The notes below the pieces were generated by a model, which was given only the letters and a program-made list of their open reading frames with translations, was not told the DNA's origin and made no database searches. The translations under genes were made by a program, and so were the position numbers. From Pseudomonadota bacterium (GTDB lineage: Bacteria; Pseudomonadota; Gammaproteobacteria; Burkholderiales; Burkholderiaceae_E): DNA of 58,460 bases. Positions 1 to 58,460 of this stretch are shown one piece after another. How positions within the stretch are numbered: position 1 is the first letter of the stretch; the number at the start of each line of letters is the position of its first letter. Location of the stretch: positions 1 to 58,460 of the forward strand of contig JAKOZZ010000184.1 in assembly GCA_029779755.1 (NCBI GenBank), read 5' to 3'.

Positions 1-122
1 TCGGCGGCGGCGCGCCCCGTCCAGCTGCGCAGCAGCACCTCGTCGTCGCGCAGCGGAACGAAGTCGCCGGCGAACACCAGCTGGTGCACCGACGTGCGGA
101 TCGGATCATCGTGCGACGGCAT
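1..122 (-). CDS. partial hypothetical protein (N-terminus only)
   Basis: Minus-strand reading MPSHDDPIRTSVHQLVFAGDFVPLRDDEVLLRSWTGRAAA... runs off the left edge. Confidence 0.45.
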   Translation of the reverse strand, partial: MPSHDDPIRTSVHQLVFAGDFVPLRDDEVLLRSWTGRAAA

Positions 123-182
123 GATCTTCGGCACCTTAACGGAGCGTCACGCCCGCCTGCGTGATGCAGTTCACGCCCCCCG

Positions 183-2138
183 TCATGGCAGCAGCCGTGG
201 CGGCAGCCACAGGCCGAACGCGGGGACCAGCATCAACGATACGCCCACCAGTGTCAGCGCCGCCAGCAGCGCGAGCGCGCCACGTCCGGCCAGCGCGTCG
301 AACACCCGCCGATCCGGCCGCGCCGCCGCGGGCCGGCGCGGCCACGGCAGCAGGGGCACGGGCCGCAGCAGCACGGCGATCTGCATGCACAGCGCCACCA
401 GCAGCGCGACGTGCAGCGGATCGAGGTCGAAGCGCGGCAGCATCGGAAACACGAACGGCACCGCAACGGCCACGGCGATCGCCCGCCGCGTCAGCGCACC
501 GAGCACGATCGCACCGATCAGCAGCAGCGGCAGGAACAGGGTGCCCGAGGCATCGTGACCGAGGACGGCGCGCGCGAGGGCCACATGCCCGCCGAACTGG
601 GCGAACACCGACGAGAGCACGGCGGCCAGCAGCAGCAGACCGCACAGGACGATCGTGCCCTGCCCCGCTGCCGCAGCGCCTGCGACGAGCGCGCGGCGCC
701 CGGACGCCCCGCGCAGCGCCGCCCACCCACCGACCGCAACTGCCGCCGCGGCGGCCGCGAGCGACACCGGCACGTCGGCGAGCACCACCGTGGCCGGCAG
801 GCCGACCGCCAAAAAGACCCGCCGGGTCAACACGCGCGATGCCCGGGCGATCCGGTGCACCATCGGCGGGTCGAGCCGCAGGTAGAACAGCCCGACGAGG
901 CCAACGGCCCCGGCGAGGCTCCACCAGAACCAGGGCGGGGTCGGCGCGCGCAGGGCGGCCTGCGCGCCGGGCGGCTCCTGGATCGGCTGGACGACCGCAT
1001 CGGCGCCCGCGGGCGGCGTGCCGCCCGGACCGGCGGCGGACGCGGGCGGCTCGCTCAGGCCGCCGGCAACGGGTGGCGCGGGCTCGCGCTCGGCCCCCGG
1101 CGGCTCCTGGACGGCGAGCGGAAACTGGCGAAGGAACGCCTCCGCCTCGTCCGGCGGCATCTGGGGCGGCAGGGCCGGCGCCGCCGCCGAGGCAGCGCCC
1201 CGTGCGGAGGCCGAAGCCGCCGGTGCAGCCGCCGACGCGGTGGTGGTCGCCGTCGCAGGTGCCGTCGTGGGTGCCGTTGCGGGTGCCGTCGCAGGTGCCG
1301 TTGCGGTGGCGGGCGGGACGGCGCGTGCGGCAGCGGGCACGGCGGGGTCACCCGACACTGGCTCGGCTCCGGGCGGCTCGCGCAGCGGGGGCAGCGGATC
1401 GATCCACACGGCCGTGGGGTCCGACGTCACGCCGCCCGGCAGCGTGGACGCCCCCGAGACCGGCGGCACCGGCAGGGTCGCGACGCGCCACGTCACGGAC
1501 GCCGCCCCCACGCACAGCACGGCGGGCAGCACAAGCGCGGCCAGCGTGCGCTGCGCGCTGCGTCGATCGTCCGCATTCCCGGCGCGCACGGCCGTGTCGA
1601 ACAGGGCCGCGACCATGCGGCGCACACCGCCCGGCGGCGCGCCCTCCGGGACGGCACGCGGCGCACCCGTCGAGGTGCGCGCGACCAGGGACGCGGCCCG
1701 TGTGCGCAGCCACAGCAGCAGCGCCCACACCAGCCCGATCACGAGCAGGGGCAGCAGCAGCCCCGCGTACAGCTCGGCGACCCGGACGCCGGCCCCGACC
1801 GCCAGGAGCACGGCCACGGGGGACGGCGGCAGCAGCAGGCCGGCGGCACGGGCGGTCGGGCTCACCGGCGCGGTCGGACGCGCGGGCGCGCCCGCCTCGC
1901 CGCCGGCGCCCGCCCCACCGTCGTCGCGCGGGGCCAGGCGCCACAGGGTCGCCAGCATCAGGAACGCGGGCAACGCGAGCAGATCCGCGGCGCCGGTCAG
2001 GCGCCCTTCGTCGTCGACGAACATCGACGTGATCCGGCGCTGCGTGGCGGCCAGACCGTGATCGCCGAGGGCCCACAGCACGCCCGCGCACGTCACGGCG
2101 AACAGCAGGGCGGCGACCGCAATGAGCCGGCGCCTCAT
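183..2138 (-). CDS. multi-TM membrane protein with long Ala/Pro/Thr-rich loop
   Basis: 667-aa ORF; start MRRRLIAVAALLFAV; several hydrophobic segments; low-complexity loop between them. No family recognised. Confidence 0.65.
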   Translation of the reverse strand: MRRRLIAVAALLFAVTCAGVLWALGDHGLAATQRRITSMFVDDEGRLTGAADLLALPAFLMLATLWRLAPRDDGGAGAGGEAGAPARPTAPVSPTARAAGLLLPPSPVAVLLAVGAGVRVAELYAGLLLPLLVIGLVWALLLWLRTRAASLVARTSTGAPRAVPEGAPPGGVRRMVAALFDTAVRAGNADDRRSAQRTLAALVLPAVLCVGAASVTWRVATLPVPPVSGASTLPGGVTSDPTAVWIDPLPPLREPPGAEPVSGDPAVPAAARAVPPATATAPATAPATAPTTAPATATTTASAAAPAASASARGAASAAAPALPPQMPPDEAEAFLRQFPLAVQEPPGAEREPAPPVAGGLSEPPASAAGPGGTPPAGADAVVQPIQEPPGAQAALRAPTPPWFWWSLAGAVGLVGLFYLRLDPPMVHRIARASRVLTRRVFLAVGLPATVVLADVPVSLAAAAAAVAVGGWAALRGASGRRALVAGAAAAGQGTIVLCGLLLLAAVLSSVFAQFGGHVALARAVLGHDASGTLFLPLLLIGAIVLGALTRRAIAVAVAVPFVFPMLPRFDLDPLHVALLVALCMQIAVLLRPVPLLPWPRRPAAARPDRRVFDALAGRGALALLAALTLVGVSLMLVPAFGLWLPPRLLP

Positions 2139-2244
2139 GCGCGCCCCGCAGCCAGGGGGCGTCGGGCGGCCCCCTGCCGGACGCACGGCAGCGGGCGATC
2201 GCCCCGGGCGGCCGGGCGTGCCGCCCGCGTGACCGCGCGGACGT

Positions 2245-3357
2245 TCAGGTGCGCCGCTGTGCGAAGAAGTGGTTGAACGCCATCTTCAGGTCGACCGAGG
2301 TGTCGTTCTGCCAGCGCGCGGCGCGCAGCGCAAACGTGCGCTGCGAATCGAGCACGCGCCGGAACAGCGGGTTCTCGGCCGACTTCGCCGCGCACACCTC
2401 GTCCCAGGCGCGCAGCTGGGCGCGCAGCACCGCATCGGGGGTCTTGTAGAACTTCACCCCCTGCTTCTGCTGCATCTCGACGTAGTCCTTCGAGTACCGG
2501 TCGATCGCCTTCCACGACATGTCGGCCGAGGCGGCCTCCACGGCGTGCTCGATGATCGCCTTCACCTCGCGCGGCAGCGCATCGTGCCGCCTGCGGTTGA
2601 ACAGGATCTCCAGCTGCTCGGAGCTCTGATGGAAGCTCTGCAGCATGCAGACCTTGGCCACGTCGGGAAAGCCCAGGATGCGATCCGACGAGGCGTTGCT
2701 GAACTCGGCCGCGTCGAGCAGTCCGCGGTCCAGCGCCGGCACGATCTCGGCCCCGGGCAGCGCATTGACGACCGCCCCCATCCGCGAGAAGACATCGATC
2801 GACAGGCCTGCGGTCCGGTACTTGAGTCCCTTCAGGTCGTCCGGCCGGGCCACCGGGCGCTTGAACCAGCCCAGCGGCTGGGTGGGCATCGGCCCGTACA
2901 GGAACGACACCACGTCCATGTTCAGGCCGCGATAGATCTCCTCGAGCAGCTCCCGCCCGCCGCCGTACTTGTGCCACGCCAGCAGCATGTTGGCGTCCAT
3001 GCCGAAGGCCGGTCCCGACCCCCAGAGCGCCATCGCGGAGTTCTTGCCGTACCAGTACGACAGCACTCCATGCCCGCCGTCGAGCAGCCCGCGCGACACA
3101 GCGTCGAGCAGATCGAAGGCCTTGACCACGGCCCCGGAGGGCAGCACGTCGATGCGGACCTTGCCCCCCGCCATCTCGTTGACGCGGTGGGCGAAGTCGT
3201 TCGCATACTCGTGGAAGATGTCCTTCGCCGGCCAGGTGCTCTGGAAGCGCAGGTTGATGCGCTGGGCGGTCGCGATCATCGGGAACCCCAACGCCGCAGC
3301 GCCGGCCGACGCACCGGTCGCCACGAAGCGTCTGCGGTTGGATCCCGTCAGGGTCAT
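2245..3357 (-). CDS. TRAP transporter substrate-binding protein (DctP-like), Tat-type signal
   Basis: MTLTGSNRRRFVATGASAG...INLRFQSTWPAKDIFHEYANDFAHRVNEMAGGKVRIDVLPSGAVV; typical DctP organisation. Confidence 0.85.
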   Translation of the reverse strand: MTLTGSNRRRFVATGASAGAAALGFPMIATAQRINLRFQSTWPAKDIFHEYANDFAHRVNEMAGGKVRIDVLPSGAVVKAFDLLDAVSRGLLDGGHGVLSYWYGKNSAMALWGSGPAFGMDANMLLAWHKYGGGRELLEEIYRGLNMDVVSFLYGPMPTQPLGWFKRPVARPDDLKGLKYRTAGLSIDVFSRMGAVVNALPGAEIVPALDRGLLDAAEFSNASSDRILGFPDVAKVCMLQSFHQSSEQLEILFNRRRHDALPREVKAIIEHAVEAASADMSWKAIDRYSKDYVEMQQKQGVKFYKTPDAVLRAQLRAWDEVCAAKSAENPLFRRVLDSQRTFALRAARWQNDTSVDLKMAFNHFFAQRRT

Positions 3358-3621
3358 GAGGGTTCTCGGGCGGATCCGTACCACCGCCCGGCGTCGGCGC
3401 CGGGACGGGGCTGGCTTCGGTCGTGGTGGGCGCGTTCACATGCTAGGCCAGCCGGAGATGGCACGAAAGCGTTGCAGGGGTCAGGATTTCCCTGAAGGCG
3501 CGCCACGCAGTCCGCACGCGCGCAGCGGCACGTCCGGCATGGCGACCCCGCGGGACACGATGCGCGCAGCCTGCCATCGCGCGGACACGTCTGCAGAGTC
3601 TCGCGCCGCCGACGCCGGGAC

Positions 3622-4410
3622 TCAGAGCCCCGGACTCTTGCGGTAGGCGCCGCGCGAAAGGTCGATGCCCAGCTGCTTGAGCTTGCGATAGAGGTGCGTG
3701 CGCTCGAGACCGGTCTTCTCGGCGACCCGCGTCATGCTGCCGTGCTCGCGGGCCAGGTGATGCTCGAAGTAGGCGCGCTCGAAGGCATCGCGCGCCTCGC
3801 GCAGCGGCAGATCGAGCGGAAGCTCGCGCATGCCGATCGACACCGTGGCCGGCGCCTGGGCGGCGGCTCCGCCCTGGAACGACGCCACGGGCGCGGGCAT
3901 CACGTAGGCCTCGGAGCCGCTGGGCGGGCCGGCGACATCGCCGACCGGCAGCACGCGCACGGTATGCGTGGTCGTTCCCGCGGCCGACGAAGCCGGCGTG
4001 CCGGAGAACCCGGGCGCCACCGGCTTGCTGCCGCCCGGCCCCATCCGCGCCCGCGCCAGCCCCTGCTCGACCGCCTTGAGCAGCTTCTGCAGTGCGATCG
4101 GCTTCTCGAGGAAATCGAGGGCGCCGATGCGCGTGGCCTCGACGGCCGTGTCGATCGTGGCGTGCCCCGACATCATGATGACGGGCATCGTCAGCTTGCC
4201 GTTGGCCGCCCACTCCTTGAGGAGTGTCACGCCGTCCGTGTCGGGCATCCAGATGTCGAGCAGCACCAGGTCGAGCACGTTCTCGTCCCGCACGCGCCGC
4301 GCCTGCTGTGCGCTGTCGGCGAGATACACCGCGTGACCTTCGTCGCCGAGGATCTCGGACAGCAACTCCCGGATGCCGATCTCGTCATCCACCACCAGGA
4401 TCTCAGCCAT
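3622..4410 (-). CDS. NtrX-like response regulator (REC + Fis-type HTH)
   Basis: MAEILVVDDEIGIRELLSEIL...DIWMPDTDG...PVIMMSGHATIDTAVEATRIGALDFLEKP; C-terminal MTRVAEKTGLERTHLYRKLKQLGID. Confidence 0.88.
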   Translation of the reverse strand: MAEILVVDDEIGIRELLSEILGDEGHAVYLADSAQQARRVRDENVLDLVLLDIWMPDTDGVTLLKEWAANGKLTMPVIMMSGHATIDTAVEATRIGALDFLEKPIALQKLLKAVEQGLARARMGPGGSKPVAPGFSGTPASSAAGTTTHTVRVLPVGDVAGPPSGSEAYVMPAPVASFQGGAAAQAPATVSIGMRELPLDLPLREARDAFERAYFEHHLAREHGSMTRVAEKTGLERTHLYRKLKQLGIDLSRGAYRKSPGL

Positions 4411-6763
4411 AGCCCCCGTCTTGCCGTCGCGGCGCAGAATCGAATCGCGGATTTTCTCCGCTTTTTGCCATTCTCGTAAATAGGATCGAAATCTGGGCGC
4501 CGCCGCACTGTCCGTGGGCGTCCTGCCAGTTGATCATGTCGATGCGCGCGCCATGCTCGTCGACGATCTTCTTGACGATCGCCAGGCCCAGCCCCGTGCC
4601 CCGCGGCTTGCTCGTCACGTACGGCTCGAAGGCCCGCGCGAGCATCGCAGGCGAGAAGCCGCTGCCGTTGTCGCGCACCACCAGCCGCACGGCGGGCTCG
4701 CCGTCGGGCAGCGCGACCACCTCGGTGCTCACGCGGATGTCGGGCGCGCCGGTCTTGTCGACGGCCTCGAGCGCGTTCTTCAGCAGGTTGTGGATCACCT
4801 GCCGCAGCTGCGTGGCGTCGCCCAGCAGGGGCGGCAGCGCGTCGGCGCGCTTCAGGTGCACCGCGCCGAGCGACTCCGACGACGAATACAGCTGCAGCAC
4901 GTCCTCGATCAGCGCATTCAGGTTGAGCGGGGCCAGGCGCGTGGCCGGCAGGCGCGAGTAGTCGCGGAACTCGTCGACCATCATCTTCAGGGCCTGCACC
5001 TGGTTGATGATCGTGCGCGTGCTCTTGTCGAGCATCTCGGCGTCGGGCGTGGCCAGCCGGTCGTGCAGCTTCAGCTGGAGCCGCTCGGCGGCGAGCTGGA
5101 TCGGCGTCAACGGGTTCTTGATCTCGTGCGCGAGCCGCCGCGCCACCTCCGCCCAGGCCACCGCCCGCTGCGCCGAGATCACCTCGCTGATGTCGTCGAA
5201 GACGATCACGTAGCCGACACGGCGCTCGGGCAGGATCGATCCGCGCGCCAGGATCGTCTGCTCCGACGCGTGCGGTGCGGCCGCCGGCTGGACCTCGCCG
5301 GCCACGGGCAGGCGCTGCAGCGCGAACTGGCGCTGCCAGCTGGCGGCCCCGGCCGCCGCCTGACCGTTGAAGGCCGAACGGATCTCCTGAGCGAGCGCGC
5401 CGACGCGCGGCAGGTCCTGCAGCGGCTCGCCCATGTGGTCGGCGAGCGCCGCGCCGATGATCCGGTCGGCGCCCGGGTTGGCCAGCGTGAGCTTCAGGTC
5501 GGAGTCGAGCACCATCACGCCGGCGTCGAGATTCGCCAGCACGCTCTCGAGCCGCGCGTTGGCCTGCTCCAGCTCGCGCTGGTTGCGCTCGACCTGCGAG
5601 CGCGCCTCCTGCAGCTGGCGCGTCATCGCATTGAACGAGCGCGTCAGCACGCCGAGCTCGTCGCGGCCTGCGTAGTCGCGCACGGGACGGAAGTCGCCGC
5701 CCGCCACCGAACGCGTCGCCGCGGCCAGCTCCGACAGCGGCCCCGTGAGCCAGCCCGCCAGCAGGAACGCGCCGGCCACCGCCGAGAACATCGTCAGCAG
5801 GAACGTGAGCGTCAGGGTCACGCGGAAGATGCGCTTCAGGCCGGCCCGCGCCAGCGACAGCTCCTGGAAGTCGCGATACCCCTGCTGCACGGCCTCGGCG
5901 TTCGACGCCAGCACGGAGGGCACGGGCTCGACCAGCTGCAGGAAGCGCTGGTCGTCGTGACGCTGCCCGTCGGAGATCACGGCGATCACGCGCAGCTTCA
6001 GGTCGGGCTCGGCGTCGGCGGCGCGCCCGGCGGCCGGTGCCGATGCGGATTCGCCGCCCTCGACCCGCGCGAACAGCCGCATCGCGCGGGCCTGGCGCAG
6101 GGCTTCCGACGGCGGCAGATCGGGCACCAGGCGTGCGTACTGGCTGCCGCTGGCGGTGACGATGCGCCCGGTGCCCGTGACGACCAGCCCTTCCTGCACG
6201 CCGGCCTGATCGCGCAGCCGCGACAGGGTGGGCCCCAGAAGCGCCGGCGGCGTGTCGGCGAGCTCGACCGCCATCGACCGCGCCTTTTTGGTCAGCTCCG
6301 AGAGCTGCGAATCGAGCGACGCACGCGCCAGCACCAGCCCCGAGTCGAGCGCGCGCTCCAGCGGCACGTCGAACCAGGACTCGATCGAGCGGCCGACGAA
6401 CTGCACCGCCACGAAGAACACCAGCGCCACCGGCAGCACGGTCATCAGCACGAACGAGCCCGCCATGCGCGCCATCAGGCGCGTGCCGAACAGCCCGCGC
6501 CGGTAGCGCAGCAGCAGCCGCCGCAGCAGCTCCAGCACCAGGCCCAGCAGCACGACGGCGATGCCGACGGTGACCCACAGCAGCACGGGATAGTGACCGG
6601 CGAACAGCTGCGTGTTGCCGCTGGCCGTAGCCAGCAGCGTCAGCAGGATGACGGCGAGCACCACCGACGCGATCAGCGCGACCCGCAGTGCCCGCGTGAT
6701 CGCCCGCTTCTCGCGCTTCTCGCGCTTCTCGCTGTCTACGGGGTGAACTTGAAGCGCTTCCAT
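4403..6763 (-). CDS. NtrY-like sensor histidine kinase (HAMP, PAS, HisKA, HATPase)
   Basis: H-box RRLAHEIKNPLTPIQLAAERL; N-box LLKNALEAV; RGTGLGLAIVKKIVDEHGARI. Confidence 0.9.
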   Translation of the reverse strand: MEALQVHPVDSEKREKREKRAITRALRVALIASVVLAVILLTLLATASGNTQLFAGHYPVLLWVTVGIAVVLLGLVLELLRRLLLRYRRGLFGTRLMARMAGSFVLMTVLPVALVFFVAVQFVGRSIESWFDVPLERALDSGLVLARASLDSQLSELTKKARSMAVELADTPPALLGPTLSRLRDQAGVQEGLVVTGTGRIVTASGSQYARLVPDLPPSEALRQARAMRLFARVEGGESASAPAAGRAADAEPDLKLRVIAVISDGQRHDDQRFLQLVEPVPSVLASNAEAVQQGYRDFQELSLARAGLKRIFRVTLTLTFLLTMFSAVAGAFLLAGWLTGPLSELAAATRSVAGGDFRPVRDYAGRDELGVLTRSFNAMTRQLQEARSQVERNQRELEQANARLESVLANLDAGVMVLDSDLKLTLANPGADRIIGAALADHMGEPLQDLPRVGALAQEIRSAFNGQAAAGAASWQRQFALQRLPVAGEVQPAAAPHASEQTILARGSILPERRVGYVIVFDDISEVISAQRAVAWAEVARRLAHEIKNPLTPIQLAAERLQLKLHDRLATPDAEMLDKSTRTIINQVQALKMMVDEFRDYSRLPATRLAPLNLNALIEDVLQLYSSSESLGAVHLKRADALPPLLGDATQLRQVIHNLLKNALEAVDKTGAPDIRVSTEVVALPDGEPAVRLVVRDNGSGFSPAMLARAFEPYVTSKPRGTGLGLAIVKKIVDEHGARIDMINWQDAHGQCGGAQISILFTRMAKSGENPRFDSAPRRQDGGYG

Positions 6764-7308
6764 TCGGACGGCAGGTTCCAGTCGCGGTTGGTGATCGCGC
6801 TCACCTGGAAAGGTTTGGGCAGCATCGTGCCGTCCAGGCGCATGCGCACCTGCGCGTCATAGGTCGTGCCGGCGCTCGCCTGCCCCGGTTCGATCACCTG
6901 CCAGCCGCGCACCCGCGACAGCGCGGAGACGGCCTCGTCGAGCGCACCGAACACCTGCTGGAACCCGTTGAGCGTGAGCCGGTACTGGCGGGTCAGCGCG
7001 TGGTACGACAGGCGATAGCTGCGGCTGAGGCTGACCGTGCGCTCGTCCCACCAGTACCAGCGCGGACGGACGAGCTCGAACTCGACCACGAAGTACAGCG
7101 CGACGCCACGGTTGACGGCGTCTTCGAGCCGGCCGGGCAGCGTGATGGCGAAGTCGGCGGCCAGCACCCAGGCGTCGCTGCCGGCAGCCGGTTCGATGCG
7201 CGCGCTTTCGACTTCGATCGCGTCGGCCGCCTGCGCCGTCCGGGCTGCGGGCCCACCCGACCAGAACACCGCAATCAGAATCAGCGCCCGGAAGAGGCGG
7301 GCAATCAA
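6736..7308 (-). CDS. DUF4390 domain-containing protein
   Basis: [16 protein letters not shown]...VALYFVVEFELVRPRWYWWDERTVSLSRSYRLSYHALTRQYRLTLNG; TTG start overlaps the rsmB stop. Confidence 0.75.
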   Translation of the reverse strand: MIARLFRALILIAVFWSGGPAARTAQAADAIEVESARIEPAAGSDAWVLAADFAITLPGRLEDAVNRGVALYFVVEFELVRPRWYWWDERTVSLSRSYRLSYHALTRQYRLTLNGFQQVFGALDEAVSALSRVRGWQVIEPGQASAGTTYDAQVRMRLDGTMLPKPFQVSAITNRDWNLPSEWKRFKFTP

Positions 7309-8648
7309 TCGAGTTTCCGAAGCGATCCGTAGAAGAAGCCGTCGTGATCGCGCGTCTCGCCGGCCTGCGGCAGCAGATGGCCGACCGGCTCGCTGCGGGT
7401 CTGGCCCTGCCAGACCCATCCGAGTGCGACCCGCTCGGCATCCGGGTGGCCGGCGGCAAACCGCTGCACCACGTCCTCGCCCTCGGCCCGGAAGACCGAG
7501 CACGTGGCGAAGAGCAATTTACCACCCGGGGCCAGCAGCGGCCAAAGCCGCTCCAGCAATTCCCCCTGCCGGCGGGAAAGTGTCGCCAGATCGCTACGAC
7601 GGCGCAGCCAGCGCACGTCGGGGTGGCGGCGCACGATGCCCGACGCCGAGCACGGCGCATCGAGCAGGATGCGGTCGAACGGCCGGCCGTCCCACCAGTC
7701 GGCCGTTCGGCCGACGTCGGCGTGCACCGTCTTCGCCGACAGGCCGAGCCGCGCGAGGCCGGCGTCGACGCGCGCCAGGCGCGCGGCATCCGAATCCACC
7801 GCGACCACCGAGCAGTCGACCAGCTCCAGCAGGTGCCCGGTCTTGCCGCCGGGCGCCGCGCAGGCGTCCAGCACGTGCATGCCGGGGGCGACGTCGAGCA
7901 GCGGGGCGGCCATCTGCGCGGCGAGATCCTGCACCGACACCACGCCGTCGGCGAAGCCCGGCAGCCGCGACACGTCGCAGGGCTGCGTCAGCCGCACCGC
8001 CTGCGGCCCGATGACGTCGCCGTCGAGACCGGCGGCGCGCAGACGCGCGAGGTAGTCGCCGACCGTGCATCGGCGGCGGTTGACCCGCAGCGTCATCGGC
8101 GGCGGCTGGTTGCCCGCCGTGAGGATCGCCTGCCAGTGCGCGGGGTGGTCGGCGCGCACGCGCTCGATCCACCAGGCGGGATGGTTCCAGACCGCCTCCG
8201 GGTCGCCGGCCAGCGCCGCAATCAGCGCTTCGCGCTCGCGCAGGAAGCGGCGCAGCGTGGCATTGAGGAAGGGCGCCGCCGCGCGCATGCCCGGGTCGCC
8301 CCGCGCCGCCTCGACCGACTGGTCGACCAGCACCGCCTCGTGACGCCGGCCGGGCACGAGCAGCTGCGACAGCGCCACCAGCTGCAGCGCGGCCAGCGCG
8401 GGCGCCGGCGCACGCTGGTTGAGCCGCCGCGCAAGCCCCCGGCAGGTGCCCAGGTGCCGCGCGGCGCCGTAGGCGATGTCCTGGACCGCCGCCTGCGAGG
8501 CCGCGGTCAGCCGCGCCCGGGCGCAGGCCTCGCCGATCGCGGCCGGCAGCGCGCGGCCTTCGAGCATCGCCCGCACGGCGCCCGCGGCGGCCGCGAGCTC
8601 GACGGCGAGCGCCGGGCGCAGCGCGCGCTGCGCGTCGTCGGCGCTCAA
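7305..8648 (-). CDS. rsmB: 16S rRNA (cytosine(967)-C(5))-methyltransferase
   Basis: NusB-like N-terminus; [40 protein letters not shown]. Confidence 0.93.
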
Positions 8649-9490
8649 CGGCCCGCCATCGCCATCAGGCGCCGCACCCGTTCCTCGGTGGCCGGATGCG
8701 TGGAGAACAGACCGCGCAGCCCCCCTCCCGACAGCGGGTTCATGATCATCATCTGCGCCGTCTCGGGATGGCGCTCGGCCGTCTCCAGGGGGATGCCCTG
8801 CGCGTAACGGTGGATCTTGTCGAGCGCCGACGCCAGTGCCTGCGGGTCGCCGCTGATCTCGGCGCCGCCGCGGTCGGCTTCGAACTCGCGGGCGCGCGAG
8901 ATCGCCATCTGGATCAGCGCGCCCGCGAGCGGCGCCAGCAGCGCGACCAGGATGCCGGCGATCGGGTTGCTGGGGCGTCCCTCGTCGTTGCGTCCGCCGA
9001 AGAACATCGCGAAGTTGGCCAGTGCCGAGATCGCGCCGGCCATCGTCGCGGAGATCGTCGAGATCAGGATGTCGCGGTGCTTCACGTGGGCGAGCTCGTG
9101 CGCCATCACGCCGCGCAGCTCGCGCGACGACAGCACCCGCAGGATGCCGGTGGTGGCGGCCACCGCGGCGTGCTGCGGATTGCGCCCGGTGGCGAACGCG
9201 TTCGGTGCCTCCTCGTCGATCAGGTAGACCTTGGGCATGGGCAGGCCGGCGCGCTCGGCCAGCTCACGCACCATGCCGTAGAACTGCGGCGCGCTGGACG
9301 CATCGACCTCCTGCGCGTTGTACATGCGCAGCACCATCTTGTCGGAGAACCAGTAGGCGAAGAAGTTCGACACCAGCGCGAACCCCAGCGCGAGCAGCAT
9401 GCCCGACCGACCGCCGATCGCCGCGCCCAGCACGCCGAACAGCGCGGTGATCGCGGCCATGAGGATCGCGGTCTTGACCCAGTTGAACAT
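8645..9490 (-). CDS. htpX: M48 zinc metalloprotease HtpX
   Basis: [63 protein letters not shown]. Confidence 0.95.
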
Positions 9491-9585
9491 CGAGACTCTC
9501 CCGTCAGGAATCGGCGCGTACGCCGGTCATTCTGCAGCACCTGCTACGTGGGGACGCCCGGTGCCGGGTGCAAGAGGGGGGCCGC

Positions 9586-10608
9586 TCACGCGGCCGGAGG
9601 GCTGCCTGCCGGCGCCGGGTCGGCCGCCTCGAAGCGGGCGTCGGCCGGCACCGGATAGCCGCGCAGGAAGTCGGCGACCGCCATGCGGCGACCGCCCGGC
9701 TTCTGCAGCTCGAGCAGACGCAGGCGGGTGCCTGCGCCGCAGCACACCTCCAGCGTGCGCTCGTCCGCGACGAGCACGTCGCCGGGGCGGGCCGCGGCGC
9801 CGGCGGCACGCCCGTCGGGCGCGGCACCTTCGCCCCGCCCGAGATCTCCGCCGAGCGCCTGTGCGCGCCAGATCTTCAGGGTCTCGTCGCGACCCGCCAG
9901 ACGCGCCGTCGTGCCCGGGAACGGATCGAAGGCGCGGATCTTCCGGGCCAGCCGCGCCGCCGGTTGCGTCCAGTCGATCACCGCATCGGCCTTGCCGATC
10001 TTGGTCGCATAGGTCGCACCGTCGGCGGGCTGGGGACGCGCGTTCAGGCGCCCCGCCGCAAGACCGTCGAGCGCCTCGACGATCAGGGTCGCGCCGAGCG
10101 CCGCCAGCCGGTCGTGCAACTGTCCGCCGGTCTCGTCGGGGCCGATCGGCAGCGCCCGCTCGAGCAGCATCGGACCGGTGTCGAGACCGGCGTCCATGCG
10201 CATGATGGTGATGCCGGTCTGCGTGTCGCCGGCCTCGATCGCGCGCTGGATCGGCGCCGCCCCGCGCCAGCGCGGCAGCAGCGACGCGTGGATGTTGATG
10301 CACCCCAGCCGGGGGATCGCCAGCACCTCGGGTGGCAGGATCAGACCGTACGCGGCGACGATCATCGCGTCGGCGCCCACCGCGGCCAGCAGCGCGTGCG
10401 CGTCTGCGTCGCGCAGGGTGCGCGGCTGCGCCACCGGCAGACCGAGCGCGAGCGCACGCTGCTTCACGGGGCTGGCCTGCAGCCGCTGTCCGCGTCCGGC
10501 GGGCTGGTCGGGCCGGCTCAGCACGAGGGCGATGTCGTGCCCGGCGGCATGCAGTGCCGACAGGGCGCGTTCGGCGAATTCCGGCGTACCGGCGAAGATC
10601 AGTTTCAT
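9586..10608 (-). CDS. fmt: methionyl-tRNA formyltransferase
   Basis: [70 protein letters not shown]. Confidence 0.97.
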
Positions 10609-10668
10609 CGGGTCATCAGGTGGCGTTGCGCGGCCACCGCGCGCCGATGCGGGCAGCGCTGCCCCGGA

Positions 10669-11175
10669 TCAGGCGGCCTCGCGATCGCTCTTGAGCAGAC
10701 GCGTTCGGATGCGCCCCTGCTTGAGGCGGGACAGGTACTGCACGAAGACGCGGCCGTTGAGGTGATCGATCTCGTGCTGCAGGCAGACGGCCAGCAGACC
10801 GTCGGCCTCGAGCGTGAACGGCACGCCGTGCGCATCGAACGCACGGACCGTGACGCGATCGGGCCGCTCGACCTCGTCGTAGACGCCGGGCACCGACAGG
10901 CAGCCTTCCTCGTAGACCTTGCGGTCGTCGCTGCTGGCGACGATCTCCGGGTTGACGAACACCTGCAGCGCGCTCTTGTCCTCGGACACGTCGATGACGA
11001 TCACCCGTCGATGCACGTCGACCTGGGTGGCCGCCAGACCGATGCCCGGTGCGGCGTACATCGTCTCGGCCATGTCCTGGACGAGGCGGCGCAGCGCATC
11101 GTCGAACTCGGTGACCGGCGCGGCGACCTGATGCAGCCGGGGGTCGGGATAACGCAGGATCGTGAGTACGGCCAT
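10669..11175 (-). CDS. def: peptide deformylase
   Basis: [54 protein letters not shown]. Confidence 0.97.
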
Positions 11176-11320
11176 CGGCGAATATCTACCGTCGATTCAG
11201 GTGTGAGCTTGCGGCGAACAGGCGTTGGCGGCAGAATCCGAAACAAACCCAGCAGTTGCAGTGTCTTTCGCAAGCCCTTGATTTCGAGGGATTTTTGCCT
11301 GCAGCCCAAGATCAGCACCA

Positions 11321-11336
11321 CTAGCGGAACCGCTAG
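11321..11336. promoter_or_regulatory. palindrome CTAGCGG-AA-CCGCTAG upstream of the LysM gene
   Basis: Perfect 7-bp arms, 2-bp spacer, in the divergent def/LysM intergenic region. Confidence 0.4.
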
Positions 11337-11368
11337 CCGACCCAACCTCCGGACCACGGCCTTCCCGT

Positions 11369-12466
11369 ATGAAAAAGTTTAGCACGCAGGTCCTGACGCT
11401 GGCGCTCACGCTGGCCAGTCCGGTCATGGCGCTGGCCCAGGCCCTCGAACTCGCGAAGGACGCACCGGACCGGCACGTCGTGGTCCGCGGAGACACGCTG
11501 TGGGGCATCTCCGGCAAGTTCCTCGAGCAGCCCTGGCGCTGGCCCGAGATCTGGGACCTGAACCGCGACCAGATCCGCAATCCGCACCTCATCTATCCGG
11601 GTGACATCGTCTACCTGGACATGAGCAGCGGCAAGCCCCGGCTGCGTCTGGGCAAGCCGATCGACACGGCGGCGGGCGCCCCGCCTGCGCAGGCGTCCGC
11701 CGCAGCGACCGCCGACACCTCGGCCCTGGCCCGCGAGCGCCGTGGACCCGCCGTGCGCGCCGAGTCCCTTGGCCGCAGCGCGATTCCGACAGTGAGCGCC
11801 GCGTCCATCGAGCCCTACCTCAACCGTCCGCTGGTGGTCGACGAGAAGGGCCTGGCCGCGCATCCGCGCGTGGTGGGCGCGCAGGAAGGCCGCGTCTACC
11901 TCGGACCGGGCGACCGTGCATTCGTGCGCGGCCTGGCCGACCAGGACACGCTGGAATGGCACGTCTACCGTCCGGCACAGCCCATCCTGGATCCCGACAC
12001 CCGCAAGCCGATCGCCTGGGAGGCCACCTTCGTCGGCTCGGCCCGCCTCGAGCAGCGGGGCGACCCGGCCACGTTCCGCATCGTGTCCTCCACCGAGGAG
12101 ATCGGCACCGGCGACCGCCTGATGCCCGCCGAGCGCGCGCGCGTCAGCAGCTACGTGCCGCGTCCGCCCGAGCTGAAGGTGAACGGTCGCATCGTGTCGA
12201 TCTACCGGGGGGTGGTCCAGGCGGGCAGGAACAGCGTCGTGGCCCTGAACGTGGGCAGCACCGCCGGGCTGGAAGTCGGCTCGGTCCTGCAGATCCGGCA
12301 GCGCGCGCGCCAGATGCCCGACCGCGAGACGCGCCAGATGATCGAACTTCCGGGTCAGACGACCGGCTACCTCCTGGTGTTCCGAGTCTTCGATAAGATC
12401 GCCTACGGTCTCATCATGGACGCGTCGCACGCCATTTCGGTTGGAGACGACGTCACGAACCCCTGA
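11369..12466 (+). CDS. LysM peptidoglycan-binding domain protein
   Basis: MKKFSTQVLTLALTLASPVMALAQA signal; HVVVRGDTLWGISGKFLEQPWRWPEIWDLNRDQIRNPHLIYPGDIVYL. Confidence 0.9.
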   Translation: MKKFSTQVLTLALTLASPVMALAQALELAKDAPDRHVVVRGDTLWGISGKFLEQPWRWPEIWDLNRDQIRNPHLIYPGDIVYLDMSSGKPRLRLGKPIDTAAGAPPAQASAAATADTSALARERRGPAVRAESLGRSAIPTVSAASIEPYLNRPLVVDEKGLAAHPRVVGAQEGRVYLGPGDRAFVRGLADQDTLEWHVYRPAQPILDPDTRKPIAWEATFVGSARLEQRGDPATFRIVSSTEEIGTGDRLMPAERARVSSYVPRPPELKVNGRIVSIYRGVVQAGRNSVVALNVGSTAGLEVGSVLQIRQRARQMPDRETRQMIELPGQTTGYLLVFRVFDKIAYGLIMDASHAISVGDDVTNP

Positions 12467-12475
12467 CGGTCTCTC

Positions 12476-13714
12476 ATGCCCCTGCCCGATTCCGGGCGCG
12501 ACGACCTCGCGGCCTGGCTCAGACTCGCACTGACCTCGGGCATCGGCCCAGCCGCCCAACGTGATCTGCTCGGCAGGGCCGGCCTGCCGGAGGACGTCTT
12601 CCGGATGTCGACGACGGCGCTCGCCGCCCTCGTCGGTCCGCGGGCGGCGCAGGCGCTGCTGCGCGACGACGGGGCACGGGATGCCGCGGTCCGGCAGGCG
12701 CTGCACTGGGCGCAGGCGCCCGACCACCACCTGCTGACGCTGGCCGATCCGCGCTACCCGCCCGCACTGCTCGAGATCGGCGATCCGCCGGCCGTTCTAT
12801 ATGTACGTGGCGACCCCGCGCTGCTGTCCCGGCCCGCCGTGGCGATCGTGGGCAGCCGCTCCTCGTCGCTGACCGGCCGGCAGACAGCGCGTGCGTTCGC
12901 CGCCGCCCTGGGGGCCGACGGCCTCGTCGTGGTCAGCGGCCTGGCCGCCGGCATCGACGCGGCCGCGCACGAAGGGGCGCGCGAGACGACGGGCCGCACC
13001 GTCGCGGTGCTGGGCACCGGCGTCGATCTGACCTACCCCGGGCATCACGCGCCACTGGCCGACGCCATCGTGGCGGCGGGCGGCGCGCTGGTGTCCGAGC
13101 TGCCGCTCGGCACCCCCGTGCGCCGCGGCAACTTCCCGCGGCGCAACCGCATCATCGCAGGGCTCGCGCGCGGGGTGCTGGTGGTCGAGGCGGCCGTGCG
13201 CAGCGGCTCGCTGATCACCGCGCGGCTGGCCGCCGAGTTCGGCCGCGAAGTGATGGCCATTCCCGGATCGATCCACTCACCGCTGGCGCGCGGCTGCCAC
13301 CAGCTGATCAAGCAGGGCGCCAAGCTCGTCGAAGATGCGGCCGACGTCCTCACCGAGCTGCCCGGCCTGGCGCATCCGACGGTGCCTGCAAGCCTGGCCC
13401 GGCCGACGGTGCCTGCAGGCCCGGCCCAGCCGGCGGTTCCCGCAGGCCCCGCGCGCCCGACACACCCTGCCGGCGCGAGCGCCTCGGCCGGCGACGGGCA
13501 CACCGGCCTCCCGACGGATGCGCCGCTCGCACGCCGGATCCTCGAATCCGTGGGGTGGGCACCGTTCAGCGCAGAGGCCATCGCCCGGCAATGCATGCTC
13601 GACGGGCACGCCGACCATGCCGGCGACGTGGCCGCACAGTTGCTGGCGCTCGAATTCGGTGGTGCACTCGAACGCCTGCTCGATGGCCGCTACCAGCGAC
13701 GTCCGTCGGCCTGA
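12476..13714 (+). CDS. dprA: DNA-processing protein DprA/Smf
   Basis: AIVGSRSSSLTGRQTARAFAAALG...VVSGLAAGIDAAAHEGA...NFPRRNRIIAGLARGVLVVEAAVRSGSLITARLAAEFGREVMAIPGSI. Confidence 0.95.
   Translation: MPLPDSGRDDLAAWLRLALTSGIGPAAQRDLLGRAGLPEDVFRMSTTALAALVGPRAAQALLRDDGARDAAVRQALHWAQAPDHHLLTLADPRYPPALLEIGDPPAVLYVRGDPALLSRPAVAIVGSRSSSLTGRQTARAFAAALGADGLVVVSGLAAGIDAAAHEGARETTGRTVAVLGTGVDLTYPGHHAPLADAIVAAGGALVSELPLGTPVRRGNFPRRNRIIAGLARGVLVVEAAVRSGSLITARLAAEFGREVMAIPGSIHSPLARGCHQLIKQGAKLVEDAADVLTELPGLAHPTVPASLARPTVPAGPAQPAVPAGPARPTHPAGASASAGDGHTGLPTDAPLARRILESVGWAPFSAEAIARQCMLDGHADHAGDVAAQLLALEFGGALERLLDGRYQRRPSA
13363..13473 (+). repeat. 27-bp tandem repeat (about 4 copies) in the dprA interdomain linker
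   Basis: Encodes GLAHPTVPA/SLARPTVPA/GPAQPAVPA/GPARPTHPA. Confidence 0.8.
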
Positions 13715-13836
13715 CCGGCCCTCTGCGTCCCGGCCGTTCGGGCCGGGCGCGGCGGTCCGCCGGATCGGCTGCCGGGCTCGGCTTGCGCTGGCCGCGCCCG
13801 CGCTCTTATGATGAGCGCCCCTTTTCGGCCCCCCCA

Positions 13837-16641
13837 ATGTCCAAGTCGCTCATCATCGCCGAGAAACCTTCCGTGGCCGCCGACATCGCGCGCGCCCTGG
13901 GCGGTTTCACCAAGCATGCGGATTACTTCGAGAACGACGAGTACGTGATCTCGTCGGCCGTCGGCCATCTGCTCGAGATCGCCGCACCGGAGCAGTTCGA
14001 GGTCAAGCGGGGCAAATGGTCGTTCGCGCACCTGCCGGTGATCCCGCCGCACTTCGACATCCACCCCATCGTCAAGAGCCAGGAGCGCCTGAAGGTGCTC
14101 ACCCGGCTGATCAAGCGCAAGGACGTCGAGACCCTGATCAACGCCTGCGACGCGGGGCGTGAAGGCGAACTCATCTTCCGGCTGATCGCCCAGCACGCCA
14201 AGGCGAAGCAGCCGATCCGCCGCCTGTGGCTGCAGTCGATGACGCCGGCCGCGATCCAGGAGGCGTTCCAGCAGCTGCGCGACGACCGCCAGATGATCCC
14301 GCTGGCCGACGCCGCCCGCTGCCGTTCGGAGGCCGACTGGCTCGTGGGCATCAACGGCACGCGCGCGATGACGGCCTTCAATTCGCGCGACGGCGGCTTC
14401 TTCCTGACCACGGTCGGGCGGGTGCAGACGCCGACGCTGGCCATCGTGGTCGAGCGCGAGGACAAGATCCGCCGGTTCGTGCCGCGCGACTACTTCGAAG
14501 TGCGCGCCAGCTTCGCGGTCGAGGCCGGCGAATACGAAGGCCGCTGGTTCGATCCGCAGTTCAAGAAGGGCGACGACCCGGAGCATCGCGCCGAGCGGCT
14601 CTGGGAGCGGGCCCGCGCCGAGGCGATCGTCGCCGAATGCGCCGGCAAGCGCGGCACCGTCACCGAAGAGACGAAGCCGTCCACCCAGATGGCGCCGGCC
14701 CTCTTCGACCTCACCAGCCTGCAGCGCGAAGCCAACGGCCGGTTCGGCTTCTCGGCCAAGACCACCCTGTCGATCGCGCAGGCGCTGTACGAGAAGCACA
14801 AGGCCCTGACCTACCCGCGGACGGATTCCCGGGCGCTGCCCGAGGACTACATCGGCACCGTCGCCAAGACGATGGAGGCGCTCGAGGACCTGCCGGCCAT
14901 GGCGCCGTTCGCGCGCCAGGTGTCCGCCAACGGATGGGTGAAGCCGAACAAGCGCATCTTCGACAACACCAAGGTCAGCGACCACTTCGCCATCATCCCC
15001 ACGCTGCAGACGCCCAAGAGCCTGTCCGACGCCGAGCAGCGCATCTACGACCTGGTGGTGCGCCGGTTCCTGGCGGTGTTCTTCCCGCCGGCCGAGTACC
15101 TGCTCACCACCCGGATCACGGTCGTCGCGTCGCACAACTTCCGCACCGAAGGCCGGGTGCTCGTCAATCCGGGCTGGCTGGCGATCTACGGTCGCGAGGA
15201 AGGCGGCACGGGCAGTGCGGGCAAGTCCGACGCGACGCTCGTGGCGGTGCGCAAGGGCGAGGACGCGCTCGCGCGGGCGGTCGAGATCCTCGCGCTCACC
15301 ACGCGGCCGCCGGCGCGGTACAACGAAGGCACGCTGCTGTCCGCCATGGAAGGCGCGGGCAAGCTGGTCGAGGATGACGAACTGCGCGAGGCGATGGCCG
15401 AGAAGGGGCTGGGCACGCCGGCCACCCGGGCCTCGATCATCGAAGGCCTGATCGCCGAGAACTACCTGATCCGCGACGGCAAGGAGCTCATCCCCACGCC
15501 CAAGGCATTCCAGCTCCTCACGCTGCTGCGCGGCCTCGGCGTGCAGGAGCTGACGATGCCCGAGCTCACCGGCGAATGGGAGTACAAGCTCGCGCAGATG
15601 GAACGCGGCCGGCTGGACCGGGCGACGTTCATGGACGAGATCGCCGAGGTCACGCGCCGGATCGTCGAGCGGGCCAAGAACTACCAGTCGGACACCGTGC
15701 CGGGCGACTACGCCACCCTGCGCACGCCGTGCCCGAAGTGCGGTGCGGTCGTCCAGGAGAACTACAAGCGCTTCGCCTGCACGAAGTGCGACTTCTCCAT
15801 CAGCAAGCACCCGGGCGGGCGGACGTTCCAGCTCGACGAGGTCGAGCAGCTGCTGACCGAACGCACGCTTGGCCCCCTGCAGGGGTTCCGCAGCCGGCTC
15901 GGCCGTCCGTTTGCGGCCATCCTGAAGATCACGCCCGAGTTCAAGCTCGAGTTCGATTTCGGCCAGAGCCGCGCCGACGAGGCCGGCAACGAGGAGCCCG
16001 TCGACTTCTCGGGGCAGGCGGTGCTCGGCCCCTGCCCCAAGTGCGGCGCCGGCGTGTACGAGCACGGGCTGTCCTACGTGTGCGAGAAGTCCGTCGGGCC
16101 GGAGCGCAGCTGCGATTTCCGGTCGGGCAAGATCATCCTGCAGCAGGAGATCGCCGCCGAGCAGATGCAGCGCCTCCTGAACGAAGGCCGCACCGACCTG
16201 CTGACCGGGTTCGTGTCCTCGCGCACGCGGCGCAAGTTCAAGGCGTTCCTGGTGCGCGGCACGGACGGCAAGATCGGCTTCGAGTTCGAACCGCGGCCGC
16301 AGAAGCCGGAGGCCAAGGCCGCCCCGGCCGCCCGCGGCGCGTCGAAGGCCGGTGCCTCGGGCGCGGGCGCGGCCGACGAGACGTCCGAGGACGCCGCGGG
16401 CAAGGCAGCCGGAAAGACCTCGGCTGCGAAGGCGTCCGCCGGGAAGGTGTCCGCGGCAAGCGCCGCAGGCACAGCCGCGCGCGGCGCGGCCCCGGGCGCC
16501 AGGAAACCCGCGGCGAAGAAACCCGCGGCGAAGAAGCCGACCGCCAGGAAGCCCGCGACGAAGTCGCCGGCTGCGAAGAAGGCGGCTGCCGCGAAGCCCG
16601 CAGCGAAGAAGGCGGCGACGAAGAAGGCCGCGGCCGGGTAA
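13837..16641 (+). CDS. topB: DNA topoisomerase III with Lys/Ala-rich C-terminal tail
   Basis: MSKSLIIAEKPSVAADIARALG; NACDAGREGELIFRLI; LTYPRTDSRALPEDY; Zn-ribbon PCPKCGAVVQENYKRFACTKCDF. Confidence 0.9.
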   Translation: MSKSLIIAEKPSVAADIARALGGFTKHADYFENDEYVISSAVGHLLEIAAPEQFEVKRGKWSFAHLPVIPPHFDIHPIVKSQERLKVLTRLIKRKDVETLINACDAGREGELIFRLIAQHAKAKQPIRRLWLQSMTPAAIQEAFQQLRDDRQMIPLADAARCRSEADWLVGINGTRAMTAFNSRDGGFFLTTVGRVQTPTLAIVVEREDKIRRFVPRDYFEVRASFAVEAGEYEGRWFDPQFKKGDDPEHRAERLWERARAEAIVAECAGKRGTVTEETKPSTQMAPALFDLTSLQREANGRFGFSAKTTLSIAQALYEKHKALTYPRTDSRALPEDYIGTVAKTMEALEDLPAMAPFARQVSANGWVKPNKRIFDNTKVSDHFAIIPTLQTPKSLSDAEQRIYDLVVRRFLAVFFPPAEYLLTTRITVVASHNFRTEGRVLVNPGWLAIYGREEGGTGSAGKSDATLVAVRKGEDALARAVEILALTTRPPARYNEGTLLSAMEGAGKLVEDDELREAMAEKGLGTPATRASIIEGLIAENYLIRDGKELIPTPKAFQLLTLLRGLGVQELTMPELTGEWEYKLAQMERGRLDRATFMDEIAEVTRRIVERAKNYQSDTVPGDYATLRTPCPKCGAVVQENYKRFACTKCDFSISKHPGGRTFQLDEVEQLLTERTLGPLQGFRSRLGRPFAAILKITPEFKLEFDFGQSRADEAGNEEPVDFSGQAVLGPCPKCGAGVYEHGLSYVCEKSVGPERSCDFRSGKIILQQEIAAEQMQRLLNEGRTDLLTGFVSSRTRRKFKAFLVRGTDGKIGFEFEPRPQKPEAKAAPAARGASKAGASGAGAADETSEDAAGKAAGKTSAAKASAGKVSAASAAGTAARGAAPGARKPAAKKPAAKKPTARKPATKSPAAKKAAAAKPAAKKAATKKAAAG

Positions 16642-16669
16642 CGGGCGACCGCACCGGACGCGTCGCGCA

Positions 16670-17218
16670 GTGCCGTTCAACGTGGACCTGGTGCTGGCCG
16701 ACTGGGTGTTCGGCTACGGATCCCTGATCTGGAATCCGGAGATCGACTACGAACGCGCCGAACTCGGCCGGGTGCACGGCTATCACCGCGCGTTCTGCAT
16801 CAGCTCCATGCACTACCGCGGCACGCCCGACGCGCCGGGCGTGGTGCTGGGGCTGGCGCGCGGCGGCAGCTGCATCGGCATGGCGTTCAAGCTGCATCAC
16901 GCCACGCGCCGGCACGCCATCGAGCAGCTGTACGTGCGCGAGATGTCCGACCACGTGTACGTCCCGACGCTGGTAGGGGTGACGCTGCGGGACGGTCAGC
17001 GCGTGCGCGCACTGACGTTCGCCGCCAACCGGTCCAGCGGCGCGTTCCAGGACCTGCACGAGGACGAGATCCTGCGCCGTCTTGCCGTCTGCAGCGGCAG
17101 GCGCGGCCCGAACCGCGAGTACGCGATCAACACCTGGCACTCGCTGCGCGCGCACGGCGTGCACGACGCGCGCCTTGCCCGCCTGGTGCGGGCGCTGCAG
17201 TCGGGCGGGCAGGGCTGA
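16670..17218 (+). CDS. gamma-glutamylcyclotransferase (ChaC family)
   Basis: WVFGYGSLIWNPEIDYERAELGRVHGYHRAFCISSMHYRGTPDAPGVVLGL; GTG start inferred. Confidence 0.9.
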   Translation: MPFNVDLVLADWVFGYGSLIWNPEIDYERAELGRVHGYHRAFCISSMHYRGTPDAPGVVLGLARGGSCIGMAFKLHHATRRHAIEQLYVREMSDHVYVPTLVGVTLRDGQRVRALTFAANRSSGAFQDLHEDEILRRLAVCSGRRGPNREYAINTWHSLRAHGVHDARLARLVRALQSGGQG

Positions 17219-17233
17219 GGGGGCGCGCCCGCG

Positions 17234-17653
17234 CTACTTCGCGAACAGCGACTTCAGGTCCTTGAAGGCCTTGAATTCCAGGGCGTTGCCCGACGGATCG
17301 AGGAAGAACATCGTCGCCTGCTCACCGACTTCGCCCTTGAACCGGACGTGCGGCTCGATCACGAAGCGCACCCCGGCCGCGCGCAGCCGGTCGGCCAGCG
17401 CGTCCCACTCGTCCATCGGCAGCACGACCCCGAAGTGCCGCACCGGCACCTGATCGCCGTCGACGGCGTTGGTCGACGCCGGCCGCGCCTCGTCCGGGGC
17501 CAGGTGCGCGACCACCTGGTGGCCGTAGAGGTCGAAGTCGATCCATTCCGGCGAGCTGCGTCCCTCGGGACAGCCGAGCAGGCCGCCGTAGAACGCGCGC
17601 GCGGCGGCCAGGTCGTGGACGGGGAATGCGAGGTGGAACGGGCGGACGGACAT
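17234..17653 (-). CDS. VOC family (glyoxalase/dioxygenase superfamily) protein
   Basis: [47 protein letters not shown]...[15 protein letters not shown]. Confidence 0.88.
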
Positions 17654-17671
17654 CGGAGCGGCTCCCGGCGG

Positions 17672-17683
17672 ATTGTCGACAAT
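17672..17683. promoter_or_regulatory. 12-bp palindrome ATTGTCGACAAT, GntR/FadR-type operator-like
   Basis: Perfect palindrome just upstream of a -10-like TATTAT (17688-17693) in the VOC/thiolase divergent gap. Confidence 0.45.
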
Positions 17684-17728
17684 GTCCTATTATCAGGGCT
17701 GGAACAACACGGAGCGGGAACGGAGACC

Positions 17729-18895
17729 ATGAGCATCAACGGGAAGGCGTACATCGCCGGGGCGTTCGAGCACCCGACGCGACTGGCGCCCGACAAGTCG
17801 GTCGCACAGCTGCATGCCGAGGCGGCACGCGGCGCGATCGCCGACGCGGGCCTGTCCAAGAACGACATCGACGGCTATTTCAGCGCCGGCGACGCACCGG
17901 GCCTGGGCGGCCTGGCGATGGTCGACTACATGGGCCTGAAAGTCCGTCACATCGACTCGACCGAGACCGGCGGTTCGTCGTACCTGATCCACGTGGCGCA
18001 CGCCGCGCAGGCCATCGCCGCCGGCAAGTGCAACGTCGCACTCATCACGCTGGCCGGGCGCCCGCGCTCCGAAGGCTCCAGCGGCACCCAGCCGCGTGCC
18101 CAGAACACCGCCACCCCCGACGTCGGCTACGAATGGCCGTACGGCGGCGCCACCGCCAACATGTACGGCATGTGCGCGATGCGTCACATGCACGAGTACG
18201 GCACCACGGCCGAGCAGCTCGCCTGGATCAAGGTGGCCGCGTCCCACCACGCGCAGCACAATCCGCACGCGATGCTGCGCGAGGTGGTGACGGTCGAGGA
18301 CGTCGTCAATTCGCCGGTGATCGCCGATCCCCTGCACCGCATGGACTGCTGCGTCGTCACCGACGGCGGCGGGGCGCTGATCGTCACCCGTCCCGAGATC
18401 GCGAAGAGCCTGAAGCGTCCGCTCGTGAAGGTGCTGGGCACCGGCGAGGCGCCCAAGGGCCAGATGGGCGGCAAGGTCGACCTCACGTACAGCGGCGCGC
18501 GCTGGGCCGGCCCGGCGGCATTCGCCGAGGCGAAGGTCACGCCCAAGGACATCCAGTACGTGTCGATCTACGACAGCTTCACCATCACGGTGCTGATGCA
18601 GCTCGAGGACCTGGGCTTCTGCGCCAAGGGCCAGGGCGGGCACTTCGTCGCCGATGGCAACCTGATCTCGGGCCGCGGCAGCCTGCCGTTCAACACCGAC
18701 GGCGGCGGCCTGTGCAACAACCACCCGGCCAACCGCGGCGGCATCACCAAGGTCATCGAGGCAGTGCGCCAGTTGCGCGGCGAAGCCCATCCGGCCGTGC
18801 AGGTGAAGGACTGCCGCCTGGCCCTGGCCTCCGGCATCGGCGGCCTGCTCGGCGCGCGTCACGGCGCCGCCGCCCTGATCATGGAACGGGAGTGA
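17729..18895 (+). CDS. thiolase-like protein (copy 1)
   Basis: MSINGKAYIAGAFEHPTRLAPDKSVAQLHAEAARGAIADAGLSKNDIDGYFSAGDAPG; FNTDGGGLCNNHPANRGGITKVIEAVRQLRGEA. Confidence 0.88.
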   Translation: MSINGKAYIAGAFEHPTRLAPDKSVAQLHAEAARGAIADAGLSKNDIDGYFSAGDAPGLGGLAMVDYMGLKVRHIDSTETGGSSYLIHVAHAAQAIAAGKCNVALITLAGRPRSEGSSGTQPRAQNTATPDVGYEWPYGGATANMYGMCAMRHMHEYGTTAEQLAWIKVAASHHAQHNPHAMLREVVTVEDVVNSPVIADPLHRMDCCVVTDGGGALIVTRPEIAKSLKRPLVKVLGTGEAPKGQMGGKVDLTYSGARWAGPAAFAEAKVTPKDIQYVSIYDSFTITVLMQLEDLGFCAKGQGGHFVADGNLISGRGSLPFNTDGGGLCNNHPANRGGITKVIEAVRQLRGEAHPAVQVKDCRLALASGIGGLLGARHGAAALIMERE

Positions 18896-18899
18896 ACCG

Positions 18900-19295
18900 A
18901 TGAGCACCGTACGCAAGATGCCCGCTCCGCTGCCCAACCCGGAGAACCAGCCCTACTGGGACGCCGCCAAGGAAGGCAAGCTGCTGGTCAAGCGCTGCAA
19001 GGACTGCGGCGAATTCCATTTCTATCCGCGCGCGATCTGCCCGTTCTGCTTCTCGGACCAGACCGAGTGGGTCGAATCCAAGGGCACCGGCAGCATCTAC
19101 TCCTACAGCGTGATGCGCCGCGGGGTGCCGGTGCCGTTCGCCATCGCCTACGTGACGCTCGACGAAGGCATCACGATGCTCACCAACATGGCTGACGGCA
19201 CCGATCTCGACGGACTTTCCATCGGACAGAAGGTGAAGGTCGCCTTCAAGGCGGCCGAGGACGGCTCGGCGGTCCCGGTCTTCACGCCGGCCTGA
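18900..19295 (+). CDS. Zn-ribbon/OB-fold DUF35 protein (copy 1)
   Basis: GKLLVKRCKDCGEFHFYPRAICPFCFSDQTEWVESKGTGSIYSYSVMRR; four Cys ribbon. Confidence 0.88.
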   Translation: MSTVRKMPAPLPNPENQPYWDAAKEGKLLVKRCKDCGEFHFYPRAICPFCFSDQTEWVESKGTGSIYSYSVMRRGVPVPFAIAYVTLDEGITMLTNMADGTDLDGLSIGQKVKVAFKAAEDGSAVPVFTPA

Positions 19296-19310
19296 ACCCG
19301 TGCAAGCGTG

Positions 19311-19339
19311 ACGGGCCGCCGGCATCGCCGGCGACCCGT
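19311..19339. terminator. strong hairpin between convergent genes (possible terminator)
   Basis: ACGGGCCGCCGGC-ATC-GCCGGCGACCCGT: 13-bp stem with one mismatch; no U-tract. Confidence 0.5.
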
Positions 19340-19364
19340 TCGCTGTCGCGCACCCGCCCGACGC

Positions 19365-19868
19365 TCAACAGCTCGGGCACTCTTCATGCGGCGTGGCGAA
19401 CAGCCGGCGCGTGGCGGCGACCAGCGCCTGAGCGGCGCGGGCCTGCTGCCAGGCGGGCGGCTGCAGCGCCGCGAGGGCGCCGGCCGTGGCCAGGCCGGCC
19501 GCGGCGACGGTGGCAGCGATCGCGGATTCCGGCTCGGCGGAGTCGGCCACCCATTCGGCCGATCGCCCCCGTTCTCCCGATTGCACGCGTTCTCCCGATC
19601 GCATCTGGGCGCTCACCTGCACCAGTGCAGGCGCGAACGCCTGCAGCAGCACCAGGCCGGCCGTCTCGATCTCGACCGACGCGCCCGCTTCCAGCACGAG
19701 ATCCTTGCGCACGTTGTCCTGCGTGAGCCAGACCGTGCCCGTCTCGATCCGGACCGTCGAGCCCGCGGCGTCGGTGATGCGCTGCACCTCGCCCGCACGC
19801 AGGGCCAGCATCGCTGTGTCGAAGTCGTGGATCATGTCGCACTCCTTGTGATCGACCGCTCGACACAT
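19365..19868 (-). CDS. DUF2917 domain-containing protein
   Basis: MIHDFDTAMLALRAGEVQRITDAAGSTVRIETGTVWLTQDNVRKDLVLEAGASVEIETAGLVLLQAF pattern. Confidence 0.7.
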   Translation of the reverse strand: MCRAVDHKECDMIHDFDTAMLALRAGEVQRITDAAGSTVRIETGTVWLTQDNVRKDLVLEAGASVEIETAGLVLLQAFAPALVQVSAQMRSGERVQSGERGRSAEWVADSAEPESAIAATVAAAGLATAGALAALQPPAWQQARAAQALVAATRRLFATPHEECPSC

Positions 19869-19906
19869 GCTCTGACGGAATGCCTGAGATTGCAGCCGCG
19901 GTCCGT

Positions 19907-19962
19907 ATGACGCATTCTGTGCGTCCTGAACTGCGCACTCAAACGATCATTCAGAACGTCAT
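19907..19962. promoter_or_regulatory. imperfect inverted repeat in the DUF2917/LysR divergent promoter
   Basis: ATGACGcaTTCTG (19907-19919) versus CAGAACGTCAT (19952-19962). Confidence 0.4.
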
Positions 19963-19977
19963 GCATTCCCACAGATC

Positions 19978-20889
19978 ATGCAAGCCGCCACACGCCGACT
20001 GCCCAACCCCGAGTTCCTGCTGACCTTCGACGCGGCCGCGCGGCACCTGAGCTTCACGCGTGCCGCCGAGGAGCGCTTCGTCACCCAGTCGGCCGTCAGC
20101 CGCCAGATCCGTGCGCTCGAGGACGACCTCGGGGTGACGCTCTTCGAGCGCCGTCACCGTGCGCTCGCGCTCACCGCCGAAGGCGCCCAGCTCGCGCGCA
20201 CCTGCCGCAGCGTGGTCGAGCAGCTGCAGCAGGCGGTCGAGCAGCTGCGCGGCGCGCGCCAGCGCCGGGTCGTCACGATCACGACCACGCCCGGACTCGC
20301 CGCGCTGTGGCTGATCCCCCGCCTGGCCGGATTCACCTCGCAGCATCCGGACGTCGACGTCCGCATCGACGCCAGCTTCGAGCGGCGCGACCTGGTGCGC
20401 GACGGGATCGAGATCGCGATCCGCTACGGTCGCGTCGATGCACCCGTCGGTCCGCTGCTGTTCGAGGAATCGGCCTTGCCCGTGTGCAGCCCGGCCCTGC
20501 GTGCAACCGGTCCGGCGCTCGCCCGCCCGGAGGACCTCGCGCAGCACACGCTGCTGCGCCTGGACGACCGCAGCGCGGGCGGCCCGCTGGAGGACTGGGC
20601 CCCCTGGCTGGCGGCGTCCGGCGTGGGCGGGCTGCAGCCGCGCGCGATGCTGACGTTCTCGAACTACGATGCGGTGATCAGCGCCGCCGTCCACGGCCAG
20701 GGCGTGGCGATGGGACGGCGGCCGCTGGTCGACGACCTGCTGAACGACGGGCGCCTGGTGGCGCCGCTGCAGGGCGGGCTCGCCTCGCCCCGGGCCTACT
20801 TCGTTCAGGTGCGTGAGGATGCACGCCGGCGCCGCGAGGTCTGCGGCTTCGAACGCTGGCTGCTCGAGCAGGCGCGCACCGCACACTGA
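19978..20889 (+). CDS. LysR family transcriptional regulator (GcvA-like)
   Basis: LLTFDAAARHLSFTRAAEERFVTQSAVSRQIRALEDDLGVTLFERRHRALALTAEGAQL. Confidence 0.93.
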   Translation: MQAATRRLPNPEFLLTFDAAARHLSFTRAAEERFVTQSAVSRQIRALEDDLGVTLFERRHRALALTAEGAQLARTCRSVVEQLQQAVEQLRGARQRRVVTITTTPGLAALWLIPRLAGFTSQHPDVDVRIDASFERRDLVRDGIEIAIRYGRVDAPVGPLLFEESALPVCSPALRATGPALARPEDLAQHTLLRLDDRSAGGPLEDWAPWLAASGVGGLQPRAMLTFSNYDAVISAAVHGQGVAMGRRPLVDDLLNDGRLVAPLQGGLASPRAYFVQVREDARRRREVCGFERWLLEQARTAH

Positions 20890-20927
20890 ACGGCACCCGG
20901 CCGTGCGCTTGGGCGCACAATGTGCAC

Positions 20928-21896
20928 ATGACCCGATACGACGTCTTCAACGGTGATGCCGACGGCATCTGCGCGCTTCACCAGTGGCGTCTGGCCCATC
21001 CGGCGCAGACCGAGCTGGTGACCGGCGTCAAACGCGACAACGCGCTGCTGGCGCGCGTGCCCGCGCAGTCCGGCGACGAGGTCTGCGCGTTCGACATCGC
21101 GCTTCCGGGCAACCTGGCCGCGCTGCAGGCGCTGCTCGCGCGCGGCGTGCGCGTGCGCTACGTCGACCACCACGAACCGGGCCCACGTCCGGCCCATCCG
21201 GGGCTCGAACTGCTGGTCGACACCGCACCCGACGTCTGCACCAGCGTGCTCGTGAACCGTCTGCTCGACGGTGCGCACCGGCGATGGGCCATCGTGGGCG
21301 CATTCGGAGACAACCTGGCGGCGACGGCGCGGCGCATGGCGGATGCCGCCGGCATCACCGACAAGGCCCGCATGGTGCGCTGGCGCGAGCTCGGCGAATG
21401 CCTGAACTACAACGCCTACGGCATCGACGAACGTGACCTCGTCTACCCGCCGGCGGAACTCTTCCGGGCGTTGCAGCCCTATGCCGATCCCGATGCGTTC
21501 ATCGACAGCGGTCCGCACCTCGAACGCCTGCGGGAGGCGCGCAAGGCCGACCTCGACCGGGCGCTCCGGGTGGCGCCGCTGCTCGACGGGAAACGCGCCT
21601 GCGTGCGTGCGCTGCCGGACGAGCGCTGGTCACGCCGCGTGATCGGCACCCTGGCCAACGTGCTGGTCGATCGCGATCCGAAGCGCGCCCACGCGGTGGC
21701 CGTGCCGGTCGATGCCCAGCGCCTGCAGGTCAGCCTGCGGGTGCCCGCCGACGCGCCCGTGACGGCCGACGCGGTGTGCCGCCGCTTCGGCGGGGGCGGG
21801 CGACGCATCGCCGCCGGCATCGACGCGCTGCCGCCGACGCAGCTGGCGGAGTTCGCCGAGGCGCTCGAACGGGGCATGTCGACCGGCGCGACCTGA
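20928..21896 (+). CDS. DHH/DHHA1 family phosphoesterase-like protein
   Basis: YDVFNGDADGICALHQWRL; RYVDHHEPG; VCRRFGGGGRRIAAGI. Confidence 0.8.
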   Translation: MTRYDVFNGDADGICALHQWRLAHPAQTELVTGVKRDNALLARVPAQSGDEVCAFDIALPGNLAALQALLARGVRVRYVDHHEPGPRPAHPGLELLVDTAPDVCTSVLVNRLLDGAHRRWAIVGAFGDNLAATARRMADAAGITDKARMVRWRELGECLNYNAYGIDERDLVYPPAELFRALQPYADPDAFIDSGPHLERLREARKADLDRALRVAPLLDGKRACVRALPDERWSRRVIGTLANVLVDRDPKRAHAVAVPVDAQRLQVSLRVPADAPVTADAVCRRFGGGGRRIAAGIDALPPTQLAEFAEALERGMSTGAT

Positions 21897-21897
21897 G

Positions 21898-22002
21898 CGC
21901 GGATCCCGAGGGCGAATCCCGTCGGCGGACGCGCGCCGATCCCGTCGGCGGACATGCGCCGATCCGGACGGCGAACATGCGCGGCTCCGATCGGCGGACG
22001 TG
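21898..22002. repeat. ~23-bp imperfect tandem repeat, intergenic
   Basis: cgccgatcccgtcggcggacatg / cgccgatccggacggcgaacatg / cgcggctccgatcggcggacgtg plus a degenerate upstream unit. Confidence 0.75.
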
Positions 22003-22094
22003 CGCGCCCCCGGGCACGCGGAGGCGCGGACGCGTTAGGATCGCGCCCTCGCGGTTGCATCCGCCTCCTTTTCCCTTCTCTGGAGCACAACGAG

Positions 22095-23093
22095 ATGACC
22101 TCCCTCCTCCGCATTCCCCGCCTGCTCGCAGGCCTCACGGTCGCGCTGGGCCTGCCGCTCATCGCCGGACTGCCCGCCACGGCGCACGCCCAGGCCGACT
22201 GGCCCCAGAAGCCGGTCCGCATCGTCGTGGGCTTCGCGCCGGGCGGCACCACCGACATCACCGCGCGCATCGTGGCCGAGCAGCTGTCGACGGCGCTCAA
22301 GCAGACGTTCGTCGTCGAGAACAAGACGGGCGCGGGCGGCAACGTCGCGGCCACCGAGGTCGCGCGCGCGGCGCCGGACGGCTACACGTTCCTGATGGGC
22401 ACGCCCGGCACGCAGGCGATCAACCAGTTCCTGTTCGCGAAGATGCCCTACGACACGGCCAAGGACTTCCAGCCGGTGTCCTTCGTGGTGCGCATCCCGA
22501 ACGTGCTGATGGTCCATCCGTCGGTGCCCGCCCGCACCATCGAGGAGCTGATCGCGCTGGCCAGGTCGAAGCCCGGCGCGCTCACCTACGGCTCCCCGGG
22601 CAACGGCTCCACCGGCCAGCTGTCGACGGAGCTGTTCAAGACCCAGGCGAAGATCTTCGTCACCCACATCCCGTACCGCGGCAGCGCACCGATGCTGCAG
22701 GACCTGATGGCCGGACAGATCCAGATGTCGATCGACAACCTGCCGTCGGCGCTGCCGCACATCAAGTCGGGCAAGCTGCGCGCGCTCGGCGTGACGTCGC
22801 CGGCGCGCAGCGACCAGCTGCCCGACGTGCCGACCATTGCCAGCGTGCTGCCCGGCTTCTCCGCCGAGTCCTGGTTCGTGCTGATGGCGCCGGCCGGCAC
22901 GCCGCGCCCGATCGTCGATCGCCTGTCGGCCGAGGTCGACCGCATCCTCAAGCGCAAGGAGATCGTCGAGCGCTTCAAGGGGCTGGGCGCGGACGTGGTG
23001 GGCGGCACGCCCGAGTCGCTCGGCCGCTTCATCGCCGACGAGACGAAGAAGTGGCAGCACGTGGTGAAGGTGTCGGGCGCGAAGGTGGACTGA
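22095..23093 (+). CDS. tripartite tricarboxylate transporter (Bug family) substrate-binding protein
   Basis: WPQKPVRIVVGFAPGGTTDITARIVAEQLSTALKQTFVVENKTGAGGNVAATEVARAAPDGYTFLMG. Confidence 0.95.
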   Translation: MTSLLRIPRLLAGLTVALGLPLIAGLPATAHAQADWPQKPVRIVVGFAPGGTTDITARIVAEQLSTALKQTFVVENKTGAGGNVAATEVARAAPDGYTFLMGTPGTQAINQFLFAKMPYDTAKDFQPVSFVVRIPNVLMVHPSVPARTIEELIALARSKPGALTYGSPGNGSTGQLSTELFKTQAKIFVTHIPYRGSAPMLQDLMAGQIQMSIDNLPSALPHIKSGKLRALGVTSPARSDQLPDVPTIASVLPGFSAESWFVLMAPAGTPRPIVDRLSAEVDRILKRKEIVERFKGLGADVVGGTPESLGRFIADETKKWQHVVKVSGAKVD

Positions 23094-23098
23094 CCGCC

Positions 23099-23152
23099 GC
23101 GTGCGGCGCGCGCGGCGCGCACGGCGCGTGCGGCGCGCGCGGCACGAACGCG
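23099..23152. repeat. 9-bp period GC-rich tandem repeat, intergenic
   Basis: gcgtgcggc gcgcgcggc gcgcacggc gcgtgcggc gcgcgcggc acgaacgcg. Confidence 0.8.
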
Positions 23153-23194
23153 CACACGGGACCGGCGCGATCGAATGCCGACCGCGTGCGCCCC

Positions 23195-24388
23195 TCAGGG
23201 CGCGATGCCGCCCTTGAGCACGCGCCGCGCGAGGGTCGCGCGGTGCAGCTCCGAGGCCCCGTCGTAGATGCGGAACGGCCGCAGGTCGCGCACGATCATC
23301 GACACGGGCGTGTCGTCCGACATGCCCAGCGCGCCCATCATCTGCGCGGCGCGGTCCGCGACCCGGTTGACGGCCTCGGACACGAACACCTTGGTCATCG
23401 CCGACTCGTGCTTCACCGACAGGCCCGCATCCATGCGGGCCGCGCAATGCCAGGTCATCAGCCGCGCGGCGTGCAGGTCGATGTGCGCGTCGGCGACCAT
23501 CGCCTGCACCTGCTGCAGCTCGGCCAGCGGCTGGCCGAACGACGAGCGCTCGCGCACGTAGCGCTGCGCGATCTCCATCGCGCGCGAGGCGCGGCCGATG
23601 AAGCGCATGCAGTGCGAGATCCGCGCCGGCTCCAGCCGCACCTGCGCGTACTCGAAGCCGCGTCCCACCTCGCCGAGCACGTCGTCGGCGCCCACCCGGC
23701 AGTCGGTGAAGTCGATCTCGCCGTGGCCGCCGATCTGGTAACCGTCGATGCCGGGAATGTTGCGCAGCACGCGCATGCCCGGGTTGTCGGCGTCGACCAG
23801 GAACTGCGTGGCCCCTTCGTCGGTCATCGCCAGCACGATCGCGAAGCGCGCGCCGATCGCACCGCTGATGAACCACTTGCGCCCGTTGATCACCCAGCCG
23901 CCGTCCCGGCGCTCGGCCCGGGTGCGCAGCATCGACGGGTCGGAACCGGCGCCCGGCTGCGGCTCGGTCATCGCGAAGCACGAGCGGATCGCACCCGACG
24001 CGAGCGGGCCGAGCCAGCGCGCGCGCTGCGCGTCGCTGCCCTGCTCGATGAGGCTGATCATGTTCGGCTGGTCGGGCGGCGCGCAGTTCAGCGCGCCGGC
24101 GCCGAGAAAACTGCGGCCGAGCTCCTCGAGCACCACCGAACGGTCGCGCCAGCTCAGCCCCTGACCGCCCAGCGACACCGGCAGCTGCGGCGCGTAGATG
24201 CCGGCGCGCTGCGCGATCGGCCGCAGCTCGGCCAGCACGGCGTCGAGCGCGGCGACGTCGTGCGCGAGCGCCGGGCGTTCGCGCGGGATCGCCTCCTCGT
24301 CGATGAAGCGGCGCACGCGTGCCCGCAGCGCCTCCAGGTGCGGGCTGAAGCCGAAGATCGCAGCGGTGTCGTTCATGTCGGGACTCAT
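23195..24388 (-). CDS. acyl-CoA dehydrogenase
   Basis: SCFAMTEPQPGAGSDPSMLRTRAERRDGGWVINGRKWFISGA; C-terminal IYDGASELHRATLARRVL. Confidence 0.93.
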   Translation of the reverse strand: MSPDMNDTAAIFGFSPHLEALRARVRRFIDEEAIPRERPALAHDVAALDAVLAELRPIAQRAGIYAPQLPVSLGGQGLSWRDRSVVLEELGRSFLGAGALNCAPPDQPNMISLIEQGSDAQRARWLGPLASGAIRSCFAMTEPQPGAGSDPSMLRTRAERRDGGWVINGRKWFISGAIGARFAIVLAMTDEGATQFLVDADNPGMRVLRNIPGIDGYQIGGHGEIDFTDCRVGADDVLGEVGRGFEYAQVRLEPARISHCMRFIGRASRAMEIAQRYVRERSSFGQPLAELQQVQAMVADAHIDLHAARLMTWHCAARMDAGLSVKHESAMTKVFVSEAVNRVADRAAQMMGALGMSDDTPVSMIVRDLRPFRIYDGASELHRATLARRVLKGGIAP

Positions 24389-24401
24389 GGCGGGTGCGCG
24401 C

Positions 24402-25988
24402 TCATGCGCTGCGCAGCCGCGCGATGCGCACCAGCGCGATCGCGGTCAGCGGCAGCACGAAGGCCAGCACGGTGCAGGTGATCAGCAGCTCGCCGAGCCG
24501 GCTGTAGTCGGCGGGCACGGTCACGACGCCGGCCGCGTCCCTGACCTGCCGGGTGACGACGAACACCTGGTTCAGATACTTGGTGCCGAGCTGGGCGGCC
24601 GACAGCGCAAGGTTCGTGAACGACGCCATCACGGCGAAGTAGGTGGCCTTCAGGCGGTCGGGCGCGGAGTTCGCGATCCACGCCAGCATCGGCACCATCG
24701 CGATCTGCCCGAGCGGCGACTCGATCGCCGTGTCGATCACCGCGATGAAGCGGGCGTCGACGACCCCGCCGGTGCGGGCGGCGGTCCATTCGTGCAGGCC
24801 GTAGAACATGCCGGTCACCGGCAGCGACAGCAGCGTCGCCAGCACGGTCAGCACGCCCACCACGTAGTAGATCGAGCGCTCGGCCATGAAGCGGCGGAAG
24901 ACGAACAGGCCCACCAGGGTGAGCACGCTGCCGATCAGCGACAGCTCCGACAGGAACTGCTGATCGAAGCCCAGCACGTCGATCATCCACCAGGTCGACC
25001 CGGCACCCGGACCCGGCAGCGCGCGGAACACGAAGATCACCACCGCCGTGCCCACCAGGGTGGCGCGCGCCGAGGGCTCGAGCTCGCCCAGCAGCCGCCA
25101 CATCAGCACCAGGATCACCGTGGTCGATGCGAGGAAGACGAGCTCCTGCCCCCACCGGAATCCGCCCAGTCCGACGGTGACCGAGACCAGCGCGAACGCG
25201 AGCCCGCCGCCCAGCACCCACCAGTTGACCGGCGGACGCTCGACGCGGGTCTCGGTGCGGGCGTCCACCTCCGCGCGCGCCAGGCCCTGCGCGAACATGC
25301 GCGCACGGGCGCGCCGCCGCAGCGCGGTCGCCAGCAGCACCCCCAGCACCGACACGATCGGGATCAGCAGCGCCAGCTCGTGCACCGCGATGTAGGTGTC
25401 GAGCCGCGCGCGCTCGGGCAGGTTCTGCACGCCGCGCAGCATCACCACGTTCACCAGCGACACCAGCAGCCCGCCGCCGATGATCGCCACCCGCCCCAGC
25501 GTCTGCATCGTCGTGTGCATCGAGCGGCGGGTGTCCTCGGACAGCAGCTGCCCGTCGTCGTCGGCGTGGGGCACGGCCTCCACGGTCATCGCGTCGGCCA
25601 CCACGTCCTGCATCACGTAGCCGATCGGCGACAGCAGCGCGGCCAGCACGTACCACGCTTCCACGCTCGCGTAGGCCCGCATCGCCGCCGGATCGGCGAG
25701 CAGCCCGATCATGATCGTCAGGCTCGCCGCGATCAGGCCCGCGCCGAGATAGACCAGGCCCGCCTTCCAGCGCCAGATCAGGTCGACCAGGTGCCCCAGC
25801 GGCATCTTCAGCGCCCAGGGCAGGCCGGCCCAGAACGCGAGCCCGGCGAGGAACTCGGCCGACAGCCCCAGGTAGTCCTTCACGAAGAACGTGCCGACGA
25901 TGGCCGTCAGGCCGGAGATGCCGGCGGCCAGATAGACCATCAGCGGCGGCAGGAAGGACCAGCGGAGTTCGCGCAGCAGGCGGGGCAT
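24402..25988 (-). CDS. MFS/BT1-like multi-TM transporter
   Basis: MPRLLRELRWSFLPPLMVYLAAGISGLTAIVGTFFVKDYLGLSAEFLAGLAFWAGLPWALKMPLGHLVDLIWR; many hydrophobic helices. Confidence 0.65.
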   Translation of the reverse strand: MPRLLRELRWSFLPPLMVYLAAGISGLTAIVGTFFVKDYLGLSAEFLAGLAFWAGLPWALKMPLGHLVDLIWRWKAGLVYLGAGLIAASLTIMIGLLADPAAMRAYASVEAWYVLAALLSPIGYVMQDVVADAMTVEAVPHADDDGQLLSEDTRRSMHTTMQTLGRVAIIGGGLLVSLVNVVMLRGVQNLPERARLDTYIAVHELALLIPIVSVLGVLLATALRRRARARMFAQGLARAEVDARTETRVERPPVNWWVLGGGLAFALVSVTVGLGGFRWGQELVFLASTTVILVLMWRLLGELEPSARATLVGTAVVIFVFRALPGPGAGSTWWMIDVLGFDQQFLSELSLIGSVLTLVGLFVFRRFMAERSIYYVVGVLTVLATLLSLPVTGMFYGLHEWTAARTGGVVDARFIAVIDTAIESPLGQIAMVPMLAWIANSAPDRLKATYFAVMASFTNLALSAAQLGTKYLNQVFVVTRQVRDAAGVVTVPADYSRLGELLITCTVLAFVLPLTAIALVRIARLRSA

Positions 25989-26297
25989 TACGGCTTTCGG
26001 TGAATGAAAACCGCTGAAGTATCCGCGATCCGACGCCTGCCGGGAAGCGCGCTGCACGTCCGCGCCGTACGACCGCAGCCCGCAGGGGATTTCGCACCTC
26101 GAACCCGTCGTGCGGCAGACCCCGCCGGCCGATCGGAACGCCGGCACCGCCCGTACGCGGTGCACTGCGCTAACATCGACGACCGTCCCGGTTGCGGCGC
26201 CTCGCCGCACGGGCCTCCGTCGGTCCGGCCCGACGACGCCGCCCGCGTGCGGGCGCACGGCGGATCGGCCCTTCGTCCACGCCCAGCGCGAGCCGCG

Positions 26298-27575
26298 ATG
26301 CACGACACCCCGCTCACCGAGAAGATCCTCGCCGCCGTCGACGCCGGCTTCGACGAACAGCTGCGCTTCACCGAGCAGCTCACGCGGATCCCGTCGCTGC
26401 GCGGGCAGGAGGCGCCGGCCCAGGACATGATGGCTGCCGCGATGCGCGCGCGCGGCCTCACCGTCGACCGCTGGCGCATCGACGTCGACGACATCCGCCA
26501 CCTGCCGGGCTTCTCGCCCGTCACCGTGTCCTACGACGACGCCTGGAACGTGGTCGGCGCGCACCGCGCGGCCGAGCCCGCCGGGTGCTCGCTGATCCTC
26601 AACGGCCACATCGACGTGGTGCCCACCGGCCCGGCCGACATGTGGACCACGCCGCCGTTCGAGGTGCGCATCGCCGACGGCTGGATGTACGGCCGCGGCG
26701 CCGGCGACATGAAGGCCGGGCTCGCGGCCAACCTGTTCGCGCTGGATGCCCTGAAACGCGCCGGTGTCGCGCCGGCCGCCGACGTCTACCTGCAGTCGGT
26801 GGTCGAGGAGGAATGCACCGGCAACGGCGCACTCGCCTGCCTGCAGCGCGGCTACCGCGCGCAGGCGGCGCTGATCACCGAGCCGTTCGGCGACGCGCTG
26901 ATGTCGGCGCAGGTGGGCGTGATGTGGTTCCAGGTCAAGGTGCGCGGCCGGCCCGCCCACGTGGCCTACGCCGGCACCGGGTCGAACGCGATCGAGGCGG
27001 CGCTGCCGCTGATCGCCGCGCTGCACGCGCTCGAGCACCGCTGGAACGCGCAGGGCCACCCCGCGTACGCGGGCCACGCGCATCCGATCAACTTCGTCGT
27101 CAGCAAGATCGAAGGCGGCGACTGGACCTCCTCGGTGCCGGCCTGGTGCACCTTCGACATGCGCATCGGCATGTTCCCCGGCATGGAGCTGGCGGCGGTG
27201 CGCCGCGAGGTCGAGGACACGATCGCGCAGGCCGCGCGCAAGGACGCCTTCCTCGCCGCGAACCCGCCCCAGGTGGTCTATCACGGCTTCCAGGCCGAAG
27301 GCTACGAACTGCCCGCGGGCACCGAGGCGCAGGCCACGCTGGCGCGCTGCCACGAGCGCGTCACCGGTGCGCCGCTCGGCACCATCGCCAGCACCGCGAC
27401 CACCGACGCGCGCTTCTTCGGCCTGTACGCCGACACGCCGGCGCTGGTATACGGCCCCACGGCGGAGAACATCCACGGCTTCGACGAGCGCGTCGAGATC
27501 GAATCGATCCGCCGGCTCACCCGCACCGTCGCGCTGTTCATCGCGGACTGGTGCGGCACGCGCCCGCTGAGCTGA
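26298..27575 (+). CDS. M20 family deacylase (ArgE/DapE-like)
   Basis: SLILNGHIDVVPTGPADMWTTPPFEVRIADGWMYGRGAGDMKAGLAANLFAL. Confidence 0.9.
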   Translation: MHDTPLTEKILAAVDAGFDEQLRFTEQLTRIPSLRGQEAPAQDMMAAAMRARGLTVDRWRIDVDDIRHLPGFSPVTVSYDDAWNVVGAHRAAEPAGCSLILNGHIDVVPTGPADMWTTPPFEVRIADGWMYGRGAGDMKAGLAANLFALDALKRAGVAPAADVYLQSVVEEECTGNGALACLQRGYRAQAALITEPFGDALMSAQVGVMWFQVKVRGRPAHVAYAGTGSNAIEAALPLIAALHALEHRWNAQGHPAYAGHAHPINFVVSKIEGGDWTSSVPAWCTFDMRIGMFPGMELAAVRREVEDTIAQAARKDAFLAANPPQVVYHGFQAEGYELPAGTEAQATLARCHERVTGAPLGTIASTATTDARFFGLYADTPALVYGPTAENIHGFDERVEIESIRRLTRTVALFIADWCGTRPLS

Positions 27576-27665
27576 CGCCGCCCGATACGCCCGATACGCC
27601 TGACACTGCCGAAACCGGCGAGACCGCCGCAACCGCCGAACACCGCCGCACCGAGGACCTTCACC

Positions 27666-28853
27666 ATGAACGCCCCGATGAACGCCCCGATGAACACCAT
27701 CGCCCGCATCTCCGAGTTCCACGCCGAGCTCACCGCCTGGCGGCGCGACCTGCACGCGCACCCCGAGCTGGGCTTCGAAGAGACCCGCACGGCCGACCTG
27801 GTCGCGCAGCGGCTCGAGCAGTTCGGCATCGAAGTGCACCGCGGCGTCGGGCGCACCGGCGTCGTGGGGGTGCTGCGCAACGGCAGCGCGAAGAAGGCGA
27901 TCGGGCTGCGCGCCGACATGGATGCGCTGCCGATCGACGAGACCAACGGCTTCGACCACCGCTCGCAGCACAAGGGGCGCATGCACGCCTGCGGTCACGA
28001 CGGCCACACGACGATGCTGCTGGGCGCGGCGCGCTACCTGGCGCAGACGCGCAACTTCGACGGCACCGTCCACTTCATCTTCCAGCCCGCCGAGGAAGGC
28101 CTGGGCGGCGCGCAGGCGATGATCGCCGACGGCCTGTTCCGGCGCTTTCCCTGCGACGTGCTGTTCGGCATGCACAACCGGCCCAAGCTCGCGGTCGGCC
28201 GCTTCAACGTGCGGGCCGGGCCGATGATGGCGGGCGGCGCGTTCTTCGACATCGACGTCACCGGCGTGGGCGCGCACGGCGCACGTCCCGAGACCGGCGT
28301 CGACGCGGTGATGGTGGGGGTGCAGATCGCCTCGACCCTGCAGACCATCGTGTCGCGCAACGTGCGCCCGGTCGACACGGCGGTGCTGTCGATCACGCAG
28401 TTCCACGCGGGCGACGCCTACAACGTCATCCCCCAGACCGCGCGGCTGTCGGGCACGGTGCGCGCGTTCTCCAAGGACGTGATGGCGCTGGTCGAGCAGA
28501 ACATGCGCCGCGTGGCCGACGGCGTCGCCGCCTCGATGGGCGCCAGTGCCAGGGTCGATTTCCGCGTGAACTTCGCGCCGCTGGTCAACGACCCCGAGCA
28601 GGCCGAGTTCGCCGCGGCCATCTGCGCCGAGCTGGTCGGCGCCGACAAGGTCGACCGCGCGCCGGCCCTGGTCATGGCGTCGGAGGACTTCTCCTACATG
28701 CTCGAGCAGGTGCCCGGCTGCTTCATCAACATCGGCAACGGCGACGCCGAGGGCGGCTGCGAGGTGCACAACCCGGCCTACGACTTCAACGACGCCGCGA
28801 TTCCGCTGGGCGCGTCGTTCTTCGCCCGCGCCGTCGAGCGCTACCTGGCATGA
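27666..28853 (+). CDS. M20 family amidohydrolase (hippurate hydrolase/aminoacylase-like)
   Basis: LHAHPELGFEETRTADLVAQRL; MHACGHDGHTTMLLGAARYLAQTRNFDGTVHFIFQPAEEGLGGAQAMI. Confidence 0.93.
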   Translation: MNAPMNAPMNTIARISEFHAELTAWRRDLHAHPELGFEETRTADLVAQRLEQFGIEVHRGVGRTGVVGVLRNGSAKKAIGLRADMDALPIDETNGFDHRSQHKGRMHACGHDGHTTMLLGAARYLAQTRNFDGTVHFIFQPAEEGLGGAQAMIADGLFRRFPCDVLFGMHNRPKLAVGRFNVRAGPMMAGGAFFDIDVTGVGAHGARPETGVDAVMVGVQIASTLQTIVSRNVRPVDTAVLSITQFHAGDAYNVIPQTARLSGTVRAFSKDVMALVEQNMRRVADGVAASMGASARVDFRVNFAPLVNDPEQAEFAAAICAELVGADKVDRAPALVMASEDFSYMLEQVPGCFINIGNGDAEGGCEVHNPAYDFNDAAIPLGASFFARAVERYLA

Positions 28854-28880
28854 CGACGATGTCCGGACGGATCCGCACCG

Positions 28881-28916
28881 GCGTCGCACGCGGCGTCGCA
28901 CGCGGCGTCGCCGCGT
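28881..28916. repeat. 12-bp tandem repeat (3 copies) GGCGTCGCACGC
   Basis: ggcgtcgcacgc ggcgtcgcacgc ggcgtcgccgcg immediately 5' of the next CDS. Confidence 0.8.
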
Positions 28917-28926
28917 GTCTCGCGCC

Positions 28927-29913
28927 ATGAGCGCCCCCGGGTTCGACGGTCTGGCGATCGGCCCGGCCGACGTCGAAGCGGCCGCCGCACGGCTGGACGG
29001 GGTTGCGCACCGCACGCCAGTCCTCACCTCGCGCACCGCCGACGAACGCACCGGCGCGCAGCTGTTCTTCAAGTGCGAGAACCTGCAGCGCATCGGCGCG
29101 TTCAAGTTCCGCGGCGCCTACAACGCGCTGGCACGGCTGCCCGACGCGCAGCGCCGGGCCGGGGTGATCGCCTTCTCGTCGGGCAACCACGCCCAGGCGA
29201 TCGCGCTGTCGGCGCGACTGCTCGGCATGCCCTCGGTGGTGGTGATGCCGGCCGATGCGCCGGCGCTCAAGATCGCCGCCACGCGCGGCTACGGCGCCGA
29301 GGTCGTGCTGTACGACCGCTACACCGAAGACCGTGAAGCGATCGGCGCCCGCATCGCCCGGGAACGCGGCATGACGCTGGTGCCCCCGTACGACCATCCG
29401 GACGTGATGGCCGGCCAGGGCACGTCGGTGCTCGAACTGATCGACCAGGTCGGGCCGCTCGACGCGCTGGTGGTGTGCCTGGGCGGCGGCGGCCTGCTGT
29501 CGGGCTGCGCCGTGGCCGCGCATCATCGCGCGCCCGGCGTGCGGGTGTTCGGCGTCGAGCCCGCGGCCGGCAACGACGTGCAGCAGTCGCTGCGCAGCGG
29601 CCGGCGCGTGCGCATCGACGTGCCGCACACCATCGCCGACGGGGCGCAGACGCAGCAGGTGGGCGCCCTCACGTTCCCGGTGATCCAGCGACTGGTCGAG
29701 GACGTCGTCACGGTCGACGACGTGCAGCTCGCGCGCACGATGCGCTTCTTCGCCGAGCGCATGAAGCTCGTCGTCGAGCCCACCGGCTGCCTGGCGGCGG
29801 CGGCGCTCCTCGAAGGCGTGCTGCCGCTCCCCGGACTGCGCGTGGGGATCATCGTCAGCGGCGGCAACATCGCGCTCGAGCGCTATGCCGAACTGCTGGT
29901 GCGCGATCCGTAG
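28927..29913 (+). CDS. PLP-dependent threonine/serine dehydratase
   Basis: FFKCENLQRIGAFKFRGAYNALARL; VAFSSGNHAQAIALSA-type motif; CLGGGGLLSG. Confidence 0.93.
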   Translation: MSAPGFDGLAIGPADVEAAAARLDGVAHRTPVLTSRTADERTGAQLFFKCENLQRIGAFKFRGAYNALARLPDAQRRAGVIAFSSGNHAQAIALSARLLGMPSVVVMPADAPALKIAATRGYGAEVVLYDRYTEDREAIGARIARERGMTLVPPYDHPDVMAGQGTSVLELIDQVGPLDALVVCLGGGGLLSGCAVAAHHRAPGVRVFGVEPAAGNDVQQSLRSGRRVRIDVPHTIADGAQTQQVGALTFPVIQRLVEDVVTVDDVQLARTMRFFAERMKLVVEPTGCLAAAALLEGVLPLPGLRVGIIVSGGNIALERYAELLVRDP

Positions 29914-30146
29914 CGCGCACCGCCACCGGACCCCACGCACCGCGACCCCGTACCGCACCCCCCCCCGCACCGCAGCCGCGTCGCATCCGCCACCGGGGCC
30001 CTGCGCAGCCGCGCCGCGCGCACCGCCGATCCGGGCGTCGGGTGCACCGGGGCGCGGCGGCCGCGGCGGCACGTGGTGCACGGCGCGGCCCGAGTGCCAT
30101 CGCATCGCCCCCGGACAACACACGAATACAACCTCCAGGAGACCTC

Positions 30147-31391
30147 ATGACCGCCCCCTCCCCCAGCCCCGCCACCGCCGACCCGGAGGATCACGGCCCC
30201 CTCACCGGCGTGCGCGTGATCGACCTCACCCAGGTGCTGATGGGCCCGTTCTGCACGCAGCTCCTGGGCGACTTCGGCGCCGACGTGATCAAGATCGAGC
30301 CGCCCTCGGGCGACACCTCGCGCGGCATCGGACCGATGAAGTCGCCCGGCATGGGCCACGACTTCCTGCACATCAACCGCAACAAGCGCGGCATCGTGCT
30401 CGACCTCAAGCATCCCGAGGGCCTCGCGGCGATCAAGCGTCTGGTCGAGACCGCCGACGTGCTGGTCTACAACGTGCGCCCGCAGGCGATGGCCCGCCTC
30501 GGCCTGCAGTACGAGGCGCTGGCCGAGATCAATCCGCGCCTGATCTACGTCGGGGTCTTCGGCTATGGCCAGGACGGCCCGTACGCGGCCAAGCCCGCGT
30601 ACGACGACCTGATCCAGGGCGTGATCGGGCTGCCCTCGCTGATCGCCCAGGTCGGCGACGGCGTGCCGCGCTACGTGCCGCTGGCGTTCGTCGACCGCAC
30701 GGTCGGCCTGGCCGCGGTGAACGCCGTGACGGCCGCGCTGTACCGGCGCGAGAAGACCGGCCGCGGCCAGCGCATCGACGTGCCGATGTTCGAGACGATG
30801 GTGCCGTTCATCCAGGCCGAGCACATGGCGGGCGGCACGTTCAGCCCGCCGCTGGGCCCCGCCGGCTATCCGCGGCTGCTGGCGCGCGAGCGCACGCCCT
30901 TCCCGACCAAGGACGGCCACGTCTGCGCGCTGATCTACAACGACAAGCAGTGGCGCAGCTTCTTCAAGCTGATCGGCGACCCCGAGCGCTTCGACCGCGA
31001 CCCGCGCCTGGCGAACATCGGCGTGCGCACCCAGCACATCGGCGCGCTGTACGCCGAGGTGGCCGAGGTGCTGCGCACCCGCACCACGGCCGAATGGCTC
31101 GAGGCGCTCGAGCGCGCCGACATCCCCGCGGTGCCGCTGCACACGCTCGAGTCGCTGCTCGACGACCCGCACCTGAAGGCGATCGGCTACTTCGAGACGG
31201 TCGAGCACCCCAGCGAAGGCACGATCCGGCAGATGACGGTGCCGGGCACCTGGTCGGAGTCGAAGCCCGGCATCCGGCGGCTCGCACCGAAGCTCGGCCA
31301 GCACAGCGCCGAAGTGCTCGCCGAAGCCGGCTACACGCCGGACGAGATCGCGCGCATGCTGGCCGCGGGCGTGACGCGGCAGGCGCAATGA
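30147..31391 (+). CDS. CaiB/BaiF family CoA-transferase
   Basis: LTGVRVIDLTQVLMGPFCTQLLGDFGADVIKIEPPSGDTSRGIGP; NRNKRGIVLDLKHPEGLAAIKRLVETADVLVYNVRP. Confidence 0.95.
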   Translation: MTAPSPSPATADPEDHGPLTGVRVIDLTQVLMGPFCTQLLGDFGADVIKIEPPSGDTSRGIGPMKSPGMGHDFLHINRNKRGIVLDLKHPEGLAAIKRLVETADVLVYNVRPQAMARLGLQYEALAEINPRLIYVGVFGYGQDGPYAAKPAYDDLIQGVIGLPSLIAQVGDGVPRYVPLAFVDRTVGLAAVNAVTAALYRREKTGRGQRIDVPMFETMVPFIQAEHMAGGTFSPPLGPAGYPRLLARERTPFPTKDGHVCALIYNDKQWRSFFKLIGDPERFDRDPRLANIGVRTQHIGALYAEVAEVLRTRTTAEWLEALERADIPAVPLHTLESLLDDPHLKAIGYFETVEHPSEGTIRQMTVPGTWSESKPGIRRLAPKLGQHSAEVLAEAGYTPDEIARMLAAGVTRQAQ

Positions 31392-31395
31392 TCCG

Positions 31396-31468
31396 GTGCC
31401 CCATCGCCGGGCGGCGCCGCGGTCCCATCGCCGGCCGGCGCCGAGGACCCGACACCGGGCGCCGCCGC
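31396..31468. repeat. 24-bp imperfect tandem repeat (3 copies), intergenic
   Basis: gtgccccatcgccgggcggcgccgc / ggtcccatcgccggccggcgccga / ggacccgacaccgggcgccgccgc. Confidence 0.75.
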
Positions 31469-31539
31469 CCGGCCGCCCCGCACGGCACCGCTCTAGAATC
31501 GTCGCGAGCGACGACCCACGGTTTCGAAGGACGGACGAC

Positions 31540-32682
31540 ATGGATGCACTGAACATCAACCCCTGCACGCTCGACGCGGGCTGCGAAGCCCTGCGCCTCG
31601 AGGTGCGCGAGTTCCTCGCCGAGAAGCTCGCCAACCACCCGCCGCGCTCGCGCGCGAAGAACTGGACCGACGCCAGCCCCGAATTCAGCCGGGCGCTGGG
31701 CGCGCGCGGCTGGATCGGCATGACCTGGCCGAAGGAGTTCGGCGGCCATGAGCGCACCAGCCTCGAGCGCTACGTGGTGCTCGAGGAGCTGCTGGCTGCC
31801 GGCGCGCCGGTGGCCGCCCACTGGATCGCCGACCGCCAGAGCGCGCCGCTGCTGATGCGCTACGCCGATCCGGAGGTGGCGCGCAAGGTGGTGCCGGGCA
31901 TCGCCCGCGGCGAGACCTACTTCTGCATCGGCATGAGCGAGCCGAACTCGGGCTCGGACCTCGCGTCGATCCGCACCAAGGGCGAGAAGATCCCCGGCGG
32001 CTGGCGCATCAACGGCAGCAAGGTGTGGACCTCGTTCGCGCAGCACGCGCACTACATGATCGCGCTGGTGCGCACCGACTCGAGCGCGGCGAGCAAGCAC
32101 TCGGGCCTCACGCAGTTCATGATCGACATGAAGACGCCGGGCCTGACGGTGCGTCCGATCATCAACCTCACCGGCGAGCACGACTTCAACGAGATCTTCC
32201 TCGAAGACGTCGAGGTGCCCGACAACCACGTGATCGGCGCCCCGGGCGACGGCTGGAAGCAGGTCACCGCCGAGCTGGCGTTCGAGCGCAGCGGCCCCGA
32301 GCGCTACCTGTCGAGCACCCAGCTGGTGGCCGAGATGGTGGGCGCCGCCGACGCGGCCAACCCGCGCCACCGCGTCGCGCTCGGCCGGCTGGTCGCCAGC
32401 TACGCGGCGCTGCGCCAGATGTCGCTGGGCGTGGCCGGCATGCTCGCCCGCGGCGAGAACCCCGCGCTGCAGGCCTCGCTGGTGAAGGACGTGGGCGCGG
32501 TGCTCGAGCAGGGCATCCCCGAGATCGCACACGACCTGTTCGGCGGCTCGCTGCTCGACCCCGACTCGAGCCTCGCCGACGTGCTGGACTACACCACGAT
32601 GTCGGCCCCCTCGTACTCGCTGCGCGGCGGCACCCGAGAGATCCTGCGCGGCATCATCGCGCGCGGGCTGGACCTGCGATGA
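31540..32682 (+). CDS. acyl-CoA dehydrogenase (large subunit-like)
   Basis: YFCIGMSEPNSGSDLASIRTKGEKIPGGWRINGSKVWTSFAQHAHYMIALVRTD. Confidence 0.93.
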   Translation: MDALNINPCTLDAGCEALRLEVREFLAEKLANHPPRSRAKNWTDASPEFSRALGARGWIGMTWPKEFGGHERTSLERYVVLEELLAAGAPVAAHWIADRQSAPLLMRYADPEVARKVVPGIARGETYFCIGMSEPNSGSDLASIRTKGEKIPGGWRINGSKVWTSFAQHAHYMIALVRTDSSAASKHSGLTQFMIDMKTPGLTVRPIINLTGEHDFNEIFLEDVEVPDNHVIGAPGDGWKQVTAELAFERSGPERYLSSTQLVAEMVGAADAANPRHRVALGRLVASYAALRQMSLGVAGMLARGENPALQASLVKDVGAVLEQGIPEIAHDLFGGSLLDPDSSLADVLDYTTMSAPSYSLRGGTREILRGIIARGLDLR

Positions 32683-33839
32683 GCACCTCGAGCACCCACA
32701 TGAACGACGACACCCCCCAAGGCAGCGAACTGCAGCGCATGTTCGCCGACAGCGCCGAGCGCCTGTTCTCCGAGAACGTCACCAAAGCGCAGATCGAACG
32801 CGTCGAGCGCGGCACCTGGCCGGATGACCTCTGGAAACTCGCCACCGACGGCGGCTTCACCCTCACCACCGCGCCCGAGGCCGCCGGCGGCGTCGGCGGC
32901 ACGTGGGCCGACGCCTATCCGATCCTGCGCGGACTCGGCTACTGGCGCGTGCCGCTGCCGCTGGCCGAGACGATGGCCGGTGCGTGGCTGCTGGCGCAGG
33001 CCGGCCTCGCCATCCCCGACGACGGCGCCACGCCGATCACGCTGATCGAACAGGGCCGGCAGTCGCAGCTCGCCGCGCGGCTCGACGGCGGCACGCTGGT
33101 GCTCGACGGACACGCGCACGGCGTGCCCTGGGCGCGCCACAGCCGCCATGCGGTCGTGTCCCTGCGCCTGCCCGATCCGGCCGACGGCCGACGCAAGCCG
33201 CAGCCGGTGATCGCCCTGCTCGCGCTCGACGGCAACGCCGGCGTCACGGTCACGCCGCAGGAGAACATCGCCCGCGAGCCGCGCGACAAGGTCGCCCTGC
33301 AGGGCGCCCGCTGCGTGGGCTGGGCCGCATGCGGCACCGCGTTCGGCGCCGAGCCCGTCTGGACGCTGGGCGCGCTGCTGCGCTGCGCGATGATGGTGGG
33401 CGCGGCCGAGTCGGTGCTCGCCCAGTCGCTGCAGTACGCCTCCGAGCGCGTGCAGTTCGGCAAGCCGATCGGCAGCTACCAGGCGATCCAGCACACGCTG
33501 GCGATGCTGGCCGGCGAGGTCGGCGCGGCGCGCATGGCCACGCGGATCGCGTTCGACGCGGCAGGCACCGAGTCGACCCTGTTCGACGTGGCCGCGGCCA
33601 AGGTGCGCGCCGGCGAGGCCGCCACGCGGCTGGGCGCGGCCACCCACCAGGTGCACGGCGCGATCGGCTTCACGTACGAGCACACGCTGCACTTCGGCAC
33701 GCGGCGCCTGTGGGCCTGGCGGGCCGACTTCGGCGCCGACGCCGAGTGGGCCGATGCGCTCGGCGCCGCGATGATCGCCGCGGGCGCCGACGGCTTCTGG
33801 CCGGCGATCACGGCGCGGATGCTGGCCCCGCAGGGCTGA
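32679..33839 (+). CDS. acyl-CoA dehydrogenase (second subunit-like)
   Basis: ATGA overlap with the upstream ACAD; QYASERVQFGKPIGSYQAIQHTLAMLAGEV; HQVHGAIGFTYEHTLHFGTRRLWAW. Confidence 0.88.
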   Translation: MSTSSTHMNDDTPQGSELQRMFADSAERLFSENVTKAQIERVERGTWPDDLWKLATDGGFTLTTAPEAAGGVGGTWADAYPILRGLGYWRVPLPLAETMAGAWLLAQAGLAIPDDGATPITLIEQGRQSQLAARLDGGTLVLDGHAHGVPWARHSRHAVVSLRLPDPADGRRKPQPVIALLALDGNAGVTVTPQENIAREPRDKVALQGARCVGWAACGTAFGAEPVWTLGALLRCAMMVGAAESVLAQSLQYASERVQFGKPIGSYQAIQHTLAMLAGEVGAARMATRIAFDAAGTESTLFDVAAAKVRAGEAATRLGAATHQVHGAIGFTYEHTLHFGTRRLWAWRADFGADAEWADALGAAMIAAGADGFWPAITARMLAPQG

Positions 33840-33853
33840 CCGGCGACCGGCAT

Positions 33854-33888
33854 CGGGACGGTGGTGCGCCCGGCGCGCCCCCGTCCCG
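33854..33888. terminator. hairpin between convergent genes
   Basis: CGGGACGG (33854-33861) / CCGTCCCG (33881-33888); no U-tract. Confidence 0.35.
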
Positions 33889-33943
33889 CATCGTCACTCA
33901 CTGCACGGTCACCCGCCGCGCCCCGCACACGCGACCCGCACCG

Positions 33944-34981
33944 TCAGCCGCGCCCCTTCAGGAATCCGTCCAGGAAGCTGACCAGGTTGTCGCCAAGTTC
34001 CGGACCGAGGTAGCCGCCTTCCTGCACCAGCACCGTCGGCAGCCCCATGGCGCCGATCTTCGCGGCCATCCGGCCGAAGCCCGCGGGCGTGATCTTCATG
34101 CCCTGCAGCGGGTCGCTTTCCGAGGCGTCGAGCCCCAGGGCCACCACCAGCACTTCGGGCGCGAAGCGGCGGATGTGCTCGATCGCACGCTCGCCCGCCG
34201 CCAGCCACGGCGCATCTCCGGTGCCCAGCGGCAGCGGCAGGTTCAGGTTGAACCCTTCGCCCGCACCAACGCCGCGCTCGTGCGCGTGGCCCCAGAAGAA
34301 CGGATAGAAGCCGTGCGGGTCGGCGTGGATCGACACCGTCAGCACGTCGCTGCGCGCGTAGAAGATGCCCTGCGTGCCGTTGCCGTGGTGCACGTCGACG
34401 TCGAGGATCGCCACGCGGCGGTAGCGGCTGCGCAGGTGCTGCGCGGCGATCGCCGTGTTGTTCAGGAAGCAGAACCCGCCGGCCATGTCGGCGTACGCGT
34501 GATGCCCGGGCGGGCGGCACAGCGCATACGCCTCGCGCGCGCCGTCGAGCACGCGCTGCGCGGTCGTGACCGCGACCTGCGCGCCCGCGTACACGCCGTC
34601 CCAGGTGTGCGGACCGATCGGGCAGGCGCCGTCGACCTGGTGCCAGCCGGCACGTCCGACGATGCTGCGCGGATAGGTGGGCGGGGTGTGGGCCGGATGC
34701 GCCGGATGGATGTTGGGGATGACCTCGGCGCCCGCGCCTTCGAGCAGCCGCCACTCGCGCTGCGCGACCTGCAGGAAGTCGAGATAGTCGGGCGTGTGGA
34801 TGTCGGCGATCGGGGCCAGGCCGAAGTCGTCGGGCGGCGCGATGGCATGGCCGGCGCGCTGCGCGGCGGCCAGCAGGATGTCGGCCCGCGCCGGCTGCTC
34901 GGCACTCTGGCGCTTCTCGCCGCGCACCAGGAAGAACTTCGGGTCGTGCAGCGCGTGGCGGTCGGTGTGGATGATCTGCAT
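33944..34981 (-). CDS. histone deacetylase/acetylpolyamine amidohydrolase family protein
   Basis: RPPGHHAYADMAGGFCFLNNTAIAAQHLR...VAILDVDVHHGNGTQGIFYARSDVLTVSIHADP. Confidence 0.94.
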   Translation of the reverse strand: MQIIHTDRHALHDPKFFLVRGEKRQSAEQPARADILLAAAQRAGHAIAPPDDFGLAPIADIHTPDYLDFLQVAQREWRLLEGAGAEVIPNIHPAHPAHTPPTYPRSIVGRAGWHQVDGACPIGPHTWDGVYAGAQVAVTTAQRVLDGAREAYALCRPPGHHAYADMAGGFCFLNNTAIAAQHLRSRYRRVAILDVDVHHGNGTQGIFYARSDVLTVSIHADPHGFYPFFWGHAHERGVGAGEGFNLNLPLPLGTGDAPWLAAGERAIEHIRRFAPEVLVVALGLDASESDPLQGMKITPAGFGRMAAKIGAMGLPTVLVQEGGYLGPELGDNLVSFLDGFLKGRG

Positions 34982-35189
34982 GGTCGGACGTCGCTCCGTG
35001 GCGGCAGGCAAGGGGGTCGTGCCATCAGCGGCACTCATACCACGCAGCGCCATCCGCCCGGAAGCCGGCGATCTCGAAAGCCGTGACGTCGCCCGGCCGC
35101 CGTGACCTCGGCCCGGCCGCGCTATCCTCGAACGGTCACGGACGCCCCCGCGCGTCCGCCCTCACCTGCGACCTCCGGAGACGACCCCC

Positions 35190-36005
35190 ATGAGCAGCAC
35201 CCCCACGCCCCCCGCACGCCCCCAGACCCCCATCCGCTCCGACATCGGCTGGAGCACCACCGACCGCATCGGCGTGTTCGGCCGCGACCTGGTCAACGAT
35301 CTCATCGGCAAGGTCAACCTGGGCGACATGGGGTTCCTGGAGATCACCGGGCGCCTGCCGAACGAACGCGAGTCGGTGATGTTCAACGCGATCTCGGTGA
35401 CGCTGGTCGAGCACGGCATGACCCCGTCGGCGATCGCCGCGCGCATGACCTACACCGGCGCGCCCGAGTCGATGCAGGCCGCGATGGCCGCCGGCCTGCT
35501 GGGCCTGGGCAGCGTGTTCGTCGGCTCCACCGAGACCTCGGCGCGCATGCTCACCGAGGCGATGGCCACGCGCGCACCGGGCCAGAGCCTGGAGGCGCTG
35601 GCCGAGGCCACCGTGGAGCGCATGGCGCGCGACAAGCAGCAGATCCCGGGCGTGGGCCACCCGATCCACAAGCCGATCGACCCGCGCACGCCGCGCCTGT
35701 TCGCGATCGCGCAGGCGCAGGGCTTCCACGGCGACTACATCGCGCTGCTGCAGCTGATCGCACGCACCGGCGAACAGCGTCTGAACCGTCCGCTGCCGAT
35801 CAACGCCACCGGCGCGATCGGCGCGATCTGCTGCGAGATGGGCATTCCGTGGCAGGCCTGCCGCGGCATCGCGGTGATGTCGCGCGCGGTCGGGCTGATC
35901 GGCCACCTGATCGAGGAGAGCCGCCAGCCCACCGGCCGCGAGCTGTGGCGCCGCGTCGACGACGAGGCCAGCGCGCACATGAAGGGACGCTTCAGCGGCG
36001 AGTGA
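35190..36005 (+). CDS. citryl-CoA lyase / short citrate synthase-family protein
   Basis: GLLGLGSVFVGSTETSARMLTEAM; QQIPGVGHPIHKPIDPRTPRLFAIAQ; INATGAIGAICCEMGIPWQACRGIAVMSRAVGLIGHLIEE. Confidence 0.85.
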   Translation: MSSTPTPPARPQTPIRSDIGWSTTDRIGVFGRDLVNDLIGKVNLGDMGFLEITGRLPNERESVMFNAISVTLVEHGMTPSAIAARMTYTGAPESMQAAMAAGLLGLGSVFVGSTETSARMLTEAMATRAPGQSLEALAEATVERMARDKQQIPGVGHPIHKPIDPRTPRLFAIAQAQGFHGDYIALLQLIARTGEQRLNRPLPINATGAIGAICCEMGIPWQACRGIAVMSRAVGLIGHLIEESRQPTGRELWRRVDDEASAHMKGRFSGE

Positions 36006-36012
36006 CCCGCCC

Positions 36013-37620
<1,608 letters not shown>

Positions 37621-37692
37621 CCGAATACCTCGTCAGGTACACCGCTGTGTACACATTGCCAATCCCGCTCCATCCGAGCGATTCTGCATAAT

Positions 37693-37763
37693 AACCTAAA
37701 GATTGCTTGACATCAAAACCTAGAACTTATAAAACATGAAACCCTAAGAATCGCGAGACCACC
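37693..37763. promoter_or_regulatory. 23-24-bp direct repeats (AACCTAnAnnTTnnnnnACATnA; 2 good + 1 weak) over the Fic gene promoter
   Basis: Units start at 37693, 37717, 37740 and overlap the -35/-10 elements. Confidence 0.55.
37707..37733 (+). promoter_or_regulatory. sigma70-like promoter TTGACA-N15-TATAAA
   Basis: -35 at 37707-37712, -10 at 37728-37733, in a strikingly AT-rich stretch. Confidence 0.6.
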
Positions 37764-37774
37764 GTTCCCGGAAA

Positions 37775-39295
37775 ATGGCCACCCCCGCCGACAAGCTCGC
37801 CCAGTCACTCGACGCGCTGAAAGCGCTTCAGGACACGAAGGCCGTGGCAATCCGGGCGTCCGATCTCACGCGCGTCCACAGGGAGCGCCTGCTCAGGAAC
37901 GGCTTCATCCGCGAAGTGATGAAGGGTTGGTACATCCCCGCGCGGCCCGACGGCGCCGCTGGCGAGAGCACCGACTGGTACGCGTCGTTCTGGCCCTTCT
38001 GCGCGGCCTACCTGACCGAACGCTTCGCAGACGACTGGTGCCTGGGGGCCGAGCACTCCATCGCCCTGCACACCGGCAACTGGAACGTGCCCCGCCAGCT
38101 CCTCGTGCGCGCCACACGAGGCGGCAACAAGCCGACCGGACTGCTGCACGATACGTCGATCTTCGATCTGCGCCTCGAAGTCCCTGCGGCAGCAGATCTC
38201 GAGGTCATCGACGGCCTGCGGATCATGCGCCTTCCGGCGGCGCTCATCACCTGCGCACCGGGCCACTTTGCCGCGCACCCGGTCGAGGCGCGCGCGGCGC
38301 TGGCGATGATTGCCGACGCTTCCGATGTCCTGAGCCGGCTGCTCGACGGCGGGCACAGCAGCATCGCCGGACGACTGGCAGGCGCCTTTCGCAACATCGG
38401 ACGCCCCCAGATCGCCGAGGCGATCGTCTCGACCATGAAGTCGGCGGGCTACACGGTCCATGAAGCCGATCCGTTCGCCGACCGGCCGCCGGTCGCCCTG
38501 GGGCTGCGCGAAACCTCGCCCGCCGTCAACCGGCTGCGCATGTCGTGGGCGACGATGCGGCACGCCGTGCTGCAGGCGGGGTTCCCGCCGCCGCCCGGCC
38601 TGCCGCGCGATGTCGACGCCTACCTGCATCGGGTCGAGGACGGATATGTCACCGATGCCTATCACTCGCTGTCCATCGAAGGCTACCGGGTGAGCGCTGA
38701 ACTGATCGAGCGCGTGCGTTCGGGCCACTGGAACCCCGACAGCGAAGCCGACCGCTCGCATCGGGACGCGCTTGCGGCACGTGGCTACTGGCTGGCCTTT
38801 CAGAAGGTCAGAGACACGGTGCGCCGCATCGCCCAGGGTGCGAACGCGGGCGAGGCCACGCAGACGGATCACGGCGCGTGGTACCGCGAACTGTTCGGCC
38901 CCGGCGTTGCGGCGGGTCTCCTGAAGCCCGGCGACCTTGCAGGCTACCGGAACGGCCCGGTCTACATCCGGCAGTCCATGCACGTCCCGCCGCGCGCCGA
39001 AGCGGTGCGCGCGCTGATGCCCGCCCTCTTCGACCTGCTGCGCGACGAACCCGACGTGTCGGTGCGCGTGGTGCTCGGACACTTCTTCTTCGTGAACATC
39101 CATCCGTACTTCGACGGCAACGGTCGGATGGGGCGCTTTCTGATGAACGCGATGCTGGCGTCGGGCGGCTACCCCTGGACCGTCATACCGGTGACGGAAC
39201 GAACGCGCTACATGAGCGCGCTCGAAGCGGCGAGTGTGCAGGGGGACATCCGGCCGTTTGCGGGGCTGGTGGCGGAACGGGTTGCACGCGGCTGA
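37775..39295 (+). CDS. Fic family AMPylase with N-terminal AbiEi antitoxin-like domain
   Basis: Fic motif HPYFDGNGRMGR (39101-39136); SxxxEG inhibitory motif SLSIEG (38666-38683); AbiEi-like N-terminus SDLTRVHRERLLRNGFIREVMKGWYIPARPDG...GAEHSIALHTGNWNVPRQLLVRATRGG. Confidence 0.85.
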   Translation: MATPADKLAQSLDALKALQDTKAVAIRASDLTRVHRERLLRNGFIREVMKGWYIPARPDGAAGESTDWYASFWPFCAAYLTERFADDWCLGAEHSIALHTGNWNVPRQLLVRATRGGNKPTGLLHDTSIFDLRLEVPAAADLEVIDGLRIMRLPAALITCAPGHFAAHPVEARAALAMIADASDVLSRLLDGGHSSIAGRLAGAFRNIGRPQIAEAIVSTMKSAGYTVHEADPFADRPPVALGLRETSPAVNRLRMSWATMRHAVLQAGFPPPPGLPRDVDAYLHRVEDGYVTDAYHSLSIEGYRVSAELIERVRSGHWNPDSEADRSHRDALAARGYWLAFQKVRDTVRRIAQGANAGEATQTDHGAWYRELFGPGVAAGLLKPGDLAGYRNGPVYIRQSMHVPPRAEAVRALMPALFDLLRDEPDVSVRVVLGHFFFVNIHPYFDGNGRMGRFLMNAMLASGGYPWTVIPVTERTRYMSALEAASVQGDIRPFAGLVAERVARG

Positions 39296-39302
39296 AGCCC
39301 CC

Positions 39303-39710
39303 TCAGCCCGTCACCGGCCCGAAGAACGGCATCATCCGCCCCTCGGTCGACGGCTGGAAGCGCACCTGCACCACCTGGCCGATCGACCACGCGTCGATGG
39401 GCGCGCCGACCAGGTTGGTCATCAGCGTCGGGCCTTCGTCGAGCGTCACGTACGCGAGCACGTACTGCGGTTCGGCGCGTCGCGCCGGGCTGAACGCATG
39501 GACGGTGCCGCGGCCGGAGGCCGGCGTCCAGCGCAGCTTCTCGCTGCCGCACAGCGGGCACAGCGCGCGCGGATACCAGTGCGCACGCCCGCAGTCCTCG
39601 CACACCGGCAGCATCAGGCGGCCGTCGGCGGCCGCCTCCCAGAACGCACGGGTCTCGGGGAAAGCGGCGACGAACGGGTCGTGCTCGAACGTCTTTTTCT
39701 CATCGGTCAT
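39303..39710 (-). CDS. Zn-ribbon/OB-fold DUF35 protein (copy 2)
   Basis: GRLMLPVCEDCGRAHWYPRALCPLCGSEKLRWTPASGRGTVHAFSPARR. Confidence 0.9.
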   Translation of the reverse strand: MTDEKKTFEHDPFVAAFPETRAFWEAAADGRLMLPVCEDCGRAHWYPRALCPLCGSEKLRWTPASGRGTVHAFSPARRAEPQYVLAYVTLDEGPTLMTNLVGAPIDAWSIGQVVQVRFQPSTEGRMMPFFGPVTG

Positions 39711-39714
39711 CGCG

Positions 39715-40884
39715 TCACTCCCGCTCGAAGATCACGGTGGCGTGCGCATGGCCGGCGCCGAGCACCATGCCCGGCCCGGCCGCCAGCGCGAGCCGGCAGT
39801 CCTTCACCTGCACCGCCGGGGTCGCCTCGCCGCGCAGCTGGCGCACGGCCTCGATCGCCTTGGTGATGCCGCCGCGGTTCATCGGATGGTTGTTGCACAG
39901 GCCGCCGCCGTCGGTGTTCCAGGGCAGCTTGCCGACGCCGGAGATCAGGTTGCCGTCGGCGACGAACCGCCCGCCCTCGCCCTTGGCGCAGAAGCCGAGG
40001 TCCTCGAGCTGGGTGATCACCATGATGGTGAAGTTGTCGTACACGGACGCATAGTCGATGTCGGCGGGCGTGACGCCGGCCTGCGCGAAGGCGGCCGCGC
40101 CGGAGCGCTCGGCCCCGGTGCGGGTCAGGTCGAGATAGCCGCCGGCGTTGGTGTTCATCGTCTGGCCGCAGCCGATCACCTTCACGCGCGGCCGGTTCAG
40201 GCTGCGGGCGATCTCGGGGCGGGCCAGCACCAGCGCGCCGCCGCCGTCGGTGATCACGCAGCAGTCGTCGCGGCGCAGCGGGTCGGAGATGATCGGCGAG
40301 GCCATCACGTCCTCGACCGTCAGCGGCTTGCGCAGCAGCGCGTGCGGGTTGTGCTGCGCATGCCGCGACGCCGCGACCTTCACCCAGGCGAGCTGCTCGA
40401 GGGTGGTGCCGTACTGGTGCATGTGCCGCTGCATCGCCATGCCGTACACCCCGCCGATGGTCCAGCGGAAGGTGGACTCCCAGGCAGCCTCGGGCCGGTC
40501 GAACGGCGGCGGACGGAAGGCGGTGCCGGTGGCCTGGCCGCTGGAGCGCGGCTTGCCGGCGAGGGTGATCAGCACCACCGAGCACTGCCCGCTGGCGAGC
40601 GCCGCGGCCGCGTGCTGGATGTGCGCCAGGTACGAGCAGCCGCCGGATTCGGTGCCGTCGTACCAGCGCAGCTTCAGGTTCAGGTAGTCGGCCATGTACA
40701 GCGGCGCCGAGCCGGGCGCGTCGCCGGCGCACATGTAGCCGTCGACGTCGGACAGGCTCAGGCCGGCGTCGCGCAGCGCGCCGAGCGCGGATTCGGCGTG
40801 CAGCTGCGCGACGGACTTGTCGGGCGCAAGCCGCGTCGGGTGTTCGTAGGCGCCGACGACGTAGGCGCTCGCGGATCGGGTCAT
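39715..40884 (-). CDS. thiolase-like protein (copy 2)
   Basis: MTRSASAYVVGAYEHPTRLAPDKSVAQLHAESALGALRDAGLSLSDVDGYMCAGDAPG; clearly paralogous to 17729-18895. Confidence 0.9.
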   Translation of the reverse strand: MTRSASAYVVGAYEHPTRLAPDKSVAQLHAESALGALRDAGLSLSDVDGYMCAGDAPGSAPLYMADYLNLKLRWYDGTESGGCSYLAHIQHAAAALASGQCSVVLITLAGKPRSSGQATGTAFRPPPFDRPEAAWESTFRWTIGGVYGMAMQRHMHQYGTTLEQLAWVKVAASRHAQHNPHALLRKPLTVEDVMASPIISDPLRRDDCCVITDGGGALVLARPEIARSLNRPRVKVIGCGQTMNTNAGGYLDLTRTGAERSGAAAFAQAGVTPADIDYASVYDNFTIMVITQLEDLGFCAKGEGGRFVADGNLISGVGKLPWNTDGGGLCNNHPMNRGGITKAIEAVRQLRGEATPAVQVKDCRLALAAGPGMVLGAGHAHATVIFERE

Positions 40885-41022
40885 CGTGGGGGTCTCCCGG
40901 GTCGGGGGCGGTCGTTGCAGTGTACGGTGTACGCGGGCGGCGCGCGTGCCCGGCGCGTCGCACCGTGCCCTGGGGCGTCGAACGAGCCCCAGCGCGGTCC
41001 GCGCGCCGACCAGGCCGTTCAT

Positions 41023-41044
41023 GACCATGACCATGGTCATGGTC
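41023..41044. promoter_or_regulatory. 22-bp perfect palindrome GACCATGACCATGGTCATGGTC
   Basis: Exact reverse-complement symmetry in a divergent intergenic region. Confidence 0.6.
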
Positions 41045-41069
41045 GTTTCGAGCGCACACCGGCAGTCAC

Positions 41070-41081
41070 TACCGCTCGGTA
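41070..41081. promoter_or_regulatory. TetR-operator-like TACCG-CT-CGGTA
   Basis: 5-bp inverted arms just upstream of the monooxygenase gene, abutting a TTAGAAT -10-like element. Confidence 0.45.
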
Positions 41082-41145
41082 TCTTAGAATACCCGATCGC
41101 CGCTCAGCGTTCGTTCCGAGCGTGCGCACGACAGGAGAACGAGGG

Positions 41146-43110
41146 ATGACGACGTCGACGGAATTCGACGCGGCGCGGCTCGAGCGCGCGCTGGCGCAGG
41201 CCGATCTGCGGGTGCTGCTGATGGTGGTGTTCCATCTGACCGGCGACGAGCGGTGGCTGAACCCGCCGTACCGCCCCGTGCGCGACACCACACTGATCGC
41301 CGACCCGAACGCCGGTCTCGACGCGGCGGTGGGCGCGGAGATCCGTGCGGCCGCGCAGGCGGCGCTGCTCGCCGGGCGCCCGCCCGCGGTGCGCGATCCC
41401 GGCGACGCGCTGATGAACCGCATGATGCGCGTGTGCCTGAACGAGCGCGTGCCCGAGGAGTACTCGGGGATGATGCGCGAGGAGGTCGGGTTCTGCCCCC
41501 GGTTCACCACCTGGACGGATCCCGAGGCGGCACGCGCGAAGATCGCGCAGCGCCCCTTCCGCGTGGGGGTGGTCGGGGCCGGCGCGGCCGGCATCATCCT
41601 CGCCACCCATCTGCGCCGGCTCGGCATCGACTTCGTCGTCTTCGAGCAGGGCGCCGACGTCGGCGGCACCTGGCGCGCGCACCGCTACCCGGGCTGCAGC
41701 GTCGACACGCCCAACCACGCCTACTCGTTCTCGTTCGGCACCCGCTACCCGTGGTCGCGCTACTTCGCGCCGCGCGCGCAGATCCAGGACTACATGGAGC
41801 GCATCGCCGACGAGACCGGCATCCGCCCGCACATCCGCTTCTCGACGACCGTCGAGCGCGCGACCTGGGACGACGCGGCCCGGCGCTGGCAGGTGCAGGT
41901 GCGCGATGCGGCCGGCGTGCGCGTCGAGTCGGTGAACGTGTTCATCAGCGCGATCGGGCAGCTCAGCGACCCGTACCGGATGCCGATCGCGGGCGAGGAC
42001 ACCTTCCCCGGGCCGCTGTTCCATCCGATGCACTGGCCGGCCGATCTGGACGTCGCCGGCAAGCGCGTCGCGCTGATCGGCACCGGCGCCACCGCAATGC
42101 AGATCGTGCCCGAGATCGCGCCTGCGGTCGCGCAGCTGACGATCTACCAGCGCACCCCGCAGTGGGCGCGCCCGATCCCGCGCTATCACGATCCCATCGA
42201 CGAGGATCAGCAGTGGCTGCTGAGCAGCGTGCCCTTCTATGCGGAGTGGTTCCGGCTGACCATGCTGTGGCGCTACGGTGACGGGCTGCTGCCCACGCTG
42301 CGCAAGGACCCGGCCTGGCCGCACCCCACGCGGTCGGTGAACGCGACCAACGAGCGTCACCGCCAGGAGATGCTCCGCTACATCGAGTCCGAGCTCGACG
42401 GCCGTCCCGACCTGCTCGCCAAGGCGATTCCCGACTACCCGCCCTACGGCAAGCGCATCCTGCTGGACGCCGGCTGGTACCAGGCGCTGCGGCGCCCGAA
42501 CGTCGAGCTCGTCACCGAGCGCGTCGACCGCATCGAGGGCGACACCCTGGTGGCGTCGGACGGCCGCCGCCGCGGGGCGGAGGTCGTGATCGTGGCGACC
42601 GGCTACGACGTGAACTCGATGACCGCGCGCCTGAACGTCACCGGGCGCACGGGCCGCACGCTGGCCGAGGTCTGGGGCCGGGACGACCCGTTCGCCTACC
42701 TGAGTGCCGCGGTGCCCGAGTTCCCGAACCTGTTCATCGTCTACGGCCCCAACACCGGTCTGGCGCACGGCGGCAGCGCGATCTTCATGGACGAGTGCGT
42801 GGCGCGCTACGTGGTCGACTTCGTCGTGCGCATGGTCGAGGACGGGCTGGAGACGGTCGAGGCCGATCCCGAGGCCACGCGCGCGTATACCGCGCGCGTG
42901 GACGCCGAGCACGAGGCGCTGGTGTGGAGCGCGCCCGGGCTGGCCAGCTACTACCGCAACACGAAGGGGCGCGTGACCTCTGCCAACCCGTGGCGCATGG
43001 TCGACATCTGGTCGATGACGCGGCGGGCCGACCCCGAGCACTACCGCGTCACGCGGGTGGCTGACGGCGGCACCCCGCGCGGGCACGCCGCCACGGGCAC
43101 GCGCACATGA
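41146..43110 (+). CDS. flavin-containing / Baeyer-Villiger monooxygenase (4-hydroxyacetophenone monooxygenase-like)
   Basis: VGVVGAGAAGIILATHLRRLGIDFVVFEQGADVGGTWRAHRYPGCSVDTPNHAYSFSF; second GxGxxA VALIGTGATAMQIVPEIAP; HAPMO-type N-terminal extension. Confidence 0.9.
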   Translation: MTTSTEFDAARLERALAQADLRVLLMVVFHLTGDERWLNPPYRPVRDTTLIADPNAGLDAAVGAEIRAAAQAALLAGRPPAVRDPGDALMNRMMRVCLNERVPEEYSGMMREEVGFCPRFTTWTDPEAARAKIAQRPFRVGVVGAGAAGIILATHLRRLGIDFVVFEQGADVGGTWRAHRYPGCSVDTPNHAYSFSFGTRYPWSRYFAPRAQIQDYMERIADETGIRPHIRFSTTVERATWDDAARRWQVQVRDAAGVRVESVNVFISAIGQLSDPYRMPIAGEDTFPGPLFHPMHWPADLDVAGKRVALIGTGATAMQIVPEIAPAVAQLTIYQRTPQWARPIPRYHDPIDEDQQWLLSSVPFYAEWFRLTMLWRYGDGLLPTLRKDPAWPHPTRSVNATNERHRQEMLRYIESELDGRPDLLAKAIPDYPPYGKRILLDAGWYQALRRPNVELVTERVDRIEGDTLVASDGRRRGAEVVIVATGYDVNSMTARLNVTGRTGRTLAEVWGRDDPFAYLSAAVPEFPNLFIVYGPNTGLAHGGSAIFMDECVARYVVDFVVRMVEDGLETVEADPEATRAYTARVDAEHEALVWSAPGLASYYRNTKGRVTSANPWRMVDIWSMTRRADPEHYRVTRVADGGTPRGHAATGTRT

Positions 43111-43856
43111 CCGGCATCACGCTGCACGTGGCGCATCACGTCGCCACGATCACGCTCGATCGCCCGCCGGTCAATGCGCTGTCGCACGCGATGATGCAGG
43201 CGCTGATCGATGCCCTGCGCCGCGCGGACGCCGACGACAACGTGCGCGCGGTGGTGCTCACCGGCGCGGGACGCTGCTTCTGCGCGGGCATCGATCTCAA
43301 GGAGCAGCTCGCCGCGCTCGAGGCCGGCCGGCCCGGTCCGGCCAGCCTGGGCCCGGCGCTGTACGACGCGCTGCTGAACGGGCGCAAGCCGACGATCGCC
43401 GCCATCAACGGCCCGGCGCTGGGAGCGGGCGTGGGCATCTCGGCCTCGTGCTGCATCCTGGTCGCCAGCGAGACCGCACGGTTCGGCCTGCCCGAGATCG
43501 ACGTCGGCATGCTGGGCGGCGCGCGCCATGCGATGCGGGTGCTGGGGCACTCCGCGGTCAACCGCATGCTGCTCACCGGCCGCGCGCTCGACGCCGCCGA
43601 GCTCTACCGGCGTGGCGCCGTCGAGGCCTGCCTGCCGCCGGCCGAGCTGCTGCCCTACGCCCACGTGATCGCCGGCGAGATCGCCGCGAAAGACCCGCAC
43701 GCCGTGCTGCTGGCCCGCCGCAGCCTGGCGCGCGTCGAGGACCTGGGCGTGCTCGACGGGTACGCCATCGAGGCGCAGATGGCCGAATCTCTGGCCGGAT
43801 CGACCGCCGGTCGCGCGGCGATGCAGGCGTTCGCCGCACGATCGCGCGGCGTGTAA
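43107..43856 (+). CDS. enoyl-CoA hydratase/isomerase family protein
   Basis: MTGITLHVAHHVATITLDRPPVNALSHAMMQALIDAL...VVLTGAGRCFCAGIDLKE; ATGA overlap with the upstream gene. Confidence 0.93.
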   Translation: MTGITLHVAHHVATITLDRPPVNALSHAMMQALIDALRRADADDNVRAVVLTGAGRCFCAGIDLKEQLAALEAGRPGPASLGPALYDALLNGRKPTIAAINGPALGAGVGISASCCILVASETARFGLPEIDVGMLGGARHAMRVLGHSAVNRMLLTGRALDAAELYRRGAVEACLPPAELLPYAHVIAGEIAAKDPHAVLLARRSLARVEDLGVLDGYAIEAQMAESLAGSTAGRAAMQAFAARSRGV

Positions 43857-43938
43857 GGCCCCCCGGGCGGTGCCGACTGCGCACAAGATCGTGCGCCGTG
43901 CTCCGTTGACCATAGGCCTCCGCCCGTCGGGGTGTTGA

Positions 43939-43968
43939 TTGACAGCGATTTGACGCAACGCACAAAAT
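43939..43968 (+). promoter_or_regulatory. sigma70-like promoter TTGACA-N18-CAAAAT upstream of the riboswitch
   Basis: Consensus -35 with a 4/6 -10, about 35 nt upstream of the aptamer core. Confidence 0.45.
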
Positions 43969-43999
43969 CCGCAGGCGGGTTCCGCGAGGAACCCACCGC

Positions 44000-44141
44000 A
44001 CCTCGAGGGGAGTAGCGACGGCGTCGCAGCACCGGATGCCGATGGTGTGCCCGACAATTCGGAAAGTGCGCTTTCCCGGGCCACCACGCAGTCTGCCGCC
44101 GTTTCGCTGACGGAGCGCAGTCGCGCGCAAGACCTTGATGA
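44000..44141 (+). ncRNA. yybP-ykoY (Mn2+) riboswitch-like leader
   Basis: Conserved GGGGAGTAGC (44007-44016) and GCAAGACCTT (44127-44136); P1 pairing TCGAGG (44003-44008)/CCTTGA (44133-44138); P2 hairpin GCGAC-GGC-GTCGC (44015-44027). Confidence 0.82.
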
Positions 44142-44248
44142 CGTCGTCCTGCCTGGGTGGCCTCACTCCCGGCCGGGCCGGCATCGGGTCTCGCCGTGCA
44201 GGAGATCGATGCCGTTCGTATCGAACCTGCACGACGTGGACCGCACCG

Positions 44249-45505
44249 ATGATTCCTACCTTCCCGCCGTTCCTGCACACCGTCCGCGCGGCGCTGTGCG
44301 CCGGTCTGCTGTGGGCCGGCACGCCGGTGCACGCCGCGGACTACACGATCGGCCGCCTGCTGAGCATCGCCGAGCAGTCCAGCCCCGTGCTGGCCGCCGC
44401 CCGGGCCGAGGCGCGCGCCGTGCGCGCGGGCATCCTCACCGCCCAGACGCTGCCCAACCCCACCTTGCAGGTCGGCCCGTCGTGGCTGCGCGCGCGCACC
44501 ACGGGCGCAAGCGGCGGTTCCGGGCTGTCGATGGCGGTCACCCAGCGCATCGAGCGCCCCGACCTGCGCCAGGCGCGCATCCAGACCGCGGCGCTGGCGG
44601 CGCAGTCCGGCGACCTGAACGTGGTGATCACCGAGAACAGCCTCTTCGCCGAGATCAAGACGCGCTTCTACAACGTGCTGCGCCAGCAGGAGGCGGTGCA
44701 GGCCGCGAGCGAAGATCTCGCGCTCACCGAGCAGATCCGCGAGCGCACCGCCGTGCGCGTGCGCACCGGCGAAGGCGCACGCTTCGACCTGATCCGCGCC
44801 GAGGCCGAGGCGGCCAACGCCGCCAAGGCGCTGGAGCGCGCCCGCGCCAGGCTCGAGCAGGCCCGCGCACTGCTGCGCGAGGTGGTGGGCGAGAGCCTGC
44901 CGCCCGACTTCACGCTGAGCCAGGACTTCTACCGCAGCCTGCCGACGGCCGACTACGGCGAGCTGCTCACCTCGCTGTCGGTCGACAACCCCGTGCTGCA
45001 GCGCGCGGTCACCGAGGTCGAGCGCGCCCGTCGCCAGGTCGACGTCGAGCAGCGGCAGGTGATGCCCGGCGTCGAGGTCTACGTGGGACGGGACCGCGAC
45101 CCCGAACTGTCCACCACCCGGATGGGCCTGTCGCTGACGATTCCGCTGACCGATCGCCGCGCCGGCCCGATCGAGGAGGCCCGCCGGCTGGTCGAGCGCA
45201 ACGAGGCGCTGCTCGAGCAGCAGCGCCTGGCGCTGCGCCAGCAGTTCGAGGCGGTGTGGCGCGAATACGGCTCGGCGCGTGCGGCGGTGCTGGCGCTCGA
45301 GAACGGCATCATCGACAAGGCCCGCTCCGCGCTGACGATCGCCGAGTCCGCCTACCGCTTCGGCGAGCGCGGCATCCTCGAATTCCTCGACGCCCAGCGG
45401 CAGTTCCGCCTGGTGCGCAACGAACTGATCGAAGCCCGCTTCGAGACCTACGCAGCGAAGGCAGAGCTCGAGCGCCTGTCCGCACGCGAAATCCGTGGAG
45501 AATGA
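44249..45505 (+). CDS. TolC family outer-membrane efflux protein (CzcC/CusC-like)
   Basis: Signal peptide then YTIGRLLSIAEQSSPVLAAARAEARAVRAGILTAQTLPNPTLQVG. Confidence 0.92.
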   Translation: MIPTFPPFLHTVRAALCAGLLWAGTPVHAADYTIGRLLSIAEQSSPVLAAARAEARAVRAGILTAQTLPNPTLQVGPSWLRARTTGASGGSGLSMAVTQRIERPDLRQARIQTAALAAQSGDLNVVITENSLFAEIKTRFYNVLRQQEAVQAASEDLALTEQIRERTAVRVRTGEGARFDLIRAEAEAANAAKALERARARLEQARALLREVVGESLPPDFTLSQDFYRSLPTADYGELLTSLSVDNPVLQRAVTEVERARRQVDVEQRQVMPGVEVYVGRDRDPELSTTRMGLSLTIPLTDRRAGPIEEARRLVERNEALLEQQRLALRQQFEAVWREYGSARAAVLALENGIIDKARSALTIAESAYRFGERGILEFLDAQRQFRLVRNELIEARFETYAAKAELERLSAREIRGE

Positions 45506-45506
45506 G

Positions 45507-46835
45507 ATGACCCTGGCCCTGCCCCGAATGCACCGCCGCGTCGGCTCCGCGCGTATCACCGCGCGCGCCGCCGACGCCGCACGCGCACCGTCCGCCACTC
45601 GCGCACGGTCGGCCGCACGTCCGCTGCACGCGGCAGCAACGCGTTTTGCGCTGCCGCTGCTGGCCGCCGCCACGCTGCTGGGCCTCGCCGGCTGCCAGGA
45701 CCGGGCGAGCGCGCCCGCGGCACCGGCCGCTTCGACCGGTGAAGCCACCCAGAAGGCCGGCGCCTCGGCCAGGAAGCAGGCGCCCGCCAACCCCGACGAG
45801 GTGCAGGCCACTGCGGCCCTGGCCCAATACGTCAAGACGGGCGTCCCGGTCCGCGCCGTGGTGCGGCGCACGCTCCAGATCCCCGGCCGCCTCGAGATGA
45901 ACGAGAACCAGACGGCACGGGTCGGTGCACCGTTCACCGGACGCATCATGTCGCTCAACGCCGTGGTCGGGCAGGTGGTCAGGCGCGGTGACGTGCTGGC
46001 CGAGGTAAGCAGCCCGGAGCTGTCCACCGCACAGCTCGGGTTCCTCAAGGCACATTCGGCCAACGAGCTCGCCGAGCGCGCCGTCGAGCGCGCGAAGCTG
46101 CTGCTGGCCGCCGACGTGATCGGCACCGCCGAACTGCAGCGCCGCGAGAACGAGCTGACCGTGGCCCGGGCCGAGAAGCGTGCCTCCACCGATCAGTTGC
46201 GTGTGCTCGGACTGCCGATGGCGGTCATCCAGCGGCTCGAGAGCACCGGCCAGCTCGTGGCCAGCACGCCGGTGACCGCGACCAAGACCGGCACGATCAT
46301 CGAGCGCAAGGCAGCCATCGGGCAGGTCGTCGACCCGACGGACGAACTGTTCACGATCTCGAACCTCGACTCGATCTGGGCGGTGGCCGACGTGCCCGAG
46401 CAGGAAGCCCGCGAGCTGCGCCGCGGTCAGCGTGTGCACCTGGACATCCCGGCGCTGCGCAACGGGAAGCGGCTCGGCACCATCGAGTTCGTCTCCGACC
46501 TGGTCAACCCGGAAACCCGGACGATCCAGGTGCGCATGGCGCTGGCCAATCCGCAGCGCGAATACAAGCCTGCGATGCTGGCGTCGATGGTTCTCGAAGG
46601 TCCGGAGGAGTCGCACCTGGTGGTGCCGCCGTCAGCGATCGTGCGGGAGGAGAACCGCGATCACGTGTTCGTCGCGCTGGGCAACGACCGCTACGTGCTG
46701 CGCCCGATCACCGTGGGCATGGAGCACAACGGCCAGCGCGTGGTGCTCAGCGGCCTGCAGGAGCATGACCAGATCGTCACGAACGGGGCCTTCCATCTGA
46801 ACAACGAGCGCAAGCTGCGCGCCTCCGGGGGCTGA
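45507..46835 (+). CDS. RND periplasmic adaptor (CzcB/CusB-like), lipoprotein
   Basis: Lipobox LLGLAGC; GAPFTGRIMSLNAVVGQVVRRGDVLAEVSSPEL; TKTGTIIERKAAIGQVVDPTDELFTISNLDSIWAVADV. Confidence 0.92.
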   Translation: MTLALPRMHRRVGSARITARAADAARAPSATRARSAARPLHAAATRFALPLLAAATLLGLAGCQDRASAPAAPAASTGEATQKAGASARKQAPANPDEVQATAALAQYVKTGVPVRAVVRRTLQIPGRLEMNENQTARVGAPFTGRIMSLNAVVGQVVRRGDVLAEVSSPELSTAQLGFLKAHSANELAERAVERAKLLLAADVIGTAELQRRENELTVARAEKRASTDQLRVLGLPMAVIQRLESTGQLVASTPVTATKTGTIIERKAAIGQVVDPTDELFTISNLDSIWAVADVPEQEARELRRGQRVHLDIPALRNGKRLGTIEFVSDLVNPETRTIQVRMALANPQREYKPAMLASMVLEGPEESHLVVPPSAIVREENRDHVFVALGNDRYVLRPITVGMEHNGQRVVLSGLQEHDQIVTNGAFHLNNERKLRASGG

Positions 46836-46841
46836 GCGGTC

Positions 46842-49800
46842 ATGATCGAATCCCTCGTCCGGACGGCGCTGCATCAGCGCCTGATCGTGCTCGTCGTCGC
46901 GCTCATCCTGCTCGCGTTCGGCGCCGACGCCACCCGCAAGCTGTCGGTCGACGCGTTCCCCGACGTCACCACCGTGCAGGTGCAGATCGCCACCGAGGCG
47001 CCGGGCCGCTCGCCGGAGGAAGTCGAGCGCTTCGTCACCGTGCCGCTCGAGATCGCGATGACCGGCCTGCCCGGCCTGACCGAGATGCGCTCGCTGAACA
47101 AGCCCGCGCTGTCGCTGATCACGCTGGTCTTCACCGACCAGACCAACGTCTACTTCGCGCGCCAGCTGGTGATGGAGCGGTTGCAGGAGGTCACGTCGCG
47201 CATGCCGCCGGGCGTGACCCCGGTGCTGGGCCCGGTGTCGAGCGCGCTGGGCGAGGTCTACCAGTACACGCTGGAGCGCGCCGACGACGGCGACCGCGCA
47301 CTCACGCGCGCCGAGCTCACCGAGCGGCGCGTGGTGCAGGACTGGGTGGTGCGTCCGCTGCTGCGTTCGATCCCGGGTGTTGCCGAGATCAACTCCACGG
47401 GCGGCTACGTGCGTCAGTACCAGGTGCTGGCCGACCCGGCCAAGCTGCGCTACTACAAGGTGTCACTGAACGACGTGCATCGCGCACTGGCCGAGAACAA
47501 CGCCAACTCGGGCGGCGGCATCCTGCCGCAGGGCGCCGAGCAGTTCCTGGTGCGCGGCGTGGGCCTGATCCGCAGCCTCGACGACATCGGCACCATCGTG
47601 CTGAAGGAGGTCAGCGGCACGCCGGTCTTCCTGCGCGACGTCGCATCGATCACCCTCGGCGACGAGGTGCGCTACGGCGCGATGATCAAGAACGGTGTCA
47701 CCGAATCGGTCGGGGGCATCGTCATGATGATCCGGGCGGGCAACGCCAAGGAAGTCGTCAGCCGCGTGAAGAAGCGCGTCGACGAGATCAACGCGAAGGG
47801 CATGCTGCCCGACGGCCTGAAGATCGTGCCGTACTACGACCGCTCCGAGCTGGTCGACGCGGCGCTCTGGACGGTGACCAAGGTGCTGCTCGAAGGCGCG
47901 GTCTTCGTGATGATCGTGCTGTTCCTGTTCCTGGGCGACCTGCGCTCGAGCCTGGTGGTGATCGCCACGCTGGTGCTCACGCCGGTGATCACGTTCATCG
48001 TGATGAACCGCATCGGGCTGTCGGCCAACCTGATGTCGCTGGGCGGCCTGGCGATCGCCATCGGACTGATGATCGACGGCTCGGTGGTGGTCGTGGAGAA
48101 CGCGTTTGCGCAGCTCGGCCACCGCAAGGGCGTCGACCGCCTGCGCGTGGTGTTCGAGGCCGTGCGCGACGTGGCCACGCCGGTGGTGTTCGGCATCGGC
48201 ATCATCATCCTGGTGTTCCTGCCGCTGATGACGCTCACCGGCATGGAAGGCAAGATGTTCGCGCCGCTGGCGTACACGATCGCGATCGCGCTCACGATCT
48301 CGCTGGTCATCTCGCTGACCCTGACGCCGGCCCTGTCGATGTACGTGCTCAAGGGCGGCGACGAGCACGACACCTGGCTGATCGCACGCCTGAAGCGGCC
48401 CTACCTGAAGCTGCTGCACCTGGCATTGCGCAACCCGACGCGCACCGTCGCGATCGCCGGCGCCGCCTTCGTCGGTGCGCTTGCGCTGGTGCCGATGCTG
48501 GGCACGTCCTTCATCCCCGAGATGAAGGAAGGGTCGGTGTCGCCCAACATGGACCGCGTCGCCAACATCTCGCTGAACGAATCCATCGCGATGGAGATGG
48601 AAGCGATGAAGCTGGTGCGTGACGTCCCGGGTGTGAAGGTCGTTGTCTCGCGCCTCGGCCGCGGCGACAGCCCGGCCGACCCGGCCGGGCCGAACGAGGC
48701 CGACGTGATCGCCACGCTGAAGCCACGCGACGAATGGCCCGAGGGCTGGACACAGGACACGATCGCCGACGAGATGCGCCAGAAGCTTTCGCGGTTTCCG
48801 GGTGTGCAGGTGGTGATGGCCCAGCCGATCTCCGACCGCGTCGACGAGATGGTCACCGGCGTGCGCTCCGACGTGGCCGTGAAGATCTTCGGCGACGACA
48901 TGGAGATGCTGCGCGACAAGGCCGGCGAGGTGGCGGCCGTCGCCGCGCAGATCCAGGGTCTGCGCGACCAGCGCATCGAGCGGGTGGGCGGCCAGCAGTA
49001 CCTGACGCTCACGATCGACCGGCAGGCGATCGCTCGTGCCGGGCTCAACGCGGCCGACGTGCACGACGTGATCGAGACGGCGATCGGCGGCAAGGTCGCC
49101 ACCGACATCTTCGAGGGCGAGCGCCGCTTCCAGGCGGTGGTGCGCCTGCCCGAATCGATGCGCGACTCGGTCGACGAGATCCGCAAGATCACGGTGACCG
49201 CGCCGGGCGGCGCACTGGTGCCGCTGGACAACCTGGCGCGCATCGAAGTCAACGAAGGTCCGGCGCAGATCAGCCGCGAGACCGGCAAGCGCCGCATCGT
49301 GGTGGCGATCAACGTGCAGGACCGCGACCTCGGCGGCTTCGTCGCCGAGCTGCGCAGCAAGGTCGAATCGCAGGTGAAGCTGCCCGAGGGCTACTACTAC
49401 GAGTGGGGCGGCACCTTCCAGAACATGGAGCGCGCGCTGAGCCACCTGACGATCATCGTGCCGGCCACGGTCGCGGCGATCTTCTTCCTGCTGTTCCTGC
49501 TGTTCTCGTCGGTGCGGTTCGCGGCGCTGATCATCACCGTGCTGCCCTTCGCGTCGATCGGCGGCATCGTCGGCCTGTTCGTCAGCCGAGAGTACCTGTC
49601 GGTGCCCGCGTCGGTGGGCTTCATCGCGCTGTGGGGCATCGCCGTGCTCAACGGCGTGGTGCTGGTGTCCTACATCCGCAAGCTGCGGCGCGAAGGGCAC
49701 GACACGCTCGGCGCGATCGTCGAGGGCGCCACGCAGCGCTTCCGCCCGGTGCTGATGACGGCGACGGTGGCGATGCTGGGCCTGATCCCGTTCCTGTTCG

Positions 49801-50024
49801 CGACCGGGCCGGGCTCCGAGGTGCAGCGTCCGCTGGCGATCGTCGTGATCGGCGGGCTGATCACCTGCACGCTGCTGACGCTGATCGTGGTGCCGGTGCT
49901 GTACCGCTGGTTCGAGAACCCGGCGGCCGAGGACGCGCTCGCCGCGGTCGAGAAGCAGGTGCAGGCACGCCGTGCGGCGCGGGCCGCGGCGCTCGAGGCG
50001 GCGGGCGACGCGCGCCCGCATTGA
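46842..50024 (+). CDS. heavy-metal-efflux-type RND permease (CusA/CzcA family)
   Basis: FPDVTTVQVQIATEAPGRSPEEVERFVTVPLEIAMTGLPGLTEMRSLNKPALSLITLVF; TM4 IAIGLMIDGSVVVVENAF; 12-TM layout. Confidence 0.95.
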   Translation: MIESLVRTALHQRLIVLVVALILLAFGADATRKLSVDAFPDVTTVQVQIATEAPGRSPEEVERFVTVPLEIAMTGLPGLTEMRSLNKPALSLITLVFTDQTNVYFARQLVMERLQEVTSRMPPGVTPVLGPVSSALGEVYQYTLERADDGDRALTRAELTERRVVQDWVVRPLLRSIPGVAEINSTGGYVRQYQVLADPAKLRYYKVSLNDVHRALAENNANSGGGILPQGAEQFLVRGVGLIRSLDDIGTIVLKEVSGTPVFLRDVASITLGDEVRYGAMIKNGVTESVGGIVMMIRAGNAKEVVSRVKKRVDEINAKGMLPDGLKIVPYYDRSELVDAALWTVTKVLLEGAVFVMIVLFLFLGDLRSSLVVIATLVLTPVITFIVMNRIGLSANLMSLGGLAIAIGLMIDGSVVVVENAFAQLGHRKGVDRLRVVFEAVRDVATPVVFGIGIIILVFLPLMTLTGMEGKMFAPLAYTIAIALTISLVISLTLTPALSMYVLKGGDEHDTWLIARLKRPYLKLLHLALRNPTRTVAIAGAAFVGALALVPMLGTSFIPEMKEGSVSPNMDRVANISLNESIAMEMEAMKLVRDVPGVKVVVSRLGRGDSPADPAGPNEADVIATLKPRDEWPEGWTQDTIADEMRQKLSRFPGVQVVMAQPISDRVDEMVTGVRSDVAVKIFGDDMEMLRDKAGEVAAVAAQIQGLRDQRIERVGGQQYLTLTIDRQAIARAGLNAADVHDVIETAIGGKVATDIFEGERRFQAVVRLPESMRDSVDEIRKITVTAPGGALVPLDNLARIEVNEGPAQISRETGKRRIVVAINVQDRDLGGFVAELRSKVESQVKLPEGYYYEWGGTFQNMERALSHLTIIVPATVAAIFFLLFLLFSSVRFAALIITVLPFASIGGIVGLFVSREYLSVPASVGFIALWGIAVLNGVVLVSYIRKLRREGHDTLGAIVEGATQRFRPVLMTATVAMLGLIPFLFATGPGSEVQRPLAIVVIGGLITCTLLTLIVVPVLYRWFENPAAEDALAAVEKQVQARRAARAAALEAAGDARPH

Positions 50025-50097
50025 GGGCTCGGGCCGGCGCGCCGCCGACGGATTGGCGCGCCCGGTGCGCCGCCGACGCGGCGCGCCGCCCCCCCGC

Positions 50098-50499
50098 TCA
50101 GGCGCCCGCGTCGTCGACGACCGCGACCGCCTCGATCTCCAGCATCATGTCCTCGTGCACCAGCGCCGGCGTCGCCACCAGCGTGCTGGCCGGCAGATGC
50201 CCTTCGAAGCGGCGCGTGCGGATCTCCCGCAGCAGCGCCACCTTCGCCGACGTGAGATCGCGCACGTAGGTGTTCAGCTTCACCACGTGGCGGAACTCGG
50301 CGCCGCCGGCGGCCAGCGCCACCTTCAGGTTGTCGAACACGCGCTCGGCCTGCTCGGCGAAGGTGCTGCCCACCACCTTGCCGGTCTCGTCGACCGACAC
50401 CTGTCCCGACACGTAGACGGTGCGCCCGCCGGTGACGACGGCGGTGTGCGAATAGCTGCCCTTGGACAGGCCGGGGGGATTGAGGAAACGGGTCGCCAT
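50098..50499 (-). CDS. RidA family protein
   Basis: GSYSHTAVVTGGRTVYVSGQVSVDETGKVVGSTFAEQAERVFDNLKVALAAGGAEFRHVVKLNTYV. Confidence 0.92.
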   Translation of the reverse strand: MATRFLNPPGLSKGSYSHTAVVTGGRTVYVSGQVSVDETGKVVGSTFAEQAERVFDNLKVALAAGGAEFRHVVKLNTYVRDLTSAKVALLREIRTRRFEGHLPASTLVATPALVHEDMMLEIEAVAVVDDAGA

Positions 50500-50652
50500 G
50501 TTGCGCTCCTGAACGGGGTGCGACGATCATAGACGACGCGACGGCTCAGGTGATGCCCGCGCGCACCGGAGCCCCTGATGACCCCTGTCGGCAACGAGCG
50601 ACCGCTTCCGGCACCGCCGACGGACGGGACGCCGCGCCCCGTCGGGGCCACG

Positions 50653-51879
50653 ATGCGCGTGCTCGCGCTCGTACTCGCCTGCGTGGCGTCGGCCTGTTCG
50701 CATCGCAGCGACGAACGTCCGCTCGAGACGGCGTCGATCGCGCACGGCCCGTTCGAGATCGTCGCCAAGGGGCGACGCATCTCCACCGGCACCTTCCCCA
50801 ACACGGGCGGGAACCCGTTCGCCACGATGGAGGTCACCGGCTTCACGGTGCGCCACCAGGGCCAGCCGGTGTCGATCACGCACGGCAGCCGCACGCTGCA
50901 AGGGTTCTGGCGCGTGGTCCGGCTGACGGACGCCCCGGTGCCCGCGCTGCTCGTCTCGACCACCGACTTCCATCTGATCAGCGACGAAGGCGGTCGGCTG
51001 GTCACGCGTTCGTTCGGCGCGCCCAGCACCGACATGGCCGACTACCAGTGGCTCGACGCCGACCGCGGACAGCCGACGCCGCCGCGCGCGTTCGGCATCC
51101 AGAAGGTCGATCCGAATGCCGGCACCGAGCTGCGCGGCGGGCGCTGGCTGCGGCTGGCCGGGCACACCGTGCTCGACGTGCACACCCTGCGTAGCCATCC
51201 CATCCGACCCTGGATCCCCAGCGGGACGCATCGGCCGATGGCGGGCCTGAACGGCGGCGGCGTGCGCGCCATCGCGTTCTCGCCCGGCCAGACGCAGTAC
51301 GTGACGATCGGTTCGGGCTACGACTACGAGCGCGACGGCGAGCACTACCAGGCGCTGCTGGTCGTCGACATCCCGAGCGGCGAGGCCTATGGGCACCGGC
51401 TCGAACGGCGGCAGACGCACTTCATCGACATCGACGACGCCACGCCGGAGTGGCTCGCACGGCACTTCCGCTGGACGAAGGACGCCCAGGGGCGCGAGCG
51501 CCTCGAGCCGCGTCCCGGCGCGAAGCCCGCGCCCTGGGTGGGCCGGGTGGTCGACACCAGCGGCGGCCCCAACTACCGGCTGCGGCCGACGCTGCCCGCG
51601 ATGGAGGCGACGCTGGTGCGCTTCATCGTCGAGCGGATGCAGGGCCGGCCCGCGCCGGATCCTGTCGACCCCAAGCGTCCCAGCGACCGCACGCTCGCCG
51701 TGCCGGGCTGCGACGACACCGTGGTGGTCTATCACCACGACGCGCAGACGGTGCTCTACACGACCGGACCGACGCACCGTGTACGCGCCGACTGCTCCGC
51801 CGTCGTGCGCCGCATCGCCGACGCGTTCAACGCCGAACTCGCGCGCGGCGCATACCAGGCGCTGTTCGAGCGCGACTGA
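50653..51879 (+). CDS. uncharacterised lipoprotein
   Basis: MRVLALVLACVASACSHRS lipobox-like signal; coding-like composition; no family recognised. Confidence 0.65.
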   Translation: MRVLALVLACVASACSHRSDERPLETASIAHGPFEIVAKGRRISTGTFPNTGGNPFATMEVTGFTVRHQGQPVSITHGSRTLQGFWRVVRLTDAPVPALLVSTTDFHLISDEGGRLVTRSFGAPSTDMADYQWLDADRGQPTPPRAFGIQKVDPNAGTELRGGRWLRLAGHTVLDVHTLRSHPIRPWIPSGTHRPMAGLNGGGVRAIAFSPGQTQYVTIGSGYDYERDGEHYQALLVVDIPSGEAYGHRLERRQTHFIDIDDATPEWLARHFRWTKDAQGRERLEPRPGAKPAPWVGRVVDTSGGPNYRLRPTLPAMEATLVRFIVERMQGRPAPDPVDPKRPSDRTLAVPGCDDTVVVYHHDAQTVLYTTGPTHRVRADCSAVVRRIADAFNAELARGAYQALFERD

Positions 51880-51998
51880 ACGGCGCGTGTCCGGCGCCGA
51901 CTGCGCGGAACCTGCGCGGTCGGCACGATGTTCACGGTCTGCGTGACGTTCCCGGTCTGCGCGGGCTGCGGGGTCTGCGACGTCTGCGGGGTTCTGCG

Positions 51999-52640
51999 CT
52001 ACCAGCGCAGCACGCGCGGCCCCAGCAGCGCCCCCAGCGCCGCGACCGCCAGCACACCCCCCACGTACCAGACGGCCAGGAACGGCGCGGCCATCTCCGG
52101 GCAGTGCAGGCTGTAGGCGGTCGCACCGATCGCCCCGGACAGCAGGCCGGCGACGGCCCCTGCGGCGCGCAGCCGCGTGGGCGCCATGCGCGCCATCGCC
52201 CGCATCGCCAGCACGAAACCGGGTAACGACAGCACCACGATGGCCACCGGGCACACCGCCCAGGTGGTGCCCAGCACGAGCGCGGCCCGCTCCTGCGGGG
52301 CGGCCGACCCGAGCGCCGCGAACGCGAGCGCCCAGAGGGCCAGCACCGGCAGCGCCGGCGCCCAGGCGAGCAGACCTGCCCGTGCCCCCGGACGGCCCAG
52401 CCGGCGGCCGAGCGGCAGGGCCAGCAGGGCGAGCGCCGCGACGAACCCCGCCTTGCCCCAGAACATCGGGGCGTGCGCCGCCTGCGCCAGATCCGGGCGC
52501 AGGCCCAGGGCCAGCAGCACCAGCACGGTCGCGCAGACGGCGCCCAGCGCGGCGGCCATCCCCCAGGTCCGGCCGGCCGCCCGCGGATCGGCCGCCACCG
52601 GCCCCCGGGCCAGCAGGTCGATCAGCTCATCGGTCTTCAT
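51999..52640 (-). CDS. NrsF (DUF1109) anti-sigma-F-like membrane protein
   Basis: [54 protein letters not shown]; overlaps the sigma gene end. Confidence 0.85.
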
Positions 52641-53208
52641 CGGCGCTCCCCCGGATGCGGGCGGCCAGCGCCTTCAGCCCGCGATGCACGCCGATCTTCA
52701 CGGCCGACTCCGACAGACCGGTGCGCTGCGCGGTCTCGGCCACCGACAGGCCTTCGAGCTTCACGTGCACGATCGGCAGGCGCTGCTTGTCGGGCAGGGT
52801 GGCCAGCAGACGGCCGAGATCGCGGCGCGCCTCCTGCGCCTGCGGCTGCGGGTCGGCCAGCCACTCGACCTCGTCGTCGAGCGGGTCGGTGACCAGCGCC
52901 TGCCGGCCGTGGCGGCGCAGCATGTCGACCAGCTTGTAGCGCGCGATCGCATGGACCCACGGCGTCAGCGGCTGGGCCGCGTCGTACGTGTGCCGCTGGT
53001 TGTGCACGGCCAGCAGCGCCTCCTGCACCAGGTCCTCGACCTCGTCGGGCATACGCGCGAGCCGGCGGCGGAAGAACCCCCGCAGCAGGGCGCCGAGTGC
53101 CTCGAGGAAGCGGTGATACGCCCGGGCGTCGCCCGCCTGCGCGGCGACCAGCCACGCCCGCAGACGCGCTTCGCGCTGCGTGGGATCGGCGGCGTCCGGT
53201 CGGTTCAA
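52627..53208 (-). CDS. sigma-70 family (ECF, SigF-like) sigma factor
   Basis: [74 protein letters not shown]. Confidence 0.92.
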
Positions 53209-53436
53209 TCATGTCTCCTGGTTCGTCGTCGCGTGCCATCCGGTTACAGCGGCCGCGCACACCATGCGCAGCCGACGCACCAAGCGCACCGGGCACGGCG
53301 GACGCGGCACAGGGTACTGCACGCCCCGAGCGGATCGCGCAGGTCGCGTCGGTGATGCCGATGTGCCGATGTGCCGGTGAATCCGATCGCGCCGGTCGTG
53401 CGGCCGGTGAGTCCGAGCGGGGCTGAAATCCTGACC

Positions 53437-53475
53437 CGGCGGCACAGGCGGCACAGGCGGCACTGGCGGCACAGG
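53437..53475. repeat. 9-bp tandem repeat GGCGGCACA (about 4 copies)
   Basis: ggcggcaca ggcggcaca ggcggcact ggcggcaca. Confidence 0.85.
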
Positions 53476-53476
53476 C

Positions 53477-53649
53477 TGTGGACAGGATCGTGGAGAAATC
53501 GTCGGAAAACCGCTGGGCAACGCGGGGAAAAGTGCGGGACAGGGGGCGGGGAAGACCGTGGACAACCCCGGGGCAAGGGGCGGAAAAGTGTCCGGACAAG
53601 CCGGTGGAAAAGCGACGGGAAGGGCTGTGGACGGATCTGTGGACAATCC
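53477..53649. repeat. phased array (~15 units, 11-12-bp period) of degenerate DnaA-box-like elements
   Basis: GG(A/G)(A/C)A(A/G) cores starting at 53480, 53492, 53504, 53515, 53526, 53537, 53550, 53560, 53571, 53582, 53594, 53606, 53617, 53629, 53641; terminal TGTGGACAA. Confidence 0.6.
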
Positions 53650-53685
53650 GGCGGGCGCCGACTCCGGCGGCCGGCGCACGGACCG

Positions 53686-54087
53686 CTAGATCACCGCCAG
53701 GTGACGGGCGTGCGCACCGCGGACGGCGGACAGGGGCACCGACGCATCGAAGGTGGCGAGACAGCCGTCATGGGCAACGGCAAGCGCCAGCAGGTAGAGA
53801 TCGGTCACCTGCCGATGCCCGTGCAGGCGCGCATGGTCGAAGCGGGTCTCGTCGAGCAGGGCGCGCATCAGATCGCGTCGTCGTCGCGCAGCCGGTCGAT
53901 CACGGCGTTGGTGACCACGCCGCCGCGGCGGGCGAACGGCTCGATGCCATGACGGGCCGACGGTTCGGCCGCGCAGACCGGCGCGTGCCAGTCGCGACAG
54001 CACGCGGCCGGCCGTCTCGCCTTCGCGTCGCGCAAGCTCCTTGGCGGCGAGCAGCACGTCGTCGTCGATATCCAGCGTGGTGCGCAT
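53686..54087 (-). pseudogene. degraded vapBC-like toxin-antitoxin locus
   Basis: VapB N-term MRTTLDIDDDVLLAAKELARREGETAGRVLSRLARAGL in one frame, VapB C-term RRGGVVTNAVIDRLRDDDAI in another; VapC start MRALLDE joined to PIN C-term HRQVTDLYLLALAVAHDGCLATFD with the middle missing. Confidence 0.75.
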
Positions 54088-54146
54088 GCATCTGACGCTA
54101 TCGCATCAAGGTATGGCGGTTCAAGCATCGCGCTACGATCGCACGC

Positions 54147-54806
54147 ATGCGCCCCGACGCCCGTGCCTTCAGCCCTGCGGCCGACCGCAACAAGGACCCG
54201 ATCCTGCAGGTGCTGCAGCGTCTGCTGCCCGCGCAGGCGTGCGTGCTGGAGATCGCCGCCGGCACCGGGCAGCATGCCGCGCATTTCGCCGCACACATGC
54301 CGGGCTGGACCTGGCTGCCGACCGACGGCGATGCCGCCGCGCTGGCGTCGATCGCCGCCTGGTGCGCGGGCCTGCCGAACGTGCGGCCACCGCAGCGGCT
54401 GGATCTGCTCGCCGCACGCCCGGCCCCCGCGTCACCGTCCTCACCGCCTTCGGGCAAGACCGACGATGTGAGCGCCCACTGGCACGGAATCCCTCGTGAA
54501 ATCGATGCGATCTGGTGCGCCAACCTGCTGCACATCGCACCCTGGGCCACCTGCGACGCGCTGATGCAGGGGGCGGCCCGACATCTCGCGCCGGGCGGCC
54601 TGCTGATCACCTACGGCCCCTATTGCGTCGACGGCGAACCGGTGGCGCCGAGCAACCTCGCCTTCGACGCCGACCTGCGACGGCGCGATCCGGCCTGGGG
54701 CCTGCGCCGTCTGGCGGACGTCGCCGACAGCGCGGCACGGGCCGGGCTGCGGCTCGTCGAACGTATCGCCATGCCCGCCAACAACCTCGTGCTGGTGTTC
54801 CGCTAG
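54147..54806 (+). CDS. DUF938 SAM-dependent methyltransferase-like protein
   Basis: FSPAADRNKDPILQVLQRLLPAQACVLEIAAGTGQHAAHFAAHMPGWTWLPTDGD. Confidence 0.9.
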   Translation: MRPDARAFSPAADRNKDPILQVLQRLLPAQACVLEIAAGTGQHAAHFAAHMPGWTWLPTDGDAAALASIAAWCAGLPNVRPPQRLDLLAARPAPASPSSPPSGKTDDVSAHWHGIPREIDAIWCANLLHIAPWATCDALMQGAARHLAPGGLLITYGPYCVDGEPVAPSNLAFDADLRRRDPAWGLRRLADVADSAARAGLRLVERIAMPANNLVLVFR

Positions 54807-55819
54807 TCGCGTTCGGCCGCGATCGCCTCGTCGACGATCCGCCGGAAGCGCACCAGCGCCGCGTCCATCGCCAGCGGCAGCATGGACACGCCCGGGCTGC
54901 GCGCGATCATCCGCGCCTGCGCGGTGATCATGCGGCGGTCCTCCTCGAAAGCGACCAGCAGTCCTTCGTGCATCGTCCGCGCGAGCGTGCCGTCGCCCAT
55001 GCCGGTGCGGTGCGCTTCCTGGAAGAAGTAGTGCGTGCTGTGCTCGGTCTCGGGCGTGAGCGTCTGGCAGCTGTGGAAGCGCAGCGCGCGCGACAGGTCG
55101 TCGGGCGCGTCCTCGACCGGCCGGGCGCCGGAGTCCATCAGCAGCGTGCCGGGCAGCACGAAGTCGTAGACGAACCAGCGGTCGACGTTGCCGTCGGAGG
55201 TGCGCATCGGCGCGTGGTACGCCGGCGACGGCACGTCGTGCACGCGGCGCGACACCTTGATGCCGCGCGGGATCGGCTCGATCGTCGGGCGGGCGTGCGC
55301 GATCTCGTCCGAGCCGCCGAGCGTCTGCGCATGCACGTAGCTCAGGTGCGAGAAGTCGAGCAGGTTGTCGCAGATCAGCAGGTAGCTGGTGTCGTAGTGC
55401 AGGTAGCCGGGCACGTGCTGCCAGTCGGGATGGTCGCAGGAGAAGTTGTCGGGCAGCAGGGCCGGATCGGCCCGTTCGGGAGCGCCCATCCACACGAACA
55501 CCCAGCGGTTGCGCGTCACCACCGGATAGCTGCGCACGCGCGCCCTGGCCGGCACGCTCGCCAGCCCGGGGATCTCGACGCAGTGGCCCTGGCCGTCGAA
55601 CTTCAGGCCGTGATAGCCGCAGCGCACGCAGTCGCCCTCCTTGCGGCCCATCGACAGCGGCGCCAGGCGATGACAGCAGCGGTCCTCCAGCGCCACCACC
55701 GTGCCGTCGGCCTTGCGGAACAGCAGCAGCGGCTCGTTCAGCACGGTGCGGGCGAACAGCCCGTCGTCCGGGATCTCGTAGTCCCAGGCGACCACGTACC
55801 AGCAGTTGCGGATGAACAT
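54803..55819 (-). CDS. Rieske [2Fe-2S] oxygenase (VanA-like)
   Basis: MFIRNCWYVVAWDYEIPDDGLFARTVLNEPLLLFRKADGTVVALEDRCCHRLAPLSMGRKEGDCVRCGYHGLKFDGQGHCVEIPG. Confidence 0.94.
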   Translation of the reverse strand: MFIRNCWYVVAWDYEIPDDGLFARTVLNEPLLLFRKADGTVVALEDRCCHRLAPLSMGRKEGDCVRCGYHGLKFDGQGHCVEIPGLASVPARARVRSYPVVTRNRWVFVWMGAPERADPALLPDNFSCDHPDWQHVPGYLHYDTSYLLICDNLLDFSHLSYVHAQTLGGSDEIAHARPTIEPIPRGIKVSRRVHDVPSPAYHAPMRTSDGNVDRWFVYDFVLPGTLLMDSGARPVEDAPDDLSRALRFHSCQTLTPETEHSTHYFFQEAHRTGMGDGTLARTMHEGLLVAFEEDRRMITAQARMIARSPGVSMLPLAMDAALVRFRRIVDEAIAAERD

Positions 55820-55904
55820 CGCGGGCTTCCTTCGTCGTTGGGGCGGGCCGCCACGGCGCGACTGCGCTGCGCGGGCGGCCGGTTGCGCGTATTGTGCGGC
55901 CACC

Positions 55905-57299
55905 ATGACCGCCCCCACACGTCCCGACGCCGCACGCCCCGCCGCCGCAGCGCGCTTCCACGGCTGGACCGTGGTGTACGGCTGCATGGCCATGGCCGTG
56001 GTGTCGTGGTCGCTCGGCCTGTTCGGCCCCAGCGCCTACCTGCGCGCACTGCACGAGTCCACCGGGCTGTCGGTGAGCCTGATCTCGTCGGCGATCACCA
56101 CGCACTTCCTGGTGTCGGCCTGCGCCCAGATGCTGGTCGGCAGTGCGATCGACCGGCTGGGGCCCGGGCGGGTGCTGCCGTTCGGCGCCGGCGCGATGGC
56201 CGTCGGCGTCGCCGGCATCGGCTTCGCCTCTGCGCCCTGGCAGCTGTTCGCCACGTTCGCGGTGCTCGGCGTCGGCTGGGCCTGCCTGTCGAGCACTGCG
56301 ATCAGCACCACGCTGTCGCCCTGGTTCGAACGGCACCAGGGCCGCGCGATGTCGACGGCCCTGCTGGGCGCCAGCATCGGCGGCATGGTGGGTGCGCCGC
56401 TGCTGCTGTTCGGCGTCGCGCACCTGGGCCTGCGCACGGCGATGCTGGCGGCCGCGGCGGTGGTGCTGGTGGTGGTCGTGCCGATCGCCCGGCGGGTGCT
56501 GAAGCATCGGCCGCACGAACTGGGCCTGTACCCGGACGGCGACCCGCCCCCTGCACCTGCTGCCGCACCTGTCGCACCTGTCGCCGCACCCGCACCTGCA
56601 CCTGCTTCGCCTCCAGTTGCGGCACCTGCGCCGATGCCGCAGCCCGTGCCGGCCTCCCCGATCGCAACGGCCACGCCCCCCCGGCCCGCCGACGGCGCCG
56701 GCGACTGGACCCGTGCGAGCGCCCTGCGCTCCCTGCGTCTGTGGACCGTGATGCTGGGCTTCGGCTTCGCCTTCCTCGTGCAGATCGGCTTCGTCGCCCA
56801 TCACGTGGCGCTGCTGGTGCCCGCGCTCGGCGTCGCCGTCGCGTCCGTCGCGGTGTCGGCCACCTCGGTCGCCGCCTTCGTCGGACGGATCCTGCTGGCC
56901 CGCTACGCCGACCGCATCGACGTGCGGCGCGGCGCGGCCGGCGTGCTGCTGTCGACGTCGGCCTGCCTCGCGCTGCTCGCGCTCTTTCCGAACCCGGTGG
57001 TGCTGATCGTGGCCAGCGTGCTGCTCGGCCTGAACATGGGCAACGTGACGACACTGGCGCCGATCATCGTGCGGCGCGAGTTCGGCGCACGCGCGTTCGG
57101 CAGCGTGTACGGCTCGGCCGCCACCTGCATCCAGCTGATGGGCGCGGCCGGACCGGGATTCTTCGGCGCCCTCTACGACCGCTTCGGCGGCTACGGCCCG
57201 CCGCTGCTGGTGGCGACGGCGCTGGAGGTCGCGGGCGCGGCGCTGCTGCTGTACGGCGCACGCGGGGCGCGGGCACCATCCGCATCCCGCACGGCCTGA
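55905..57299 (+). CDS. MFS transporter with Ala/Pro-rich central loop
   Basis: FHGWTVVYGCMAMAVVSWSLGLFGPSAYLRALHESTGLSVSLISSAITTHFLVSA; 12-TM MFS pattern. Confidence 0.92.
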   Translation: MTAPTRPDAARPAAAARFHGWTVVYGCMAMAVVSWSLGLFGPSAYLRALHESTGLSVSLISSAITTHFLVSACAQMLVGSAIDRLGPGRVLPFGAGAMAVGVAGIGFASAPWQLFATFAVLGVGWACLSSTAISTTLSPWFERHQGRAMSTALLGASIGGMVGAPLLLFGVAHLGLRTAMLAAAAVVLVVVVPIARRVLKHRPHELGLYPDGDPPPAPAAAPVAPVAAPAPAPASPPVAAPAPMPQPVPASPIATATPPRPADGAGDWTRASALRSLRLWTVMLGFGFAFLVQIGFVAHHVALLVPALGVAVASVAVSATSVAAFVGRILLARYADRIDVRRGAAGVLLSTSACLALLALFPNPVVLIVASVLLGLNMGNVTTLAPIIVRREFGARAFGSVYGSAATCIQLMGAAGPGFFGALYDRFGGYGPPLLVATALEVAGAALLLYGARGARAPSASRTA

Positions 57300-57324
57300 C
57301 CCGCCGGCACGTCGGACGGGGCCG

Positions 57325-57343
57325 TGGCGGGTGCCGCCCGCCA
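57325..57343. terminator. hairpin between convergent genes
   Basis: TGGCGGG-TGCCG-CCCGCCA. Confidence 0.4.
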
Positions 57344-57351
57344 GGATCCGT

Positions 57352-58317
57352 TCAACCGGCCAGTTCGATCGCCCGCTGGCGGCCGTTCGGCCACAAGGCG
57401 GTGTCGTGCGCGGTGCGCGCCGCCGCAGACCAGTCGGTCGTCGATGTCGCCACCTTCCTCAGGCGCACGTAGAACTCGAGGTTGTGCGAGGGCGTGGTCT
57501 CGAAGTGATCGAGATCGAAGCCGAGGCCCGCTTCATGCACGACACGCCCGATCAGCGCGAGGAAGTGCCAGGGGGTGAACACCCAGCAGTGCACGTCGAT
57601 GTACTTGCCTTCCTGCATCTCGCGCGCAGCCACCTCGAGAAGGCCGGGCGGATTGTTGTACGCGAAGCGGTCGACGACCGCATAGTCCTCCCACATCTGC
57701 CACGTATCGGCGGCCACGACATTGGAGAAGTGATCCATCACGCACCGGATCCCCGGCTTGCGGCGACGCTCATCGTGCGCCAACCGGACCTCCTCCCATG
57801 CGCTGCAGCGACGGAACACGTCGAACGTGAAGCGCTTGTCGGGAACCACAAGCATCAGCTGACCGTCCTCGCGCAGGGCCGCATGCATCTCGCCGAGCCA
57901 GCCGATCAGGTCCGGCACGTGCTCGACGACGTGAGAAGCGACCACGTAGTCGACCGGTGCCTTGTCGCCCAGCAGGGTGGACAGATCTGAGTCGCCCCAG
58001 ACGAAATCGACCTCGACGATGCGCTCGGCAGGAACGTTCGCGTGACCTTCGTATTTCTGGCGCAGTTCGGCAGTGCTGCAATGGTCGACGTAGTACACGC
58101 GGTGCGTCGGCCGCTCGACCATGGGATAGCACAATGGACCGATCTCGACACCAACCTTACCGTCGAGCCGATACCCGGCGAACAGACGCTCGCGCTTGCG
58201 CTTCAGGACCAGTTCAATCCCCACCGAAGTTCCTTTGACGCGGACGAGCGCGCGCCGCGCCAATCCACGCAATGTGCTGCGAACGCGACGCAGTACCGGA
58301 GATGCGAGTTCGCCCAT
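57352..58317 (-). CDS. class I SAM-dependent methyltransferase
   Basis: GVEIGPLCYPMVERPTHRVYYVDHCSTAELRQKYEGHA; VDYVVASHVVEHVPDLIGWLGEMHAALREDGQLMLVVPDKRFTFD. Confidence 0.88.
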   Translation of the reverse strand: MGELASPVLRRVRSTLRGLARRALVRVKGTSVGIELVLKRKRERLFAGYRLDGKVGVEIGPLCYPMVERPTHRVYYVDHCSTAELRQKYEGHANVPAERIVEVDFVWGDSDLSTLLGDKAPVDYVVASHVVEHVPDLIGWLGEMHAALREDGQLMLVVPDKRFTFDVFRRCSAWEEVRLAHDERRRKPGIRCVMDHFSNVVAADTWQMWEDYAVVDRFAYNNPPGLLEVAAREMQEGKYIDVHCWVFTPWHFLALIGRVVHEAGLGFDLDHFETTPSHNLEFYVRLRKVATSTTDWSAAARTAHDTALWPNGRQRAIELAG

Positions 58318-58320
58318 GGC

Positions 58321-58347
58321 CGCACTGTACCGCACGCGAACAGTGCG
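58321..58347. promoter_or_regulatory. inverted repeat CGCACTGT-N11-ACAGTGCG in a short divergent gap
   Basis: Perfect 8-bp arms between the methyltransferase and polysaccharide pyruvyl transferase-like starts. Confidence 0.45.
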
Positions 58348-58362
58348 TCGTAGGATGCCTCG

Positions 58363-58460
58363 ATGCCTCCGCCGATCATCGTCTTCGGCGCGTTCGACCG
58401 CCACAATTTCGGCGACCTCCTCTTCGCGCACGTCGCCGAAGCGATGCTCGTGCAGGCCGG
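58363..58460 (+). CDS. polysaccharide pyruvyl transferase family protein (N-terminal fragment)
   Basis: MPPPIIVFGAFDRHNFGDLLFAHVAEAMLVQA, runs off the right edge; NFGD motif. Confidence 0.65.
   Translation, partial: MPPPIIVFGAFDRHNFGDLLFAHVAEAMLVQA

Follow-up and report, generated by a model that had tools for sequence, protein, structure and literature searches.

DnaA is the protein that starts chromosome copying, and detailed knowledge of how it is controlled outside the replication origin (oriC) comes mostly from E. coli and B. subtilis. The locus analyzed here raises the question of what a long run of degenerate DnaA-box-like elements does in a 58,460-nucleotide stretch of DNA (the window, taken from a 4.39-Mb MAG, G000) that appears to lack the genes of a replication origin. 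As the first-pass annotation had stated, dnaA, dnaN, and repA were not found among the window genes examined, and a search of the whole MAG for DnaA also returned no match, dnaA being missing from the assembly.

The about 15 phased minus-strand elements described in that annotation were recovered as an unbroken chain of 16 TTNTCC-type units in the same direction (Table 1), where the core variants CTGTCC, TTGCCC, and CTTCCC occurred beside TTNTCC. Successive units were separated by steps of 11 bp (eight occurrences) or 12 bp (seven occurrences), with a mean of 11.47. The claimed spacing of 11-12 bp was therefore retained, while the single steps of 10 and 13 bp were dropped, as steps of 11 and 12 bp suffice. 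The mixture of steps excludes an in-frame coding repeat, in line with the earlier argument from phase, and with boxes of nine bases it leaves gaps of 2 or 3 bp. The exact box, previously placed at 53641-53649, has been repositioned as listed in Table 1. All exact and one-mismatch boxes of the array lie on the minus strand, as does the single chain found, and 5 of the 13 exact or one-mismatch TTNTCCACA sites of the window sit within the array's 170 bp. The units differ from TTNTNCACA by 2.4 mismatches on average, compared with about 3 for the units of relatives described below. The array has a GC content of 65%, against 71% for the window, and contains no AT-rich segment, as had been noted. Directly adjoining it, four 9-bp CGGCACAGG-type repeats at 53438-53476 run straight into the array; comparable 9-bp CGGCACAGG-like repeats in relatives resemble Gly-Gly-Thr coding repeats.

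Table 1. Positions of the array, its boxes, and the neighboring genes in the window.
Feature	Position	Strand	Basis or remark
Phased DnaA-box-like array, 16 units	53469..53646	-	chain score 57.8, shuffle maximum 19.8
Stronger array units (n=15)	53480-53646	-	
Weak lowest array unit CTGTGCCGCC	53469	-	
Exact DnaA-type box TTGTCCACA, upstream end of array	53638..53646	-	box matching
One-mismatch box TTTTCCACC	53603..53611	-	box matching
One-mismatch box TTGTCCACG	53557..53565	-	box matching
One-mismatch box TTCTCCACG	53489..53497	-	box matching
One-mismatch box CTGTCCACA, close to downstream end of array	53477..53485	-	box matching
ECF sigma factor (Sigma70_r2/r4_2), neighbor	52627..53208	-	outside the array's conserved context
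NrsF, anti-sigma partner of the ECF factor, neighbor	51999..52640	-	PF06532, 1.2e-63
Short ORF, VapB-like start and PIN/VapC-like end, neighbor	53686..54087	-	read from translation

The array is confirmed as a real feature. Chain scoring was devised after the array had been seen, and its figures express rarity rather than a strict p-value: against the score of 57.8, a total of 2000 dinucleotide shuffles of the array's own 195 bases gave a mean of 7.2 and a maximum of 19.8. A check of motif density, suggested in the first-pass annotation, came out in favor of the array, as no second chain scoring 9 or more was found in the 58 kb of the window, and the best chain in 453 kb of the same MAG's other contigs scored 9.6, with exact TTNTCCACA absent there. 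A three-core pattern matched the 4.39-Mb MAG only twice, both times within the array.

On the minus strand, the VapB/VapC-like ORF lies upstream of the array, and the ECF sigma factor and NrsF genes lie downstream. A Pfam search of the ORF gave nothing at 0.001; judging from its translation, it is probably what a deletion has left of a toxin-antitoxin pair. A protein search of genome contigs with the ECF factor returned relatives of 61-73% identity, nearly all from Betaproteobacteria/Burkholderiales. Relatives that have retained the ECF gene lack the array in the region upstream of it, which places the array outside that operon, and a conserved tie to the ECF-sigma/NrsF operon was ruled out. 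As a separate observation, GGTTACA/TGTAACC motifs 5' of the ECF-sigma gene (window 53238-53246; L035-L043) recur in most relatives, where they often form a divergent pair; the window has no divergent partner gene.

At the window's own locus, an array was found in none of the relatives examined, and direct DNA similarity to the whole array consisted just of CGGCACAGG-type repeats and chance matches. The conservation in sister genomes that had been proposed as a check thus failed at this locus, while similar arrays were found at other loci. These were identified with a profile (R1, sequence only) built from units of G000, G014, and G035 in a 4-unit alignment, which was used because overlapping or 6-unit array alignments slipped by whole units. 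R1 was applied position-blind to 74 genomes of the family, the genus, and 400 genomes of the order, followed by chain scoring; the three source genomes match by construction, and the remaining matches are independent.

A 24-unit array built in the same way occupies the dnaA-dnaN intergenic region of G014, a genome of the same family, and 7-unit arrays were found in the dnaA-dnaN intergenic regions of G073 and G077. Further arrays lie between yidC and mnmE in G001 (23 units, 3.6 kb from dnaA at C78:5619), between def and fmt in G003 (15 units) and G008, and beside pckG in G084, G035, and G090, where they are orthologous. In addition, G005 carries a 14-unit TTTTCCCGGTG-type 11-bp array (C465:7092-7241; L148, L191), apparently between convergent genes, on a contig without synteny with either origin region. 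Weaker chains that could not be placed occurred in G093, G082, G194, and G005 C180, and R1 gave no strong match in congeners including G002, G004, and G007. Exact TTGTCCACA was also present in the dnaA-dnaN regions of L060, L061, L066, and of G015. The arrays found in relatives have mixed 11/12-bp steps. Six order- or family-level matches (L123, L127, L142, L242, L244, and L245) were set aside as apparent coding repeats, a call made on their near-uniform 12-bp steps with reading frames unchecked. Literature searches of an open-access library, which lacks many subscription papers, turned up no account of such arrays.

The pooled units (n=87) had T1 in 71%, T2 in 85%, T4 in 83%, and C6 in 98%, though these units were partly chosen by the scoring scheme: the chain score selects box positions 1, 2, 4, 5, and 6, and only the other positions are independent evidence. 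Among the latter, A at position 7 reached about three times background, and the rest of CACA (the 3' half of the box) was poorly kept and not enriched. The array cores are alike and the linkers differ. In the orthologous G084/G035/G090 pairs, core identity was above linker identity each time, the margins being small and of untested significance. Relative to the flanking genes, the TTNTCC strand was co-directional at some loci and opposed at others, which argues for a role at the DNA level.

The positions of these arrays were compared with those of likely origins. In G003, the cumulative GC skew reached its minimum at 314 kb of a 548-kb contig, and at C5:313.7k a gap between two genes contains two TTATCCACA boxes spaced 33 bp from each other, one TTTTCCACA, and an AT-rich stretch. 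This site (C5:313695-313763; L177, L254), upstream of nudC, is likely the oriC of G003, 67 kb away from dnaA at 246.7 kb, and an equivalent site is present in G008 C41 (L255). The def-fmt array of G003, at 370.7 kb, therefore lies 57 kb from the likely oriC and is not itself the origin, which the skew minimum and the boxes at C5:313.7k rule out. In G015, a member of the genus of G084, G035, and G090, the dnaA-dnaN boxes (2541.5 kb) are close to the local skew minimum; the locus of the pckG array corresponds to 2508-2509 kb, 33 kb from these boxes. Each of the five array loci that could be placed (dnaA-dnaN in two genera, yidC-mnmE, def-fmt, and pckG) is either at dnaA or no farther than about 57 kb from a likely origin. 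The linkage holds mostly and is not universal, given the G005 C465 array and the unplaced chains of G093, G082, and G194.

The origin site itself appears to move within the genus. No boxes were present in the sequence inspected of the dnaA-dnaN gaps of G002, G003, G004, and G008. Boxes do occur between dnaA and dnaN in congeners G001 and G006, unlike in G003 and G008. Upstream of dnaA, TTTTCCACA was observed in 6 of 6 congeners (G001-G004, G006, and G008; L072, L074-L078), and in the family and order many further genera have TTATCCACA there, which suggests that the box in use has shifted specifically in this genus.

For the window, positions 2.2-50.5 kb are syntenic, in inverted orientation, with G003 C5:380-334.8 kb, the array end being the oriC side. 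Synteny stops at 50.5 kb, before the array, and the last 8 kb of the window, array included, are not syntenic; a position of the array near oriC is suggested by synteny with this one congener only. The GC skew of the window shows no switch at 53.5 kb, with only 4.8 kb of sequence beyond the array, and no AT-rich unwinding element was found in 80-bp segments near 53.5 kb, whereas the G003 oriC has one. Within the window, AT content peaks in an 80-bp stretch that is apparently intergenic (37681-37760; 65% AT in a window of 71% GC). Boxes were also absent upstream of the nudC loci of the MAG. Two such loci, on C191 and C446 (L258, L263), are near-identical, which suggests a strain mixture or duplicated contigs.

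Among the closest known systems are the arrays of E. coli oriC (R5M-tau2-I1-I2 and R4-C1-I3-C2-C3), whose low-affinity boxes all point the same way and are separated by 2-4 bp (PMC5742627; PMC10316083), compared with 2-3 bp here, and likewise carrying exact or near-exact boxes at or near their ends. For Thermotoga (T. maritima) DnaA, cooperativity on same-direction boxes is greatest at a 2-bp gap (PMC10316083). The shared direction and the gaps of 2-3 bp match the geometry published for DnaA oligomers assembled head-to-tail in oriC and thereby support a DnaA array. Unlike the E. coli oriC arrays, which have about five units, the window array has about 15, shows no adjoining unwinding element or IHF-like site, and is probably not at its own genome's origin.

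The array is also comparable to datA (the DDAH locus), where non-coding DNA outside oriC, on the origin side of the E. coli chromosome, carries a cluster of DnaA boxes that share one direction (PMC5742627); the essential datA segment of 183 bp is of similar size. The boxes of datA are few and widely spaced around an essential IHF site, whereas the window array is tight and phased; its boxes share one direction as in datA, and no WATCAANNNNTTR site at two or fewer mismatches was found within it. A datA-like function, including ATP hydrolysis at the array, is possible by analogy. Bacillus DnaA-box clusters, by comparison, consist of ordinary boxes. In the account of Okumura et al. (2012) cited in PMC5295017, B. 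subtilis has six clusters per genome, near but outside oriC, which limit free DnaA and whose removal leads to earlier initiation; the window has instead one long phased array of degenerate units. More generally, DnaA boxes are enriched close to oriC in E. coli (PMC12371093). The E. coli loci DARS1 and DARS2 are likewise DnaA-box loci outside oriC, but their cores need head-to-head boxes I and II (PMC5742627), and the array is wholly head-to-tail. The DARS-like part of the first-pass reading is disfavored on this ground, while its DnaA-related, helically phased binding array is supported by similar arrays at dnaA-dnaN, by their mostly origin-linked positions, and by an oligomer-like spacing. 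With clustered sites well above background in a non-coding region, the array would be a variant of the DnaA-box cluster if DnaA binds it.

Four other explanations were weighed. That the array is the DnaA-oligomerization part of this genome's own oriC, relocated from dnaA, is unlikely, even though the apparent variation of origin location within the genus, the nudC-linked likely oriC of G003 and G008, the box-free dnaA-dnaN gaps of four congeners, the lack of boxes upstream of nudC in G000, and the same array type in the dnaA-dnaN regions of G014, G073, and G077 are consistent with it; the unswitched skew, the missing unwinding element, and the separation of the G003 def-fmt array from the skew-minimum oriC speak against it. 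Somewhat less probable again is a helically phased array for another protein, nucleoid-associated or regulatory, preferring TTNTCC/GGNNAA. Such a protein would fit the weakly kept 3' half of the box and units such as TTTTACCGG (G003) and TTTTCCCGG (G005) that are distant from TTATCCACA, but it would leave the dnaA-dnaN and mostly origin-linked placement unexplained, and the array contains exact or one-mismatch DnaA boxes.

A functionless, decaying 11-12-bp minisatellite is improbable. The array locus is not conserved, a 9-bp CGGCACAGG repeat adjoins it, and the orthologous G084/G035/G090 arrays have strongly diverged, all as such decay would predict; a neutral repeat is nonetheless made less likely by cores that stay alike while linkers vary, a pattern seen in all orthologous pairs within the small margins given above, and arrays recur at independent origin-linked loci. 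Rho favors an 11-12-nt spacing of TC/CC type, and the array could in principle act through RNA, either as a Rho-utilization site with regular pyrimidine-C dimers in a minus-strand transcript or as a CsrA-sponge RNA with plus-strand GGA motifs. The minus strand is indeed C-rich and A-poor, has TC/CC spaced at 11-12 nt, and places the array downstream of an ORF. These RNA-level readings are nevertheless very improbable and are disfavored because the orientation to transcription flips between loci, the def-fmt and g15 dnaA-dnaN arrays being antisense to genes; besides, the array linkers are G-rich and many G014 and G003 units lack GGA.

The explanation preferred here, at somewhat better than even confidence, is an origin-proximal DnaA-binding array that sequesters or oligomerizes DnaA and works in the manner of datA or the Bacillus clusters, although it cannot be counted as an established case of either. 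From sequence comparisons, we infer the binding of DnaA, the formation of an oligomer, an effect on initiation, and the distance to the genome's own origin. DnaA-ATP would be nucleated at the exact box TTGTCCACA and at several one-mismatch boxes, and the degenerate same-direction units at gaps of 2-3 bp would then allow head-to-tail loading, building an unbroken oligomer that could reach about 15 protomers. If close to oriC, the array would double soon after initiation, and the doubled array could withdraw DnaA-ATP through titration, perhaps also through ATP hydrolysis, which may help avert early re-initiation. Rather than a repeat that arose by chance, the array is probably a control site that holds DnaA.

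More broadly, and with rather less than even confidence, the arrays may represent an undescribed class in one Burkholderiales family: long (7-24 units), unidirectional, 11-12-bp-phased DnaA-filament arrays that are usually origin-proximal, move between intergenic sites as origins relocate, and serve as a DnaA sink or decoy origin. With its tight, unidirectional units and a length far beyond that of the E. coli oriC arrays, such an array would lend itself to asking how far a DnaA filament can reach on duplex DNA, and whether DnaA is titrated or inactivated by a filament away from an unwinding element. Origin relocation inside one genus is also suggested by the comparison.
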